A DNA stretch of 64,000 nt from Isoetes taiwanensis (lineage: Eukaryota > Streptophyta > Lycopodiopsida > Isoetales > Isoetaceae): NCBI GenBank assembly GCA_021234155.1, contig JAJEKV010000111.1, positions 2,238,968 through 2,302,967 on the forward strand, read 5' to 3'. The position numbers were made by a program, and so were the translations under genes. Shown one piece after another: positions 1 through 64,000 of the stretch. Under the pieces are notes generated by a model, which did no database searches, was not told the origin of the DNA, and saw only the letters and a program-made list of their open reading frames with translations. Every line of letters begins with the position of its first letter. The first letter of the stretch is position 1.

Positions 1-1214
1 CCTTGCTCAACCATCTAATCTCATAAGGCTTAAGAACTTTCACATTCTCTAACTGATATTCATCTATAAGGCCTTTAAACTCTTGCACGTGGACGCATGA
101 ATGCATAACATATTTGTACACCTTAGATGCTAACTTATCAATCCATTGGAATTCAGGAATTGACTGAGCTGCACTTTGTGTTGCCAATGCTTGTCTATGT
201 GCCATACAATGAATTGATACCAGCCTTGGGATTTATGCCCTACCATGACGCTAACACCATCACTAGCAAACCCAACAAGTTTACTCCAATCAACTTCCCA
301 TTCCTTAAAAAGCTCAGTAATGGCCTCCATCAAGCATGCAGCTGTACCACCTTGCAATTCTAAAATCCTATAAAAGATGGTTTTGACCTCTCCACCAGAC
401 CTTGGAAGAACAACATAGCAAATTAGATGTTTTTCCTTTATAATATATGTGCTCTCATCCACACACATGCTGAAAAAGGGGCAGCCTGAATTGCTTTTTA
501 ATAACATTTCGAGTTACATCTCTCATCACAAACATCATCTCCTTCCCAATAGTTTCATTTGTGTAAGAACCATAGACTTCTGGATTTGGAGCATATGGAG
601 TATTCAATTCAAATAAAAACCCCATCAAAGGCTGGTAATTGCTTAAAGCAATATTTCTAGAAGAAATAAAATGAAGTACCTTCATGGCAATGACGACCTT
701 TTGCTCTTGTGCTCCAAACTGATTCTCCAAAGAATTCACCAATGGCTTCAATCCTTTGTTTTTCAGATTCCATTCCGTCTCAGCAGCTTTATGATCATAG
801 CTCTTTTCCTGTTTCTTGAAGGCAGTTACTTGTAAAGTTCTGGCCCTTTTGGAAGCATACAGATTACTAATCTTGGCCTTCTTAAAAGACATGCACCACG
901 CATTTTATCCTTCCTCCTTCATTAAGAATCCAAGGATGTGGGCCTTGCCATTCTGGAAGAAATTTCCTCTTAGACTCATTACCATCAGAAAATTCTACAT
1001 CGCAGCTCTTCTCTTCAATCTGCTCATCATCAACATCTACATCTTGAAGGGCCGCATCCTCTGATTTATCATCTCCAAATAGCTCTTCGTACAACCTATC
1101 CCTTTCTTCATCCTTCTCTTCATTAATAATTCCTGGAATGCTGCTACCTTCTGCCGATGAAGAGGTCTTCTTCCAACAAAAAGCCAATGTATTCTTAGTC
1201 ATAGCAAGAAACAA
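1..1214 (-). pseudogene. hAT-type transposase (DUF4371/ZNF862-like), broken and cut by window edge
   Basis: This is a remnant of a domesticated-style or transposon hAT transposase of the DUF4371 group, related to ZNF862/KIAA1586-like plant proteins. The reading runs leftward in three frames: 1214-882 (likely ATG at 1202; acidic N-terminus, then WQGPHPWILNEGG, the start of a TTF-type zinc-finger region), 892-455 (basic K/R-rich segment leading to a conserved MRDVTRNVI stretch) and 507-130. The third segment holds CVDEST and ASDGVSVMVG, which match the first two acidic catalytic positions of the hAT RNase-H fold. After a further frame change near position 250 the protein continues (IHCMAHRQALAT, then KPYEIRWLSK) to base 1, so the C-terminal dimerisation region lies outside the window. 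At least three frame changes make it non-functional. No terminal inverted repeat or target duplication is visible. The family call is strong; whether it was a transposon or a host gene is open. Confidence 0.8.
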
Positions 1215-1908
1215 TGCTAATAGAAGAATAATAGATGGTGTTGCAGCAAGAATTGGTGATGTCTAAACCCTAATCGATTCTGATTTACACAAATGCAATC
1301 CATGATGACTGCCGTTGAAGGAGCAAAATTCTGATCTCTGAAGCTAATTTATAGGAAACAAACCACAAAGAATGATGAATGGAGAAGACTGGACCCCAGA
1401 GGAGATCATTCCAGAGATTTTTGGGGCCGTTGGTCGCTACACAAAGATCAATTTTTTTGTCTAAAATTTCACGTATCACATAAAAGGGATTAAATAAGGC
1501 TACTATGTATTTTTTTTTTATTTTTTTTTTTTATTTTTTTGGGGGGGAAAAGAAAGATTTATATTAATCATAAGAAATTACATGGAAAACAAAAAACCAT
1601 TAAGGTCGAAGACCTCTCTTCTGATTTTACAAACAGAAGCTTTCAAGACAAAAGGTAGTCTCGGGATTACAGGAAAAGGGAACAGGCTGTCCCCCAAGTA
1701 CACAGATCCAAAAATGTGAAGCCCGCCCAGAATCAAACATTTTGAAGGAAGAGATCAGAGTCCAATTCAACGTCCTCTTCATCTATGATCACCAAATCTG
1801 TAGCCACCGGATCCAATTACCATCAATTTCATTCCACTCAGGGGGAAAGGCAAAGAACCAAAGAGGAGCCGTGTCCGAGAAGAGGATAAGTGCCTCACCA
1901 TGAGCATC

Positions 1909-2350
1909 CTACAAGGCCTTGTGGTGGTAAAACATATCTCTGAAATGAAGGAATTGATCTTCAGCTAGTAATCTCTCATAATAGAAAAGTAACCTATCAA
2001 GAATGTGGGCCTGATAACCATTAAGCAGAAAAGGTTTAAGTTTCTCCAAGTCTTGGTCGATAGAGGGAGAAAGAGGCCATAGATGTTCATTGTTGAAGGT
2101 TTCTGTAGCAGCCGCAAAATTAGAAAGATCAGGAAAGTTGGGCTTACAGTTCATTCTCGATGTGAGAGCAATCAACAGTTCTGAATATTATAAAGTGATC
2201 GTCAGTAATAATTATGTCATCACACATAAAGATATTATAGAAACCTCCAAATTTTCCTATAGATAACCATGCATTATCAGATTTAACCTGTTTACTATTT
2301 TTATGAGCCATGGCAATTCTAGAGATCTCTATCTGGAAAGCTACCTTCAT
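1909..2350 (-). pseudogene. C-terminal end of LINE-A ORF2 (possible RNase H-like remnant)
   Basis: Two overlapping open stretches (2350-2144 and 2175-1909) lie between the zf-RVT domain and the poly(A) tail of LINE-A, in its orientation. In plant L1-type LINEs this position often encodes an RNase H-like domain (RVT_3). The visible residues do not show a clear D-E-D-D catalytic set, so the assignment rests on position only. One frame change separates the two stretches. Confidence 0.35.
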
Positions 2351-2530
2351 CCAAGCAATATCAACCCTATGATTTGAATAATTGACCTTGTTCCTGTGTT
2401 TCCAAATAACCCAGAGGGCTGTCTGTTTAACAGTGTTGAGGAATCTATTAGAGCCTTTTAGGAAGTTTATAAGGTTGGCCCAGTTGCCTAGATTATGATC
2501 TTTTGACTTGTAGTAATTATCTAGCCATCT

Positions 2531-4230
2531 CTAGAATTCTCTGACTTTGGGACAATCGAAAATGTGATTAATAGTTTCAAAATTATGGCCACACAGTTTA
2601 CACTGAGGATTGACCTCTAGATCTTTACATCTCCTAAACATGTTGTGATTAGATGGAAGTGCATGATGTAGGCACCTCCAAACAAAAACTTGGACTTTGG
2701 GCTGAGAATAGAACTTCCAATTGTTCCTCAGAGTGGTCATAAAGTGTTTATTAGGAACAAACCATTTTTCAGAATGAGTTTGAGATTTAGATTGGGCAAT
2801 AACTTTGTAGCCTAAAGCCACTTTGTAGTTATCAGAATTCTTAATATGCCAATCTGGATTTCTGGAACTTTGACATTCAGTCTGAGTGTGGGCAATGTTC
2901 ATGATAGTATCATAGATGATTTTGTCAATCCGCTTACCCCACACAAGTTGCTTGATATATTCCCACCTATGCCATTTGTCTGCATTCCAAAGATGCTGCA
3001 GCTGGGTAACCCCTGCCTCTTTCCATTTTTTCCATATTTGAGGGTGCTTAAGAGCCCAGCAGACATCATTTTCTTTTGCAAAAATATGTGACCAGAAGAG
3101 AGAAAAATTGCCACTATCATACTTAATATCCTTATGTTCAAAACCTTCTGCCACCAGATTCCATGCCTCAAAAATTTTCTTCATAAGAGGGGAGGTATTA
3201 GGAACATTCTTAAAATGGTAGTAGATAGAGTCAGGGAGATGGTGGGCATATTTATTCATCCCAAAGGGTTTGCTAATTTGAAGCCAGTACCTTATGAACT
3301 CCATAGCAGGGGAATTCCAACTATTAACTGCTTCCCACACATATTTGGCATCCAAAGCTTGACTATGTTTGTGTTAACACCTTAAATCCAAGCCTTTTAC
3401 TATGAGTGATTTCTTCCCATTTTACAAGGTGCATGCCCTTCCATACATAGTCCCTGAGACATCTTTCAATATCATTGTATGTCTTCCTGTTGGCAATGAG
3501 GACAGAAGAGAAGTAAACATGGGTGCTTGCTAGCACCACATTAGCTGTCAAAGCCTGACCTGCAAAAGAAAGATTGTGAGAGAGAGACATTAATTTCTTT
3601 CTAATTCTAGTCACTATAGGTCTTCAGACTTCTTTGTTAGGCATATTTATAGCCAAGGGGAGCCCAAGAAAAGTGATGGCTTGATTAGGAGGGTTAACTT
3701 TGATCCCTCTGGTGTCCAAGGAGGCTAAGGGGTCTTCCCAAAGAATGCTGCATTTACTCAGATTGAGCTGAACTCCTGAGACATGAGCAAAATTTTGAAT
3801 GCTATCTAGCAGATGATTGAAACTATTTTGATTAGCTTTTAATAAAATAAAAGTATCATCTGCATACTGCAGGATAGTGAGCTGCTTATCAGACCCTGGC
3901 ATTTGCAGGCCTTGAATCAGGTTCTGATGTTGAAAATTTTTAACAGCTCTTGTGAGCATTTCAGCTACGCACAAAAAAAGATATGGAGCCACCTGTCTGA
4001 CTCCCCTTCTTATGGGAAAAAGCTTGGTGGGAGAACCATTAACAATAAGGCTTGAAGATGCCAGGCTATTAAGAGCCATAATCTTAGTTATACGAGAGTG
4101 GTGGATCCCTATGTGTTGCAAGGCTTTCTTCAAGAAATCCCAAGTAATAGAATCATAAGCACGTTTAAAATCCAACTTAAGCAATGTACAACCTTGTTTG
4201 GAAAGCCTATTCCAATGAATTGCCTCACTG
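2531..4230 (-). pseudogene. LINE-A ORF2 remnant: reverse transcriptase and zf-RVT
   Basis: This encodes the reverse transcriptase of LINE-A. From 4230 downward it starts inside the fingers/palm (IHWNRLSKQG), followed by LKLDFKRAYDS (motif A, with its catalytic Asp), a shortened GVRQVAPYLFL (the usual GCPLAPYLF has lost residues) and LQYADDTF (motif C with the catalytic DD). The frame breaks near 3615, continues 3614-3363 (thumb; SHNLSFAGQALTANVVLAS) and resumes 3355-2531, ending in the zinc-binding module CKLCGHNFETINHIFDCP typical of zf-RVT. The same order and wording occur in LINE-B of this window, so the two are relatives. There is no endonuclease upstream. The segment at 4184 opens with TTG, because the sequence is internal rather than a true start. 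It is non-functional. Confidence 0.88.
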
Positions 4231-4234
4231 GCTG

Positions 4235-5990
4235 CTATATAAATTGCTCTTGCATCGTTTGAATCTTCTCCAACTTCTGCACATGCTGGGCAGGAGCAAA
4301 CAATGAGGAAATTGCATCTGGGCTAGCATTGGATTGATTTACAAGTGGCTGAGAAACATCCATGGGTGCCGGAGCTGCAGCAGCAGGATGAGGAGCAATG
4401 GATGTAGGAGCCAAGTGGTGAGGTGCAAGAGGTCTATGATACTGGAGAAACGAAGGTGCTTCAGGGAACATAAGTGCCATTTCAGGGCCATTGAGTAATC
4501 GCAGCTTGAAGGAAAATAACATGGTACCATGTTGGACAACAATTGTCTGAGGTAAGTCGCGATCAATGGGCCTTGCAACACAAATCTTGGTCAAGACATT
4601 TGTGGTAAAGTGCTAAAGATGCAACCCTATCTCATTTGTACTCGCTCAATGGAAATCCAGAATGGGGGCCATAGAGCATCTAGTTTTCCCGGAAAAGAAC
4701 CAGGAACATATTACTGATACAGAAAAAATGCCTCCACAGAGGGTCAACACCACGTTCAATGAGCTGGGTGGCTAGCTTAGGCGAACTGAACATGAGAAGA
4801 AAACATCGTTGATCTTTTGCTATGAGCTTGATGGACTGATAGGCTGGAAGACCCAACTTACGAAGATGCCCAGACAACCACGAACCCATACCTTCAAGTC
4901 GAAGAATGGGCCAGCACACAACTGGGCATGCAACAAGCTGCTCCACATGACGTGGACGTCAATGGACATCATAGCTAATCTGCACGACTGGTGGCCCAAA
5001 ACACTCAAAGGCCGCTGGACATTCTTGCACTTCATAAAAGATCCCCTCTGGTGGAAGTTGTGCATCCATGGAAGTCTGTTTGACGTGCAGTTGCTGAAGA
5101 TAGGATGTCACCTCCTTCTAATTATTATCCACCATGGTCAATACCACCTCTAGCACGCAAGAGGATGTGGCAGGAGATGACAAGCCTTTGCACAACCACT
5201 CAGAGAAACGAACACCCCTAACTCTAGCAACATTGCCGGATGACCTTCAAGGTGTAGAGGCCAATGTAGGTGAAGGTGCATCAACAAAATATACAGGTAG
5301 AGAAGCAAAATTTGCAACAGAAGTCATTTCTTTCACCCCTCTAAATGGCAATCCTGCATCAGGTGCTCCTCCAATATATGTTGGAAGTCCTTCTGAACAC
5401 ATTGTTCATCCTGCACATGGTCGAGCTGCTTCTGGGCAAGTGCAACCTCCAATGCATGTTGGAGGCACTTCAAGACAAAGACGAGAAGGTGCTACATGAC
5501 CTCCAACTCGCATTGGAGGTGCATGAGACAATGCTTGTTCTGAGTGACCTCCAACATGTGTTGGAAGTGATGAGTCCTCAAATCCACCTCCAACGAGGGC
5601 TCCCAAATGTATGGGAGGCCCAGCTCCTTATAAGACTGAACCTCCACCACCCACAATACAAGAAGAGGCGGCTATAGTGGCATGCAATAAAATTGCAGTC
5701 GAGGCTACAACAGAAAAAGAGAGGACTGGGACAAGAAGCTGAGAAAAAGAAACATCTGAAACTCCAAAATCTACAAGCATGCCAGTAGCAGAGGACAGAA
5801 CATGGGGTAGTGCTGCTAAGGGATTTAGGTGCACAGATGGACTTTTCTCTTTCCCGTCAGAACTTGACCTATGAGTAATAAGAGCAGCTATAGTTGAATC
5901 TTCACGGGCCAAACTATGAGGGTCCAAGCATTCTGCTGTGACATGGTTGGGTTACCTGTGGTGAGTTTTGAAGGGCTACGACTGGATCTC
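4235..5990 (-). pseudogene. LINE-A ORF1 remnant (gag-like, DUF4283-type region)
   Basis: Upstream of the RT on the minus strand is a nearly continuous protein with scattered stops. The N-terminal part (5927-5630, then after one TAA 5606-5406) is rich in Ser/Pro/Gly and carries repeated P-P-x-x-V/I-G-G units. A middle part runs from about 5127 to 4680 in one frame with a single TGA near 4955 (YEVQECPAAFECFGPP, then LVACPVVCWPIL) and resembles the RRM-like DUF4283 core of plant LINE ORF1 proteins. A final Pro/Ala-rich part (4594-4235) ends in QKLEKIQTMQEQF. It would bind LINE RNA (known for the family). Identification rests on position and composition, as similarity in single motifs is weak. 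Some internal stops are TGA where CGA would fit, consistent with decay of methylated CpG (inference). Confidence 0.6.
5368..5618. repeat. Array of five 20-bp palindromic repeats in LINE-A ORF1
   Basis: Five near-palindromes of the form CCTCCAA-N6-TTGGAGG occur at 5368-5387, 5446-5465, 5500-5519, 5548-5567 and 5599-5618. Successive start spacings are 78, 54, 48 and 51 bases, all multiples of three, so the phase is kept. The last copy (CTCCCA/TGGGAG) differs on both arms in a compensating way. Because the unit is palindromic, both strands read as Pro-Pro-x-x-Val/Ile-Gly-Gly. Confidence 0.8.
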
Positions 5991-6279
5991 GTCATCTTCA
6001 TCAAAAGAGGCTGAGGTGATGAAACCTTAATTCACCTTCAGTTTGACAAATTTCTTGGATAAAATTGGTGTTGCTGAGAAGCCCTCATTCTACGCTTTCT
6101 AAGAAGCTCAACGCGCCTAAAACCAACACCGTTTGAAAGCGTTATACCTCAAAGAGTGTTATAGCCAAACCTTATCAACGAAAAGGGCCAGAGTTATCAG
6201 ACCCTTTATCAGCACCCCAATTTTATACCAATCAAACAAAGACGCCACGTGCTTTCCAAGGAGCCAAAGCACGGACTAA

Positions 6280-7330
6280 AACCATATGATAAATGTAGTA
6301 TAAGATGAGTTCATTAATTATAGACAAATGTCTATGTAGTTGCATTTTTCTCAATGTATTCTTTTTACCTTTTGGCCCCATGCGATGATACCATTTCTAC
6401 CCTAACAGGGTACTGATTGGCTGCAGGTATGGGATTTTCTTCCCATTGTTCCCTTTGCTTTTGTAGTTGGATTTGGCTGGAAGAATAATGGAGACTTCGA
6501 AGAATTAATAGCTGAGCAACAATCATGGTGTCGACAAGTGCATCTACATGACAAAGATAGAGATAAAACTGGTTATAAATATTTATTTCAGTTTTTAGAA
6601 TGCTTCTATATTGCTGAATATTCGAACATGAAACACAATAAAGAAGAAGATACAGTTGAAGATGCTATTTTTAGCTCTATGGATATGTTATAATTTGTTG
6701 ACAGTAGTCTAAATGTTGAAATTCCATTTAGAATGTCCAAAAACATAGATGTCTACTTTATTAATTCTAAACTTGGCTTATATGCAAGCTAAGAAATCAA
6801 TTTTGTGAACCTCGCTTTGTAGCTATGTTTTACTAAATATATGGAAAAAAATTTCATCTTTGGTATTTAGCTTTTACTTGTTGTCCTACATATTAGAAGA
6901 CCACAATGAACATAATGAGTTAATCTGCAGCTGCAGCTGTGTACACAATAAGTAAATACTCTAAACAGACAATGATCGTGTGGTTGAATATTTCAAAAAA
7001 ATACACAAGTTGCCTAAGTTGCAATAAATGCCAACCATTGATATTGCTCTAATTATAATGCATATGCTACAATTGTTAAAATAGACAAGTTTTATTCTCA
7101 TAGTGCATATGCTACAATCATTAAAATAGAAAGTTATCTTATGTGTGAAAAAAATGTATACAAAAAATGCTAGTTGGATAGATGTATAATTACATGCTGA
7201 GATTAAGAGGTAAAGGATACTAGGCTAAAAGTGCTCATTCTAGTTATAGGATGATAATACTGCCAACGTATTAACTGAGACAGATATATGGTTAGGTTAA
7301 CTAGTTCGGGCTGGCTTTTTTTTAGACACT
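6280..7330. repeat. Dispersed duplicated segment, longer copy
   Basis: Blocks of this segment recur in the same order and orientation at 10236-10612: 6280-6376 (AAATGTAGTATAAGATGAG), 6385-6452 (CTAACAGGGTAC, GGGATTTTCTTCC), 6926-6976 (CAGCTGTGTACACAATAAG) and 7198-7270 (GGTAAAGGATACTAGGCTA). The longer copy holds two stretches, about 6453-6925 and 6977-7180, that are missing from the shorter copy. Confidence 0.85.
6410..6693 (+). other. Exon-like open reading frame without ATG, unidentified
   Basis: From an in-frame TAA just before 6410 to a TAA at 6691-6693 one plus-strand frame stays open for about 90 codons without a starting Met. The peptide (WDFLPIVPFAFVVGFGWKNN, then WCRQVHLHDKDRDKTGYKYL, ending FSSMDML) has a natural amino-acid mix. 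A possible splice acceptor CTGCAG lies at its left edge. I do not recognise the family. The open part falls mostly in the segment that is absent from the second copy of the duplication. It could be a lone exon of a decayed gene or chance. Confidence 0.3.
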
Positions 7331-7677
7331 TCATTACATTGGAGATATCCAATGTTGTCCTTTGCTTTGAAGCTATTTGAATGAGCAGGACAATGTCCAA
7401 GGCTGCTATCTAGGAATAGAAAAATAAATATACGAATCGCTTCATTTGAACAGGAAATTTAACTAACTAATATAGATGCAGGATACATATAATGATTTGG
7501 AACAAGTAGTTGACTGCCATTGGGAGACATTTAATGAAGATGACAAATTTTTGTAAAAATGGCATAAACATGCAAATACAGACAAAGAAAAGGTTGGCAG
7601 AAATATGTAATTATGATATTTGAGGTATAAATTGTACTTTATATCACATTTTGTCTCTTATATACTGAAAAGAAATA

Positions 7678-7775
7678 TGTTTTCATAAATGTCTATGTGT
7701 TGCTATATCCAATGGAACCAGTTCAATGTTTTCATAAATGTCTATGTGCTGCTATATCCAATGGAACCAGTTCAA
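7678..7775. repeat. 49-bp tandem duplication, two copies
   Basis: Two copies of a 49-base unit starting TGTTTTCATAAATGTCTATG stand head to tail at 7678-7726 and 7727-7775, with one difference (GTGTTG versus GTGCTG). They lie at the start of a 106-codon plus-strand open frame (7689-8009) that I cannot assign. Confidence 0.9.
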
Positions 7776-8009
7776 TCCAGAGATCTGGAATTTCCATTTG
7801 GAACCCATCAATGTATTCTGGAGAATCTTACAGACTATAATGACAAGGACAAGATAAAATGTTTGGCCAGTAGACCTAACATTGTACTAATGCCAATTGG
7901 CTATAATGTTCTCATCTTCCTAGACTTCAGAATGGCCAACAGATATTTGATTCAAGATCGAGAGTATAGTACAATGACTCAGATTGATTATGCACAAATA
8001 CATGACTAA
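7776..8009 (+). other. Unassigned open frame following the tandem duplication
   Basis: The frame running through the 49-bp duplication continues as SRDLEFPFGTHQCILENL to NRYLIQDREYSTMTQIDYAQ and stops at 8009. The residues look protein-like but match no family I know. Downstream, 8060-8100 and 8175-8210 are similar to each other (CAACTTTTGAAGACTTATTA and CAATTTTTGAAACCTTATTA), hinting at a diverged internal duplication. It may be a fragment of an unknown gene or chance. Confidence 0.22.
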
Positions 8010-8532
8010 AGTTGGGAACATGTGCAAAATAATGTATTTCATGTACAGTATGGCAGCACAATGTCGCTGCAACTTTTGAAGACTTATTACTCAAGGTTTA
8101 GTCAACAAGGATTTGATCAAAAAGGACTTAAAGCAGGTGTGGAAAAGAACTATGAATGCCATATGACAGTACAGTGCTATGGCAATTTTTGAAACCTTAT
8201 TATGCAAGGTACATTTTGGATTCATTTGAATTTATGCTAAAATATATGGGATGTGGTTTAACCCCTGCTATGGCAGTGGGAGTTTGCCATCCCCATGGTC
8301 ACAATATAATAGAATTAAGATGTGGCACCCTCGTTCCACGGTAGGTGGTAGGGTTTATGAATAGAATAGAATTTTTAACGTCAACGAAGACCAAGAGGCC
8401 ATGGGACCCATACAATGGCCTAGTACAACCATTACTACTACCCCTGCCTCGAAAGGTTTTCAAGGGAAAAACCTTTGCAGTAATGATGATGCTAGACAAA
8501 CAAGAAGAAATATAAGTAGGCCGTGATGACTA

Positions 8533-8930
8533 CTAAGGGCTCAGTAATTGAAGACACTCATTTACAACCTCAAGTATATATAATACTAAGTTATGCACAG
8601 ATGGGGCTCTGAAAAGTTGTGGGAGCATGGAATGGAATGCTAAAGTCAAATAATGATTCCGGACCATCTCAAAAGCATGACGTCTTAGTAGAATATGGCT
8701 TTCATCTTCAATAACCTGTAACTGGCAACATGCACATAATCTCACTTTTCGCGGCAATTGCAGCCACTCCAATCTACATGTCTTAATCCGTAGCTTATGG
8801 GACACTATGCGAATTGATGCAATAGCTACAAGCTTTCCCCTAGACAAGGAAGCAAGCAAATACGCTTGTGGTCTTGGTGCCAAAATGGGATTTGTATGTG
8901 CATGATAATGACAGGTTTTAACTTGAGCTA
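8533..8930 (-). pseudogene. 3' fragment of a jockey/I-like LINE ORF2
   Basis: The minus-strand frame 8883-8533 reads LLASLSRGKLVAIASIRIVS, HKLRIKTCRLEWLQLPRKVR, LCACCQ, VIEDESHILL. This is the C-terminal zinc-binding region of jockey/I-type non-LTR retrotransposons, where the pattern is a basic helix, then R-x-C-x-x-C, then EDE-x-H-x-L-x-x-C. The last cysteine is replaced (HILLRRHAF), so the metal site is damaged. It is a different LINE lineage from LINE-A and LINE-B; the RT fragment at 62.9 kb may belong to the same lineage. No poly(A) tail is visible downstream. Confidence 0.6.
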
Positions 8931-10235
8931 AGGTAATTGCATATTTACCTTAGGGAATATTCATGGATTACATGGAATTAAAATTTGACAGTGATTATAC
9001 ACTAACTGGTTAACCTAAGTGAAGTCGAAAGATTATCTTGTAACAAAAACCAAATAATGACATTAGGCATTTTTCCATGACTTAAATGGGTCAATCCTTG
9101 CTAATTGGCATGGCAGTAGATGAATATAAAGACCCTCTAGGGCTTGAGTAAACCAAGGGAAATAGAAAAAATACATTTAAAGTGTTAGTCCAATGTGGTG
9201 TGGTGGCACTTAGTATTTTTGCAGCATATACGAGGTATTGTTCTTATCCAAATTCTTAGATCTAGGAATACCCTAAATTCAAAATGCAGAAGCACACTTC
9301 ATTTATGGCAAGGCCACGCATGCAATAGAAGCTGTTCGATTGCAGGCTGACCCTCTAGATGTGCTTTGACTAAAAAATATGTTAGGTAAGCTTGCAAAAA
9401 ATTGAATGCTTTGAAAGTAGAGCTGGCAACACAAATGGTTTTTCACAGATGGATTCTGCTTGATTCTTATTTCTTTGGCCTTAAAATAGTATATGACATG
9501 CAAATAAGATTCCAGCAGCTTTATGGCTTTCTCTTCAAATCATGAGCTAGTTTTGCTTCATTAGAGGTTTCTGATCCTTTCGGCTTCCTCCATGATGCCT
9601 TAAATAAAACATTGATTTGGTGCAGAGCTCTAAGGCGAAACTGCATTCAAATTCCAGCGATTTGTCCTGCCTGTATACAAGGATAGATCTGATGCTTATT
9701 TATCTAAAGACATCCGAAAGAGATTGAAAGATGCTTTATTTCATTTTGTTCACATTAAGAGTTGGGTTCACATGAGCAATGTTTCATCCTCACTTGGATA
9801 TTTTACACCAAAGTTCTGTAATAGGGTTATAAAATGAAATGACATGACGATTTTATAGAGCTTGGAGGATACTGCACCTACATTTGCATCTGCTCAAAAT
9901 GGGCACTCAAATAATGTACGAATCCAAACAACAGGTTACAATATGATAGTTTCTATTTTTCTCTAGAAAGCTATGATTCTCTATTGTCTAAAGGTTTGGG
10001 GCAGTAGGATCATAATCTACTGGATCTAATACATGCTACGGCTTCTGAACTCATAAAAATGCACCACATGCAAATTGTTGTTTTAGCATATCTACAAATA
10101 GATAATATTTATGGCCTCTGGAAAAGCCTGTTGCATGTTGTTGTTTAAAAGAGTATACTCTACCAGATGCCTGATTTTGTTTTATTTTTGAACTAGAAGA
10201 CACATGCATATAATGTTCTTGTTCTATTTTAACTG
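8931..10235. other. No gene recognised
   Basis: This AT-rich stretch has only short open frames with no recognisable motif. I see no RNA gene, transposon end or long repeat in it. Confidence 0.6.
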
Positions 10236-10612
10236 AAACCATATGGTAAATGTAGTATAAGATGAGTTCATTAATTGTAGACAAGTCTCTATGCAGTTGC
10301 ATTTTTCCTCCGTATATTGTTTTAGCTTTTTGTAACTAGCAGGACAAGAGGCACAATAGGTAATTAGCAAAGACCTGAAAATCCCAATGTACCTTTTGGC
10401 TCTTGCCCTGATACCGTTTTTATGCTAACAGGGTACCATTAGTGACAGGTACGGGATTTTCTTCCAATCAGCTGCAGCTGTGTACACAATAAGTAAATAC
10501 TCTAAACAGACAGATGTATATATTTAAATGTTGAGGTTAAGAGGTAAAGGATACTAGGCTAGAAGTGCTCATTCTAGTTATAGGATGATAATATTGCCAA
10601 GGGATTGATCGA
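10236..10612. repeat. Dispersed duplicated segment, shorter copy
   Basis: This is the second copy of the segment at 6280-7330, in direct orientation about 4 kb away. It joins the flanks of two stretches found only in the longer copy: GGGATTTTCTTCC runs straight into CAGCTGCAGCTGTGTACAC, and AAACAGACAGATGTAT bridges the second gap. Identity within blocks is high by eye, with scattered single-base differences. Confidence 0.85.
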
Positions 10613-11606
10613 GGCAGATGTCTGGTCTTTTTCCCTTTTTGTATACACAGATGTTTTTGGGATGGAAACATCTCTGGAATGTCTGGGAAACAAACAATCC
10701 TATGACATGGAAACTAATTACTTGCACTCCTGGGTTTGGAATGTGGAGTAAATTTGGTAGAATGTGATGTATATCCCTAAATACTTTGTAAGAAATTTGC
10801 CACGAAGCTTGCATGAATTAAGACTTTGAGGATGTGCCACCTGGTACAATCAGTCTGCAAGTAATTAAAATGTATCATTTGTCATCATGGCATCACAAAA
10901 TACAAAGCAATAATAACAACATGTCGACATAGAGGACCACGAGGACTATAGAAATGTCGACATTGACATACAAATGCCATAATAATTAAAGGTGACTAAG
11001 AGATAAGGTTGAAAAGGAATAATAATACCTTGTGAGAATGATGTCTTCAAGTTAGTTTAGTGCATAAAAATCTTCTCTTTTGCTGGAGAAGAAGATGCCT
11101 AAGCTATCTTCAATGCCAACAAATAGCTAGTGTTCCAGGTGGACAGATATGTTCATAGGTCAATTGAACTTGTAAGTCATGAGACATAATTACCCTAGAA
11201 TATTCTCCTTTTGTAGTTGGTTGCCTACAAGGGCATCTCCTATTATTCAAACATAGAAAACTATTGCAAACATGAAAGTAGAAAACTATTTGAGCCTCAA
11301 ACGTGTTGAAAAAGAATCCATTGATATTGCTTTATAAAGCTCTTCAACCCACCTAAAAGAAATGGGACATGAGAGAATCTAGAAGGCCAGAATTATACTC
11401 GGGCCACACATTTCTACAACGGTATATCTTCCCATTCTGAGATGGAATGGAACGCTATAGATAATATGCCTGAGAATCTGCTATGCAACGTGCGCTCCAC
11501 ACGACAGAAAAACCCTTGGGAGGGGGGTCTGCCATTATATTCTAATATTACACTAAATATACACAGATCCAGTACACATTATACAAAGAAAGGATCGGAG
11601 TATAAC
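10613..11606. other. Downstream region of the mitoferrin gene; nothing recognised
   Basis: No coding motif or repeat is evident here. It must contain the 3' UTR and polyadenylation region of the minus-strand mitoferrin gene ending at 11607. Confidence 0.5.
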
Positions 11607-12959
11607 TCAATTCTGTTTTGCATTCCATCTTTGGAGGAATGCCTTCCCTGCTTCGTATGTAGACCAGCTTATGGCTGCTGCAGGAGTATGAAATAGCACC
11701 CTTGGTCTTAAACCCTTGAATAGAGACCATGTTCCTTCATGTGCAACTATTCTTTTAATCACCTCTCGCATTGAGGAATCCCCGTATCGATCTGCCCCAC
11801 AAACACCCTGCACTTCAAGAACATAGAAATCAGGATACATTTAAACTATTAGATTTCTTCACAACATTAACTTAATTTTCTACTCTATCCTATACTGAAA
11901 ATGCAGTCTATAAATTGTTGCACAACTGTATCTGACAAAATGCAGTCGATAAAAATAGGTGGTATTGCAAAGTGCTAAAATAGTTGAAAGGCACTTCAAG
12001 AAGATGAATTCAATAATTTTGATTCCATTCTCAGAAAAAAAAAAAACTGGTCATTTAATACAGTAGAAATGTTGTAATGGACCTTTGACTATTAACAGTA
12101 GAAAGAGATCTGTAGTAATTTTCTATAGCCAGAAATTTAAAGCATCTACTGAGATATGGAATAATCTACGTACCTGGCATTGCAATCTAGTCTTAACAAC
12201 ATCAAGAGGAGTTGTGACAGCACTTGCAAGAGCTCCAGCAGTGCCTCCAGCGACCAAGTGAGTGAGAAAAAGATCTTCAACAGAGTGCTCTTGAGTAACA
12301 TCAATAAGGACCTTTTTTGCAGCCTCATATGCTGCAAAATGGACTCCTGTGAAGGGAACATTCATCAAAAGAGTGGTTTTATAAGAAGCATAAAATGCCT
12401 TAAAACCCTCTTCTTTGAGGGTTCTTTTGACACAGTCCAAAACACCTGAATAAGGGCTACTCTTAAGCTGCAATCTCTGCTTAACCACATCCATGGGGTT
12501 AAAAACAGCATCACTGGCCACAGTTGCACAGGCACCAGCAGCCATGTGAGCAAGAGGCTGGTGCCCTTCTCTGTCAGATTCAAACCTTCTTTTACATACC
12601 TCATAAACAGCAAAATAGACAGCATGTGAAGGCCCTGCTCCTAGAACCATAGCTCCAACTCCCCTGTACAGACCAACTGGCCCTTCATGTTTCATCACAG
12701 AAGCAAAAGCCTTTGAAACATTATGAAGTGGAGCAGATGCAGAGCCACATGGTGATGAGATCATCTGTAACCTTGTTTTCAAGGTGTCTACAGGATACAT
12801 TGCTACATGTTCCACCACACCTGCCACAGATCCTGCTATCATGTATTGCCCAAACGTTAGACCATCATGTAGACGAACCATGTGCTTTTTTACTTGAGGA
12901 ATTTCCTTATGTGCAAGAATATTTTCTGTGTCCACATAGCTGTGTGCTGTTTCTGCCAT
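11607..12959 (-). CDS. MIT: Mitoferrin-like mitochondrial iron transporter, two exons
   Basis: Mitochondrial carrier (SLC25) protein of the mitoferrin type, importing iron across the inner mitochondrial membrane for Fe-S cluster and haem synthesis (known for the family). Exon 1 is 12959-12174 (262 codons) and exon 2 is 11807-11607 (66 codons and stop), giving 328 residues, the usual plant length. The intron (12173-11808, 366 bp) has CAG|GTACGT at the donor and GTGCAG|GG at the acceptor and splits the frame between codons. All three carrier signatures are intact: PVDTLKTR (56-63), PMDVVKQR (155-162) and PLDVVKTR (251-258), each starting a repeat of two membrane helices. Substrate-site stretches GAGPSHAVYF (107-116) and NVPFTGVHF (200-208) and the final AAAISWSTYE fit mitoferrins rather than other carriers. 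The ATG at 12959 is the first in frame and gives the normal short N-terminus. It is the only intact host gene in the window. A related S-adenosylmethionine carrier is the main alternative, judged less likely. Confidence 0.93.
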
Positions 12960-13860
12960 GGATCCGCAGTCTTTCTTGCCAGATTATGCAGATAATTGTT
13001 TAAAATATGCCTAAACTAGATCACAGCATAGCTCCGCTCAGCAAAATTTTGACCAAGATCTGAATCTTTTACTCTTTTCTGGAATATGCCTCAGCTTACG
13101 TATGAATTGAAATAGTTCTGCAACGCAAACCATACAAATTATTTAACAGGAGTAAAAGAGGATACCGATCTAATAACAGAATAAAATCTCTAAGATTTAA
13201 TTCTTCAACTGATCCCCCACCATACCTCAAAATATGCCCAACTGAAAACAGACTTGCCCAAAATACGAAGTGGCCAAATTTTACACTCAACCTATGATCA
13301 TGGCAATTCAGCCGTAGATGAATGGAAGCCTAGCTTTATGAAGAACACAGAGAGGATATTTAAGGCAAAAAAGGACCATTACGGGGACGTAATGACAACC
13401 CAAATTAAAAAATGTTCAGATGATCCAAAGCTGACGCAAGTTACAGATGAGGGCAACTTTATTTGGAACGATTTGATCAATCAGTCAATCACAATCCCAC
13501 TCAAAGACTACTCTGCAAAATGCTCAATCAAGCATAGCTTGCCTCAATCAGGCTAGAATCCTTCGATAAAAGCACCGCGGCCTTTTTTTTTTCTCGTCTG
13601 TGTGCCAGGTCCAGGGCAGGTCCTCCCTGTCTTCGAGAGAGGGGGGGCTTTAGAGAATGAACGGCGGTGATGGAAGGAGGGAAGGGGGGAGGCGATCTGA
13701 GCCGTTGGGCAAAGTCCGGTGTGGGATAGACTTGCAGACCCGGTTTCTACATTAGCGTATGTAGGGGGTATGTTGGACACGCGTGCGGGCCCGCCACGTG
13801 TGGGGCCACGTGTGTCCTCCACGAGTCTGGGCCCCCTCTAATTGGCTTCAGCTAACAACT
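12960..13860 (-). promoter_or_regulatory. Upstream region of mitoferrin with GC-rich island and two G-boxes
   Basis: Immediately upstream of the mitoferrin ATG is an AT-rich 600-bp leader region, then a GC-rich stretch (about 13560-13860) that stands out from the AT-rich surroundings. Two CACGTG G-boxes lie at 13795-13800 and 13807-13812, separated by six bases. G-boxes bind bZIP and bHLH factors, and in plants bHLH factors control iron-response genes (known). A long 5' UTR or 5' UTR intron could join this island to the ATG (inference). The minus-strand open frame 13822-13553 in the island is probably a by-product of its GC content. Confidence 0.45.
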
Positions 13861-14121
13861 AGTCCCCGTACGATAACGACGTGTTAATTAGTGCCGCAAA
13901 TTTTATGCCCTTGCCGGAAACTTTTCCCGGTACCGGATCCTGAAAGTCCAATTTTTATTTTGTTTGGCCCTTGGCGCCCCCCAGGCGTCGCATATATAGC
14001 ATTTTATTTTGGGCTCTATAATTTAACTGCTCTAAACTATATAGTATTTTTGTAAGGCTCTATTGTTCAAGTTGCATACATAGACGTTAAGTCCAAGTAA
14101 AAACACATGCAAGGGCTACAT

Positions 14122-14153
14122 TAGCCCGACAACACCGGGCACACGTTTACTAG
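14122..14153 (+). mobile_element. Helitron-type 3' terminus
   Basis: The sequence GCCCGACAACACCGGGC (14124-14140) can fold as a hairpin and is followed after nine bases by CTAG at 14150-14153 and then T. A hairpin just upstream of CTRR, inserted before T, is the hallmark of Helitron 3' ends, so the element body lies to the left on the plus strand. It aligns closely with the terminus at 23023-23052; the two stem differences are both G to A at CpG sites. No 5' TC end was identified. Confidence 0.55.
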
Positions 14154-14440
14154 TCAACAGTATATATTATTTTTTTTAAGGTTCTGACTTTTTTAGTATA
14201 TAGTATTTTTTTGAAGGTTCTGTTAGCTCATGTCGTATCTCGACCTTCTGTTCAATTTGTGTCCACATGTGTATCGTATCTGCAAGATTTTTCAATGATT
14301 CCTTTCCACCACGTAGAAAGTCTTGTCGTGTCTTCCAAGTATATATGACTTAAGATGCGCTCTGGCACAAACACCACCCTTACTAATACATCCAAACTAC
14401 AGACGCATCGATTTTTGCCATGATTATGCTCCGTTGATTA

Positions 14441-14461
14441 TCTATTCTATTCTATTCTATC
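14441..14461. repeat. TATTC microsatellite
   Basis: About four copies of the pentamer TATTC/CTATT stand head to tail within an AT-rich region. Confidence 0.8.
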
Positions 14462-14956
14462 CATTTGTTGCGATTATACAATTATACAATGAAAAAACTG
14501 TTTACGAATATGACAATCAACGCCCCAGCAAATAAACAACAATCTACAATGCACAATCCTCCTCTTTACATTCCAACATATATCTTATAGAGCCGCTCTT
14601 GTAAAAGGTGACGCATTCTAAAGGACTTTTTGGCACCTTACCTTTATAGAGCTATTCTACGCCCTCAAATTTATTTTAACGTCATCTTGTACCTTGTGTG
14701 ATTTTTATAAAGCTTTCACCCCTTTTTACCTTTTGTTTGTAGTGTGGGATGGGAATATTCTAACGAGAATGAAAAAATTACAAAAATTTGAAAATATTCC
14801 AATAAGTACTAAAAACAAGGTATTTGGCTCAATAGCAATAATTTGGCAAAATTGGAATCAGGCCCAACTTTTTCAATGGTTCTTGGGGTATAGCTTTTCG
14901 CGACAAAAATTATATGTTATTTTGGTGTTGATATCTTGGGGAGTAGTATATGCTTT

Positions 14957-15144
14957 GTTATTTTGGAAGCAGGGTTCCAAAATTGGTCATGGATGTTTGC
15001 CTTGTTTGATCTGGATGTGATTGGGCTGTTGTGGCAGTGAAACCCTTTTTGTTATTTTGGAAGCAGGGTTCCAAAATTGGTCATGGATGTTTGCCTTGTT
15101 TGATCTGGATGTGATTGGGCTGTTGTGGCAGTGAAACCCTTTTT
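14957..15144. repeat. 94-bp tandem duplication, two copies
   Basis: Units 14957-15050 and 15051-15144 both start GTTATTTTGGAAGCAGGGTT and appear identical by eye, so the duplication is recent. Each holds the short palindrome CCAAAATTGG. No gene is recognised in 14155-16104 apart from this repeat. Confidence 0.92.
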
Positions 15145-16104
15145 GTTTGCAGGGATCTTCACATGGCTTGCTACATCTGACTGTCTTTGACATGTTCGGC
15201 CTTGCTTCTTTGGTTCTTGTGGTTTTGGAGCTATGCATATGCCTTTGCCCGCTAATCTAAGTTCTTTGTTATAATGTGTAGTTATTCTTTATATTTACCT
15301 TAAATTGGTTTGTAATGCAAATGATTTTCCATCTAATGTCCCGGAGACCATTGTTACTTTCGATAATTCTAATCATGAGGTACCGCAAGCTTCGAAAAAT
15401 TCTAGCCCTTCCTTCTCCTTCATCTGGAGGTTATGCTTCTCTTCTGGAGGGTGCTCATCCCAAGAATTTCAAACCCAGATATGTGGATGGATTATGTGGT
15501 AGGTTGTCTGCATTTGTTTCGCTTGCTAAGGTTCTAAGTAATATCAAATGCTTGCATTGATTTGTGGCCAACTATCATAAACCATGGGAATCATAGACCA
15601 TTTACAAGCTAATCTATAATCACCAGGGCAGCTATGAGCAAAATGAGATCTCTACTAACGAGACACCAAAAGGCTATGAGTTGCTTTTGAGAGACCCTAC
15701 GCTAAATTATCCCTTGGGTCTCTATTAATTCTTTTGTTATCATTTGTTATAGGTTTTGTTGGACGCTCATGTGGAACATTATTCCATTCTATCATGTTAT
15801 ATAGATGGTGTTGAAATGACGACGACACCATTGTTTCTTTCTTCCTTTGTTCTGATGATTTTATAATGGTGTTCTTGATATGATGGCATCAACACCATGT
15901 GAGGTTGTGCTCTTGAAAATGTGCTCTTGGAAGTTATGACTAGAGAATTTGATTTATCTTTATACATTTTAGCATTAAATCAGGAAAATAAATAAATAGT
16001 CTGAGGTGCAAGTTTTAAACCCAGAGGAAAAAACAGTCCCTCTGTGTAAAGCTACCTGGGAGCCTCAGATAATCTATATATAGAAGGAACCTTTGATCTT
16101 AATT

Positions 16105-16553
16105 CTAAATCAGCAATATAGATTGCAGGAATTCATTTTTGCCGAGCTGCCTTCGTAAATGAAACATGCGTCCAGCCATCATTATGACTCTTAACTGGCG
16201 CAATGCACCACAAGATGAATCAGTATGCATCAGGCCACCAAAATATGGATCTACTGGCATTGCCATAGTACAAAAAGAGCCAAGATTGATGAGTCCAAAT
16301 CCGGCACCTAATCTGAAATAGAACTGCAACAAAATCTACATTATTAGAAAGCTCTAAACGAGCTTTCGAACAAGCCAAAGAATACAAGAAATAGAGATCG
16401 AATGGTAAAGCTATACCAAAACCTAGCTTCCTCGTTCACTGCCATACTCAAGAGTGTCTCCTCTTCAAAAGCACCATCAGAAGGCCTCCAAGTAGATTTG
16501 ATTTTATTTGACCATGTGTTATCTTTCATTTCTTCGAGATGAAGTTGTTGCAA
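16105..16553 (-). other. Two exon-like minus-strand open frames, unidentified
   Basis: Frames 16553-16344 (LHLEEMKDNTWSNKIKSTWR, then EEETLLSMAVNEEARFWYS) and 16332-16105 (FYFRLGAGFGLINLGSFCTM, then MAGRMFHLRRQLGKNEFLQS) follow each other on the minus strand. A good splice acceptor (TTTTGTTGCAG) lies just before FYFRLG. A donor in the matching phase was not found in the first frame, so they may be exons of one decayed gene or unrelated. I do not recognise the protein. Confidence 0.3.
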
Positions 16554-17071
16554 TTCGAGTAAGCATAGACCTTAGGTATGTTCTATATCATCAGATTTAA
16601 GTGTTAAACGTGTGACTGTCGTTCGGCACTTGGTCATGCTTGAACCTTACATGTATATACTTTACAGTTACTATACTTAAAATGATGCAATTTCTGATTA
16701 TTTTTAGAAGGGCATTGAAGGTTATTTACATTCTTTTGGAAGGAATTACATCCTTACGAAGGTTTAAGTAACTTTTATGTAAACATTATCTTACTTATCT
16801 AAATATCAAGATATCTACACAAGACAAAACGGTGTACTTATTATGTTAACATTTAACTTATCTCAACAAGATATATTTAAAGCTTGCAACAGATTTTCTC
16901 ATGTGGACTGCCCCTAAATGCATGCCCAATGATGTACTTCTAGTTTATATAATTTATGTGGTTTTAAGGGGTCCCATCCCTGATTTATTTAACTAAGGGC
17001 TATGCTACTAGCTCATTCCTAGGTATGAATGCTGCCTATTCAATTATGCCCTTTTAGAGTGCCTACACCTG

Positions 17072-17507
17072 TGTAACGGGCCCATGGCAGACCGCTCGAG
17101 TATTCGAACCTTGAATGTGCCTGTGGGGCGTTCCCAAGACACCGACATAAATGGGCAGAAGCGACTACTCATAAACGTCTAGACGGTTTTGCCCAGTTGG
17201 TTAAGGGCATGTCGGTTAGGAACGTTACAGTTGGTATCAGAGCAGGTCTCGAGTTCGAGTCTCCATGGGTGCCTATATGCATGGATAATTTGCAAAGACT
17301 TGGTAATCATTGTGACATGGTATAGCCTTGGATGCTCGAGGACGAGCATAGTAACGGGCCCATGGCAGACCGCTCGAGTATTCGAACCTTGAATGTGCCT
17401 GTGGGGCGTTCCCAAGACACCGACATAAATGGGTAGATGCGACTACTCATAAACGTCTAGACGGTTTTGCCCAGTTGGTTAAGGGCATGTCGGTGAGGAG
17501 CGTTACA
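17072..17507 (+). mobile_element. Complete TRIM/SMART miniature LTR retrotransposon
   Basis: Two direct repeats of 158 bp, 17072-17229 and 17350-17507, form the LTRs. Each ends in GTTACA; the 5' LTR begins TGTAAC, a perfect 6-bp inverted terminus, while the 3' LTR begins AGTAAC through one substitution. Two bases after the 5' LTR lies TGGTATCAGAGC (17232-17243), the standard primer-binding site for initiator tRNA-Met. The internal region is only 120 bp and non-coding, and a purine-rich stretch (GAGGACGAG) precedes the 3' LTR. A perfect 5-bp target-site duplication ACCTG flanks it (17067-17071 and 17508-17512). The LTRs differ at about five positions, so insertion is not very recent. The element has no proteins and depends on enzymes supplied by other retrotransposons (known for TRIMs). 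Confidence 0.95.
17190..17261 (+). promoter_or_regulatory. tRNA-like A and B boxes spanning the TRIM 5' LTR and internal region
   Basis: TGCCCAGTTGGT (17190-17201, end of the LTR) resembles a Pol III A box and GAGTTCGAGTC (17251-17261, just after the primer-binding site) resembles a B box. The spacing of about 60 bases is within the range used by type 2 Pol III promoters. The 3' LTR keeps the A-box part only. Confidence 0.35.
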
Positions 17508-20500
17508 ACCTGTTATTGAGACGGCGTGAGAAATGGCAGAATTTCTGTCATGACCACTGGTGCAGGTGCTTTTCTTATCATGTGCCCAATGACAATTTAC
17601 TAAATGATTTCTCTCTCCCAAACTTGGCTCACTAGCCTCTTACGTTAGAATGCACCTACCTATCGAGCCTGCGTCGACTAACTTGAAGGCGACCTGGCCG
17701 TTGCATTGCTTCTATGAATTCCGAAGGTGGAACTTGCCTATGATGTCGATATCGATTAACTTAACGTCGATTGTCCCTAAGATGCAGGCACGTTCAATCA
17801 TAAGATTGAGCCCCTACTTTCTTCAAAAAGAAAATGGTCCTGCACCCCTTCAATGGCATTATCCAACGCACCCTATCCCTTTAATTGATGTTGGACCCAA
17901 CATCCTAGCTATTCTCTCTCCTTAAAAGGTTACACGTTTCTTACTTAAAACAATTAATTTATGAGCCTTAGCTAAATATATTTAACTGTCTCACATGATG
18001 GATGAAGCCATAATGTTTAACCTATCTATCCCTTAAATGACAGGTTAATAAATTATTTAGAGTAATTCTAACCCGCAAGGTTTTGTCATCATGACAAAAT
18101 GAATTATTTATTTGTTTATTTTTTTTGTATCTCAAGGGACTATGTGATTAATATATTTCTTATTTTAAATGTACCTTATATATCCAAGTCCGCATTCTAG
18201 AGATTCCCCATTTTTTAGTTATTTTCTCTCTTGGAATATTCCTACCAATTGAATTGATGCCATCATAATAAATTGGCCGGACTTGTTAGATTACTTCTTT
18301 TCTTTCAGTTGGATTGTTCCTTGGAGGTACTAGCTTCATACATGGTCAACAATTATTCTAATAATGATTCCTTCTTAGCGAGGTGATCAATCTCACTAAG
18401 TGCTTTCAATATGTTGGGTGTCCGTTAACAACACTGTATAATTTTTGTTGCTCCTATGCATTTCCTTCCCAATTTTTTATGCTTTGCTCAATCTTGGGGC
18501 AATCCTTTCAACGAGGATATGTGGAAATGCCTTCTAATCCCATTATAGATGTTATCATGCATAAGCTTATTCTATTCGACTATATGATCGTAGCTTCTCA
18601 ATCTTACTAGAAGCTCATCCACTTGTTGCCTGCTTGAAGCAGCAAGGTAGTGTTCTTCTGAGTTGCTCGAGACTCCGGGCGCCTCCTCGATGTGGAGGTC
18701 GAGTTTCTTCTTTGATAGCGTAGTTGACGACTTGAAGTCTCCTATATGCCTTTTCAAAGCCTGAAGGTCGTGCCTTTGAAAAACATCCTCCACGTTGGAT
18801 TCTTCATCTGGGCGGCTAAAGGACGACTCTGGATACGATGTTATTGTGGCAACTTCATCAACGTCTCTTAGGTCGAGTCCTTCTCATGTTAATATCATGT
18901 TGCCCGAAGAGTGTTGAGGATGTTAATTGCTTCACCTCTTCGAATTGCCCGGCATGTCTTCCTTTTGATCTGTTACACTATGGAAGAGAGGGAATAACAA
19001 GAGAAATATACGTGCAAGGCCTATAGTTTGCACAATCACATTTACTACTAAAGCTATTAGGTCCCCTTGATGTCTTCCTTTGAGGTGCGCAGGTACTCCA
19101 TGGAAGTGGTGTCGATGTTCCTCCTATTTGTACGTTAGCTCGTACTCTGGGTAGGTCCATTGATATATGCTTGAGCCCTCCGATATCTGTTGACTACAGT
19201 GCAATATACTTTTGCTTCACGCTCTAACTAAAGGTGTGATAGCCTTGATGCTTCGGCATTATGGTCTACTTCCTAATCTTGTTCTTGGGCATTAATTGTT
19301 CCCCCTACATGATGTTTGAAGTTATTTGGAGGTGCCTCTTGAAGATGTGCACAATTCCTTTGGCTAGACTCCTAAGCAGTTGTTCCTTTCATTAGTTATT
19401 CTTCGAATCATCGATCCTTGGGTTCGCCAAGTTGCATGCGAGTTCTCGTATCTTGATGATGTTTCTAGTTAAATCACCGATTCTTTGATTTAGTTCACCT
19501 AGTCACTTCTGCATCGAGCTTGCACGGCTTGGACGTTTGTCGCATCCTAAGGTGCTATGTTGCCTTCTTGTCTTGTGGTACTCTCCAGTGACACTTGATC
19601 GTGCTCAACAATTCGAACTTCATGTTGCCTCTATGGAGGCCGTGGAAGTAGTCGATTGCTAGCACCTTTACACCTTCTCATCTCTGGTCTTTGTCCCTCT
19701 CTACATGTGCGTCTCCATGGCAAGTAAGGCATCCTGGCTCTCCTTCCTGATGGCCATGCTGTCGGGATGATGGATCCTTATGTCGGCATAGCTTGACCCT
19801 TGAGTTGAAGAAGTTTCTGCTCTAGATTTACTTTTGTTCTTGAATAGCCTGACTATTGTCTTGTCTCTCTTTTTGTTGAAGTTGCTAGGTGTTGAACAGG
19901 GAAAAAATTAAGCATACTATATATTTTTTCATAAAAAATGGTTTGGCTATTTTTCAAAAATTTATAGTATTTTATGATATAAATCTGGCTAAAGTTATTA
20001 TTATTATTATTACATTTATATATATTTGGATGTGGCGAAACGTTTGAATTATGTACTATAAACTTTCAGTTGGCTATTTTTTTAACTGGAAAAAGCAAAA
20101 AATATAAATTAAATTTTGTAGCTTTAGATAATTATACTACAATTACAAATAATAATCAACAGTCAAGGAACATACAATAATATTGAAAAACTTTTAACAG
20201 AAGCTCACAACATAGCTTATACCATCCATAGTCTGAATTACATTCAATGCAACGACACCTTGTAGATATGGTGTTTAAATTGCACTTATCTCTAACCCTT
20301 GAAGAAAGATGTTATGCAACCAACTTGGGCATCTAGAGGGATATTGGCCATCTCTTACAGTTCCTTTTTGAAGATGCATATCTAGCATTATAACAGGGGT
20401 TTTTTTTTTGTGATGTTATACGCTTTTTGGCATGGTTTTCATATGATTTCACGGGGGTATTCACGTGGACATACTAAACGGTATTTCTAGAGTGCACCCA

Positions 20501-20620
20501 TTTGTTAGCCATTGATTTTAAAGAAGAGGGAAAATCGTGTGGTTGTGGGGCTTTTATTGTTTGTATGTTTTTTAGTTTAGGTTTCAAAAAATAGCGTGGC
20601 AAGAAAGTAAAGTAGGGCAA
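17508..20620. other. Decayed region; possible gag-like remnant on the minus strand
   Basis: No intact gene is visible. Between about 19900 and 18572 the minus strand has a run of short open pieces rich in Gln, Glu, Lys and Arg, ending in a 73-codon frame (18793-18572; EDVFQRHDLQALKRHIGDFK). This looks like a heavily mutated retrotransposon gag but no zinc knuckle or protease motif supports it. 19900-20560 is very AT-rich with T-runs. Confidence 0.25.
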
Positions 20621-21363
20621 AAAAAAATTTGTTTCTTTGGCAAGAAATGGCGGAACAGACGGCTATGGTGGCGGACGGAATGGAGCTGCTACTTCTTTCT
20701 TCTCTTCTTTCTCTTTCATATTCCTTCCCTCCCATTTTTTCTTGCAGGTGGCGCTGGTGCAGCGGTCTTCTTTCTGGAAGGTACAGAGCAGAGGCGGCAT
20801 GCAGTGCTATGGCTTTGTTTTGTTTCTTCAAGCAGCAACTGATAGAACTGCTTCAATCTGCCCAATCTCTACACTTTGCACCTTATTCTGTGATTCTAAT
20901 GCTTCAATCTGCTTACGTTCAGTAGATTCAATCTGCCCGACTTCTTCAGTGACCAGTGACTGCAATGAAAATAGAACAACGTTCTCATCTATAGCTCCAT
21001 GCTTATCTTTCTCTCTTCCATTCCATGGAACAGCAAATCACTAGAATGACAATCTTAGGGCTTCTAGAACTGCATCGGATGGAGCGGAGGAGATAGGATT
21101 AACCGTCAGGCAGGGTTTTGGGATACGTAAATATTAGGTTAATATTAGAAAAGCAAAAAAAAAAACCAAGGGGGACATGCAAGCGCATTGGAACTCTAGG
21201 TTTTCAGGAGCCCCATCGGATCTGCTTCCCCATCGGACTAAGGCAAGGAACGGCTACAGAAGGAATCAGTTTCTTTCAGATGGACTGCGAGAACAAACTT
21301 CAATTGTGCAAAAAGCAGCTTAAGGATTATGTCATTCAACATTGCTATTTTCTTTCTGCTCCA

Positions 21364-22125
21364 GGTTGGAAAGTTCACTCAGCTTATGACAACATTTTTG
21401 GGTGGATTCCTTGTTGCTTTTATCACAGGATGGAAGATGGAAGCTTACACTTGTCATGCTTTCTACCTTGCCACTTATTGTTGCTGCTGGAGCCATGATG
21501 TCTGTTGTAATTACGAAAATGTCTAGCGGAGGACAAGCTGCATATGCAGAAGCAGGGTCAATTGTAGATCAAGTTGTTACTGCAATCAGAACTGTAAGTT
21601 CAATTCATCATATGCTTATGGCTAAGGATGATCTTGAAAGCATATAATTTGACCTTCACAGGTTGCTTCATTTACTGGGGAGAAAAGAGCAGTAGAAAAC
21701 TATGATAAAGCTTTGAAGAAGGCCTATAGTGCTGGTATACAACAAGGCCTATAGTGCTAGTATGGATCAAAGCTAGTCCTCAATGAGGGATTTTCTGGTG
21801 GAACTGTAATGAACGTTATTTTTGCAGTTCTCACAGGAGGCATGTAAGAACTCTTTCAAAAACCCTTTAGCATCTATTCCAAGTTGGCTTCAACTAATAG
21901 TGTTAAGATCATGGCAGGGCTTTAGGTCAAACTTCCCCTTGCTTGCATGCATTTGCAGCTGGACGAGCAGCCGCTTATAAGATGTTTGAAGTCATTCAAA
22001 GAATTCCTGAAATAGATGTATGCAAAACTGATGGTGTAACGGTTGAAAATGTGAAGGGAAATGTGGAGTTTAGGGATGTCGATTTTACCTATCCCAACAG
22101 ACCAGGCTTGGTACAGGATCTGTAC
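21364..22125 (+). pseudogene. ABCB (P-glycoprotein/MDR-like) transporter pseudogene, three partial exons
   Basis: Three exons of an ABC subfamily B full transporter survive. Exon 1 (about 21364-21593) encodes VGKFTQLMTTFLGGFLVAFI and MSSGGQAAYAEAGSIVDQVV, transmembrane helices and an intracellular loop of the first membrane domain, with donor GTAAGT at 21594. Exon 2 (21662-21844) encodes VASFTGEKRAVENYDKALKK and NEGFSGGTVMNVIFAVLTGG, but between them about 20 residues are lost and a 20-bp piece (AAGGCCTATAGTGCTGGTAT) is duplicated, giving stops. Exon 3 (21918 to about 22125) encodes LGQTSPCLHAFAAGRAAAYK and VEFRDVDFTYPNRPG, the start of the first nucleotide-binding domain. Sequence stops before Walker A. 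The N-terminal helices and everything beyond are absent. Exon 1 also has a frame change around GWKME. Such proteins export auxin or secondary metabolites (known family role); this copy cannot work. Confidence 0.85.
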
Positions 22126-22521
22126 AAATGTTTCATTTGCCATGTAGATCCTTTTTATTTTTTCTCCTTTCCGAGATTATCCATGAAAGTTTAATCTTGC
22201 TATCCAGTTATCTTGCGACTATAGAGAACATTTGGAGGCTTTTCAAAAGATATGTTAACCAATATTCTGTCATACACTCATAGCTCAATGTTAAATATAT
22301 TCTTGATATCCTTATATCTGGACAAATTGCATGTTCCTCTTGAAACTAATCCAAGTTCTAGCATGAACCATGCCCTCTTATACATGTGTTCAACTAGAAT
22401 ATCCAAGCTTCTTAGTAATTAATATATAGATCCTTAAAGTTTACCTATGTTTGTTTTTGTTAGGGCCCGAAGGGCCCAAATTTTTTTTTAGTATAACAAC
22501 CAACACATAACTATCATTAAC

Positions 22522-22922
22522 ATTAATTAACACAAACCATTGGGTCCAACACATTTAAATTAAAATCCCCCTTAAACCCCCTTTGGTTTGGGTGCATATT
22601 CACACGGGGGGTGACTCCGGGCAACGAGAGCTGCTGGATAGGCATATTCACCTCTTATTCCTTAATCTACACCGTACACAAAGTTCCTCATTTGTGGGGT
22701 ATGGATGTACAGAATTTGTTATACTGTACAACAAGATTTACAAAATACTATAAGATTTAAGACAATATACTATATGGTGTTGATTTTGTACGTACAAAAC
22801 ATAATTATAAGGGCTCCCGCTGCCCTACGTCAACCCCCGTGTGAATATGCACCCAAACCAAAGGGGGTTTAAGGGGGATTTTAATTTAAATGTGTTGGAC
22901 CCAATGGTTTGTGTTAATTAAT
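22522..22922. mobile_element. Foldback/MITE element with perfect 89-bp inverted repeats
   Basis: The left arm 22522-22610 and right arm 22834-22922 are exact reverse complements over 89 bp by manual comparison, around a 223-bp non-coding centre. The arms include AACCATTGGGTCCAACAC and CCCCCTTTGGTTTGGG. At the outer edges TTAATTAA stands on both sides (22523-22530 and 22914-22921). As this octamer is itself a palindrome, it could be an 8-bp hAT-type target duplication or simply the tips of the arms. No transposase is encoded, so it would move with a partner element. Confidence 0.88.
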
Positions 22923-23022
22923 AAGAATAAATATCACTCATGATGGTATGTGGGGATGTGTAAAAGTCTATAATAAGAATTCATTTTTGTTTGGCTATTA
23001 ATGATTTAATATATAAATATTA

Positions 23023-23052
23023 CTAGTAATGGGTGCCCGGCGTTGCCGGGCA
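23023..23052 (-). mobile_element. Helitron-type 3' terminus, minus strand
   Basis: On the minus strand the hairpin TGCCCGGC-AAC-GCCGGGCA (23052-23034, 8-bp stem) is followed by seven bases, CTAG (23026-23023) and T. This matches the Helitron 3' signature and the copy at 14122-14153. The element body should lie at higher coordinates. No 5' TC end or Rep/helicase coding was found, so it would be a non-autonomous or truncated copy. Confidence 0.6.
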
Positions 23053-24322
23053 TAGATAGAAATATAAGTTAATGCGACGCATTTGATTGGATGGAATGGT
23101 GATTTTAGAGAGATTGCACAAATTTAGCAACAATATGTGAAGCAAAAGAGACACCAAATGACATCGATTTCCATTGAATTGTGTTGCATATGAATCTGAA
23201 AAGGATATTAGAGAAAATAAATAATGCATGGCCTTGGATTTCTATTCATCCCTTGTCAATATCAATATTTTTGTTGCTATTCCATCTTATAGTATCTTTC
23301 TTATTATTTTACGTCAGGAAGGAGGCGTAATTTGTCACAACTAAAAGTATTATCTGTTCCTAACTATGAAGATGAAGAAAGCTACCCTCATAATACATGA
23401 GCTTTGGGTGAGGGTTCAATGTTGTCCAAGTTGTAGAGGAGATAGACTTTGTGTATGTGGTCTGGGATAAGTTTGATTATGTTATCTTGGATTCCATAAA
23501 CATTTATTAGGTTGCTATACCAATTTGAACATTCTCATTTGATACAGTGCATGTCCTACATCAAATTAAGATATGTCATACAATAGAATGCATCATGACA
23601 TGGAGGTTACGACTACTATGGTTAGGGTTGTGATATTATGTTTTTCTTTTTTATTCAAAGCTATAGCCTGCCGCAGGGGATGCATTTAGCTGGTCATCTA
23701 GAGCATGCTCAATCTAGAAGCATTTATTGGTGAATTTGCATGGATCAGTTTTTCTGCAACGCTGCACTCCAGCGTGGGAGCTGCTGGGATCTTCCAGAGC
23801 CATGACCACCGTTGCCCACATACAACTGTTAGCCCTATTAGCGCGCTTGGAAAGGATGTTCGACTACACAATTGTTTCTTGCCACATTGTGAGATAATTT
23901 TAAGTAAAGCATATAAATTATGTGCCTCTACTGGATAGGGCTACACATTCTGCTTTTACAATGAATAAAACTACGCTATTAATTTGTGCAAAAGTAATAA
24001 TATATTGAGAGCCTAAACTCCCAGGAATGCCTGCATTATAGTATCCATAGGATGGGCATAGAAGCTGCATATGCTAGAGTCATCATAGGCAAAATAGAGA
24101 TTTAAAGTTTAGCAGGCTAAAATCGAAATAGAACCTTAAAACTAATGTACTTTCATTAGCAACATTAACAAAAGATATAGCTAGAAAAAGGTGTGAGCGT
24201 GAGGGGCATGCTCTATGTTGACTTGCTAGGAATTGGACACATACTAAGAAATTACTCCTTTAACCCTATGCAAGGTCCATATAAAAACACAACCACGTAC
24301 AAAAATGTTCTAACGCGGACCC
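23053..24322. other. No gene recognised; possible Helitron body
   Basis: Only short open frames are present, the longest at 23705-23938 (78 codons, no known motif). The region may be part of the Helitron ending at 23023. Confidence 0.4.
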
Positions 24323-24640
24323 TGTGACAATTATAATGAAAGACCTTTTTCTTTTGTTGCAACTGTGAATCTCAACATAGTCGTGAGTAAAATGTATTTA
24401 GTCATGAAAATATGGAGTGCAAATGCCAAGAAAACACATGTAGTATACTATGTGACAATTATAATGAAAGACCTTTTTCTTTCCAAGAAAACACATGTAG
24501 TATACTATGTGACAATTATAATGAAAGACCTTTTTCTGTGGTTGCAACTGTGAATCTCAACATAGTCGTGAGTAAAATGCATTTAGTCATGAAAAGATGG
24601 AGTGCAAATGCCAAGAAAACACATGTAGTATACTATGTTT
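24323..24640. repeat. Tandem repeat, three units (128, 57 and about 131 bp)
   Basis: Units begin TGTGACAATTATAATGAAAG at 24323, 24451 and 24508. The first and third are full length and include TGAATCTCAACATAGTCGTG. The middle unit lacks the central part and joins the first 30 bases to the end of the unit (CCAAGAAAACACATGTAG). All three end with TAGTATACTA. Confidence 0.9.
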
Positions 24641-25504
24641 GTTTATTGAAGGCCTGGGCTATGCATTTAGTTACAATTGTTGACAACTTTCAAGAATTTC
24701 TTATAACTTGTAAGCCTAGGCATGGGACCTATACCATGGTATCTCATAACCTAGTTGAGTCTATAAAATTGAATAAATAAAATTGAATAATATATATTAA
24801 AAAAAGAAGTATACTTTGTTGATTCCATATTTAGTGAGTATAGTTTGTTATTTGAGCTCAATTGGTGCACCACATATGATTTGTGTGACTTCAATGTTGT
24901 CTATATATCCTATTGAAAGATTTTTGTCCTTGAAATAGGTTGCCTATATGTCCTATTGAAAAATTTGTACTCCCATAATGTTGCTAGAAAACATGTTGGC
25001 TCACAATGCCCTATCCTCCATAATGTTGCTGGAAAACATGCTAGTTAGAATGACCAGCTAAAATAAACTTGTCCTTGTCCAAGTGGAACTCTATAAGAAT
25101 CTGCTCCAGTAAAATGAACACAGAAATGGAAAATACTCTTATGTTTTGCATGAAGCTAATGATTTTTTTTTATAACCATTTGTTCTCTTCCATGCTAGAT
25201 GTAAAAGACGTCAGAATAAATGTTAATTAAAATGCAAATGAGCTTTCAGATTTAATCAAACAATAAACAATACAACTATAATTCTAAGTTTTTACCTAAA
25301 ATTGCCAAACCTAACTTGAACAGCTTTATGTATTTACATAGACTTTGAAGGCTGTTGGTTGAACATAAGCTGGGCAAATCGAACCGCTTTAGATAGCCTG
25401 CATAGCATCCTCAGATTTCTGCACCGGTTGGAGGACAATAATGCTCTAGCAAATAGTGACAATAGTCCTCTATTTACCATGAGGCAAGATATTACACCTA
25501 ATTG

Positions 25505-26005
25505 CTATGGCATTAGCACTACAGCCCAAGTCTTTGATACATGTACTTGCGTTTGAATACCGCCATAGCTGGTGTTGGGAGTGCAGAAAGATGGAGATCC
25601 ATTTCTGAAAACCATGCCATGCATAAGGGAAAGACAACTTGTTTCAGATATTGCATTCAAGGGATAACAAAGGAAGTGATATAATGGCAACTTTTTTTGC
25701 ATCACATTGCCTTCATATGCTAAGAAGTGCACAGTATTACCTTTGATCCAAGAGTGAGATTTAAGAATAATATCTGTGTCCTTCATTCAGGTGCCTTCCA
25801 ACCTGCAGCCAATAAATTCTATGTTAAGTGAGGATGTACATGCCAATTGTAAAAGGTTGCAAGTCACAACATAACCTATAATATCAAAGATGAAAGCCAT
25901 ACTTGGCCATTCCGGGGATCCGTTGAACATGGGCATTTGTGTTTCAAACTGCTCTACATGTAGATGTGATGGTTTTTGGGCTCCAGCATCACAATCAATG
26001 TACAA
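25505..26005 (-). other. Two exon-like minus-strand open frames, unidentified
   Basis: Frames 26005-25787 (MYIDCDAGAQKPSHLHVEQF, FIFDIIGYVVTCNLLQLACT) and 25786-25505 (ILKSHSWIKGNTVHFLAYEG) lie end to end on the minus strand, separated only by a stop. A possible splice acceptor CTGCAG is present near 25800. I cannot assign a family. No gene is recognised in 24641-25504 or 26006-27007, apart from a 108-codon open frame at 26796-27122 that overlaps the proposed 5' end of LINE-B. Confidence 0.25.
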
Positions 26006-27310
26006 AACGTAATTGCTAAAATGCTAAAAGATGCTAAAATTAAGAACCATGTTGACCCAAAAGAATTTGAACCCGTCAAAGCCAGACTTTGACACTCTGC
26101 TCATAGGCTTGCTCATAGGCCTCAGAATTTAGACTCGTTGTAGCAGAGGGTAACCAAGGAAGAGCAAAACAATAGATATTACCTGTCATGAATGCTGACA
26201 GTACTTGTAGTTCAGCCCAAGAGCTTGATCTCTTGCCTAATATCTGTCAATCACTGTAAATTAACGTTGAAAACTCACCTTCTTCACCGTTTAAACAAAA
26301 TCAGCTTTGCAAAAAGGGAAAAACATACAGAGGCCCAAAATACTGTAGATTATTCATGCAGCCATCTCATATGCATGCCGAAAGGGAAAAATACATCACA
26401 ACAAAAAAACTCTCCAACAAATCGTGACCTTCACAAAGCCTTATTTTTAGCTCTGAGCTTGCAGAGCAAAGCTACTTCAGATACGTAGAAATGCTTTAAT
26501 TTCTTAGTCTACGACAACTCCCTCAAGTGGGGGCGACGGCTGAGTTGAAAAAATGGACGTGCGCCCTTTTTCTTGGATTTTTTGTCTCTTTCTCACATTT
26601 TCTGTTACATGCCATTTCTTGCCAAATTTTGTGAGAAAAAGCAGGTCCTTCGAATTCTGAAGCCAATTACTGGCAAATCCATTGCTGCCCTTGTATAGGG
26701 GTAGCATTGAGGTGATTCTCAACGTCAGTAGCTACATTTTGATTACCATTTTCATATATTCATGAAGCCTGATCCTGCTCTTATTCCATCCTTCTATGGA
26801 GACGAAAATTTTTGCAATTATCAGGGAATCATCTAGAATTACCTGCGGATTTCTAAGAGGTTCAGCATCTGATCTCTGGAATTCGCTGATTACCCATCAA
26901 GTTTTTCCTGAAGATCTCTTCATATCAGAGTATTCCTTTGTCCCTAGCACAGTTGAGTTTGAGGTCGAAATTACCAATTCTTGGTTGGAAGAATTCGTTG
27001 GTTCCAGTTCAGTTGCTCCAGCAGGAACATTTAGAGTACATTGTGATTGGACTGATTACAAAATTTCTATTGAAGTTTACTCTCAGTTGGATACAGTGCA
27101 AATCTTTGGTCACTCTCCGTAAGATCAATAAATTTGAATGACTTTCAATCAGCATCTGGTTTCAATGGCATTCGGGCAGGCAGTCTGATCTCTTTTAGTT
27201 AAATTTCTTTTTCTCTCTAATGGTCTCTCTCCCCTGTTTTCCTTTTTTCCCCCTTTTTGTGGTTCAATTTTCTGCATGCCCCTTTGTTGTTTCATCCTGA
27301 ACTTTACGCA

Positions 27311-29611
27311 ATGGTTTCGGATTATTCACAAAACCCTAAAAATTTAGCCTTTCTTCACGCATTTGCCTTCCTTCCCGCTTCCGATAGAGCCTCTGTTCTT
27401 CAGAATCTGAAATCATTTCAAGATAATCCTCAAGATACCATCCTTTTTGGTAATTTTGCGTCTCTGCTTCCTCAAATGGACCCAATTTCCCATCAAGTTC
27501 CTTTCTGGGACAATCTCTCTGCTGATCCTGATCACAGAGGAATTCTTCATCCAATTAACCCAAACACTCAAGTTCCCTTTCCATATGGAGTTTCGGGAAG
27601 ACACCAACAATTGCGCTCGGACGATGAATTGGATGCTAGACTTCAAAGGATCAAACCGCCTCACATTCAAGAAAGGAAGATGAATCTTTACAATGGTATT
27701 TCTTTAAATCTTCCTGTTGTTCATTCCAAAATGGATGCTTTGTCGAAATCTGCTGTTATTGTTAAAGTTCAGAAATGTGGGATTAAACTTGATAAGCTTT
27801 GGGCCTTTCTCCTTAACCTAAATAAAGGGATCTTAATTCAGGCTGTTTACTGGCTAAATTTTCCATACATTATGATCAAATGTGGCAACGCCAGATCAGC
27901 CAATTTTTTCCTTAACCATGGCCCTCTGACTTTTGAGACTTCCCAACTGACCTTCTTGAAATGGCATCCCAAGCTCGACATCGATCAAATGAACAATCTC
28001 TGTATTGCCTCAACTTCTCTGTTTGGTCTCAATCCTGAAGATTGCTTCAAGGTCCTATTTAATTCCATTGGTACTTACATTTCTACAGAATACTCTCCCT
28101 CCAGACCTCCAAGAGCTTTTGTCCAATTGGATCTGTCCAAAGAAATACCTCTTTCCATCCCGTTCATAGACGCCTTTGGAGTAGAATCTTCTTTAGCTTT
28201 AAGATGGTCTGGACTGCCTTCCCAATTTTGGTACTCAGATTGCAAGTCAATTGCTGAACATCAGCCGGTTTCTGTTAATGAAAATACTAAAGTCTCGAAG
28301 GATATCATTGATCAATCAGGCAAAGAAGATATATCTATGAAAAATCAGGAAAAGAAAGTGAACTCTTTTCATACTCTGCCAGAAAATGAGCAATTCAAAT
28401 GGACCAGGGTTAATGGCAGCTACAAGAGGATTCAGAAACAAAAGACAGTACGAGAACAGATGAAAGACAAAGGTGAAATGGATGAGCAGATCAATTGTCA
28501 GAAAAGAAACAATGGTATAACAATTGGAGAACCTAAGGTCTTGGTCAAAGGAAATATCTCTGCTAAGTCTAATACTGCCACAGATGTTTTAAGCATTACC
28601 TTAGACAACATCATTAAGGAGGCTAAAATTCTGAACAAAGGTCAGTGCTCTTACAGTCTTATGGACTACCCTATCAGCAACAAAAGCAAGAATGGGTCAT
28701 TAATGATAAAATCTCAAGGAAAAGCAAAATCTCAGGTGAATTCCCTTCCAAAGAATTCACAAAATACATCAGCTCCAGCAGCAGTTCTACATCAAAGTAT
28801 CTTGGTTTCAAATAACTCAAGTTTACCTCATGGTCACACAGAATCTATTTTGACTAATCCGATTAGTCAAACTACTGAAGTCTTGACTCAGGATTCCTCT
28901 CAACAGCAGGTCCACCAGCAAATCAAATGCCAAAATGCATTCCAGGTATTATCTGACCCAAATAATAATTTGGATTTTGAGTTAGATAAGAGTAAGGATG
29001 GCTCCCACAACCATAATATCCTTACTTCAACTCCAAACATTTCTCTTACTGAGAATTCTCCACATCCCATCATTGTGACTTCTTTGCCATCTCTCATTGA
29101 CCTAGACTCCCCATAGTCCTCCAAGAATATCCAGCAAGATTGCAGATCAGCTAGCTTCACTTCATTTTGAAATGCTTCATGAGGAGTTTGCCAAGGCTGG
29201 TTCTCAAGATAAGGATATAAATGAGGTACATGATGCTGACTTTGTTCCTGAGACTCCAGAAGACAAAATTGAAGAGCAAAAGGAGCTTCAAGAAAATCAA
29301 GTCTTAAGGCAAGTACCAGATTCTGCTCCTTTAAATACTCTTAATAATAATTCTATGTTTCAGTTTTATCCTGGTGGTTGCTCTGATTTTAGTGACAGTG
29401 AGGATTATGGCTCTGATAAAGAAAATTGGGGAAAGGAAGAATACCTTATGGAAAACAATAGCCAATTTTCTATTCCTGAGATCAAACAGTCTTTCAAAAA
29501 ATCTGCAAAAAAAAAAAAAGGGAATAACCTAGGAAAGGTTCTATCTGCCATGAATAAAACCCCTGCTCAAAATACTAGAAGTAAGAAGAAATCCAAAAAA
29601 TACAATATCTA
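27311..29611 (+). pseudogene. LINE-B ORF1 (RNA-binding, DUF4283-like), one frameshift
   Basis: This is the first protein of LINE-B, expected to bind the element RNA. The ATG at 27311 (MVSDYSQNPKNLAFLHAFAF) is preferred over upstream codons as it begins the conserved-looking part. The middle of the protein (roughly residues 150-300) has the RRM-like DUF4283 layout of plant LINE ORF1: NHGPLTFETSQLTFLKWHPK, then RPPRAFVQLDLSKEIPLSIP. The second half is low-complexity, rich in Ser, Asn, Gln and Lys. The frame stops at 29116, but the adjacent frame reads on without a break (ISSKIADQLASLHFEMLHEE) to a Lys-rich C-terminus ending KKKSKKYNI at 29611. A single frameshift near 29110 therefore separates what was about 767 codons. 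No CCHC knuckle is seen. Confidence 0.8.
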
Positions 29612-29644
29612 ATTCTTCTTCCTGATTTTTATTCTCCTTTCTTG

Positions 29645-32600
29645 ATGAAGATCCTTTCCTGGAATCTAAGAGGTATCAAAGGCCCTCTTAAAAGAAGACG
29701 TGCTATTGCACAGATTAGACTTTATAATGCTGATATTGTTCTCCTTCAGAAGATTAAGCTTCCCTCTTTTGAGTGCAGCAATTTGGGAGATTGGATTTAT
29801 CCTAATTCCTCTTCCATCCGGATTGATTCGAAGTGGTGCAAGGGGGGGTCCGCAATCATTTGGAAGAACAACCTCAATCATATTTTTCTTCATAATAGTC
29901 CCTCTAAAGCCTGGCAAGCAGTTATTCTCTCTTGTTCCAATTCCATCTTTGGCATTATTAATGTTTATGCTCCTACTACTCCCAAGGATAGGGGAGCCAA
30001 CTGGTCCGAAATTAATTGTTGGGTGAGCTCTCAAAATATTGACAACCGGATCATTGCAGGGGGACTTCAATAATACTCCTTCTTGGGATCTTAAGTTTTG
30101 GGAACAAGATTAATATGACCGTGAGTTGAGAAACGTAATTGGGATTCTCTTCTAGCTGATAATGGTTTGATTTATATCCCTCTTCTTCCTCAGCCTTATA
30201 CTTGGTCTAATAAGCAAAAGGGCAAGGGCATGGGTCTTCAGACTTTGGATAGATTCTATGTATCTAATCCCTCCTCGGCCTTTTGGGATAATAGTTATGT
30301 GACCAGTGATGAAGGTACTTCTATCTCGGATCACCAGCCCTCGCTTTCATCATACTCCTCATATCACCAAAATTCAGAGACAGGGAAGTACACCTTATAA
30401 GTTTAACTCCTCTCTTCTGGATAATGAGGATTTCTGTTCTCAATTTATTACCTTCTATGAGAATCTTTCCATCAGCATGAACACTAGGGCTGATGATAAT
30501 AGGAATCAGCACCATGGGAATTATTTCTACTCCAAAATCAAAGCTATAAAAGCTTGGATTAAGAGCTGGACTAAATCTAGAAATTCTCTTTGCAGCAAAG
30601 AAAAAAATCATCTTATGATGGTAATGAAAGACATCAGATCTCTTCTCCAGGAAGATCCTTCTAATCTAAATCTTCATATAGGGGAAGAAATTCTAGAGAG
30701 AAAAATCAAAAGTATTGAGATAGATGCTAAGGGATCTGCTATCAGATGCAAAATAAAATATACCAATGACATGGACTCAGGTAGCTCCAAATTCTTTTTT
30801 AGGGTAGCTAAAAGTAGGGTCTTGAGAAAATCTATTGCTGAGATCCAAGATGAGAATGGCAGCAAATACACTTCTCACTCTGATATTTCCAATTATTTCA
30901 GGGATAAATATATGGATATTTTCAATAATAAGCCAATTCCCCCCAACAATATTGCAGAGGCCAATGACTTCCTGAACATTGTGAACAATATTCTTCCTTA
31001 CAAGCATCAAATTATGGATGACTCTATTATCGCCCTTCCTTCTCAACAGAAATCTTGGCCACTCTATCCTCCTTTAATAGAGGAAAATCCCTGTCCTGAT
31101 GGGTTGCCTGAATTTTATGTCAAATTCTGGGACGTCCTCAAAAATGACCTTACTTTAATGGTTCATGACTTCTGGAATAATGGTCATCTTCAGACCTCTA
31201 TAGCTAGTGGTTTTATCTCCTTGATTCCTAAAGTAGATCATCCAGCCAAATTCCAAGATTGAAGACCTATATCTCTTACAAATTCTACCTATAAGATGTG
31301 TGCTAAGATCATAGCTTTAAGGATTAACTCCTTTCTCCAGAGGAATATCAGCCATAATCAATCTGCCTTCTTGCCTAAGAGATACATCCTAGATAATTAT
31401 GTGGCAGCCATGGAAGGTCTGCACTGGAACAAGATCTCCAATCAGAATTGTATCCTTCTCAAATTAGATTTCAAACGTGCTTTTGACTCTGTCAGATGGG
31501 ACTTTCTTAAATTTGCTATGTCTAAACTTGGATTCCCTGACAAGTTAATCAACCTGATTATTGGATTGAATTCCAAAGCCAAATCTGCTGTTCTAATCAA
31601 TGGAGTGCCTTCTGATTTCTTCCCTCTTTCCTGTGGGGTAAGGCAAGGTTGCCCTCTGGCTCCCTATTTATTCCTGGTTGCTTCTGATTTGTTAACAAAG
31701 GTTATCTGTCACTATCAAGCCTATGGCCTCATAAAAGGTCTCAAGATGCCCAACTCAAATGATGAATTGACTATGCTTCAATATGCTGATGACACTTTCT
31801 CCTTCCTCCATGCTGACTTGGCTAATATTGATTGTTTTCTTAAAGTCATTAATCAATTCTCAGCGACCTTCGTATCCGCCTCAACATCAACAAAAGTCTT
31901 ATCATTGGTGATATCCCCGACCAAAGAGCCTTCTTGGCATTGATGTGCTTCCCCCATGGCCAAGCTACCAAATTGTTGGGCATGCCCCTTTCATTGAATC
32001 ATCATACACTTAAAGGCCTTTGGGAACCTATTCTTCTAAGAATAAAGAAGAAGCTGAATAACTATGGCAACTACCTTTCTCTTGCTGGCAGAACTATCAT
32101 AGCCAACTCGGTTCTTGCAAGTTCTCATGTTTATTTCTCTACTGCTCTTATTGCACCTAAATGTGTGTATCTGGAATTGGAGAAAACTATAAGGAATTTT
32201 ATCCGAAAGGTGGTCATTTAGTCAACTGGAATTCTATCTCAGAGATCTAAGAGCTCGGTGGTCTTGGCTGTAAAAATCTCTTTCTCCAAGCTCAATCTCT
32301 TGCGGGGAAGTTTGTTTGAAGGCTATTCATGGGAATCAATCCCCCATATAAGTTTATTAGATACTGGATTAGTCAAAGCCATCCCTATGGTCATCCTTCC
32401 ATCCAACATCTTCTTCCAAACTCTGCTTTTGTTCAGTTGAAACCTGCCTCCAATATTTCTCCTCTAATGGGCAATTTGATAAAAGCCCGAATTCTATCTC
32501 CCAAATTTTCGGTTCATCTCTCTCAGACAAACTTCATGTTGATCAACCTATTTTCCGAATCCCATTCTGTCTGCGAGCAAAATTCTCTTGCCTTGGCCAT

Positions 32601-33217
32601 TCAACATCCAAAAAATCTGCAAGAAATGGCAAGAAGTCGGGTTTTATTTTATCGAGATCTTTTTTTCCGGAGGAAGGCCTATTTCTTGGACTACTCTCAA
32701 AAATATCATCAAAGGAACCTCATCGATAAAAGGTCTATGCTTTTATTAAGCCTTTGATTTCTAATCCCCGCTCCTAACTTTCGATAAAGGGGACTTGGAC
32801 TCTAAAAGGGAAAGATGATTACAAAGTCAAATATGTTTATAATGCTCTCTCTTTGATCCTAATAACCGCAAAGCCATGATTAAATGGGGTATTAATCGGG
32901 ATCAGCTTAAGACTCTATTTAATAATGTCGGAACTCTTTTCCGCCAAATTGCCAAAAAAATTTCATACTTTATTTGGCTGATTGCTAATGGTAGCTTAAA
33001 TAATTTGTATACCTTGTCCAAGAGAAATCCCAACATTCCCTTGTTCAAAATAATGAGAGCTTTCATAACAATCGTAATTTATAATCGCCAAATTGCCCTA
33101 TGGGAAAGATGTTTCCAATTTGATTTTGAAACCATTGAAGATATGTGCCACATCTTTTTTGGATTGTCCCAAGATTTGTTGAAATCAATGTTGTTTCTAA
33201 TGAATCCTGGATTCTGA
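29645..33217 (+). pseudogene. LINE-B ORF2: endonuclease, reverse transcriptase, C-terminal region
   Basis: The AP-type endonuclease starts at ATG 29645 with ILSWNLRGIKGPLKRRRAI. The catalytic Glu in the usual LLQE-T-K motif is Lys here (VLLQKIKL). A frame change at about 30062 in a G-run precedes the GDFN motif, and SDHQP, with the catalytic His, is kept at about 30330. The linker runs 30306-31262 and ends at a TGA (31261-31263) where Trp of D-W-R-P-I-S-L is expected. The reverse transcriptase (31264-31943) has LKLDFKRAFDS, GVRQGCPLAPYLFL and LQYADDTF, all intact. Another frame change follows at about 31885. The thumb (31934-32221; YGNYLSLAGRTIIANSVLAS) and C-terminal part to 33217 decay further, and the zinc-binding Cys/His set is incomplete. 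It is non-functional as it stands. Confidence 0.88.
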
Positions 33218-33515
33218 GAAAAATTTTGGTATTGTGAGAAATGATAATAAGAATTATTACCCTTTATTCAAAATAATGAGAAAGAAAGTGAGGACCATGG
33301 TAACAACATTTTGTAATTTATTGCAAATCACAGCCATTACTTGTTGTTAATGATGCAATCTTTGGGCTGATCTTTATGGATCTAATAGTTCCTATAACAT
33401 GAGTACCTAAAATGATTATCTATGCTGATTTTGCTTATTATGTGTTTTCCTATCAAACACATCTATGCTATGTACTTGAGATTTTATAATTAATGATAAA
33501 ACTGTTTCTTGCTTT

Positions 33516-33554
<39 letters not shown>

Positions 33555-33560
33555 TTCCAG

Positions 33561-36500
33561 ATCTTATGATAAACACGATCCCACTTAACTTTTATTCAGA
33601 TTATTTTTAAGGGTTAGATTATCTGTTTTAGGTGTTCACTACTCAAAGAAATTTTTGATCTACCATCTTTTGCATCTCGGATCAAATATTCTTGTTAAAA
33701 TCTTCCAATTTATTTGGAAATAGACTTACATCTCATACCTTTTCATTTGCACCAGGATAATAAAGCCTCGATTTGGCTTTGTTTTGCCTATGTGTTGAAA
33801 AGAAAGGTAGTGGAACATTTGCATCCCCTTCATTATCAAGAACAAAATCTAGATCCCTGTTCCTTATTATAACGAAGTTACGATGCATCATTGAACATTC
33901 CAGCGACTATTTGCAGAAGAATCATAAGAGGACAACTTATAAACTCTTTAAGAAATATTCCCCAACAAAGATACAAAATCAAGCAAATCAGAAGTAGCAG
34001 CCATAGCAGCTATAATGCTTAAACAGCTGTGGCAGAAATGGCAATATATCTTTGCTTCAGCACCAACCGAGTGCAATTAAATTGTTTAAGCGCCTGCCAA
34101 CAACAATGGTTTACATGACAGAAGTCATGATCTAGATGCACAGTTCATCATGTTTAATGCAGAACATGACAGAAAATGTGATTTTAACTATTTTTCAGAA
34201 CCATGTAAACCTGAAACGATAAACATCATGTACTTCCAAGCATGAAAGGATGGAATGAGTGTACTCGAAAGCATGGCATAAATATGCAAGCTTATTTTAT
34301 TCATGCAAGCATAACTTGCTGATTTTTTATATAAATAGAAGACATGCACATGAAAAGAAAAACTTTACCAGGATCCATTATAACTGTCAGCATGCATAAG
34401 AAATTTCGGTGCTAAGATTCCATTAAATTTGGTTGCAATTCAATGATAGCACATGATGGCATCCACGTGGTAGTTCTAATTGCCAGAATACAGATGGAGC
34501 TTCTAGTTCACTAAAAAATGTAAAAATATCTGTGCATCGCATAAAAATCTCAGCAGAAGACCTTGAATCTCAAATAAAATCTACTTATCTATACCAGAGC
34601 TTCTCAGGGTCATATCGGAAAACTTCGGCCTTCAATTTTGTATCTGTTCTTTGAAGTGATTATCTGCCAGAAGAGAATGAAGAGCCGACCATCGAAGTTG
34701 CCCTTGCAAAGCCTTATAAAAGTCAGTTCTGCACATCATGCGGACCCCTTTTAACTCTGCAAGGAAAGTGAAATCAAATTTCAACTTACCCTAGTTGAAG
34801 GTGAAGAGGATCTGCCACTGGGATACGACAAGAAGAGCGAGGCTGAAACATCATCAGCATGTGATTATGGCAATCGTGGCATACATGCTCGCCAGCTGCA
34901 ATCGAGCCCAATAGGAATAGGAAAAGATAAGGAGGAAACAAAAAAGGGTCTGATTTTTGGAATATCGGAAAATTTTCCAGGCATCCAAACTCATCGAAAC
35001 CTTAGGCAAATAAATTAAAAAGAATTCCAAAAAGTTTTCTTCCAAGCCGGAAAATCCCAAATTAAAAGAGTTGATAATATAAAGAAAGGCTAATCCCTTT
35101 TTCTTTAAGGAAAAGGGGGAAAGTAGTTTGGCTAATTCTAAAAAGATAATGGAGTACTTGTTTTAACTATGGCTATTTTTTATTTTTTTAAAAGAAATCT
35201 CTCTTCATAAAATTCGCCGCAAAAATTGCCTAGACCCCCTAAAAATTCGCCATTTGGCTATATATAGCCACTAATTTTTTCCATGGTGTTGAATTCTTCT
35301 ATCTTGGGCGTTGAGGTCCTACAGGTCGGATATACGATCGGCTTTTTCTATTCTAAATACTGATAGGAGTACCTGACGAATGAGCATAGGCATAACCCAT
35401 CACTGCAATACCTCTCATAAGTGTATCTCCATCTAATGTGCATATTAAGCATCACCATACATCACCACAAGGCTGGATTATGGTCATTGAGATGTTGTTT
35501 TGTCAGTTAACTCGTTGATGTTGGGTCGTCCCAGATAATTTCTCGACGTCTGTGGGCTTGAAGCCGTGGCTATAGTTTTTGAAGATGTCTTGTCATTCCT
35601 CCTTCTATTGTTGAGAACACTCGTGTCATAAGGTCGTCAAGTGTTATCACTGCCACAAGAGGTAGAGTTGCATCCCGAAGATGTCCTGGTGCAAGACCTA
35701 GAGGGTGCAGCACTAATGATCTTGACATCATGACCAGCGTTATCTCTCATCCTAAGATTTGCTTGGGCTCTAGTCATTTCTCCTTATACTTGCTCTTCCA
35801 TTTGAAAACTTGATTCTGGGCTATAGCTGTGCTTCTTTGCTTCATCCATTGGCAGTGGAAGTGATGGAGTTTCTTGATCTAAATGCTAAACCCCTAGAAC
35901 ATGACTCTAAACTCATGTTTCTATACTATATGTGTGAGCAGCCGAGATATACAATAGATATCTTTACATTGGGATTTCAATTCATCCATTTTTTCAAATT
36001 ACATAAGAGGATATACTTAAACGTCTATACTTCTTTAGGGTTTTCCTTCTTCTTATCACGTTTGATTCTTCTTACTCGCTGTGCATTCCTCGTTCTGGTT
36101 GACTCTGGGAATCCTTGAGATGCTACTACTATAGTTGACCTTCCTCTCTGATCTGAGCCTTTCATTCCAAGTCGCGAAGAATGTTCCTCGATGTGAACTC
36201 ATGAGTAGAAATTGCTCCTCCTTAATGTGTTTATTTGTTGTGTGGAATGTGGTGACCGCTCAGCATCCTTACATGCGGTATGCAGTTGCAATGTTAAAGA
36301 TGTGTAGTGCCATTGATCCTTGAGTAGAATCACCTGGTTGATGTAGTCAGCCAATCTTGCATGCATTCGAAGCTCTGAGATGGTGATCAGCAGGTAGATA
36401 GTGTCATTTCTCCACAGGTTGAATTTCTGAGCGTCACTCCTATTGCTTGGACCATGCTTCGTTGCGAGATGCTTCCTGTTAGTCCTGTGCCACTAGGCAC

Positions 36501-37126
36501 TGAACTATTATTAAACACTACACAGGTCAGCACACAAGAGCCCAAAGGCAAGGGCGAAGGAGGAGCGTCTGGTAGCAAGTCCACGCCCATGCAGAAATCC
36601 ACGCTCCCATCAAAGAAGAGGAAAGGGGTGACAAGTGACCACACCCGGGAGCGTGGCCTTAACTTAGCAGGATTTGAGGCACTTATGACGGTACTGACAA
36701 GATTCCCACAAATCAAGCATATGATCCAGGAGTTGGTAACTAAGATCACAAAGGCTCTGCCATATGCCTATTTTGGGCCCGAGGTTGTTGTACTATATAT
36801 ATATGAGTAGAGTAGACCCTAAGTTTTTAGATGAGACCTAGTATCATCTTGTGTTAGTTTTGTCTCATCGCGAGACCTCATGTATTTCTTATGATATTCA
36901 AAGGATTCTTATCTTGGCATACAGTTTCCTTTGTTTCTTGTTTTGTTTTTTCTGTTCTTATCTTTCTTCGGTCTCTCTTGCAAAATCCCGCATGACACAC
37001 TATACTAAGGATTTATCTGTTTGATCCAAGGGTCTTCACAGAGGGTTGTCTTGCAGACAATCCCGAACCCAGACCATAAACAGTGTCACTGCCGTTGGAT
37101 CTTTTTTTTTTCTTTTAGATTTCAAC
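33561..37126. other. Mostly non-coding; possible 5' end of the Ty3-like element
   Basis: 33561-35800 holds no recognisable gene. At 36454-36810 a 118-codon plus-strand frame (VSTQEPKGKGEGGASGSKST; FEALMTVLTRFPQIKHMIQE) is protein-like but unassigned. The 36790-37126 stretch, with TATATATATA followed by T-rich sequence just before gag, could be the leader or LTR of the element at 37127, but no second LTR copy was found. Confidence 0.3.
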
Positions 37127-39412
37127 ATGTCTGTATGTCCTTTCACCCAGGAAGAGCTTCTCTCCCAAACTGCGGCTCGCTTGAACCGCCATCAGCATAG
37201 GGAATCTGTTCGAGATCCTTATGAATGGGATTATGATATCGAAGGAAGTCGCTTTCACTTGCGGACTTATTCAGCCCCTCCTAATCGTCATGTTTTCTCA
37301 CGACTGGGCTCGGCTCCAAATTGTTGACATTGCTCTCAACCTCAATCTCCTCATCACACTCCTGTGCACCAGACACCTCCATATTATTATTCGCCCGAGA
37401 GTACTTACATATACATTCCATCCGTACCGATGCCATTGTCCTTGCAACCATCTTCCCCACAACACGTTATACGCTACATTCAAGTTTCTTTTGGTCCTAA
37501 CCATGTGCATGCATTTCAGTCACCACAATCTGGCACAAGGATCTAGTGCCACATGACACCAAAATTACTGGACCTCCTGTGTTTACTGTTTCCACGCAGA
37601 TGCCTTGCTCACCCTCAAGGACCTACCTATTCTTATGCCTACCACTTTATGCCCAGATCTCTATGCCTCAGACTAATTATGTTTCTGGCAATCCTGTTGT
37701 CACTCAAGTCATCTCCACGGCTCATAAACTCAAGCTTCTATATCTTATTTTTGGCAATGCTAAAGGGAAACCCATTCTTGAGCAAAGCGTTTAAGCGCAC
37801 ATGGAGGAATTCGAAGCTCTCACTGTTTTAAATGGACACTCTCAGCCCCAGATAAAGTTTCATAGTTTCTCCACCACGATATGTGGTGCTTCACATCAAT
37901 GGCTCATGGCCAATAAAAATCATTGGAAACAAAACTGGTAAGACATGAAGACGACCTTCTTGTCTCATAATGGTACTACTGATGATGATCAACAACTTCT
38001 CAAGCAACTCAATGATCTCCAACAGCAACCCTCGGAATCTGCACGAGATTTCGCTGATCATCTGCATATCTTGGTTAGCAAGCTCAAGGAGTATCCCACG
38101 CAGAGCCAGACCTTGGTCTGGTATTTACAAGACCTACCTCCGGCTATTTGTCTTATGACTGAATACTTGCGGCCCAAGACTCTGGATCAAGCCATTGAGC
38201 TAGTCAATCACTCAGTCAATGTGTCTACAAGGGGTGTTCCCCTTACGGATCTTCCCTTCATACCTCCTATCATGGTTCCACAAATTGCAGTTCAACCTCA
38301 TCAATCCAATCCACCACAGCGGAGTAAAATCTGGTGCCATATTTGTAACTATCAGGGTCATCTGGCCAATGAATGCAATTCCACTGATAGTCCCCCTCAC
38401 TGCAAGCGTTGCAATATGTGCAACCAACTACTGAATAATGCATGTGCTCTCATCCCACGCCTTTTCGACAAAAGATGATCTTTCAAGTCCAGACCACATC
38501 GGCAGTATCAGCAACTTAGCAACCTCAGCAATCGCGAGGGCAGAGCTCGCGTACTCCTTTGGCCCAGCTAAAGCCCAATGTTATCACTGCCGGGAATGGG
38601 ACCACACCACCACGGCATGCCCACAGCTCCCCTAGCTTCAAGTCCAGCTCCCAGGTACTAACCAGACTTCCTCAGTGCGCCTCATAGCGTATCAACTCTG
38701 GGTGGCGAATGGGAAACAAGGCCCACATGCCACTTTGTAAAAACCTTTCCGTGCTCCTCAACAGCAGCAAAACCAACACATTCCTCCGCCACCTATGTTG
38801 GGCCAGCAAGCCCAAGAAGAGATCTATCAAGCTCTCAATCCGCCTGCGCAACAATCCAACTAGATCGGTCTGGTATCATGCTAGCACCTGGGCACTCGAC
38901 CTTTGATGCTCAGCCACAGGACACACAGCCTGCTTTTGCCGTGGAGGTTGTCCCTCAAGAGCAACCCAAGATGGTCCATTTTTCCTCTGATCTTGAAAAA
39001 ACTCATGCCTCATTTTATGCCTAAGGTCCGTCAGAGTATCCTCAAACTTATGCAATGCACGCTTGCCAATGTTCATGCTGCTAGACGCGCTCAACAACAT
39101 TCGGAGGCGCCATCCACGTCCATGCCTATTTCATGTACTCAGCCATATCCAAACATAGCCACTGAAGTGGAGCTCTTCAAGGAAGTTTCGGCCTTTTTGT
39201 CAAAGGAACCGACGCCCTTGGATCTTGCAGATCCTTTTGCCCATGTTCCTTTGGAGCTGCAAGAAGAGCTAGCCAAGATCAAAATCCCCCTCAGTCTCCC
39301 TACCATTCTGAAGTTATGTCCTGCTCTTCGAGAACAATTGCCCTTATCCACTGTCGAGGTGGTCAGATATTTACAATCCTGTGCGGGAAGGTGGTCAGGA
39401 CTTCTTCATTAA
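37127..39412 (+). pseudogene. Ty3-like LTR retrotransposon gag with two zinc knuckles
   Basis: The gag begins at ATG 37127 (MSVCPFTQEELLSQTAARLN), followed by a Pro/Ser/Tyr-rich spacer in shifted frames. The capsid core is at about 37700-38160 (HMEEFEALTVLNGHSQPQIK, then WLMANKNHWKQNW and a Q-x-x-x-ES-x-x-DFADHLH helix), matching Retrotrans_gag. Two CCHC knuckles follow: CHICNYQGHLANEC (38336-38377) and CYHCREWDHTTTAC (38580-38621). The last part, 38903-39412, is acidic and ends in IKIPLSLPTILKLCPALREQ, the short helix that normally precedes the aspartic protease in this superfamily. Protease, reverse transcriptase and integrase are missing. Several stops and frame changes break the gag. The reading of the element type rests on gag alone, so Ty3-like is likely but not certain. 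Confidence 0.75.
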
Positions 39413-39935
39413 AAGAATAATAGCTAAGAAGGTGATATTTTGGAGGTAATAGGAATGGCATCATGCAAGCTTTTGTTGAATACTTTGTAATCATAATCTT
39501 TGTTCATGTTCGCAATGGTCATCTTATAGTCAATTCGCAATGAATATTTTATTGATGAGGTGCCTTTCTATGAGATGAGTTTACTTATAAGTATAAGGTC
39601 AATGAGACTTACTATGTTAGCTTTTGAACCAGCACATTTTGAAAGAAATGTGTCTTTGAATCTATACAATTTTGCTGTCCATCTACATACAGAAATACAG
39701 TGAACATTGCGTAGCACGTTCCTAATGGATGTGTCTTTGTCATGATAATCTAAATAATAGCTATGATTCCCATGTATGCAATGATGTAGGAGGTTATAAA
39801 CCAATGGAATAAGACATATGGTGCAAACTAATGCCTTATTCTAAAAGATTGTAATAGCATTACTTCGTTCAGTCTAATGTCTATTGCAGTATGCTCTTTT
39901 ATGTCATGAACTTTTTTGGCAGGACAAATGCTGAG

Positions 39936-40193
39936 GCATGCGCCAGGAGGCCGACTGAGATTCTTAGTCGGGTGCTGGGTGCATGGCGTGGCACCTTTTA
40001 GACCTTAATTTATTGTTTTCTATTACTTCTTAGTATTCTGATAGGTCTTCCTAAATCAGTTCTAGATTTTAAGCTACTTACCCCGTCAGATTACCCATTA
40101 AACTTACTATTCTTGGTTAATTGTGGTCGAATACTCACGGTGTGCACCAGGAGGCCGACTGAGATTCTTAGTATGGTTCTGGACACACGGTGT
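39936..40193. repeat. Pair of 57-bp direct repeats about 200 bp apart
   Basis: The segments around 39936-39992 and 40137-40193 share AGGAGGCCGACTGAGATTCT and then TAGT, diverging at both sides. They may be remnants of a short tandem or terminal repeat. Nothing else is recognised between 39413 and 40388. Confidence 0.7.
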
Positions 40194-40388
40194 GAGTAGT
40201 CACGTCCCTACTGGCAAATTTTTTTTCTAAGCTTTATTAAAACTAATGCACATAATTACTATATAATTCCTAGCTAACTGCTCATACTATGATGGAAAAA
40301 ATAATTCCCCGGCTCCAAGACTAAATATCTGGGCTGTTAGTACTACTAGGAAATGGCCAATGCTCGATCTTGGTCAACCAATATCATT

Positions 40389-40692
40389 GCTCTGATACCA
40401 TTTTGATGTCCCTTGCTCGTATACAGTGCCCCGCACATATAGAACTGGAGTTCAATCCTCCTGTCAGCGCATAACTGTTAACACGAGGTCTCTACCTATC
40501 ATCAGGTTCTTGATGGTGGGCAAGAACCTGAGGGGGAAGAATAGACGTTACATTCATCCCGTCTCCTTCGGGATCTACCTAGCTGTGGAAGCGCATAAAA
40601 TATAAGCACATGGCATCACATAAAATAGATATCCACCTCGAAGGATGGCTCACTATAACATAACATCTGAACAACAAATATCAGTCACATCA
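40389..40692 (-). mobile_element. Isolated LTR with tRNA-Met primer-binding site
   Basis: On the minus strand a 289-bp LTR-like segment (40692-40404) begins TGATGT and ends ACATCA, a perfect 6-bp inverted terminus with canonical TG and CA. Three bases further TGGTATCAGAGC (40400-40389) matches the initiator tRNA-Met primer-binding site. This is therefore the 5' LTR of an element transcribed leftward. The second LTR was not found and the gag at 37.1-39.4 kb points the other way, so it belongs to a different, truncated element. Confidence 0.7.
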
Positions 40693-40789
40693 ACAAAGAA
40701 GGCAAATTCTACCCAAGGCTCAGACTCATGGGGATCGACTAACGGTTTGAGTCTCCAGAAGACACATATATGGCTAAAGTGTGTGGTTT

Positions 40790-41360
40790 GCAGTGGGTGT
40801 TTACTAAGGTGATTTTTTAACATGTTTAACAGGTATAGTTTAATTTAGCACTTCATGTGTACAGTTTATGAATGTGGTATTTTAACATTGTATACATATG
40901 TGGTTTATATATGGTGTTCAATATGGTGGTCCTTTAACATGTTTAGTAGGTATGGTTTATCATAACACTTCATATGTGTGGTTTAGTAGGTGTGGTTTAT
41001 CATAACACTTCATATGTGTGGTTGTATGTGGTTTTTAGAGTGTAAACAAACATGGCTAAATGTTGTGAATGTTTTTTTGATTCATAAGTCACTATTGGTT
41101 GTTTGTCCATGATATTTCATGTTTAGTGTGTTGAAACCATGAATGGTCGTTTTAACTGTGGTTAAGATTATAAATCACTAGTGTTTTGCAGTTCAAAGCA
41201 TTCCAAGTTAGCTTGTTAACACCTCGTTATATTGTAACTTTATATGTAGTGTTTATTTGATAAATCATCAATACTTAACCATTCATGATCACTAGTGTTT
41301 TATTGTTCAAAGCAATACAAATTAGTTTATTATATCTCCTCATTGTATTCTAGCTTTACA
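40790..41360. repeat. TGTGGTTT-rich degenerate repeats, including a short tandem duplication
   Basis: Two adjoining copies of about 36 bp (TGTGGTTTATCATAACACTT and CATATGTG) lie at roughly 40948-41022. Related GTGGTTT and CACTTCAT words recur from 40790 to 41360. The region 51740-52140 is rich in the complementary words (AACCACT, AACCAT). Confidence 0.6.
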
Positions 41361-41402
41361 TGTAGTGGTTTAATAAAACATCTAATACTTTCCCAATTCA
41401 TA

Positions 41403-41440
41403 ATAGTACTTCGGGCCAAGGAATCGAACCTTGGATCAAC
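41403..41440 (-). other. tRNA T-arm/B-box-like motif
   Basis: The minus strand has CCAAGG-TTCGATT-CCTTGG (within 41414-41433), a 6-bp stem and 7-base loop just like a tRNA T-arm and containing a Pol III B box. No complete cloverleaf, D-arm or anticodon arm can be drawn around it, so it is more likely a SINE or LTR-associated motif than a tRNA gene. Confidence 0.3.
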
Positions 41441-41715
41441 CATACCCCATGATATAGCAACATGGCATAATATAATCCCTCGAGAGGGATTCTTCCCTTT
41501 TTACATTAAAAAAAGGAAATTAAAAAAAAAATGCTATTGTTATTACCTTTCCACGGTATAAAGAATATTTGGGCATAATTGATCCTAAAACTAAGGCATC
41601 TAGAGCAGCAATTGAACTGTAAAAAAACTCCAAGGTGTTTTATCACACAATTAAGGGTAACAAGCAAAAGGCAAAACAGAGCTTGGAAAATGGATGGAAT
41701 GCAAGGTAAAATGCT

Positions 41716-43902
41716 TCATTTTGCTTCACCGCTACCCCATAAATTTAAAAGAAGATCAAGAGCATGAGCCTGGATGGAGTTGGTCTGCAGCTGATGCCCC
41801 TCTATTCTCCAGGTTAAAGGGAACATAAAACTTATATTGGGGACCAACAAAATGGAGATCTCTGAAACAGAGCCAGCGCATATGTACCTAAACAACAAAA
41901 ATTCATCAGAACAGAGAACATAATGATCAATCAACGTTTAGTGGAGATGTAGAGGATGATGCTTACCTCCGTCATTCAAACTGGTTAAACTGGTTTTTTG
42001 TAAATATACATCTGCCAGAAATGTAAAGCATGTTATTACTATGAAAGATTAAAGCAGATCGGTCACCCCTTTCTTTGATAAACTACGATAAGACGATAAG
42101 ACAGAAAACAAATAGAAACATTTATAACCTATGATGTTTATGTATAGTTGAAGCTCCATCCCAGCCTGTTGCAAAGTCAGACCGGCCCAATAGATCCAAA
42201 GTTTGAGGCTAGGACTAGAAATAAGCGGCAGACATAAATGTTCCTCATAAAAATTGGACATGTTTACATCTAAAAATAACAAAATGGGCAAGCTTCCAAG
42301 TATATTAAAGCTCAGCAGGTGTTTCCTGGATGTGCTGATTCGTAACTGTCGATGAAGGAAAAAAATGGAGTTCAGAGACAGCCATGTTCAAAGCTTTCGT
42401 AAAGCTGCATGAAGCCAGTAGCCTCAATTAGTTGTCCAATAATTTCAAATGTATCTAACAATGCAACAGTTGCAAACAAGCTATTGCTTTCTGTCTTTAT
42501 CAAATGCACAATGCTAGGAATTTGATCAAAGTTCAAGCCCATGCTTTCTGGAAATGGTACCAGTACATTAAACTCTTCATCCAAACTATTGCTCTCCATT
42601 TCCTGTCTTGAGATGCCTACAAACATAGGTGCACTGCTTGCAGCAGATACTGCATCTACCTCTGAAAAACTTATTAATATTAGTCCATGAATTCCTAATG
42701 TACATACAAATTCACCATAGTTTATATGATGCTTCAGATGATGGGGAGCTCTACTACATCTAACATGCCGTCGTAATTTTTTATGCCCAAGGAGACATGA
42801 TGTGGCGTACCTTCTGCACAATCCTGCGCAACCTGATCCACCCCGTCAAAAATTGCTGCAAATAATGGCCCTAACTCTCAATTCCCTTACTGTCTCTAGC
42901 ATCTACATTGCAAAATCGTGTTGCAAGAGCTGCAAATGTCAGATCAGACTGTATTATATAGTGTCGATTGATGCTAGATTATTTCCCTGCCAAGCACATG
43001 TAAATAGTATCTGCAGGGTCAAATTGAATTGAAAATGATAAGAAATGTTGAAGAAGCAAAGGCATTTACTTGGTCAGGCTTTAGTTTTACATCGCCATAG
43101 TTTGCCACTCACCCTCCAAGCTTCTGTTCGCAAAATACAAGCGAAGAGTTCGCCAAAACTGGAGCAAATAGTGAGATTAATGGAGTTGGAGTACAAAGAT
43201 AAGGATCATCAATTCTGATAAACAAAATGCTTACTCTAGGGTCTATGAAATCTTTACTTTCTACATGTTTTCAGTTCATTCAACTAATCTAAGGCATTCT
43301 AGAAATGGATGCAACTTTCTTGTATTGTCTTAGAATTGCCACAGTTCCAAATGGGATAAAATGATTTGAGAATGATAACTAAATTTGGCTTATTATGGGT
43401 GGACATTGTCCAAGCATGTTTCTAGATTCTTAAGTGTGTCCGCCGCACCATGGTCGAATATCTTAGTTGCATGTCAACTTCAAAAGATTGCCTTCTAGCT
43501 ATATGTGTGTATCTAGCAACTTGACCCTGTAAGTAATCATAATTAAAAAAAAAAATGGAGCACATGTACCTACAAACACATAATTATAGGGCATGGGGCA
43601 TCTATAATTTGTTAACAGGTGGCACGCATACTACTAATATAGCTCTTGCTACTTCATTATAAAAATCCTGTACATAATCAAAACGCTACAGCATATTAAA
43701 CAGCTAAAACCTTAAGAAAAAAGGGCATAATATAATTTACAAAACATGCCTCTATTTCAAAAATCTCCCGCTGTAGCACAAAAAAGGACTTTAGCATCTC
43801 TGATAAAAGCTCAATAGCTTGTACTTGGACCTTGCGGGCATTATTGGGTGTTTTTTCTACAAAGCAAAAAGATAATGCAAAATCAGATGCAAGTGGCTGC
43901 AC
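41716..43902 (-). other. Scattered exon-like minus-strand frames, unidentified
   Basis: Three protein-like stretches occur on the minus strand. They are 43902-43696 (VQVQAIELLSEMLKSFFVLQ), 42821-42372 (from about 42665: DAVSAASSAPMFVGISRQEM, then DQIPSIVHLIKTESNSLFAT and FEIIGQLIEATGFMQLYESF) and 41934-41716 (a possible acceptor TTGTTTAG, then LQTNSIQAHALDLLLNLWGS). The helical, Leu-rich flavour suggests an alpha-solenoid protein, but I cannot name one. They could be exons of one gene continuing into the duplicated segment at 45.5-51.6 kb. Clear paired splice sites in phase were not established. Confidence 0.3.
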
Positions 43903-44205
43903 AAATACAGAATCAGAATAATAAACATCTGTAGAGTATTATAAAACCAGCAAGAGCATAAGCTCTCCAACTTTGTTAGAGAATACCATTACAATGGGCA
44001 AATGCCAGGAGAAGACAATGCAAAATGAGATGGAAGTTAAACCTTACAAGGTTTCGTTGAGGCATAAAATCATGAAGGTATGCCCAAGCAGAAGAAAGGA
44101 AACAACTGGAAACAAGACCCTAGATGGGATTACCTCTCGCAAAAGCCCATACTTGAACAAATATATCCATTACATTGTTCTATGCTATCCCGAATGCCAT
44201 CACTC

Positions 44206-45469
44206 AATGCAACTAAGATGCAAGAAGTTATCTGCATTGTGGCAAGGGACTGTTCCCCGAATGTAGTTACCTATAATGCGGTAATTGATGGATTGTGCAA
44301 GGCTGGGAGGTTACCTGCGGCACAGAAGCTAATGAAGGATATGCTAGATGCAGGTATTAAACCTGATGCTTTCACATATACATCCTTGATCCATATTCCC
44401 TGTAAGACTGATTGATGATGCTTACCAGTATTTTCGGACAATGATCCAGAACAAGTGCATCCCTCATGTGATTACTTACCTTGTCTTGCTAGATGGGTTT
44501 TGTCATCAGAAACGATTAGATGATGCTAAGGGCCTTCTGCAAACAATGAACGCAACTAATTGTCCCCCAAGTGCAGGTGTGTATGCCATGCTCATCAGTG
44601 CAGGTGTGTATGCTCATCAGTGCCTCCTACGAAGAGAACAGAGCAGATGAAGCTTGGCAATTATTTCAAGAAATGGTTACAAGGGGATTTACTCCTAGTG
44701 TCGCAGTATATAATGCCTGCAGTGTAGCACAAAAGAAGAACATGAAAGATATGCTGGGGTTTCTCGTACCTTGTCTTGCTAGATGGGCTTCGCACAAAGC
44801 ATCAAACGGCATTTGTTCAGCTTACAGTTAGCAGCTTGAAGAAACAAGTCTAGAATCTTGAATATCGCAGAGCAACTGAAGGCGTTAGTGCAGCTTGTAG
44901 CATTCTTCAGCAGCTGATCTTCTGCCATAGTCTCACACTGCCATCATATCTTCGTCGGAATGCCATCTTTGCGCCTTCGCATCTCTTCCACGAAAAATAT
45001 GATATAGGGTTAACTTAGCCCCAACCCTAGAAAGGTATCCTTTTTATATTTAGGTGTGTACCATTTTATTACACATCAAATGTAAGAGCTTTGTAGCACG
45101 GTATCTTGGTTCGGGAATTTTTTTCCTATCAACAGTTTTCCTATTGGATTTAGGCCAACAAACCAGCTATGAAGTCCCTCGCCATTTTTGCCGGAAGTAC
45201 CAAGAAAAATGCCTATTTTTAGCAGGAAATTTTCCTCGTGTCTAAACTGTACTGCCAAATTTCATTTCCATACGGTTACAAGGCCTCCGGGGAATTTCTC
45301 GAACCAAGCACGGCATTCTAATGTCGTTAATAGCGTTTGAGATGTATTCTAGTCTCGTTACTAGCTTAATATAGATTTTACTAACCAACACATGTCATTG
45401 TGATGTTTTTAGCGGCACTCGCCTCAATAAAAACGAAAATCTATAAACAGAAAAAAAAAAAAAAAAAAA
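44206..45469 (+). pseudogene. PPR protein retro-pseudogene with poly(A) signal and tail
   Basis: At least four P-class pentatricopeptide repeats are readable in three frames: SPNVVTYNAVIDGLCKAGRL and DAGIKPDAFTYTSLI (44245-44400), then IPHVITYLVLLDGFCHQKRL and CPPSAGVYAMLI (44459-44600), then ADEAWQLFQEMVTRGFTPSV (44643-44730). A 23-bp tandem duplication (GTGCAGGTGTGTATGC) at about 44572-44620 causes one break and another frame change lies near 44415. PPR proteins bind organellar RNA through 35-residue repeats (known). About 600 bp further, AATAAA (45426-45431) stands 20 bases before 19 A (45451-45469), the layout of a polyadenylated mRNA copied back into the genome. The N-terminal repeats are missing. 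It is a broken fragment; the retro-copy origin is an inference. Confidence 0.75.
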
Positions 45470-47890
45470 CCCGCTTGAACTAGTTAAACCTAGCGCAAAC
45501 ATCAGCTTTGGTCAATCCCTCCGCTGTCTTATCTGGCCATACAAGAACTTTTCAGTCCAAGATGGTACCATTCTTTCCTGGTGTACAGCATTATTGTTAT
45601 CATATGACCAAACAAATTAGATTTCTAATTCCAAAGTCATTGTACCTACTGGTCAATAATCCATGATATAATGCTTAACTTTTGCAAGCATTTGCATTAC
45701 TTGTTCAGAAACATATCAATACATTTCAATTTTAATCCATAAGCATTCAGCCTTATCCCTGTTTAATCCATGAGAGCGCTTACATCATACTATCATACTG
45801 ATGTAAAAACAAAGACAAGTTTTAACCTTTATGACATAACCACTATTTAAGACCAAAATATGAAGGGTAGAGGTCTAAAAACTTTTCTGCAATAACCATA
45901 TTATTCATAAAAAAATCAGTTTCTTGTTTTACACTTTCAGTCATAATGGCCACTGTTCCATGCTTAAAATAAAGGTAACAAATGCATAACAAGAGGATTC
46001 ATTTGTTCCAAATGATTGTTCCATATAGTAGAGTTTCCATTTTCAGCAATGGGGAAGTAGTAACAATCAACAACAAGAAAAAATATGGTATCTTATAGGG
46101 TATACAACTGTCAAAAGCCACTTGTAACAGCAAAACATCAACATGCAGCTGATTACCTTGGCATCGTATTAAAGAGTAAAGTTACAACATGTAAACCTTG
46201 TAAACCTGCCTCAAATTCCAAAACGAACTAGAAATCTTATGTTTTTGGGGGTCATTTCTTCAACCTCAGATAATCTTTGATCCAGTCAACATCCGTTGCC
46301 AAGTTCCAAGCTCACCTAAGTCTCTATGAACAAAAGGAAAACATTAAGAAGAGAAGCCCGTACCTGCAGTCAACCAATACATCATTAGCCTGATAAGGGT
46401 AAAGATGCAAGGGCCAAAAGGTACCTTAGGCTTCTCGGTTGTCAACCGATCACCTAATGTAGACCTTTTGCCCAAAAGATTAAATGAGCATAGAGAAAGA
46501 AAATACAGCTATTTTGTGCAAATGATTTAGAACCAACTCAACCGATTTGCAGACATAACCATGATCTAAATGCCAATAAGCCTTTTAAGAAATGCGGATC
46601 AGATAGAGATCATAAATTAAAGGGTGTACAAAAAACCCCGATAAGCATCATTGTTCAAACATACGTGCTGTTTATAGCAATAAAAATGTCAGAAGAGATC
46701 CATTATGCTATGTCATCCCTGATCTATCCTTGAAGGTAAGTACATCAGTAAACATAAATACTGCATTTCCATAAGAACATAGATGTGCCAATGCGCATGA
46801 AAGTATGTTACAGTAAATGTGCAACCAGTTGATCATGTTCATAGACAGATTTACAGCAAAAAGAATGTAAACTTTCACATTTTTAACCTGCTTCACACCA
46901 TAAGATTGAGATCGGAATGCATGTAAAAATTATTTGCATCACTGTGCCACTATGCACAAGCGTATTTTCAGCTCCAATGATCACCTTAATACTAAAAAAC
47001 CACAGAAATACCTGGTTTCCTTCAATGTTAGCCTCTATATTTTGGGTTCAGGAACAGATTGGGAAGTTACACCATATCCTTGTCCATGGGATTCATGATA
47101 CTTTTTGTTTTGTACAAAAGCTCGCTTGCCTCTTTTGCCATAGCCGTCTTCCAGACAAATGCTTTGTGCATGCAAAATGCTAACAACCTGTGTATGGGCG
47201 ACTCATCTATGCCCTGTTTAATAGAGTCCAGAAACTTGCTGGCTTTTCTTCTCACTAGAGGGCAAAAGGAATGCCGTGATCAAGGTAGGCCGTCCAACAG
47301 TCTGTGCTCTTGTTTGCCCGGGAAAAATAGTCAAGGCACCCTCATTACTTTAATATCATCTGCCAGAAAGCCTTGCACAACAACCAACGAATCTCTAACC
47401 TCTGCTTATGCTAAGCTGATAACAATGGCCTCCATTCATAAAGATGGAGCGGAGAGCCAATTTTTGGCTAAGGACAATCGGCTAAGGGCAAATGGTCCCT
47501 AGTGCAGAAAAATGCAAATTTTATGGCGAGGGAATATTATATATATTCCAATGGAACAATACAAATACCATTACATTATGTCAATATGTTGGCAATGGTC
47601 TTACTTAAACTTCTTCATAAGTCTCCCTCTACCAACAAAAGCTGAGCAGAGTTGGAACATTTAAAGCTGCGTAGACTTGATACATGGGCAGACTGGATAC
47701 TGGGAATATAATAGCATCTAATGGCCATTCTACCTGTGTGGGTAACAATCGACCCCATAAAATTATTTTTTAGTTACCCATGTCCCAAGTATAACCACTG
47801 GGGGAATAGTATACTTATTAACCAGCTTGTAAGAAATGCTAACAAGCTGCTGCATGTATATACACAATGAGCATTCATATAAAAAAAAAA
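45470..47890. repeat. Large duplicated segment, copy 1 (2.4 kb)
   Basis: This segment recurs in direct orientation at 48514-51551. It begins CCGCTTGAACTAGTTAAAC directly after the PPR poly(A) and ends GAGCATTCATAT plus an A-run. Copies match closely by eye with scattered substitutions and small indels. Its minus strand holds an exon-like frame, 47255-47067 (KFLDSIKQGIDESPIHRLLA, FCMHKAFVWKTAMAKEASEL), intact here but broken in copy 2 by a 2-base insertion. I do not recognise the protein. Confidence 0.93.
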
Positions 47891-48513
47891 CCCTACCTCA
47901 AATCGTAGAGTGGGGCATAATAAATTTCCTGCTATAATCAGATATAGGGGTGGCATGCCCCTACTCGGAGCAGGAGCAATGCCACATCCTATTCGAGCTA
48001 GCTGCCAAATTAAGCAAATAAAGTGTTTTTACCTCAAATTCAAAAGTCGCCAATATCCTGCAAACTTCCGCTGGAGTCAAACTTGTGTCATCTGTCACAG
48101 GAATTACAGACCCCATAAGGGATGTATAATGTGTAAGCCGAGTGGCAAAGCAAAGCCCAGTGGCACTTTTGGCCAGGTGGCATTGTAGGACAACAGTCCA
48201 TGTATGTATGTCAAGCAATGGCATACTATGCCAAATGGAAAACCGTGACCTTGGTCTCTTTTAATTTTGTAGCCAATATTCCCAGCTCATTAGTTCAACA
48301 TTCCAAAAAGGAATGATCTTCTTGAACTCTGGCTTCCACTAATATCAGACTCAGCCTGCATTCATACGTACCACTATGAGACGATCATGATGTGAAATTT
48401 GCATTTACATGAAAAGAGTACAACAATAACTCGAATCATAAAAGAGCACATGCTAAAAGCCCTACCAAGAAGGTTTGGCAGCACTGGTAAGACCAATGCA
48501 ATGTGTCAAAAAA
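47891..48513 (-). other. Spacer between the duplicated segments with an exon-like frame
   Basis: This 623-bp unique stretch separates the two copies. Its minus strand is open from 48224 to 47961 and includes VIPVTDDTSLTPAEVCRILA followed by TFEFE and a possible donor (GAG|GTAAAA). It could be an exon of the same unknown gene as the neighbouring frames. No family was recognised. Confidence 0.3.
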
Positions 48514-51500
48514 CCGCTTGAACTAGTTAAACTTAGCACAAACATCAGCATTGGTCAATCCCTCCGCTGTCTTATCTGGCCATACAAGAACTTTTCAGTC
48601 CAAGATGGTACCATTCTTTCCTGGTGTACAGCATTATTATTATCATATGACCAAATAAATTAGATTTCTAATTCCAAAGTTTGTACCTACTGGTCATGGC
48701 AGGTGGTGCACCGCTGTATCAGGATGAATGTCCTTGTGAGTCAATTTAGGCTGGGTGTGAGCCCTCTTTGCCCTTGTTGTGGCCTTCATCGTGAGACTAT
48801 GGAGCATTGTCTGGTTTTATGCCCTCACTTGCAGGCTGCCTGGGATTGGGTCAGGGCTCTATTTCAGGTGAGATTGACTAGCCAGCAGTTGCTGCTTCAT
48901 GTGTATCCTGGCGCTTGGCCGCTCTTGTGGCAGCAAGCCTTGCATCTGTGCGTGGGTTGGTTGGTGTGGTTGATTTGGAAGCGGCGGCGGTTGTGGATCT
49001 TTCAGGGGATTCAGCTGTCTGCAGCCTCTCTGATTCCTCGACTCAGGTACAAGCTATTTCAAAGCTTTTTGGTGTTCCCGGGATTGGTAGAGCGGAAGTT
49101 TGCCATTTGGCAGGACTTCTTAGGTGTTGTAGATGGTGATGGTCGGTTTGTACAGCAATAGAGTTGCAGTTTTTTTGTGAGTTTGTTGTGGAGTGTCGAG
49201 GTATCTCTGTCTCTTTGGGGCAGTTCTCCTTCCTCCTCACTTGCTTTGTAACATTACCATTCTTTCAATATATTGATGACACATTTCTTCAAAAAAAAAA
49301 AAAAATCCATGATATAATGCTTAACTTTTGCAAGGATTTGCATTACTTGTTCAGAAACATATCAATACATTTCAATTTTAATCCATAAGCATTCAGCCTT
49401 ATCCCTGTTTAATCCATGAGAGATATATAGTGATATTCAGCCTTATCAATAAATCAAAATGTCGCCTACATCATACTATCATACTGATGTAAAAACAAAG
49501 ACAAGTTTTAACCTTTATGACATAACCACTATTTAAGACCAAAATATGAAGGGTAGAGGTCTAAAAAACTTTTCTGCAATAACCATATTATTCATAAAAT
49601 AATCAGTTTCTTGTTTTACACTTTCAGTCACAATGGCCACTGTTCCATGCTTAAAATAAAGGTAACAAATGCATAACAAGAGGATTCATTTGTTCCAAAT
49701 GATTGTTCCATATAGTAGAGTTTCCATTTTCAAAGAATGGGGAAGTACTAACAATCAACAACAAGAAAAAATATGGTATGCAACTGTCAAAAGCCACTTG
49801 TAACAGCAAAACATCAACATGCAGATGATTACCTTGGCATTCATATTAAAGAGTAAAGCTACAGCATGTAAACCTTTTAAACCTGCCTCAAATTCCAAAA
49901 TGAACTAGAAATCTTATGTTTTTGGGGGTCATTTCTTCAACCTCAGATAATCTTTGATCCAATCAACATCCGTTGCCAAGTTCCAAGCTCACCTAAGTCT
50001 CTATGAACAAAAGGAAAACATTAAGAAGAGAAGCCCGTACCTGCAATCATTTGCCTGATAAGGGTAAAGATGCAAGGGCCAAAAGGTACCTTAGGCTTCT
50101 CGGTTGTCAACCGATCACCTAATGTAGACCTTTTGCCCAAAAGATTAAATGAGCATAGAGAAAGAAAATACAGCAATTTTGTGCAAATGATTTAGAACCA
50201 ACTCAACCGATTTGCAGACATAACTATGATCTAAATGCCAATAAGCCTTTTAAGAAATGCGGATCAGATAGAGATCATAAATTAAAGGGTGTACAAAAAA
50301 CCCCGATAAGCATCATTGTTCAAACATACGTGCTGTTTATAGCAATAAAAATGTCAGAAGAGATCCATTATGCTATGTCATCCCTGATCTATCCTTAAAC
50401 GTAAGTACATCAGTAAACATAAATACTGCATTTCCATAAGAACATAGATGTGCCAATGCGCATGAAAGTATGTTACAGTAAACGTGCAACCAGTTGATCA
50501 TGTTCATAGACAGATTTACAGCAAAAAGAATGTAAATTTTCACATTTTTAACCTGCTTCACACCATAAGATTGAGATCGGAATGCATGTAAAAACTCTTT
50601 GCATCACTGTGCCACTATGCACAAGCGTATTTTCAGCTCTAATGATCATCCTTAATACTAAAAAACCACAGAAATACCTGGTTTCCTTCAATGTCAGCCT
50701 CTATATTTTGGGTTCAGGAACAGATTGGGAAGTTACACCATATCCTTGTCCATGGGATTCATGATACTTTTTGTTTTGTACAAAAGCTCGCTTGCCTCTT
50801 TTGCCATAGCCGTCTTCCAGACAAATGCTTTGTGTGCATGCAAAATGCTAACAACCTGTGTATGGGCGACTCATCTATGCCCTGTTTAATAGAGTCCAAA
50901 AACTTGCTGGCTTTTCTTCTCACTAGAGGGCAAAAGGAATGTCGTGATCAAGGTAGGCTGCCCAACAGTCTGTGCTCTTGTTTGCCTGGGGAAAAATAGT
51001 CAAGGCAGCCTCATTACTTTAATATCATCTGTCAGAAAGCCTTGCACAACAACCAACGAATCTCTAACCTCTGCTTATGCTAAGCTGATAATGATGGCCT
51101 CCATTCATAAAGATGGAGCGGAGAGCCAATTTTTGGCTAAGGACAATCGGCTAAGGGCAAATGGTCCCTAGTGCAGAAAAATGCAAATTTTATGGCGAGG
51201 GAATATTATATATATTCCAATGGAACAATACAAATACCATTACATTATGTCAATATGTTGGCAATGGTCTTACTTAAACTTCTTCATAAGTCTCCCTCCA
51301 CCAACGTAGTCGAAAGGGAGTTGGAACATTTAAAGTCAAAGACTTGATACATGGGCGCCGGATACGGGAGTATAATAGCATCTAATGGCCATTCTACCTG
51401 TGTGGGTAACAATCGACCCCATAAAATTATTTTTTGGTTACCCATGTCCCAAGTATAACCACTGGGGAATAGTATACTTATTAACCAGCTTGTAAGAAAT

Positions 51501-51551
51501 GCTAACAAGCTGCTGCATGTATATACACAATGAGCATTCATATAAAAAAAA
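48514..51551. repeat. Large duplicated segment, copy 2 (3.0 kb, interrupted)
   Basis: Same content and order as copy 1 but longer by a LINE-C insertion at about 48687-49304 and an extra 40-odd bases near 49422-49463 that contain a repeated TATTCAGCCTTATC. Its minus strand at about 50985-50926 reads, after an acceptor TTTTTCCCCAG, as KSTDCWAAYLDHDIPFAL; the same exon-like piece in copy 1 has two changed residues and a weaker acceptor. Confidence 0.93.
48687..49305 (+). mobile_element. LINE-C: 5'-truncated LINE insertion
   Basis: This insert is absent from copy 1 of the duplication. It encodes the C-terminal end of an L1-type ORF2 (48703-49161): a zf-RVT module CPCCGLHRETMEHCLVLCPH, then WDWVRALF and VGWLVWLIWKRRRLWIF, ending in a stop at 49161. 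A 130-bp 3' UTR follows and closes with ATATTGATGACACATTTCTTC and 14-15 A up to 49305. It is clearly richer in GC than its flanks. The target sequence around it in copy 1 reads GGTCAATAATCC; here up to four of those bases are missing and no target duplication exists. The domain is readable without a break, so insertion is young. Confidence 0.9.
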
Positions 51552-52162
51552 TCACTATGGCCATCTCTATAACAAATCACCATAAATCAATCACTATAAC
51601 AAATCACCATTCAATTCAATCACTAAAAAAATCATCTCCAGAAAATCATCTCGAGAATAATTCCCATCTTTCAAAGACCATTATAGCATAACATTTTATT
51701 CTACAAACGACAACCATTTTATAACCTAATTATTAAGATAGTAAACTAGCATGAATAACCACCATGGCATTTAAATTGGTATAAAAACCCATGCTATAAA
51801 CCACTTCAACTTCTCTAAGCATATGAGAATAAAAAACCAACATAAACAACCATTGCTATATTTAAAGTGTTGTTGAAAACCATGCTACAAACTTTTGTTG
51901 ATTTAATAAGTCATGCTATGTTAGAAAACCAATAAAAATAGTCACCATTGATGTTAGAAACCATGTAATAAACTAATATCGACTTTTTATATACCACGTT
52001 ATAACACAATAATATCAACATGAATAACCACGCAGTTACTAGTTATGAAAACCACTAATCTATGTGGTTTTATTACTAAGAATAGAATTTTTAACATAAA
52101 AAACCACATCTATAGTGGTTTTTCGTTGGTTTATTACAGTGGTTAAAGTTTTGGGTGCCTTG
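51552..52162. repeat. AT-rich stretch with short AACCAC/AATCAC repeats
   Basis: Near 51550-51640 the words ATCACTATAACAAATCACCAT recur twice, and AACCA-containing words recur to 52140. No coding sequence is present. It may be the opposite-strand counterpart of the TGTGGTTT-rich region at 40.8-41.3 kb. Confidence 0.4.
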
Positions 52163-52586
52163 TGTCATAGCATCCCCCCGCCAGGTAGGCTCTTGTGCCA
52201 CACCATTGATGCATTTGGGGTTTTAAGGGTTCTATCTAGGAGCATCTCTACTTCTAGACGGCCTTTTAGGGTCTCTACTCCCCTTTACCCATACAACACG
52301 AGGACCCATCCATAGCTTCGATAGAACATAAAATAGAGATTAACCATACATCTATCCATACAAGGGTTAATCCTAGCTACCTTCTTCCGAGCATACAAGG
52401 GTTAATCCTATGACTATCTAGGAATCCAAGCCGCTCACATGCACAACCGGATCAAGCTAGGTCCACTATGGCTCCGGGTTCTCCATCCCCCACGCTGGTT
52501 GGAACAAGGTGGAACAAATAGCCTCCTCCACCAACCTCCCCAATTCAAATTGGGGCAAATGGGGTACAAAACCCCAATTTGGGTCC
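52163..52586 (-). repeat. LTR-like repeat, left copy
   Basis: Uninterrupted copy of the repeat shared with 59455-60953. It includes AGGAGCATCTCTACTTCTAG, a doubled ATACAAGGGTTAATCCTA and an inverted pair around AACCCCAATTTGGG. Confidence 0.85.
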
Positions 52587-55500
52587 CAAGTTAGTAACTC
52601 TCCCTTGCCTAATCGATTTGGGCCAGGATGGCAGCTCTAGATTGGTTAATATTAGCTAATTTGGTATTTTAGCCCTTTTATTATTAGGATAAGCCCTAAA
52701 TTCAATTACGGTTTTGGGTTAGGTTTCCACCTTTATAATTTAATTATTAACATAGCTAACCTTAGCTTATGAATAATTAATGTGCCATTAATTATTCATA
52801 GTGACGTATCAATGTATTTATACTTAAAAAGGCGATAAATATGTGGAACGCCACATTCTCCCCACCTTAAAAGTGATGTTGTCCTCAAAGATCAAGACTA
52901 CTCTTGTTGCGGGCAACACATCGTACATTGGAAACGAAGTCTCCTCCTTAAAGAGATAGCGTGAGATTATAAGTCATACGCACTTTGTCATGTTCAAAGT
53001 GATTAAGTTTGAAATGACTTATAATGTGCAATTTATAACTGGGGATATAAAAGTTAGAGGTATAGATAAGACATGATCATCGCTTAGGACTTGTCAAAAG
53101 TCAACAAAATAAGGTTTGTGGAAGTCTCAACGTTTCATTCTCTGTGATGAGCTTACAATTTATCGATGTAGAAATCATTCTTTTTATACATACGTGTAAT
53201 TATTTTAATATAGTATAGACTTATTAATAATGTACTATTTAGTAGAAAGTCATTCTAATCATATTAACGTCTGTGTATATGTCTATTATACTCTCCTTCA
53301 CTTTGCAAAGTGATTTTATTACACCAGATTTACCGTAATTTTTGCATCTAAATTTTGTTTTCCCTATTTTGTTACGCTTTAACAACTCATATATTGTTAT
53401 CGTCGGTGTTTACATGCCTCTCACATTTATACCTACCCTTTAATAGAATTATATATTCTACCACTTTAATATTAATTACGCATAAACGTTCTTCATCATT
53501 TTATTATTCATAACCTTGTTATAACATTATCTAAGTCTCGTTATTCCCTTAGGAGTTTGTGTAAGACATACATAATTATGTCCTTCTATTATATTTGACT
53601 ATGTGTTTAAATAGCTTTCTCCTTTTGAGTATCTTTAATGTTTCCACACTCACACTCTCGATCCATAGTTTACACTTAGCTGTAACTGATAGCCAGACCC
53701 TGATATGCGAGGGGTAAAGACCCTTAAAAAATGAGACTACATTGTTGATATAAATGTTGGTTTGATGTCAAATAAAGTTCTAAGGTGCAAGACTCCAATT
53801 GCGATATTGTTGGCTTTCAATACCCATGGTTAAAAACCTTTGTGGAGCTAAATCTTAAGTCATGGATCTAAGGCTTCTATCTGATAATGCTGCAAAATAG
53901 AATAATAGATGGTTCCTTAGGTTAATTGACCAACGGCACACATATTAATTCCTTAGTTATATCTATACGTTTATTAGATATCTAGACATTCGTACATTGA
54001 CATGGCACAGGTACGACGGAAGCATCGAAAGCATGCCAGGTGCTTCTTGAGGCTATTATATAATGGTGATTAAGCAGGTCCTGGGCTCTTACTTGAAGTA
54101 GAAGTGCTGAATGCTGGGAATAAGGAGTGATAAGGTATCCTTATTTTGGATGGATACTGGAGAAAATTGATATGACGATGTTTGTTATGCGATTGAAACA
54201 CTGGACCTAATATTTACGAGGATGGATTTATCATGCGGCATATATATTGCCATTCAACGTAGAAGGAGACTGGATATAGCACCATATATCTGATGGAGAA
54301 GTGGTTCATGATTATCTACCATAGACCACATTAGAGAGGTACTATACGAAGGCGGAAACTGGATTATAAGTACCCAACTCATGAAAGGGAGATCACTTTA
54401 GAAGTGTAGGTTCCGACAATGGTGGTGAAGGTATAGAATGTCGACCTACTTGAGTCGAGGTATGATTCGCGGAACGGTAGAGAATACTGTCGTATGAGGA
54501 TGTTGATCCATAAACTATGGATTATAAAATTACACATATATTGTGTTTGATAAAGAGATTGATGTTCCTGAGGCGTGAAATAAAGACGCAAGATTATAGA
54601 CGACTAAGAAGACCACGTATCCTCGTGGATACGCTTAATGACGTTGGTTAACTGCATGACCATTATGCATGGTATAAATTAAGAAAATGGACACATCTTA
54701 TGTCTGCTGGGAGCATCGAGATGCCGAATAAAAGACTGGACAATAGTGTGGAACGTAAGGTCAAGAGAAGACGACAATTGGTAGGAGCAGGCGCAAGCAT
54801 CTAAAAGCTGCAAGGTATGTTAAGTCGTGTACAGACTAAAGTCTCAAGTAGGAACAAGGTAGGTGCCCAATGAACACCTCGCCAAGGAGAATGTGCTCTG
54901 GACTTGGTATCGTGTGTGTATCTCGAGGAGTAGCTCCGCGTTGGTATATGCATACTAAGACGATTTAATGGCAAAACGTAACTTGAAAAAGATAGGATAT
55001 GTACTAGAAGTTTTAGTTCACATTCCATATGAATATGGAAGTAATGAAGATAAGAGTTCCTATACTAGACGTTAAACATATCCACTAGGAACTTAGGGTG
55101 GCATGTGCCCTTATGGAAGTTGTGACTAGAGCTTGAGGACCAAGGCAAACTAAGGCTAGAGAGTCTAGAAAGTGTGGTGTCGAAACCACAACATGTCTAT
55201 GGTACCAGATAACCTAGTTGAGGAAATAAGTTGGCCGTAAGTATGAACATAGCTAGATGGCTATGTCAACGAGGTACATACGAGTCTAGACTTAGGGTTG
55301 GTGCACACATGTTACTATATCATATAATAACACGTAGCGGTCTTGGATGTCGGAAGGATTTAGTAGTATCAAATACTACAATAGTGAGGATATCGAGGAT
55401 GTCGATTATGATATTCAGATGTGTGTCATATTGGAAGATAGTAGAATATTCGTACGAGGGCGTGTGAAATATTACTTGACAAGGTTTACAGAATAAGCAT

Positions 55501-57627
55501 AATGATATGCTTATATACAAAGATATTGGTTTAGGTATGCTTTACCAGAGATAAGCATGCAAGCTATCCCAATGGTTAGAGTTGACTATCTTAGATACAT
55601 CGTACTAAGATATATGACAAGAGTTTAAATCAGTGGAAATAGCTAGAGTAAGTCTAGCATATACGGTGATGTTATAGAACAGTGTTGGAATAACCGATAA
55701 TGAGAGCTTAACTATCCAAAGGTTCTAGATACCAATGAATTACTTCAGCGTTATAAGCTGAGATCATTTATTCAGTTTTGGGAATAAAAAGATGTATCAA
55801 ATATCGCATCCCCCTGATGGAAGAAAAAGAAGGATGCATTATGCGATGACTTTGGCGATTATACCTTTAGGAACCAGAAGAGGGCAATACATAGCAATTC
55901 CAAGTCCATATATCCTAAGAGTTACCCTACCATGAGGGGAACAATTCTAGATAATTGAAGTAGAAGCTGGAGGATCCGTTGCCTTGAGGCATCGACCTCG
56001 TATAGATTATGACTTTAAAACTAGGTTCGAACATAGGGTTTTGCCTATTATGTGATCAAGAGATTTTGATGCCTCCATCTCATTATGAGGGAGCCAAAGA
56101 CGACAACATTTGAAGTAATCAAAAGTTGAAGTTGACATGATAACTTAAGAAAACAGGTTAATTGTGACTAAGCATGGTTGATATTGAGGACACCAAGGAT
56201 CCTTAACAAAAGAAGCCTTTAGAAAAGCTCCGAATGTGGGGTAATAGCCTTCAAAATTCTAGCATAATCTCGTGGGGGAATCATAGTTTATGTACGGGGT
56301 TAAAGTACCATAAGGCACTAAATGAATGGTTGAATTACCTAGAGACACTATCAAAATATAGGCAGCATATACAAGTCCAACATAGAGTCGGCCCCTGTCC
56401 ATTTGGGAGGTAGGTGGCGCAGTCACATCATAAAGGTACATAGGCAATGGGTTTTGTTAGAAAGAACTACCAAAGTTACACTTTAGCGAAGTTAGAGCAG
56501 AGCTCTAGCATTGTGGGATGAGGATATATGTTTATTAGGTACATACCATGTATATATACGATAAACATCTTGGAGAGGTAATCTAAGTGGGGACATCGGG
56601 AGAAAAAGACGAGTGCACCCCAAAGTTACTGATGAAGGGTCTGGAGATATGTTCGAAATGTGCAAAGGACCGTCAATCCGTTGCGTGCTAGGGTATGATG
56701 TGGTAGTTGGCACTTGAAATAAATGTCAACAGCCAATAGAATGAAGCTCAAGATGATGGGCGGTTGAATAGTACAATATTACAATTCCAGGATAGGTAGC
56801 GAATAGCAGTTACCTGCTAGAAGTTCGAATGTCTCTTGCATAGACACTTAAGACTAGCTTTCCCACATGATCCATACCCGGATCAGGCAAGGGTGAACGC
56901 CATGGGTTACATGGAGGTGTAAGTTAGAATATACAGGGTTTGAACATCGCTACAAGCCCGGGTTATATCAAACGTCGGTATTGTAGGAAGACTCACAAAA
57001 TACCAGGCAGACACCTTGATGATCATGACTCCAGGTAATTTAGGATTTATACGAAGGCTCATGCGCTTTTAGGCCATAACTATGGCTTAGATAAGGATGC
57101 CAAGTCATTTGGAATGCCACAACAGCGGCATAACGTCATGACAGAGAAATGTAATGACTAACATTTGTAGAATGTAGGACAACATTGAATCATAACCCCC
57201 AATGATAGGTGGGTTAACAATATAGGGGGCATATGATAGCGGCTTATAGAAGCCACAAGACGGTTAACGAATACGTAAAGGAGTAAATGGATTGCTGACT
57301 CTACTGAATAAAGGTCACAATCAAAGGGTGAATTGTGTACGTTGTGCCAGGCGTAAGGGCCAGGTTGAAAATCGGTCATAGACATAGAAAACATATTGAA
57401 GAAGAGAAGGAATGAAGGACCCTTATTAATGATATCTAGCAATATGGAGAGGAAGGTTATTACCTAACATGAAGGGTGGTCTTTGCTAACATGCAAAGGT
57501 AGACTTGCGGCTTGAAAGGTAGCAAGAGCTGAAAAACTCTTTAAAGATTTGGGGCATGGCTTAGGGAAGAAGAGCTCCATGTCCTAGGACAACAAGGTGA
57601 ATTGAATTCACCAAGAACCTTTTTAAT

Positions 57628-57651
57628 AGATAGATAGATAGTTAGATAGTA
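57628..57651. repeat. TAGA microsatellite
   Basis: About five copies of the tetramer TAGA with one substitution stand head to tail. Confidence 0.85.
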
Positions 57652-58839
57652 TCTATATGTCATGCCACATTGGCAGCGTCCAGGACATATGACGGACCCC
57701 CCCAGAGACTTGAACACAAGATCTCTTAATAGAGGAGGCCTATCTTGAGAGGTTTTGGGTGGTAATGCATGTCCTTTGGGATATTCACATAATCCCTTGG
57801 AATATGTAAGTTCACTTATGGAACTTAAGGGCGTTTAGGCACTAAAATAATGGTTGGAAATACCTTTCCCCAACCATATCTAGATACCCAAGAAGGAGGT
57901 GACTAGTCAACAATGGTTGGATGCCATTGGACCATTACGGTGGAAGAACCCCAAAAGAGGGTAGGCATTAAATCAAATTGACATGCTGGCAAAAATAATT
58001 AATCACAGCCATATATGCGATGAAGTTTGGCACAAAATAGTGCTAATGTTTGTACTCTAGATAGTTTAGAGTAAAGTGTGGACATTGTTGTGGGGGTTCT
58101 AGCACAAGCACTCATTATGTGTTATAGAGTATGCAACCTTAGCTGGGGGAAGTGATCCCCTAAAGAAACACTACAATCGAGGAGAAGTAGTGAAGGGTGA
58201 TAGGATTAAAGCTAAAGCCATGGTCTAGAGGGGTGCTTTGGCGCCCTAGTTGGTTGGTCGAAGAAAGATCCTTTCTCTAGGAAATGAAACGAGTCAAGGC
58301 TTAGACACTAGAGAGAAACAACGTTAATTGTAATTATGTCGATAAAATATTACTTAACCCTTACTATGTAACATCGAATAAGGTCTAATATAAAGCATAT
58401 GATTGTAGTATAGATTGAATCATGGCAAAGCCCGAAGAAGTATTGTTATCAAGGCGTTTACCAAAGGAAAAAGAAGTATTTAAAGCTATAGGTCTAGGAA
58501 CGTCGATAATTGGACAGTATTATCGTCGCCTAAAGAATAGAATAGAATATCCAAGGTGAATAGTGGATTAGAATCCAACTTGGAAGTTTCTATCTTACTC
58601 CGAGGAATTCCCTTCCATCGCTCAACGTGAACATATGTCGATATGGTTGCGGAAACATTCCGCAGTGATGATAATAACTCTTAAGTTATTCCTAGCTCAC
58701 CATGGTTGCACAAGTCCGGCGGAGTTGTTGCCACCACAGCGTTGGTTTAGGGAAGAGTGATGGTAGACAGGAGTCTTCCTAGAGAAACAGAAATACTATT
58801 GGTTAAGTGTAATACGAGATTATTATATCCACTAAAAGG

Positions 58840-59055
58840 AGGCTTACCCCGTTGGTAAAGGGTTTGGCTCGCTGGTGGGAGGTCAAGGGTTCAAGTCTAC
58901 ATAGTACACTTTTATATAAAAGTTGCTATACAGAGAAATAGGGTACTATATGTGTATAAGAAATATATGAAACACATATATTACATTCAAGAGAGAGCTT
59001 GGTGTGGTGGTCACCTAGGCTTGGAGTTGAGAGGTCACGGGTTCAAATGTGAGTC
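58840..59055 (+). mobile_element. Two SINE-like tRNA-derived heads
   Basis: Two stretches resemble the Pol III promoter of tRNA-derived SINEs. The first has CCCGTTGGTAAAGGGTTTGG (about 58849) and GGGTTCAAGTCT (about 58888). The second has TTGGTGTGGTGGTCACCTAG (about 58999) and GGGTTCAAATGTGAG (about 59039). A-to-B spacing of 30-45 bases fits. The second is followed by A-rich sequence (59065-59095), as expected at a SINE tail. Neither folds into a complete tRNA. Confidence 0.4.
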
Positions 59056-59276
59056 AAGGCGCCAAAAAAATACAAAAATAAAAAAAATATAAAAATTTAT
59101 ATACGGTCGGGCGCCGGTGGCATTATACGGGTTTCTATTGAAATTCTGAGATGCCAAAATGCAAGTGGCGCCCGAGTTGGATTTTGGGCAGTGACCCCCG
59201 CATCCGTACCCGACTTACTCTCCTAAATCTAAAGGTCAGCTCACCAACCCGTTCGAGCCCAGGACGGCCATCCAGG

Positions 59277-59301
59277 TTTAGGGTTTAGGGTTTAGGGTTT
59301 A
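59277..59301. repeat. Interstitial telomere-type repeat TTTAGGG
   Basis: Three complete and one partial copies of TTTAGGG, the plant telomere unit, lie head to tail inside the repeat-rich region. The array is too short to be a chromosome end. Confidence 0.9.
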
Positions 59302-59454
59302 CTCACGCCCTCCGGCCCAGAGAGTGTCAGACCCATACCCAGCCCACACACAGTGACCGGTTATGAGTCTAGCACACTGTAAGAGTTCCGTAGCCGCGCT
59401 AGGCAGGACCCCACCCCCGATTCACCTTCATACTCGTTGTCTGGTGCTGAACCA

Positions 59455-60953
59455 CATCATAGCATCCCCAGCCAGGTAGGCTCTTGTGCACAGGCCGCAT
59501 TTCATCGTGTTTTTAAGGGTTCTATCTAGGAGCATCTCTACTTCTAGATGGCCTTTAGGTCTCTACCCCCTTTTACCCATACAACCGCGGGGAGGAACAA
59601 AAGAAAGCTATCCTTATACATCCATCCATCCATAGCTTGAATAGAACATAAAATAGAGATTCTAGAATGGGGCTCGCATGAAACCAACAAAACCGCCCAT
59701 GGATAGGCTTCTCATTCATCTCAAAGAGATTTTCTACAATGGTGGGCCGATGGATAGCCGCACATCATGCGAACTACCCACGAAAAAATAAAGGGAAAAT
59801 CCAATTATATCATTTGGACCCCAAAAATACAATGCTAATAGATGTGTGGTAAGGTGTGTACCGTAAAGCTTATCACCGAGATTAAAAAACCACCCTTTCG
59901 GTTTTCGAGGAAAAACCTAGTGATAAGCTTTTCGCAAGGGGCTTGACAAACGTAAGGCATAGAAATCGCTCCCAAAACCCATGCATGGAGAAGTCAAACA
60001 GATGCCGCCGCCAACCCACACGCACATCACCAACACAACAAAACGAGACAAAACAAACCTCCCAGAGTGGAGTGGGCTGATCCACGCGTGCCCAAAAAAC
60101 AAAACCTCTTCAAATAGAGGGGCTGGTCACGTGCGGGCACAAATACAATAAACAAAGAAGGGGGGAGGGTGGGTTCAAAGAGAATAAGGTATGCTGAGAG
60201 AAGAGGAAGCGCCGATGAGACGTTGATGCAGAACCGCGCCTAAAATAGCGAACTCCCAACCAGAAAGGGCATGCACCACATGCATGCTCACCCCATTCTA
60301 GAATGTCGATCCGATGTCTCGGATCGATGGATTTCTAGAATGGGGCTCGCATGAAACCAACAAACCGCCTGAATAACAGAGAACTTCCTTAACAAACTAG
60401 AATCGAGGACGAAGGTCACAGGATGAAGGCTAAAGAAGAGCCAAGGCCGAGAAAGGACATGCCACAACATGAAAGAAACGCCAAATTGGTCAAACCAAGC
60501 GGGGAAGAAGCCCTCCCTTTGGAAACAATTCAAAGAGAATAAGGTGCTGGCGAGAAAGAGGAAGCGCCGATGAGACGCTGATGCGTAACCGCCGCCTAAA
60601 ATAGCGAACTCCCAACCAGAAAGGGCATGCGCCGCATGCATGCATGCAAGACATGCATGCTCGCCCCATTCTAGAATGTCGATCCGATGTCTCGGATCGA
60701 TGGGATTAACCATACATCTATCCATACAAGGGTTAATCCTAGCTACCTTCTAAGCATACAAGGGTTAATCCTATGACTATCTAGGAATCCAAGCTGTCTA
60801 CATACTAACCGGGATCAAGCTAGGTCCACTATCGCTCGGGTTCTCCATCCTGCTGGCTGGAACAAGGTGCAACAGCCGCTCCTCCTCCACCAACCTCCCC
60901 CAATTCGAATTGGGGCAAATGGGGGTACAAAACCCCAATTTGGGTCCCACCAA
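59455..60953 (-). repeat. LTR-like repeat, right copy, interrupted by insertion
   Basis: Matches the left copy in two parts, 59457-59660 and 60704-60953, interrupted exactly where the left copy reads AGAGATTAACC. The insertion (59661-60703) is described separately. A 4-base GATT stands at both junctions. Confidence 0.82.
59661..60704. mobile_element. 1.04-kb insertion with internal tandem duplication
   Basis: The inserted DNA consists of two related units, 59661-60333 and 60334-60704. Both start TCTAGAATGGGGCTCGCATG and both end with ATTCTAGAATGTCGATCCGA and TCGGATCGATGG. The second is a shortened copy. Each end holds the hairpin CGATCCGA-TGTC-TCGGATCG (60307-60326, 60680-60699). The minus strand of the second unit is open for 145 codons (60725-60288), but it spans the junction and shows no motif. 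No terminal inverted repeats or transposase allow a class to be given. Confidence 0.7.
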
Positions 60954-61366
60954 GAATTGTTATTGGATTCAGATATCCATATCATTGCCTTTGATAATGA
61001 GGTCTACGCAAGTGATCGAGAAGGGCGAGCCCTTTTGGCAAAAGAGGGCTTATAGTTCCAAACGATAAAGATAAACTTACTCAAAAAAACACTGGGAAAT
61101 CATCTTCATGTCGATGCGGTTGGCCGTGATATAAATATTTGACTTGGGAAGTCATTTATATTAACACTTGACCTTATTTGCAGGTTTGCTTAGTGATAAG
61201 CATTGGGAAGGAACTTTACGGACAAGTTGTCAAGGATATGGATGCTAAAATTTGGATGCGGAATCTCAAATTATTTCCTATGGACAGACTTTTGGGTAAA
61301 GTTCGTAAGTTGATTTTCTTTATGCGGAATAGAGAATAAGAATTTTATTTCTTGTGTGTACCCATG

Positions 61367-61550
61367 GTAGATTGGTAATTACGATTGCAACGTAATAGGC
61401 CTGAACATGGTGCACTAATTGTGCATGCCTCTTGGTAGATTAGTAATTGTGTCTGCAGCACAATAGGCTTGAACAAGGGTGCATTAGATGTATATTTTTT
61501 AAGAGTGGTAATTGTGGTTGCAACACAATAGGCCTGACAAAAATTACATC
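61367..61550. repeat. Imperfect tandem repeat of about 70 bp
   Basis: Two and a half units share GGTAGATTGGTAATT, TTGCAACGTAATAGGCCTGA and a GTGCA word. They stand at about 61367-61433, 61434-61506 and 61507-61550. The hairpin array starts directly afterwards. Confidence 0.75.
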
Positions 61551-61551
61551 A

Positions 61552-61816
61552 GTATTGCGGAGATACAATAGTTTGGTATCGCGGAGATACAGTATCGCGG
61601 AGATATAATAGTTTGGTATCGTGGAGATACTGTATCGTGGAGATACAATCAAGTAGTACCGCGGAGGTACGAAAGATACTAAAGCACCGCGGAGGTACAA
61701 GGATATATCGTACTGCGGAAGTTCGCGGATATCCATAACTGCTTCTAGAGTTTTGCAGGGATCTAAGATAATGGGGACGTGGAGGTTCTAATAGGTATAA
61801 GGTACTGTGGAAGTAC
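61552..61816. repeat. Array of about ten 15-base hairpin repeats
   Basis: Units of a 5-base stem, GCGGA or GTGGA, and the complementary 5-base stem start at 61552, 61576, 61592, 61616, 61632, 61656, 61684, 61710, 61774 and 61802. The first six alternate with spacings of 24 and 16, a 40-bp higher-order period. Stems change on both sides together: GTATC/GATAC, GTACC/GGTAC and GTACT/AGTAC. The units at 61592, 61684, 61710 and 61774 have imperfect stems. Confidence 0.85.
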
Positions 61817-62583
61817 AATAACTTATATAACCATTCTTGAGTTCGTAGGGTCTAAGAACTCCCAGGTGTACGTTGAACATGGGACAATCACCTTGAGAAG
61901 GGATGGACCAAACTGGAACGTACTTGGACGATCGCGAACGATCTCTTTTTGAGAAGGAATGGACTGATATGGAGTCATAGTCCGTATCATAGCACGGGGG
62001 AGTGTTCCACGACGCTAGGGTTATGGGGCATGGCAAAATATGGCAAAGTTGTGGAACTATGACAAGGTTGTGATATCTAGGATGGGGTCGAGAACCATTG
62101 GTTGGAGAGATATCAAGGGGAATCAATGATCAAGCAAAAGAGGCGGACTATTTTGTACAAAAAGGCCATAGATAATATCCATATGATAAGTCATATAATC
62201 TAATTAAAGGCAAAGAGATATTTTGAGGAAAAAGGCAACCGCACGCTAAAAAGGCTAAAGTCGCAGAGAGATCTATAAATAGAACCGAAACTTCAATTGG
62301 ACATATCTCGGCAACCAGAGGTCGGATTGCAGCGACCTTTACCTCCAAGGAGATATGGAAGAGGGCCCAGTATTTGGGATATTGGTCTAGTTTTCGAATT
62401 AGGCACACATATCCTAATTCATCCAGAGTATGAGGGAGTAATGGCGAAAAAAGGTGGCGGGGCTCACAAATTACTTGCCATAGCGACTTCCGCAGTCTGC
62501 AATTGCTTTTATGATGTGTGGCTCACGTGGAGTAGTTAGACTAGCTGGAGGGCCAATAAGCCGAATATTGTCTTTGCCCAATG
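61817..62583. other. No gene recognised
   Basis: No coding motif. TATAAATAG at about 62273-62281 followed by ordinary unique sequence could be a TATA box of an LTR or lost promoter, but no transcript can be inferred. Confidence 0.4.
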
Positions 62584-62651
62584 GTCTGTGCGAGTAGCCA
62601 GATATTCTTTGCTCATGGTCTACGCGAGTAGCCGGATATTGTTCTTGAGCC
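62584..62651. repeat. 34-bp tandem duplication, two copies
   Basis: GTCTGTGCGAGTAGCCAGAT and GTCTACGCGAGTAGCCGGAT open two adjacent 34-base units, both continuing ATTNTT and TGCTCATG/TGAGC. Confidence 0.75.
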
Positions 62652-62879
62652 GGTTGCCATGTTTATTGCCATAACCTTGTGGACGGTTGGGTGGTTAAGC
62701 GTGCTCTTCAATGTATTTGTATGTAATATATGATAATTGGATCATGTTCTACAATTAAGAGGTTGTTGATCAGTTGAATAGTTTCTCTATAAACAATGAA
62801 TCGTATCAGGATTGATAGCGGAGATGATAAAATGGGCAGGGGACTCAGTTGTGCAAGTAATAATGCATATGTTGAATGA

Positions 62880-63215
62880 CGCAATTATAAATGGATTACC
62901 TGATACTTGGCAAGTAAACAGGTAGTTCCAATTTATAAAATAGAGGATAGGCATGATCCCAATAACTACAGAATGGTTATGGTTAGCAGCCTATTTGCCA
63001 AATTGTTTGCCACTATAGTGGAGCAAAAAGTAAGTAGGTGGGCCTTAAAGCGAATGATATGAGAGCGAAGAGGCGGGGCATGTTTTTCATCCAAAAAGGT
63101 CTACAATAGATCATCTGGTTACAATGTGGGCTGCCACTGAAAAAAGACCAAAATACCATTATTTGCTTTATTTTTAGACCTAACTAAGGCATTTGACATG
63201 GTCAGAAGAAAAGAT
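62880..63215 (+). pseudogene. Jockey-like LINE reverse transcriptase fragment
   Basis: The plus strand reads VVPIYKIEDRHDPNNYRMVM, then SSLFAKLFATIVEQKVSRWA, then LFLDLTKAFDMVRR with frame changes and stops. This is the fingers-to-motif-A part of a non-LTR reverse transcriptase (usual wording L-V-P-I-Y-K-K-G-D, D-x-x-N-Y-R, and F-x-D-x-x-K-A-F-D with the catalytic Asp). It differs from LINE-A and LINE-B, where motif A is LKLDFKRA. Only about 110 codons remain and no YADD motif follows. Confidence 0.75.
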
Positions 63216-63440
63216 ATATGGGGGTATATGAGCTTACTCTGTATCCATTTTATAGCATTCAATCCATCTTCGATCCGTGATGGATATTTGTGATCCGGCA
63301 TGAGTCTATAATTAGCAGAAACTATAATACAAGGACAACGATACATTTCCAGGGCTTCCTACAACATACAAACCTCTATGGAAGACGATTAAGACTAGAT
63401 TCTTTTTACTTCATAGAGAAGATGGTTTTGGAGCTTCTTC
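63216..63440 (-). pseudogene. Carboxylesterase (CXE/GID1-like alpha/beta hydrolase) fragment
   Basis: Two minus-strand pieces in different frames match plant carboxylesterases. LVLIVFHRGLYVVGSPG (about 63405-63350) corresponds to the oxyanion-hole region, normally F-F-H-G-G-G-F-x-x-G-S; two glycines are replaced. CIIVSANYRLMPDHKYPSRI and EDGLNAIKWIQSK (63331-63235) correspond to the conserved V-N-Y-R-L-A-P-E-H-x-x-P-A-x-x-E-D-G strand-helix. The catalytic Ser, Asp and His regions are absent because the sequence changes abruptly into the RT fragment at about 63216. Plant CXE proteins hydrolyse esters or, as GID1, bind gibberellin (known). This fragment cannot function. Confidence 0.75.
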
Positions 63441-64000
63441 ATTGGGCTGAAAACCCAAGCCCAAACTCCGATGCTTCATCAAAACCACATCCTTGCTTAT
63501 AACTCCAACTACAGGCTTCTCTGATGCCGGGCGTGTTTAAGTGAGGAAATGCGTTATGCGGCGATTGACGTATCCTCGTCCTGGAGCCTGAAGCAATCAA
63601 TGCATACAACCTGATAGTTCCCCGCATATTTGGGCGACCCCCATCTGGAAAGAAAATTCGAGAACATCCTTTATTTTTGCTATTATCTCTGGTCCTCCAA
63701 ATGGAATATTCACCTCATATTCCATCATCCACACTAATCTATGCCTTACATTCAGGATATTCCAAGCATATTCTGCAAACCCCACAACCTTGCCTAGGGT
63801 TTGCCCTTCGAGCAGCCTAACAAGTATGGTCAATTCCTTCCAAGGAATTCGAACACGTAAAAAAGACCTGATTTTGTTTCTTCTTTACAAATACAAATTG
63901 GTCGCTTGTACCTCACACGTGTGAACGACGGCTAAAATCGTTCGGCCCAGGGGGGGAATCCACCTTTCGACACACGTGCGATTCGAGACGAACAGAGAGA
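63441..64000. other. No gene recognised
   Basis: A minus-strand frame 63833-63597 (ILNVRHRLVWMMEYEVNIPF) lies upstream of the carboxylesterase fragment but does not match the expected N-terminus of that family. No other feature is visible up to the window end. Confidence 0.4.

What the first reader, a model, noticed from the sequence alone, without database searches (positions are those of the whole stretch)
61552..61816. Array of short hairpins with compensating stem changes and a 40-bp higher-order period
About ten 15-base units share the loop GCGGA/GTGGA while both stem arms change together (GTATC/GATAC, GTACC/GGTAC, GTACT/AGTAC). Co-variation implies that base pairing, in RNA or as DNA cruciform, was kept during divergence, or that the arms are copied from each other. 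The 24/16 alternation shows growth by dimer duplication.
Basis: partly seen in the sequence, partly recalled or inferred. Interest (0 to 1): 0.75.

Follow-up and report, generated by a model that had tools for sequence, protein, structure and literature searches.

The report
Retrotransposon RNA studded with same-loop hairpins
The reported hairpin array is part of a jumping element whose RNA can form about ten small hairpins with different stems but nearly the same five-base tip, as if the tip were a repeated docking site, perhaps for the protein that packages the element's RNA.

Summary
The array (61552-61816) is real. It is the 3' end of the internal region of a short LTR retrotransposon (3' LTR 61965-62808) with hundreds of copies or more. 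Genome-wide, units with matched arms outnumber one-sided ones (1902 to 98), mostly by descent; at single array positions one-sided decay dominates. The stronger result lies outside the array: the same pentaloop, G(C/T)GGA, caps hairpins with several unrelated stems across the element and LTR. Without array-type stems it is 37 of 95 sense sites in nine elements, against 1.8% of other positions; 0 of 11 antisense sites in ten elements; 0 of 11 and 0 of 12 in two gag frames. Two hairpins outside the array changed on both sides at matching places; covariation exceeds most controls but not the two strictest measures. Some relatives with the same LTR end and primer site encode a Ty3-type Gag, with the hairpins shortly behind gag. 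Best reading: RNA hairpins serving as dispersed protein-docking, packaging-like sites, Gag being the likeliest partner. The shared loop is shown; Gag binding is inferred. Folding energy shows no strand bias, and loop conservation is not significant after removing a sampling bias.

The parts
61117..61964 (+). 3' part of the internal region of a short LTR retrotransposon (this copy lacks the 5' part and 5' LTR)
   Evidence: BLAST to L008-L012 and L014 starts at 61117
61965..62808 (+). 3' LTR, 844 bp, TGATAT...GTATCA; in full copies the 5' LTR is followed by TGGTATCAGAGC, read as a Met-tRNA primer site (name recalled)
   Evidence: LTR pairs inside L009, L010, L011, L014
62273..62282 (+). TATA-like box CTATAAATAG inside the LTR, suggesting the sense direction
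   Evidence: TATAAATA also in the LTRs of L011 and L014
61552..61816 (+). array of ten GYGGA-loop hairpin units (the finding)
61550..61649 (+). 40-bp dimer repeat (24 + 16), 2.5 copies
61316..61336 (+). hairpin TTCTTTAT-GCGGA-ATAGAGAA, outside the array, same loop; paired changes and G.U pairs between copies
61250..61270 (+). partial hairpin ATTTGGAT-GCGGA-ATCTCAAA, same loop, imperfect stem
61378..61396 (+). hairpin ATTACG-ATTGCAA-CGTAAT (other loop) with paired changes at the matching place in other copies
61446..61464 (+). hairpin ATTGTG-TCTGCAG-CACAAT (other loop)
61511..61529 (+). hairpin ATTGTG-GTTGCAA-CACAAT (other loop)
61930..61943 (+). hairpin GATCG-CGAA-CGATC, just before the 3' LTR; loop CGGA in many other copies
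62135..62155 (+). LTR hairpin CAAAAGAG-GCGGA-CTATTTTG
62620..62631 (+). degenerate LTR hairpin whose loop reads GCGA here (CTAC-GCGA-GTAG); GCGGA in the 97% related copy L007

Best explanation
The array belongs to the sense RNA of a short, non-autonomous LTR retrotransposon family with Ty3-type Gag-coding relatives. The RNA can fold into about ten or more small hairpins that present one pentaloop, G(C/U)GGA, on different stems. Shown: the host element, the shared loop on several unrelated stems, its sense orientation in the ten elements tested, and double-sided changes at two matching places outside the array. Inferred: the loop is the recognised part and stems only display it; many copies of one RNA-binding protein dock on the RNA; the likeliest protein is the Gag of related elements, whose gene ends shortly before the hairpins; the result is selective packaging of these RNAs, including those of gag-less members, into Gag particles. 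The array grew by duplication of a 40-bp dimer, adding docking sites.
For: GYGGA sites form hairpins (at least 4 Watson-Crick pairs and at most 1 mismatch of 5) in 97 of 172 sense cases over ten elements chosen by hand, 0 of 11 antisense, other positions 1.3-2.1%; 3-5 stem classes per element (sums mine). Without array-type stems: 37 of 95 against 296 of 16,554 over nine elements, stems such as GCTAC/GTAGC, TGGTT/AACCA, AGATC/GATCT, TTTAT/ATAAA. Two gag frames: 0 of 11, 0 of 12. Hairpin at 61316, 18 distinct rows: 92.4% of cells paired, covariation 0.384 against 0.277 shuffled (0 of 500 as high), at most 0.187 slid; G.U 20 cells, A.C 2 cells. Hairpin at 61378, 8 distinct rows: 0.381 against 0.222 (2 of 500), at most 0.131 slid. 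Gag: Retrotrans_gag 1.2e-14, Ty3_capsid 3.8e-12; hairpins follow the gag region in L069, L082 with L090, L087 with L092. L068 has a 5-bp target duplication and LTRs 94.6% identical.
Against: No binding, expression or packaging data. The two strictest pair measures do not exceed shuffles: pairs changed on both sides 3 against mean 2.3 (197 of 500 as high) and further pair types 10 against 10.4 (431 of 500) at 61316; 2 against 1.4 (256 of 500) and 4 against 4.4 (462 of 500) at 61378. At 61378 G.U and A.C are 2 cells each. Folding is more stable than shuffles on both strands, without sense bias. Predicted pairing of single hairpins runs from 0 to 1 and is mostly low in the window copy. One of two antisense GYGGA sites of the window copy passes the looser hairpin test. 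At array positions one-sided changes dominate, A.C at least as common as G.U; genome-wide 58 U.G against 40 C.A, which CpG decay may explain. Lower variation of loops and stems is not significant without the copies chosen by the unit pattern. Four elements have only 2-3 non-array hairpins of 6-13 sites. A related gag-coding element (L075 with L091) with the same primer site has none in the part cut. No autonomous partner was found.
Confidence: 0.42

Rival explanations
1. The hairpins are RNA docking sites, but for a host RNA-binding protein (export, stability, translation or splicing), not for Gag.
For: The structural evidence fits equally; gag-less copies keep the hairpins; the L075-type gag element has none in the part cut.
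Against: Three gag-coding copies carry the array shortly behind gag; no host protein with this loop preference is known to me (recall, not searched beyond).
Confidence: 0.22
2. No function: imperfect palindromes were perfected by template switching (arm copied from arm) and multiplied by tandem duplication in a hypervariable region.
For: Dimer growth is visible; at array positions decay is one-sided; folding is symmetric between strands; the strictest covariation measures are not significant.
Against: It does not explain one loop on several unrelated stems in one orientation, nor 20 G.U against 2 A.C cells at 61316.
Confidence: 0.25
3. Double-stranded DNA sites for a dimeric regulator, with palindromic arms as half sites.
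For: Arms contain GTAC or GATAC; part of the hairpins are in the LTR.
Against: Arms vary while the asymmetric spacer is constant and orientated, the reverse of a dimer site.
Confidence: 0.05
4. Hairpins serve the element against or through small-RNA silencing.
For: Structured, repeated RNA is a plausible Dicer substrate (recalled; no call).
Against: Stems of 5 to 8 pairs are too short for Dicer (recalled); this does not need a shared loop.
Confidence: 0.04

Closest known systems
Dispersed packaging signals of single-stranded RNA viruses (for example MS2, satellite tobacco necrosis virus, hepatitis B virus with RGAG loops, human parechovirus)
   Same: [quoted passage not shown] PMC7612645, start of abstract in the listing).
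   Different: Here in an LTR retrotransposon, partly as a tandem array, and no binding shown. PMC6281560 only suggests that such assembly may occur with Gag-like proteins.
Hypervariable 3' UTR tandem repeats of Tat/Ogre and Retand LTR retrotransposons
   Same: Tandem repeats between the coding region and the 3' LTR, variable in sequence and length (PMC7004042, passages; PMC11963269, passages).
   Different: The main text of PMC11963269 holds 'hairpin', 'stem-loop' and 'packaging' 0 times. Here no pol was seen, and the loop also occurs outside the array and in the LTR.
TR-GAG and LARD non-autonomous LTR retrotransposons
   Same: LTR pair, primer site, gag only or no coding domain (definitions in PMC6022998, passages).
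   Different: The passages read do not mention repeated-loop hairpins.
Ty1 RNA packaging and dimerization hairpins
   Same: RNA hairpins of an LTR retrotransposon proposed to act in dimerization and packaging (PMC5454406, abstract and passages).
   Different: Ty1 uses two kissing hairpins in a pseudoknot at the 5' end; GYGGA is not self-complementary and lies mainly 3'.
CsrB/RsmZ-type RNAs with GGA motifs
   Same: RNAs that sequester a protein binding GGA motifs (starts of abstracts in the listing); several GGA hairpins per RNA (recalled).
   Different: Bacterial; the partner protein family was not looked for here.

Membership tests
LTR retrotransposon (TR-GAG / LARD type) | two near-identical LTRs in direct order with TG...CA ends | tested here: met
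   L011, L014, L068
LTR retrotransposon (TR-GAG / LARD type) | primer binding site next to the 5' LTR | tested here: met
   TGGTATCAGAGC two bases after the LTR; 277 exact matches of LTR end plus site, 0 control
LTR retrotransposon (TR-GAG / LARD type) | target site duplication | tested here: met
   TTAGC on both sides of L068; L014 shows none; these two were looked at
TR-GAG | gag as the only coding domain | tested here: inconclusive
   gag in L082 by Pfam; in L069 the array and LTR follow soon after the gag region; one Gag was scanned, pol was not sought by profile
LARD | no coding domain, length at least 2000 bp | tested here: inconclusive
   L011: longest stop-to-stop frame inside the element 130 aa, element about 2.77 kb; no profile scan of these frames
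Tat/Ogre/Retand hypervariable 3' UTR | tandem repeats between coding region and 3' LTR | tested here: met
Tat/Ogre/Retand hypervariable 3' UTR | pol of the Tat lineage | not tested
   no pol was sought by profile
Dispersed packaging signals | many stem-loops with a shared loop motif and varied stems | tested here: met
   by sequence; folding prediction is mixed
Dispersed packaging signals | the loop binds the coat (Gag) protein | not testable with these tools
   needs a binding assay
Rfam RNA family | match above gathering score | tested here: not met
   0 matches in the window

The most novel reading that the evidence does not exclude
An LTR retrotransposon family with Ty3-type Gag uses a repeated-loop RNA code: about ten hairpins with independent stems and a common G(C/U)GGA pentaloop act as dispersed Gag packaging signals, shared by gag-coding and gag-less members, and their number evolves by tandem dimer duplication. 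In the listings I saw no report of this for an LTR retrotransposon; the listed papers were not read in full.
Probability: 0.36. Interest if true: 0.8.

Novelty: new variant of a known kind. Interest (0 to 1): 0.6.

Why it matters
What marks an RNA for packaging into retrotransposon particles is little known (so PMC5454406, passage). A family in which one loop is displayed on many unrelated stems gives a direct, cheap test: one loop, one Gag, binding or not. It would also explain how gag-less members borrow Gag, and link the variable 3' repeats of plant retrotransposons to a function.

Tried and rejected
Rfam: 0 matches. Coding role: frames over the array are at most 112 aa; not profile-scanned. 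Double-stranded regulator site: the constant asymmetric spacer argues against it. Strand preference by folding energy: none. Wobble preference inside the array: none clear. Loop and stem conservation looked significant on 53 copies, but 24 of these came from places picked by an exact unit pattern; on the other 29 it is not, so I drop it. Alifold on the whole array alignment gave a poor consensus, probably because unit number varies. Kissing-loop dimerization: GYGGA cannot pair with itself; three other hairpins (61378, 61446, 61511) have self-complementary TTGCAA or CTGCAG in the loop, but several other copies have GTTATTG-like loops instead, so it is not claimed. Autonomous partner: the three 5-kb stretches cut behind gag-coding copies show no long frame recognised as pol by eye; not profile-scanned. 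PDB search with Gag: best E 0.92.

Rows dropped and choices made. For the 61316 hairpin a fuzzy match (up to 3 changes in the inner 15 bases), with further filters on loop and arm, gave 40 distinct 45-mers. Three in another context (L076, L050, L057) were left out; 37 were aligned (not used for counts because of gaps in the stem), and 24 of the 37, chosen to keep the distinct 21-mers, were counted. Only the three outer pairs are free of that choice; two of the three pairs with double-sided change (pairs 1 and 3) are there. For the 61378 hairpin 15 of 26 anchored rows were used; the others were the neighbouring hairpin, unrelated, or empty. L001-L004 and L013 were left out of unit counts as repeats of other loci or flank; L018 and L024 out of some. 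The elements of the loop census were chosen by hand: ten, nine (L069, mostly gag, left out). The 20 stretches were picked from the 100 listed of 277 places, partly because no array was listed nearby, so their shares are not frequencies. Odds: best explanation and novel case were set slightly lower, and the neutral rival slightly higher, after rechecking the strict measures.

Full report
What was checked. The window is part of contig C921 of a 1.66-Gb genome; the species was not identified. The reported units are there: ten 15-mers at 61552-61816 with loops GCGGA or GTGGA, five with perfect stems of three kinds, the rest with a wobble or mismatch. The 40-bp period is found by TRF, but the 24/16 alternation holds for the first five intervals only. 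The unit pattern has 1424 exact matches genome-wide against 36 for the reversed control.

What carries it. A 1601-base query around the array has 2271 first-look candidates, of which 40 were scored; the best other copy is 97% identical. Eight places (seven with copies, one the stretch beyond the window) were cut out and compared: they show LTR pairs, an internal region of about 1.05-1.08 kb in L011 and L014, and head-to-tail LTR-internal arrays such as L008 with a 1.9-kb period. In the window the LTR is 61965-62808 (TGATAT...GTATCA), with a TATA-like box at 62273; this copy lacks the 5' part. Full copies have TGGTATCAGAGC two bases after the 5' LTR, which I recall as the usual Met-tRNA primer site of plant elements. 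L068 has a 5-base target duplication TTAGC, L014 none. LTRs are 94.6% identical in L068 and 97.3% in L014.

Groups, split by eye without a tree. A: the window and most loci found by whole-region similarity (LTR about 844 bp). B: L066-L068 and many of L015-L045 (LTR about 0.97 kb in L068). Gag-coding members: found through the LTR end plus primer site, which has 277 exact matches, 0 in the control. Of 20 stretches cut behind that site, five (L073, L074, L082, L087, L089) match the internal region of L069 over most of their length, L070 over 0.37 kb, ten match A or B, two (L075, L085) encode a related but distinct Gag, and two (L084, L088) match none. The L082 frame (393 aa, open to the end of the cut) matches Retrotrans_gag (1.2e-14) and Ty3_capsid (3.8e-12) and has a CCHC-like motif of spacing C-2-C-3-H-4-C (by eye). 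The gag frames of L069 and L087 are broken, those of L082 and L089 open. In L069, in L082 with L090, and in L087 with L092, the first hairpin lies within about 120 bases of the gag region or of the cut, and hairpins continue to the 3' LTR. The L075 type has no GYGGA hairpin in the 1037 bases cut up to its presumed 3' LTR end (0 of 2 sites).

Same loop, unrelated stems. In ten hand-chosen elements, sense GYGGA sites are hairpins in 97 of 172 cases; antisense 0 of 11; other positions 1.3-2.1% (sums mine). GTGGA, in one element tied with GCGGA, is the commonest hairpin loop of five bases in each. With the looser test, one of two antisense sites of the window copy also passes. Because the loop was taken from the finding, I removed all array-type stems: 37 of 95 remaining sites are hairpins against 296 of 16,554 other positions, over nine elements, single p-values from 1.1e-2 to 6.7e-10. 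The elements are related, so these values are not independent. Stems include GCTAC/GTAGC and TCTAC/GTAGC (A LTR), TGGTT/AACCA (LTR of B and gag members), AGATC/GATCT, CTTTC/GAATG, TTTAT/ATAAA and GAAAC/GGTTC. Two gag frames serve as inner controls: 0 of 11 and 0 of 12.

Pairing at matching places. At 61316 the stem is TTCTTTAT/ATAGAGAA in most A copies and in L068, and ATTTTTAT/ATAAAAAT in L066, L069 and other copies: pairs 1 and 3 differ on both sides; L067 and L029 have a mismatch at pair 3 instead. Of 24 rows, 18 were distinct: 92.4% of cells paired, covariation 0.384 against 0.277 in shuffles (0 of 500 as high), 0.071-0.187 when slid; but the pairs changed on both sides (3; 197 of 500 as high) and the further pair types (10; 431 of 500) do not exceed the shuffles. 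Departures from Watson-Crick are G.U in 20 cells, A.C in 2, other in 9. At 61378 (loop ATTGCAA) the stem is ATTACG/CGTAAT, ATTATG/CATAAT, ACTATG/CATAGT, or ACTACG/CGTAGC with the outer pair lost: 8 distinct rows, covariation 0.381 against 0.222 (2 of 500), at most 0.131 when slid; pairs changed on both sides 2 (256 of 500) and types 4 (462 of 500) do not exceed the shuffles. The tool's own trials make the counts of pairs and types the more robust measures, so this is support and not proof.

The array itself. Genome-wide: arm pair 4 matched 1401, one-sided 11 (U.G) and 12 (C.A); arm pair 5 matched 501 (CT/AG), one-sided 47 (U.G) and 28 (C.A); the reversed-pattern controls of the one-sided patterns were 11, 1, 1 and 11. 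One-sided units are rare, but the matched classes descend from few events. By position, with flanks as anchors, most changes are one-sided; by hand count 36 rows with A.C and 22 with G.U at four positions, one lineage (GCACC/GGTAC) making up about half of the A.C rows. This is expected from decay of dead copies. One position has a double change, GCACC/GGTGC, in 3 rows and GCACT/GGTGC in one, among 54 anchored rows that include off-target ones.

Folding and conservation. Twelve of 53 3' regions were folded: 2.8 to 7.9 sd below dinucleotide shuffles in sense and 1.8 to 10.2 in antisense. Pair probabilities of single hairpins, in five regions, vary between 0 and 1 and are mostly low in the window copy. 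Lower variation of loops and stems is not significant after removing copies chosen by the unit pattern (compare).

Reading. The loop is constant, asymmetric and in the sense direction, while stems differ; this is the reverse of a duplex-DNA dimer site and fits an RNA loop shown on interchangeable stems. Many such loops on one RNA suggest gathering of many copies of one protein. Gag is the likeliest, since relatives code for it shortly before the hairpins, and gag-less members would need it; that step is inference. The loop G-Y-G-G-A could adopt a GNRA-like fold with one base out (recalled; not tested); in the window's LTR one such hairpin has become a GCGA tetraloop.

What is known. Dispersed packaging signals with shared loop motifs are described for RNA viruses, and a review suggests they may occur with Gag-like proteins (PMC6281560, passages). 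Tandem repeats near the 3' LTR are known in Tat/Ogre and Retand elements (PMC7004042, PMC11963269, passages). I saw no description of repeated same-loop hairpins in LTR retrotransposons in the listings; most papers of subscription journals are not held.

Noticed in passing
window 60948-63644 and 63673 to beyond the window end: 97.4% and 98.2% match to L007 (C1040), reaching beyond the LTR on the 3' side: the truncated element lies in a larger duplicated segment.
   Followed up: partly
window 61378-61529: Second family of three hairpins with loops ATTGCAA, TCTGCAG, GTTGCAA and paired stem changes; loops hold self-complementary hexamers here but not in several other copies.
   Followed up: partly
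L008 (C1100), L067 (C64), C235:433005-448188: Head-to-tail arrays of LTR-internal units of about 1.9 to 2.2 kb, several copies in a row.
   Followed up: no
window 59275-59301: Short run of GGTTTAG, like the plant telomere repeat as I recall it.
   Followed up: no
window 14954-15147 and 24426-24537: Perfect tandem duplications of 94 and 57 bp (TRF).
   Followed up: no
L075 with L091, and L085: Related gag-coding element with the same primer site but a distinct Gag; no GYGGA hairpins in the part cut of L075/L091.
   Followed up: partly
window 61930-61943 and kin in other copies: Hairpin GATCG-CGGA-CGATC just before the 3' LTR, stem of 8 pairs in many B copies and 5 in A.
   Followed up: partly
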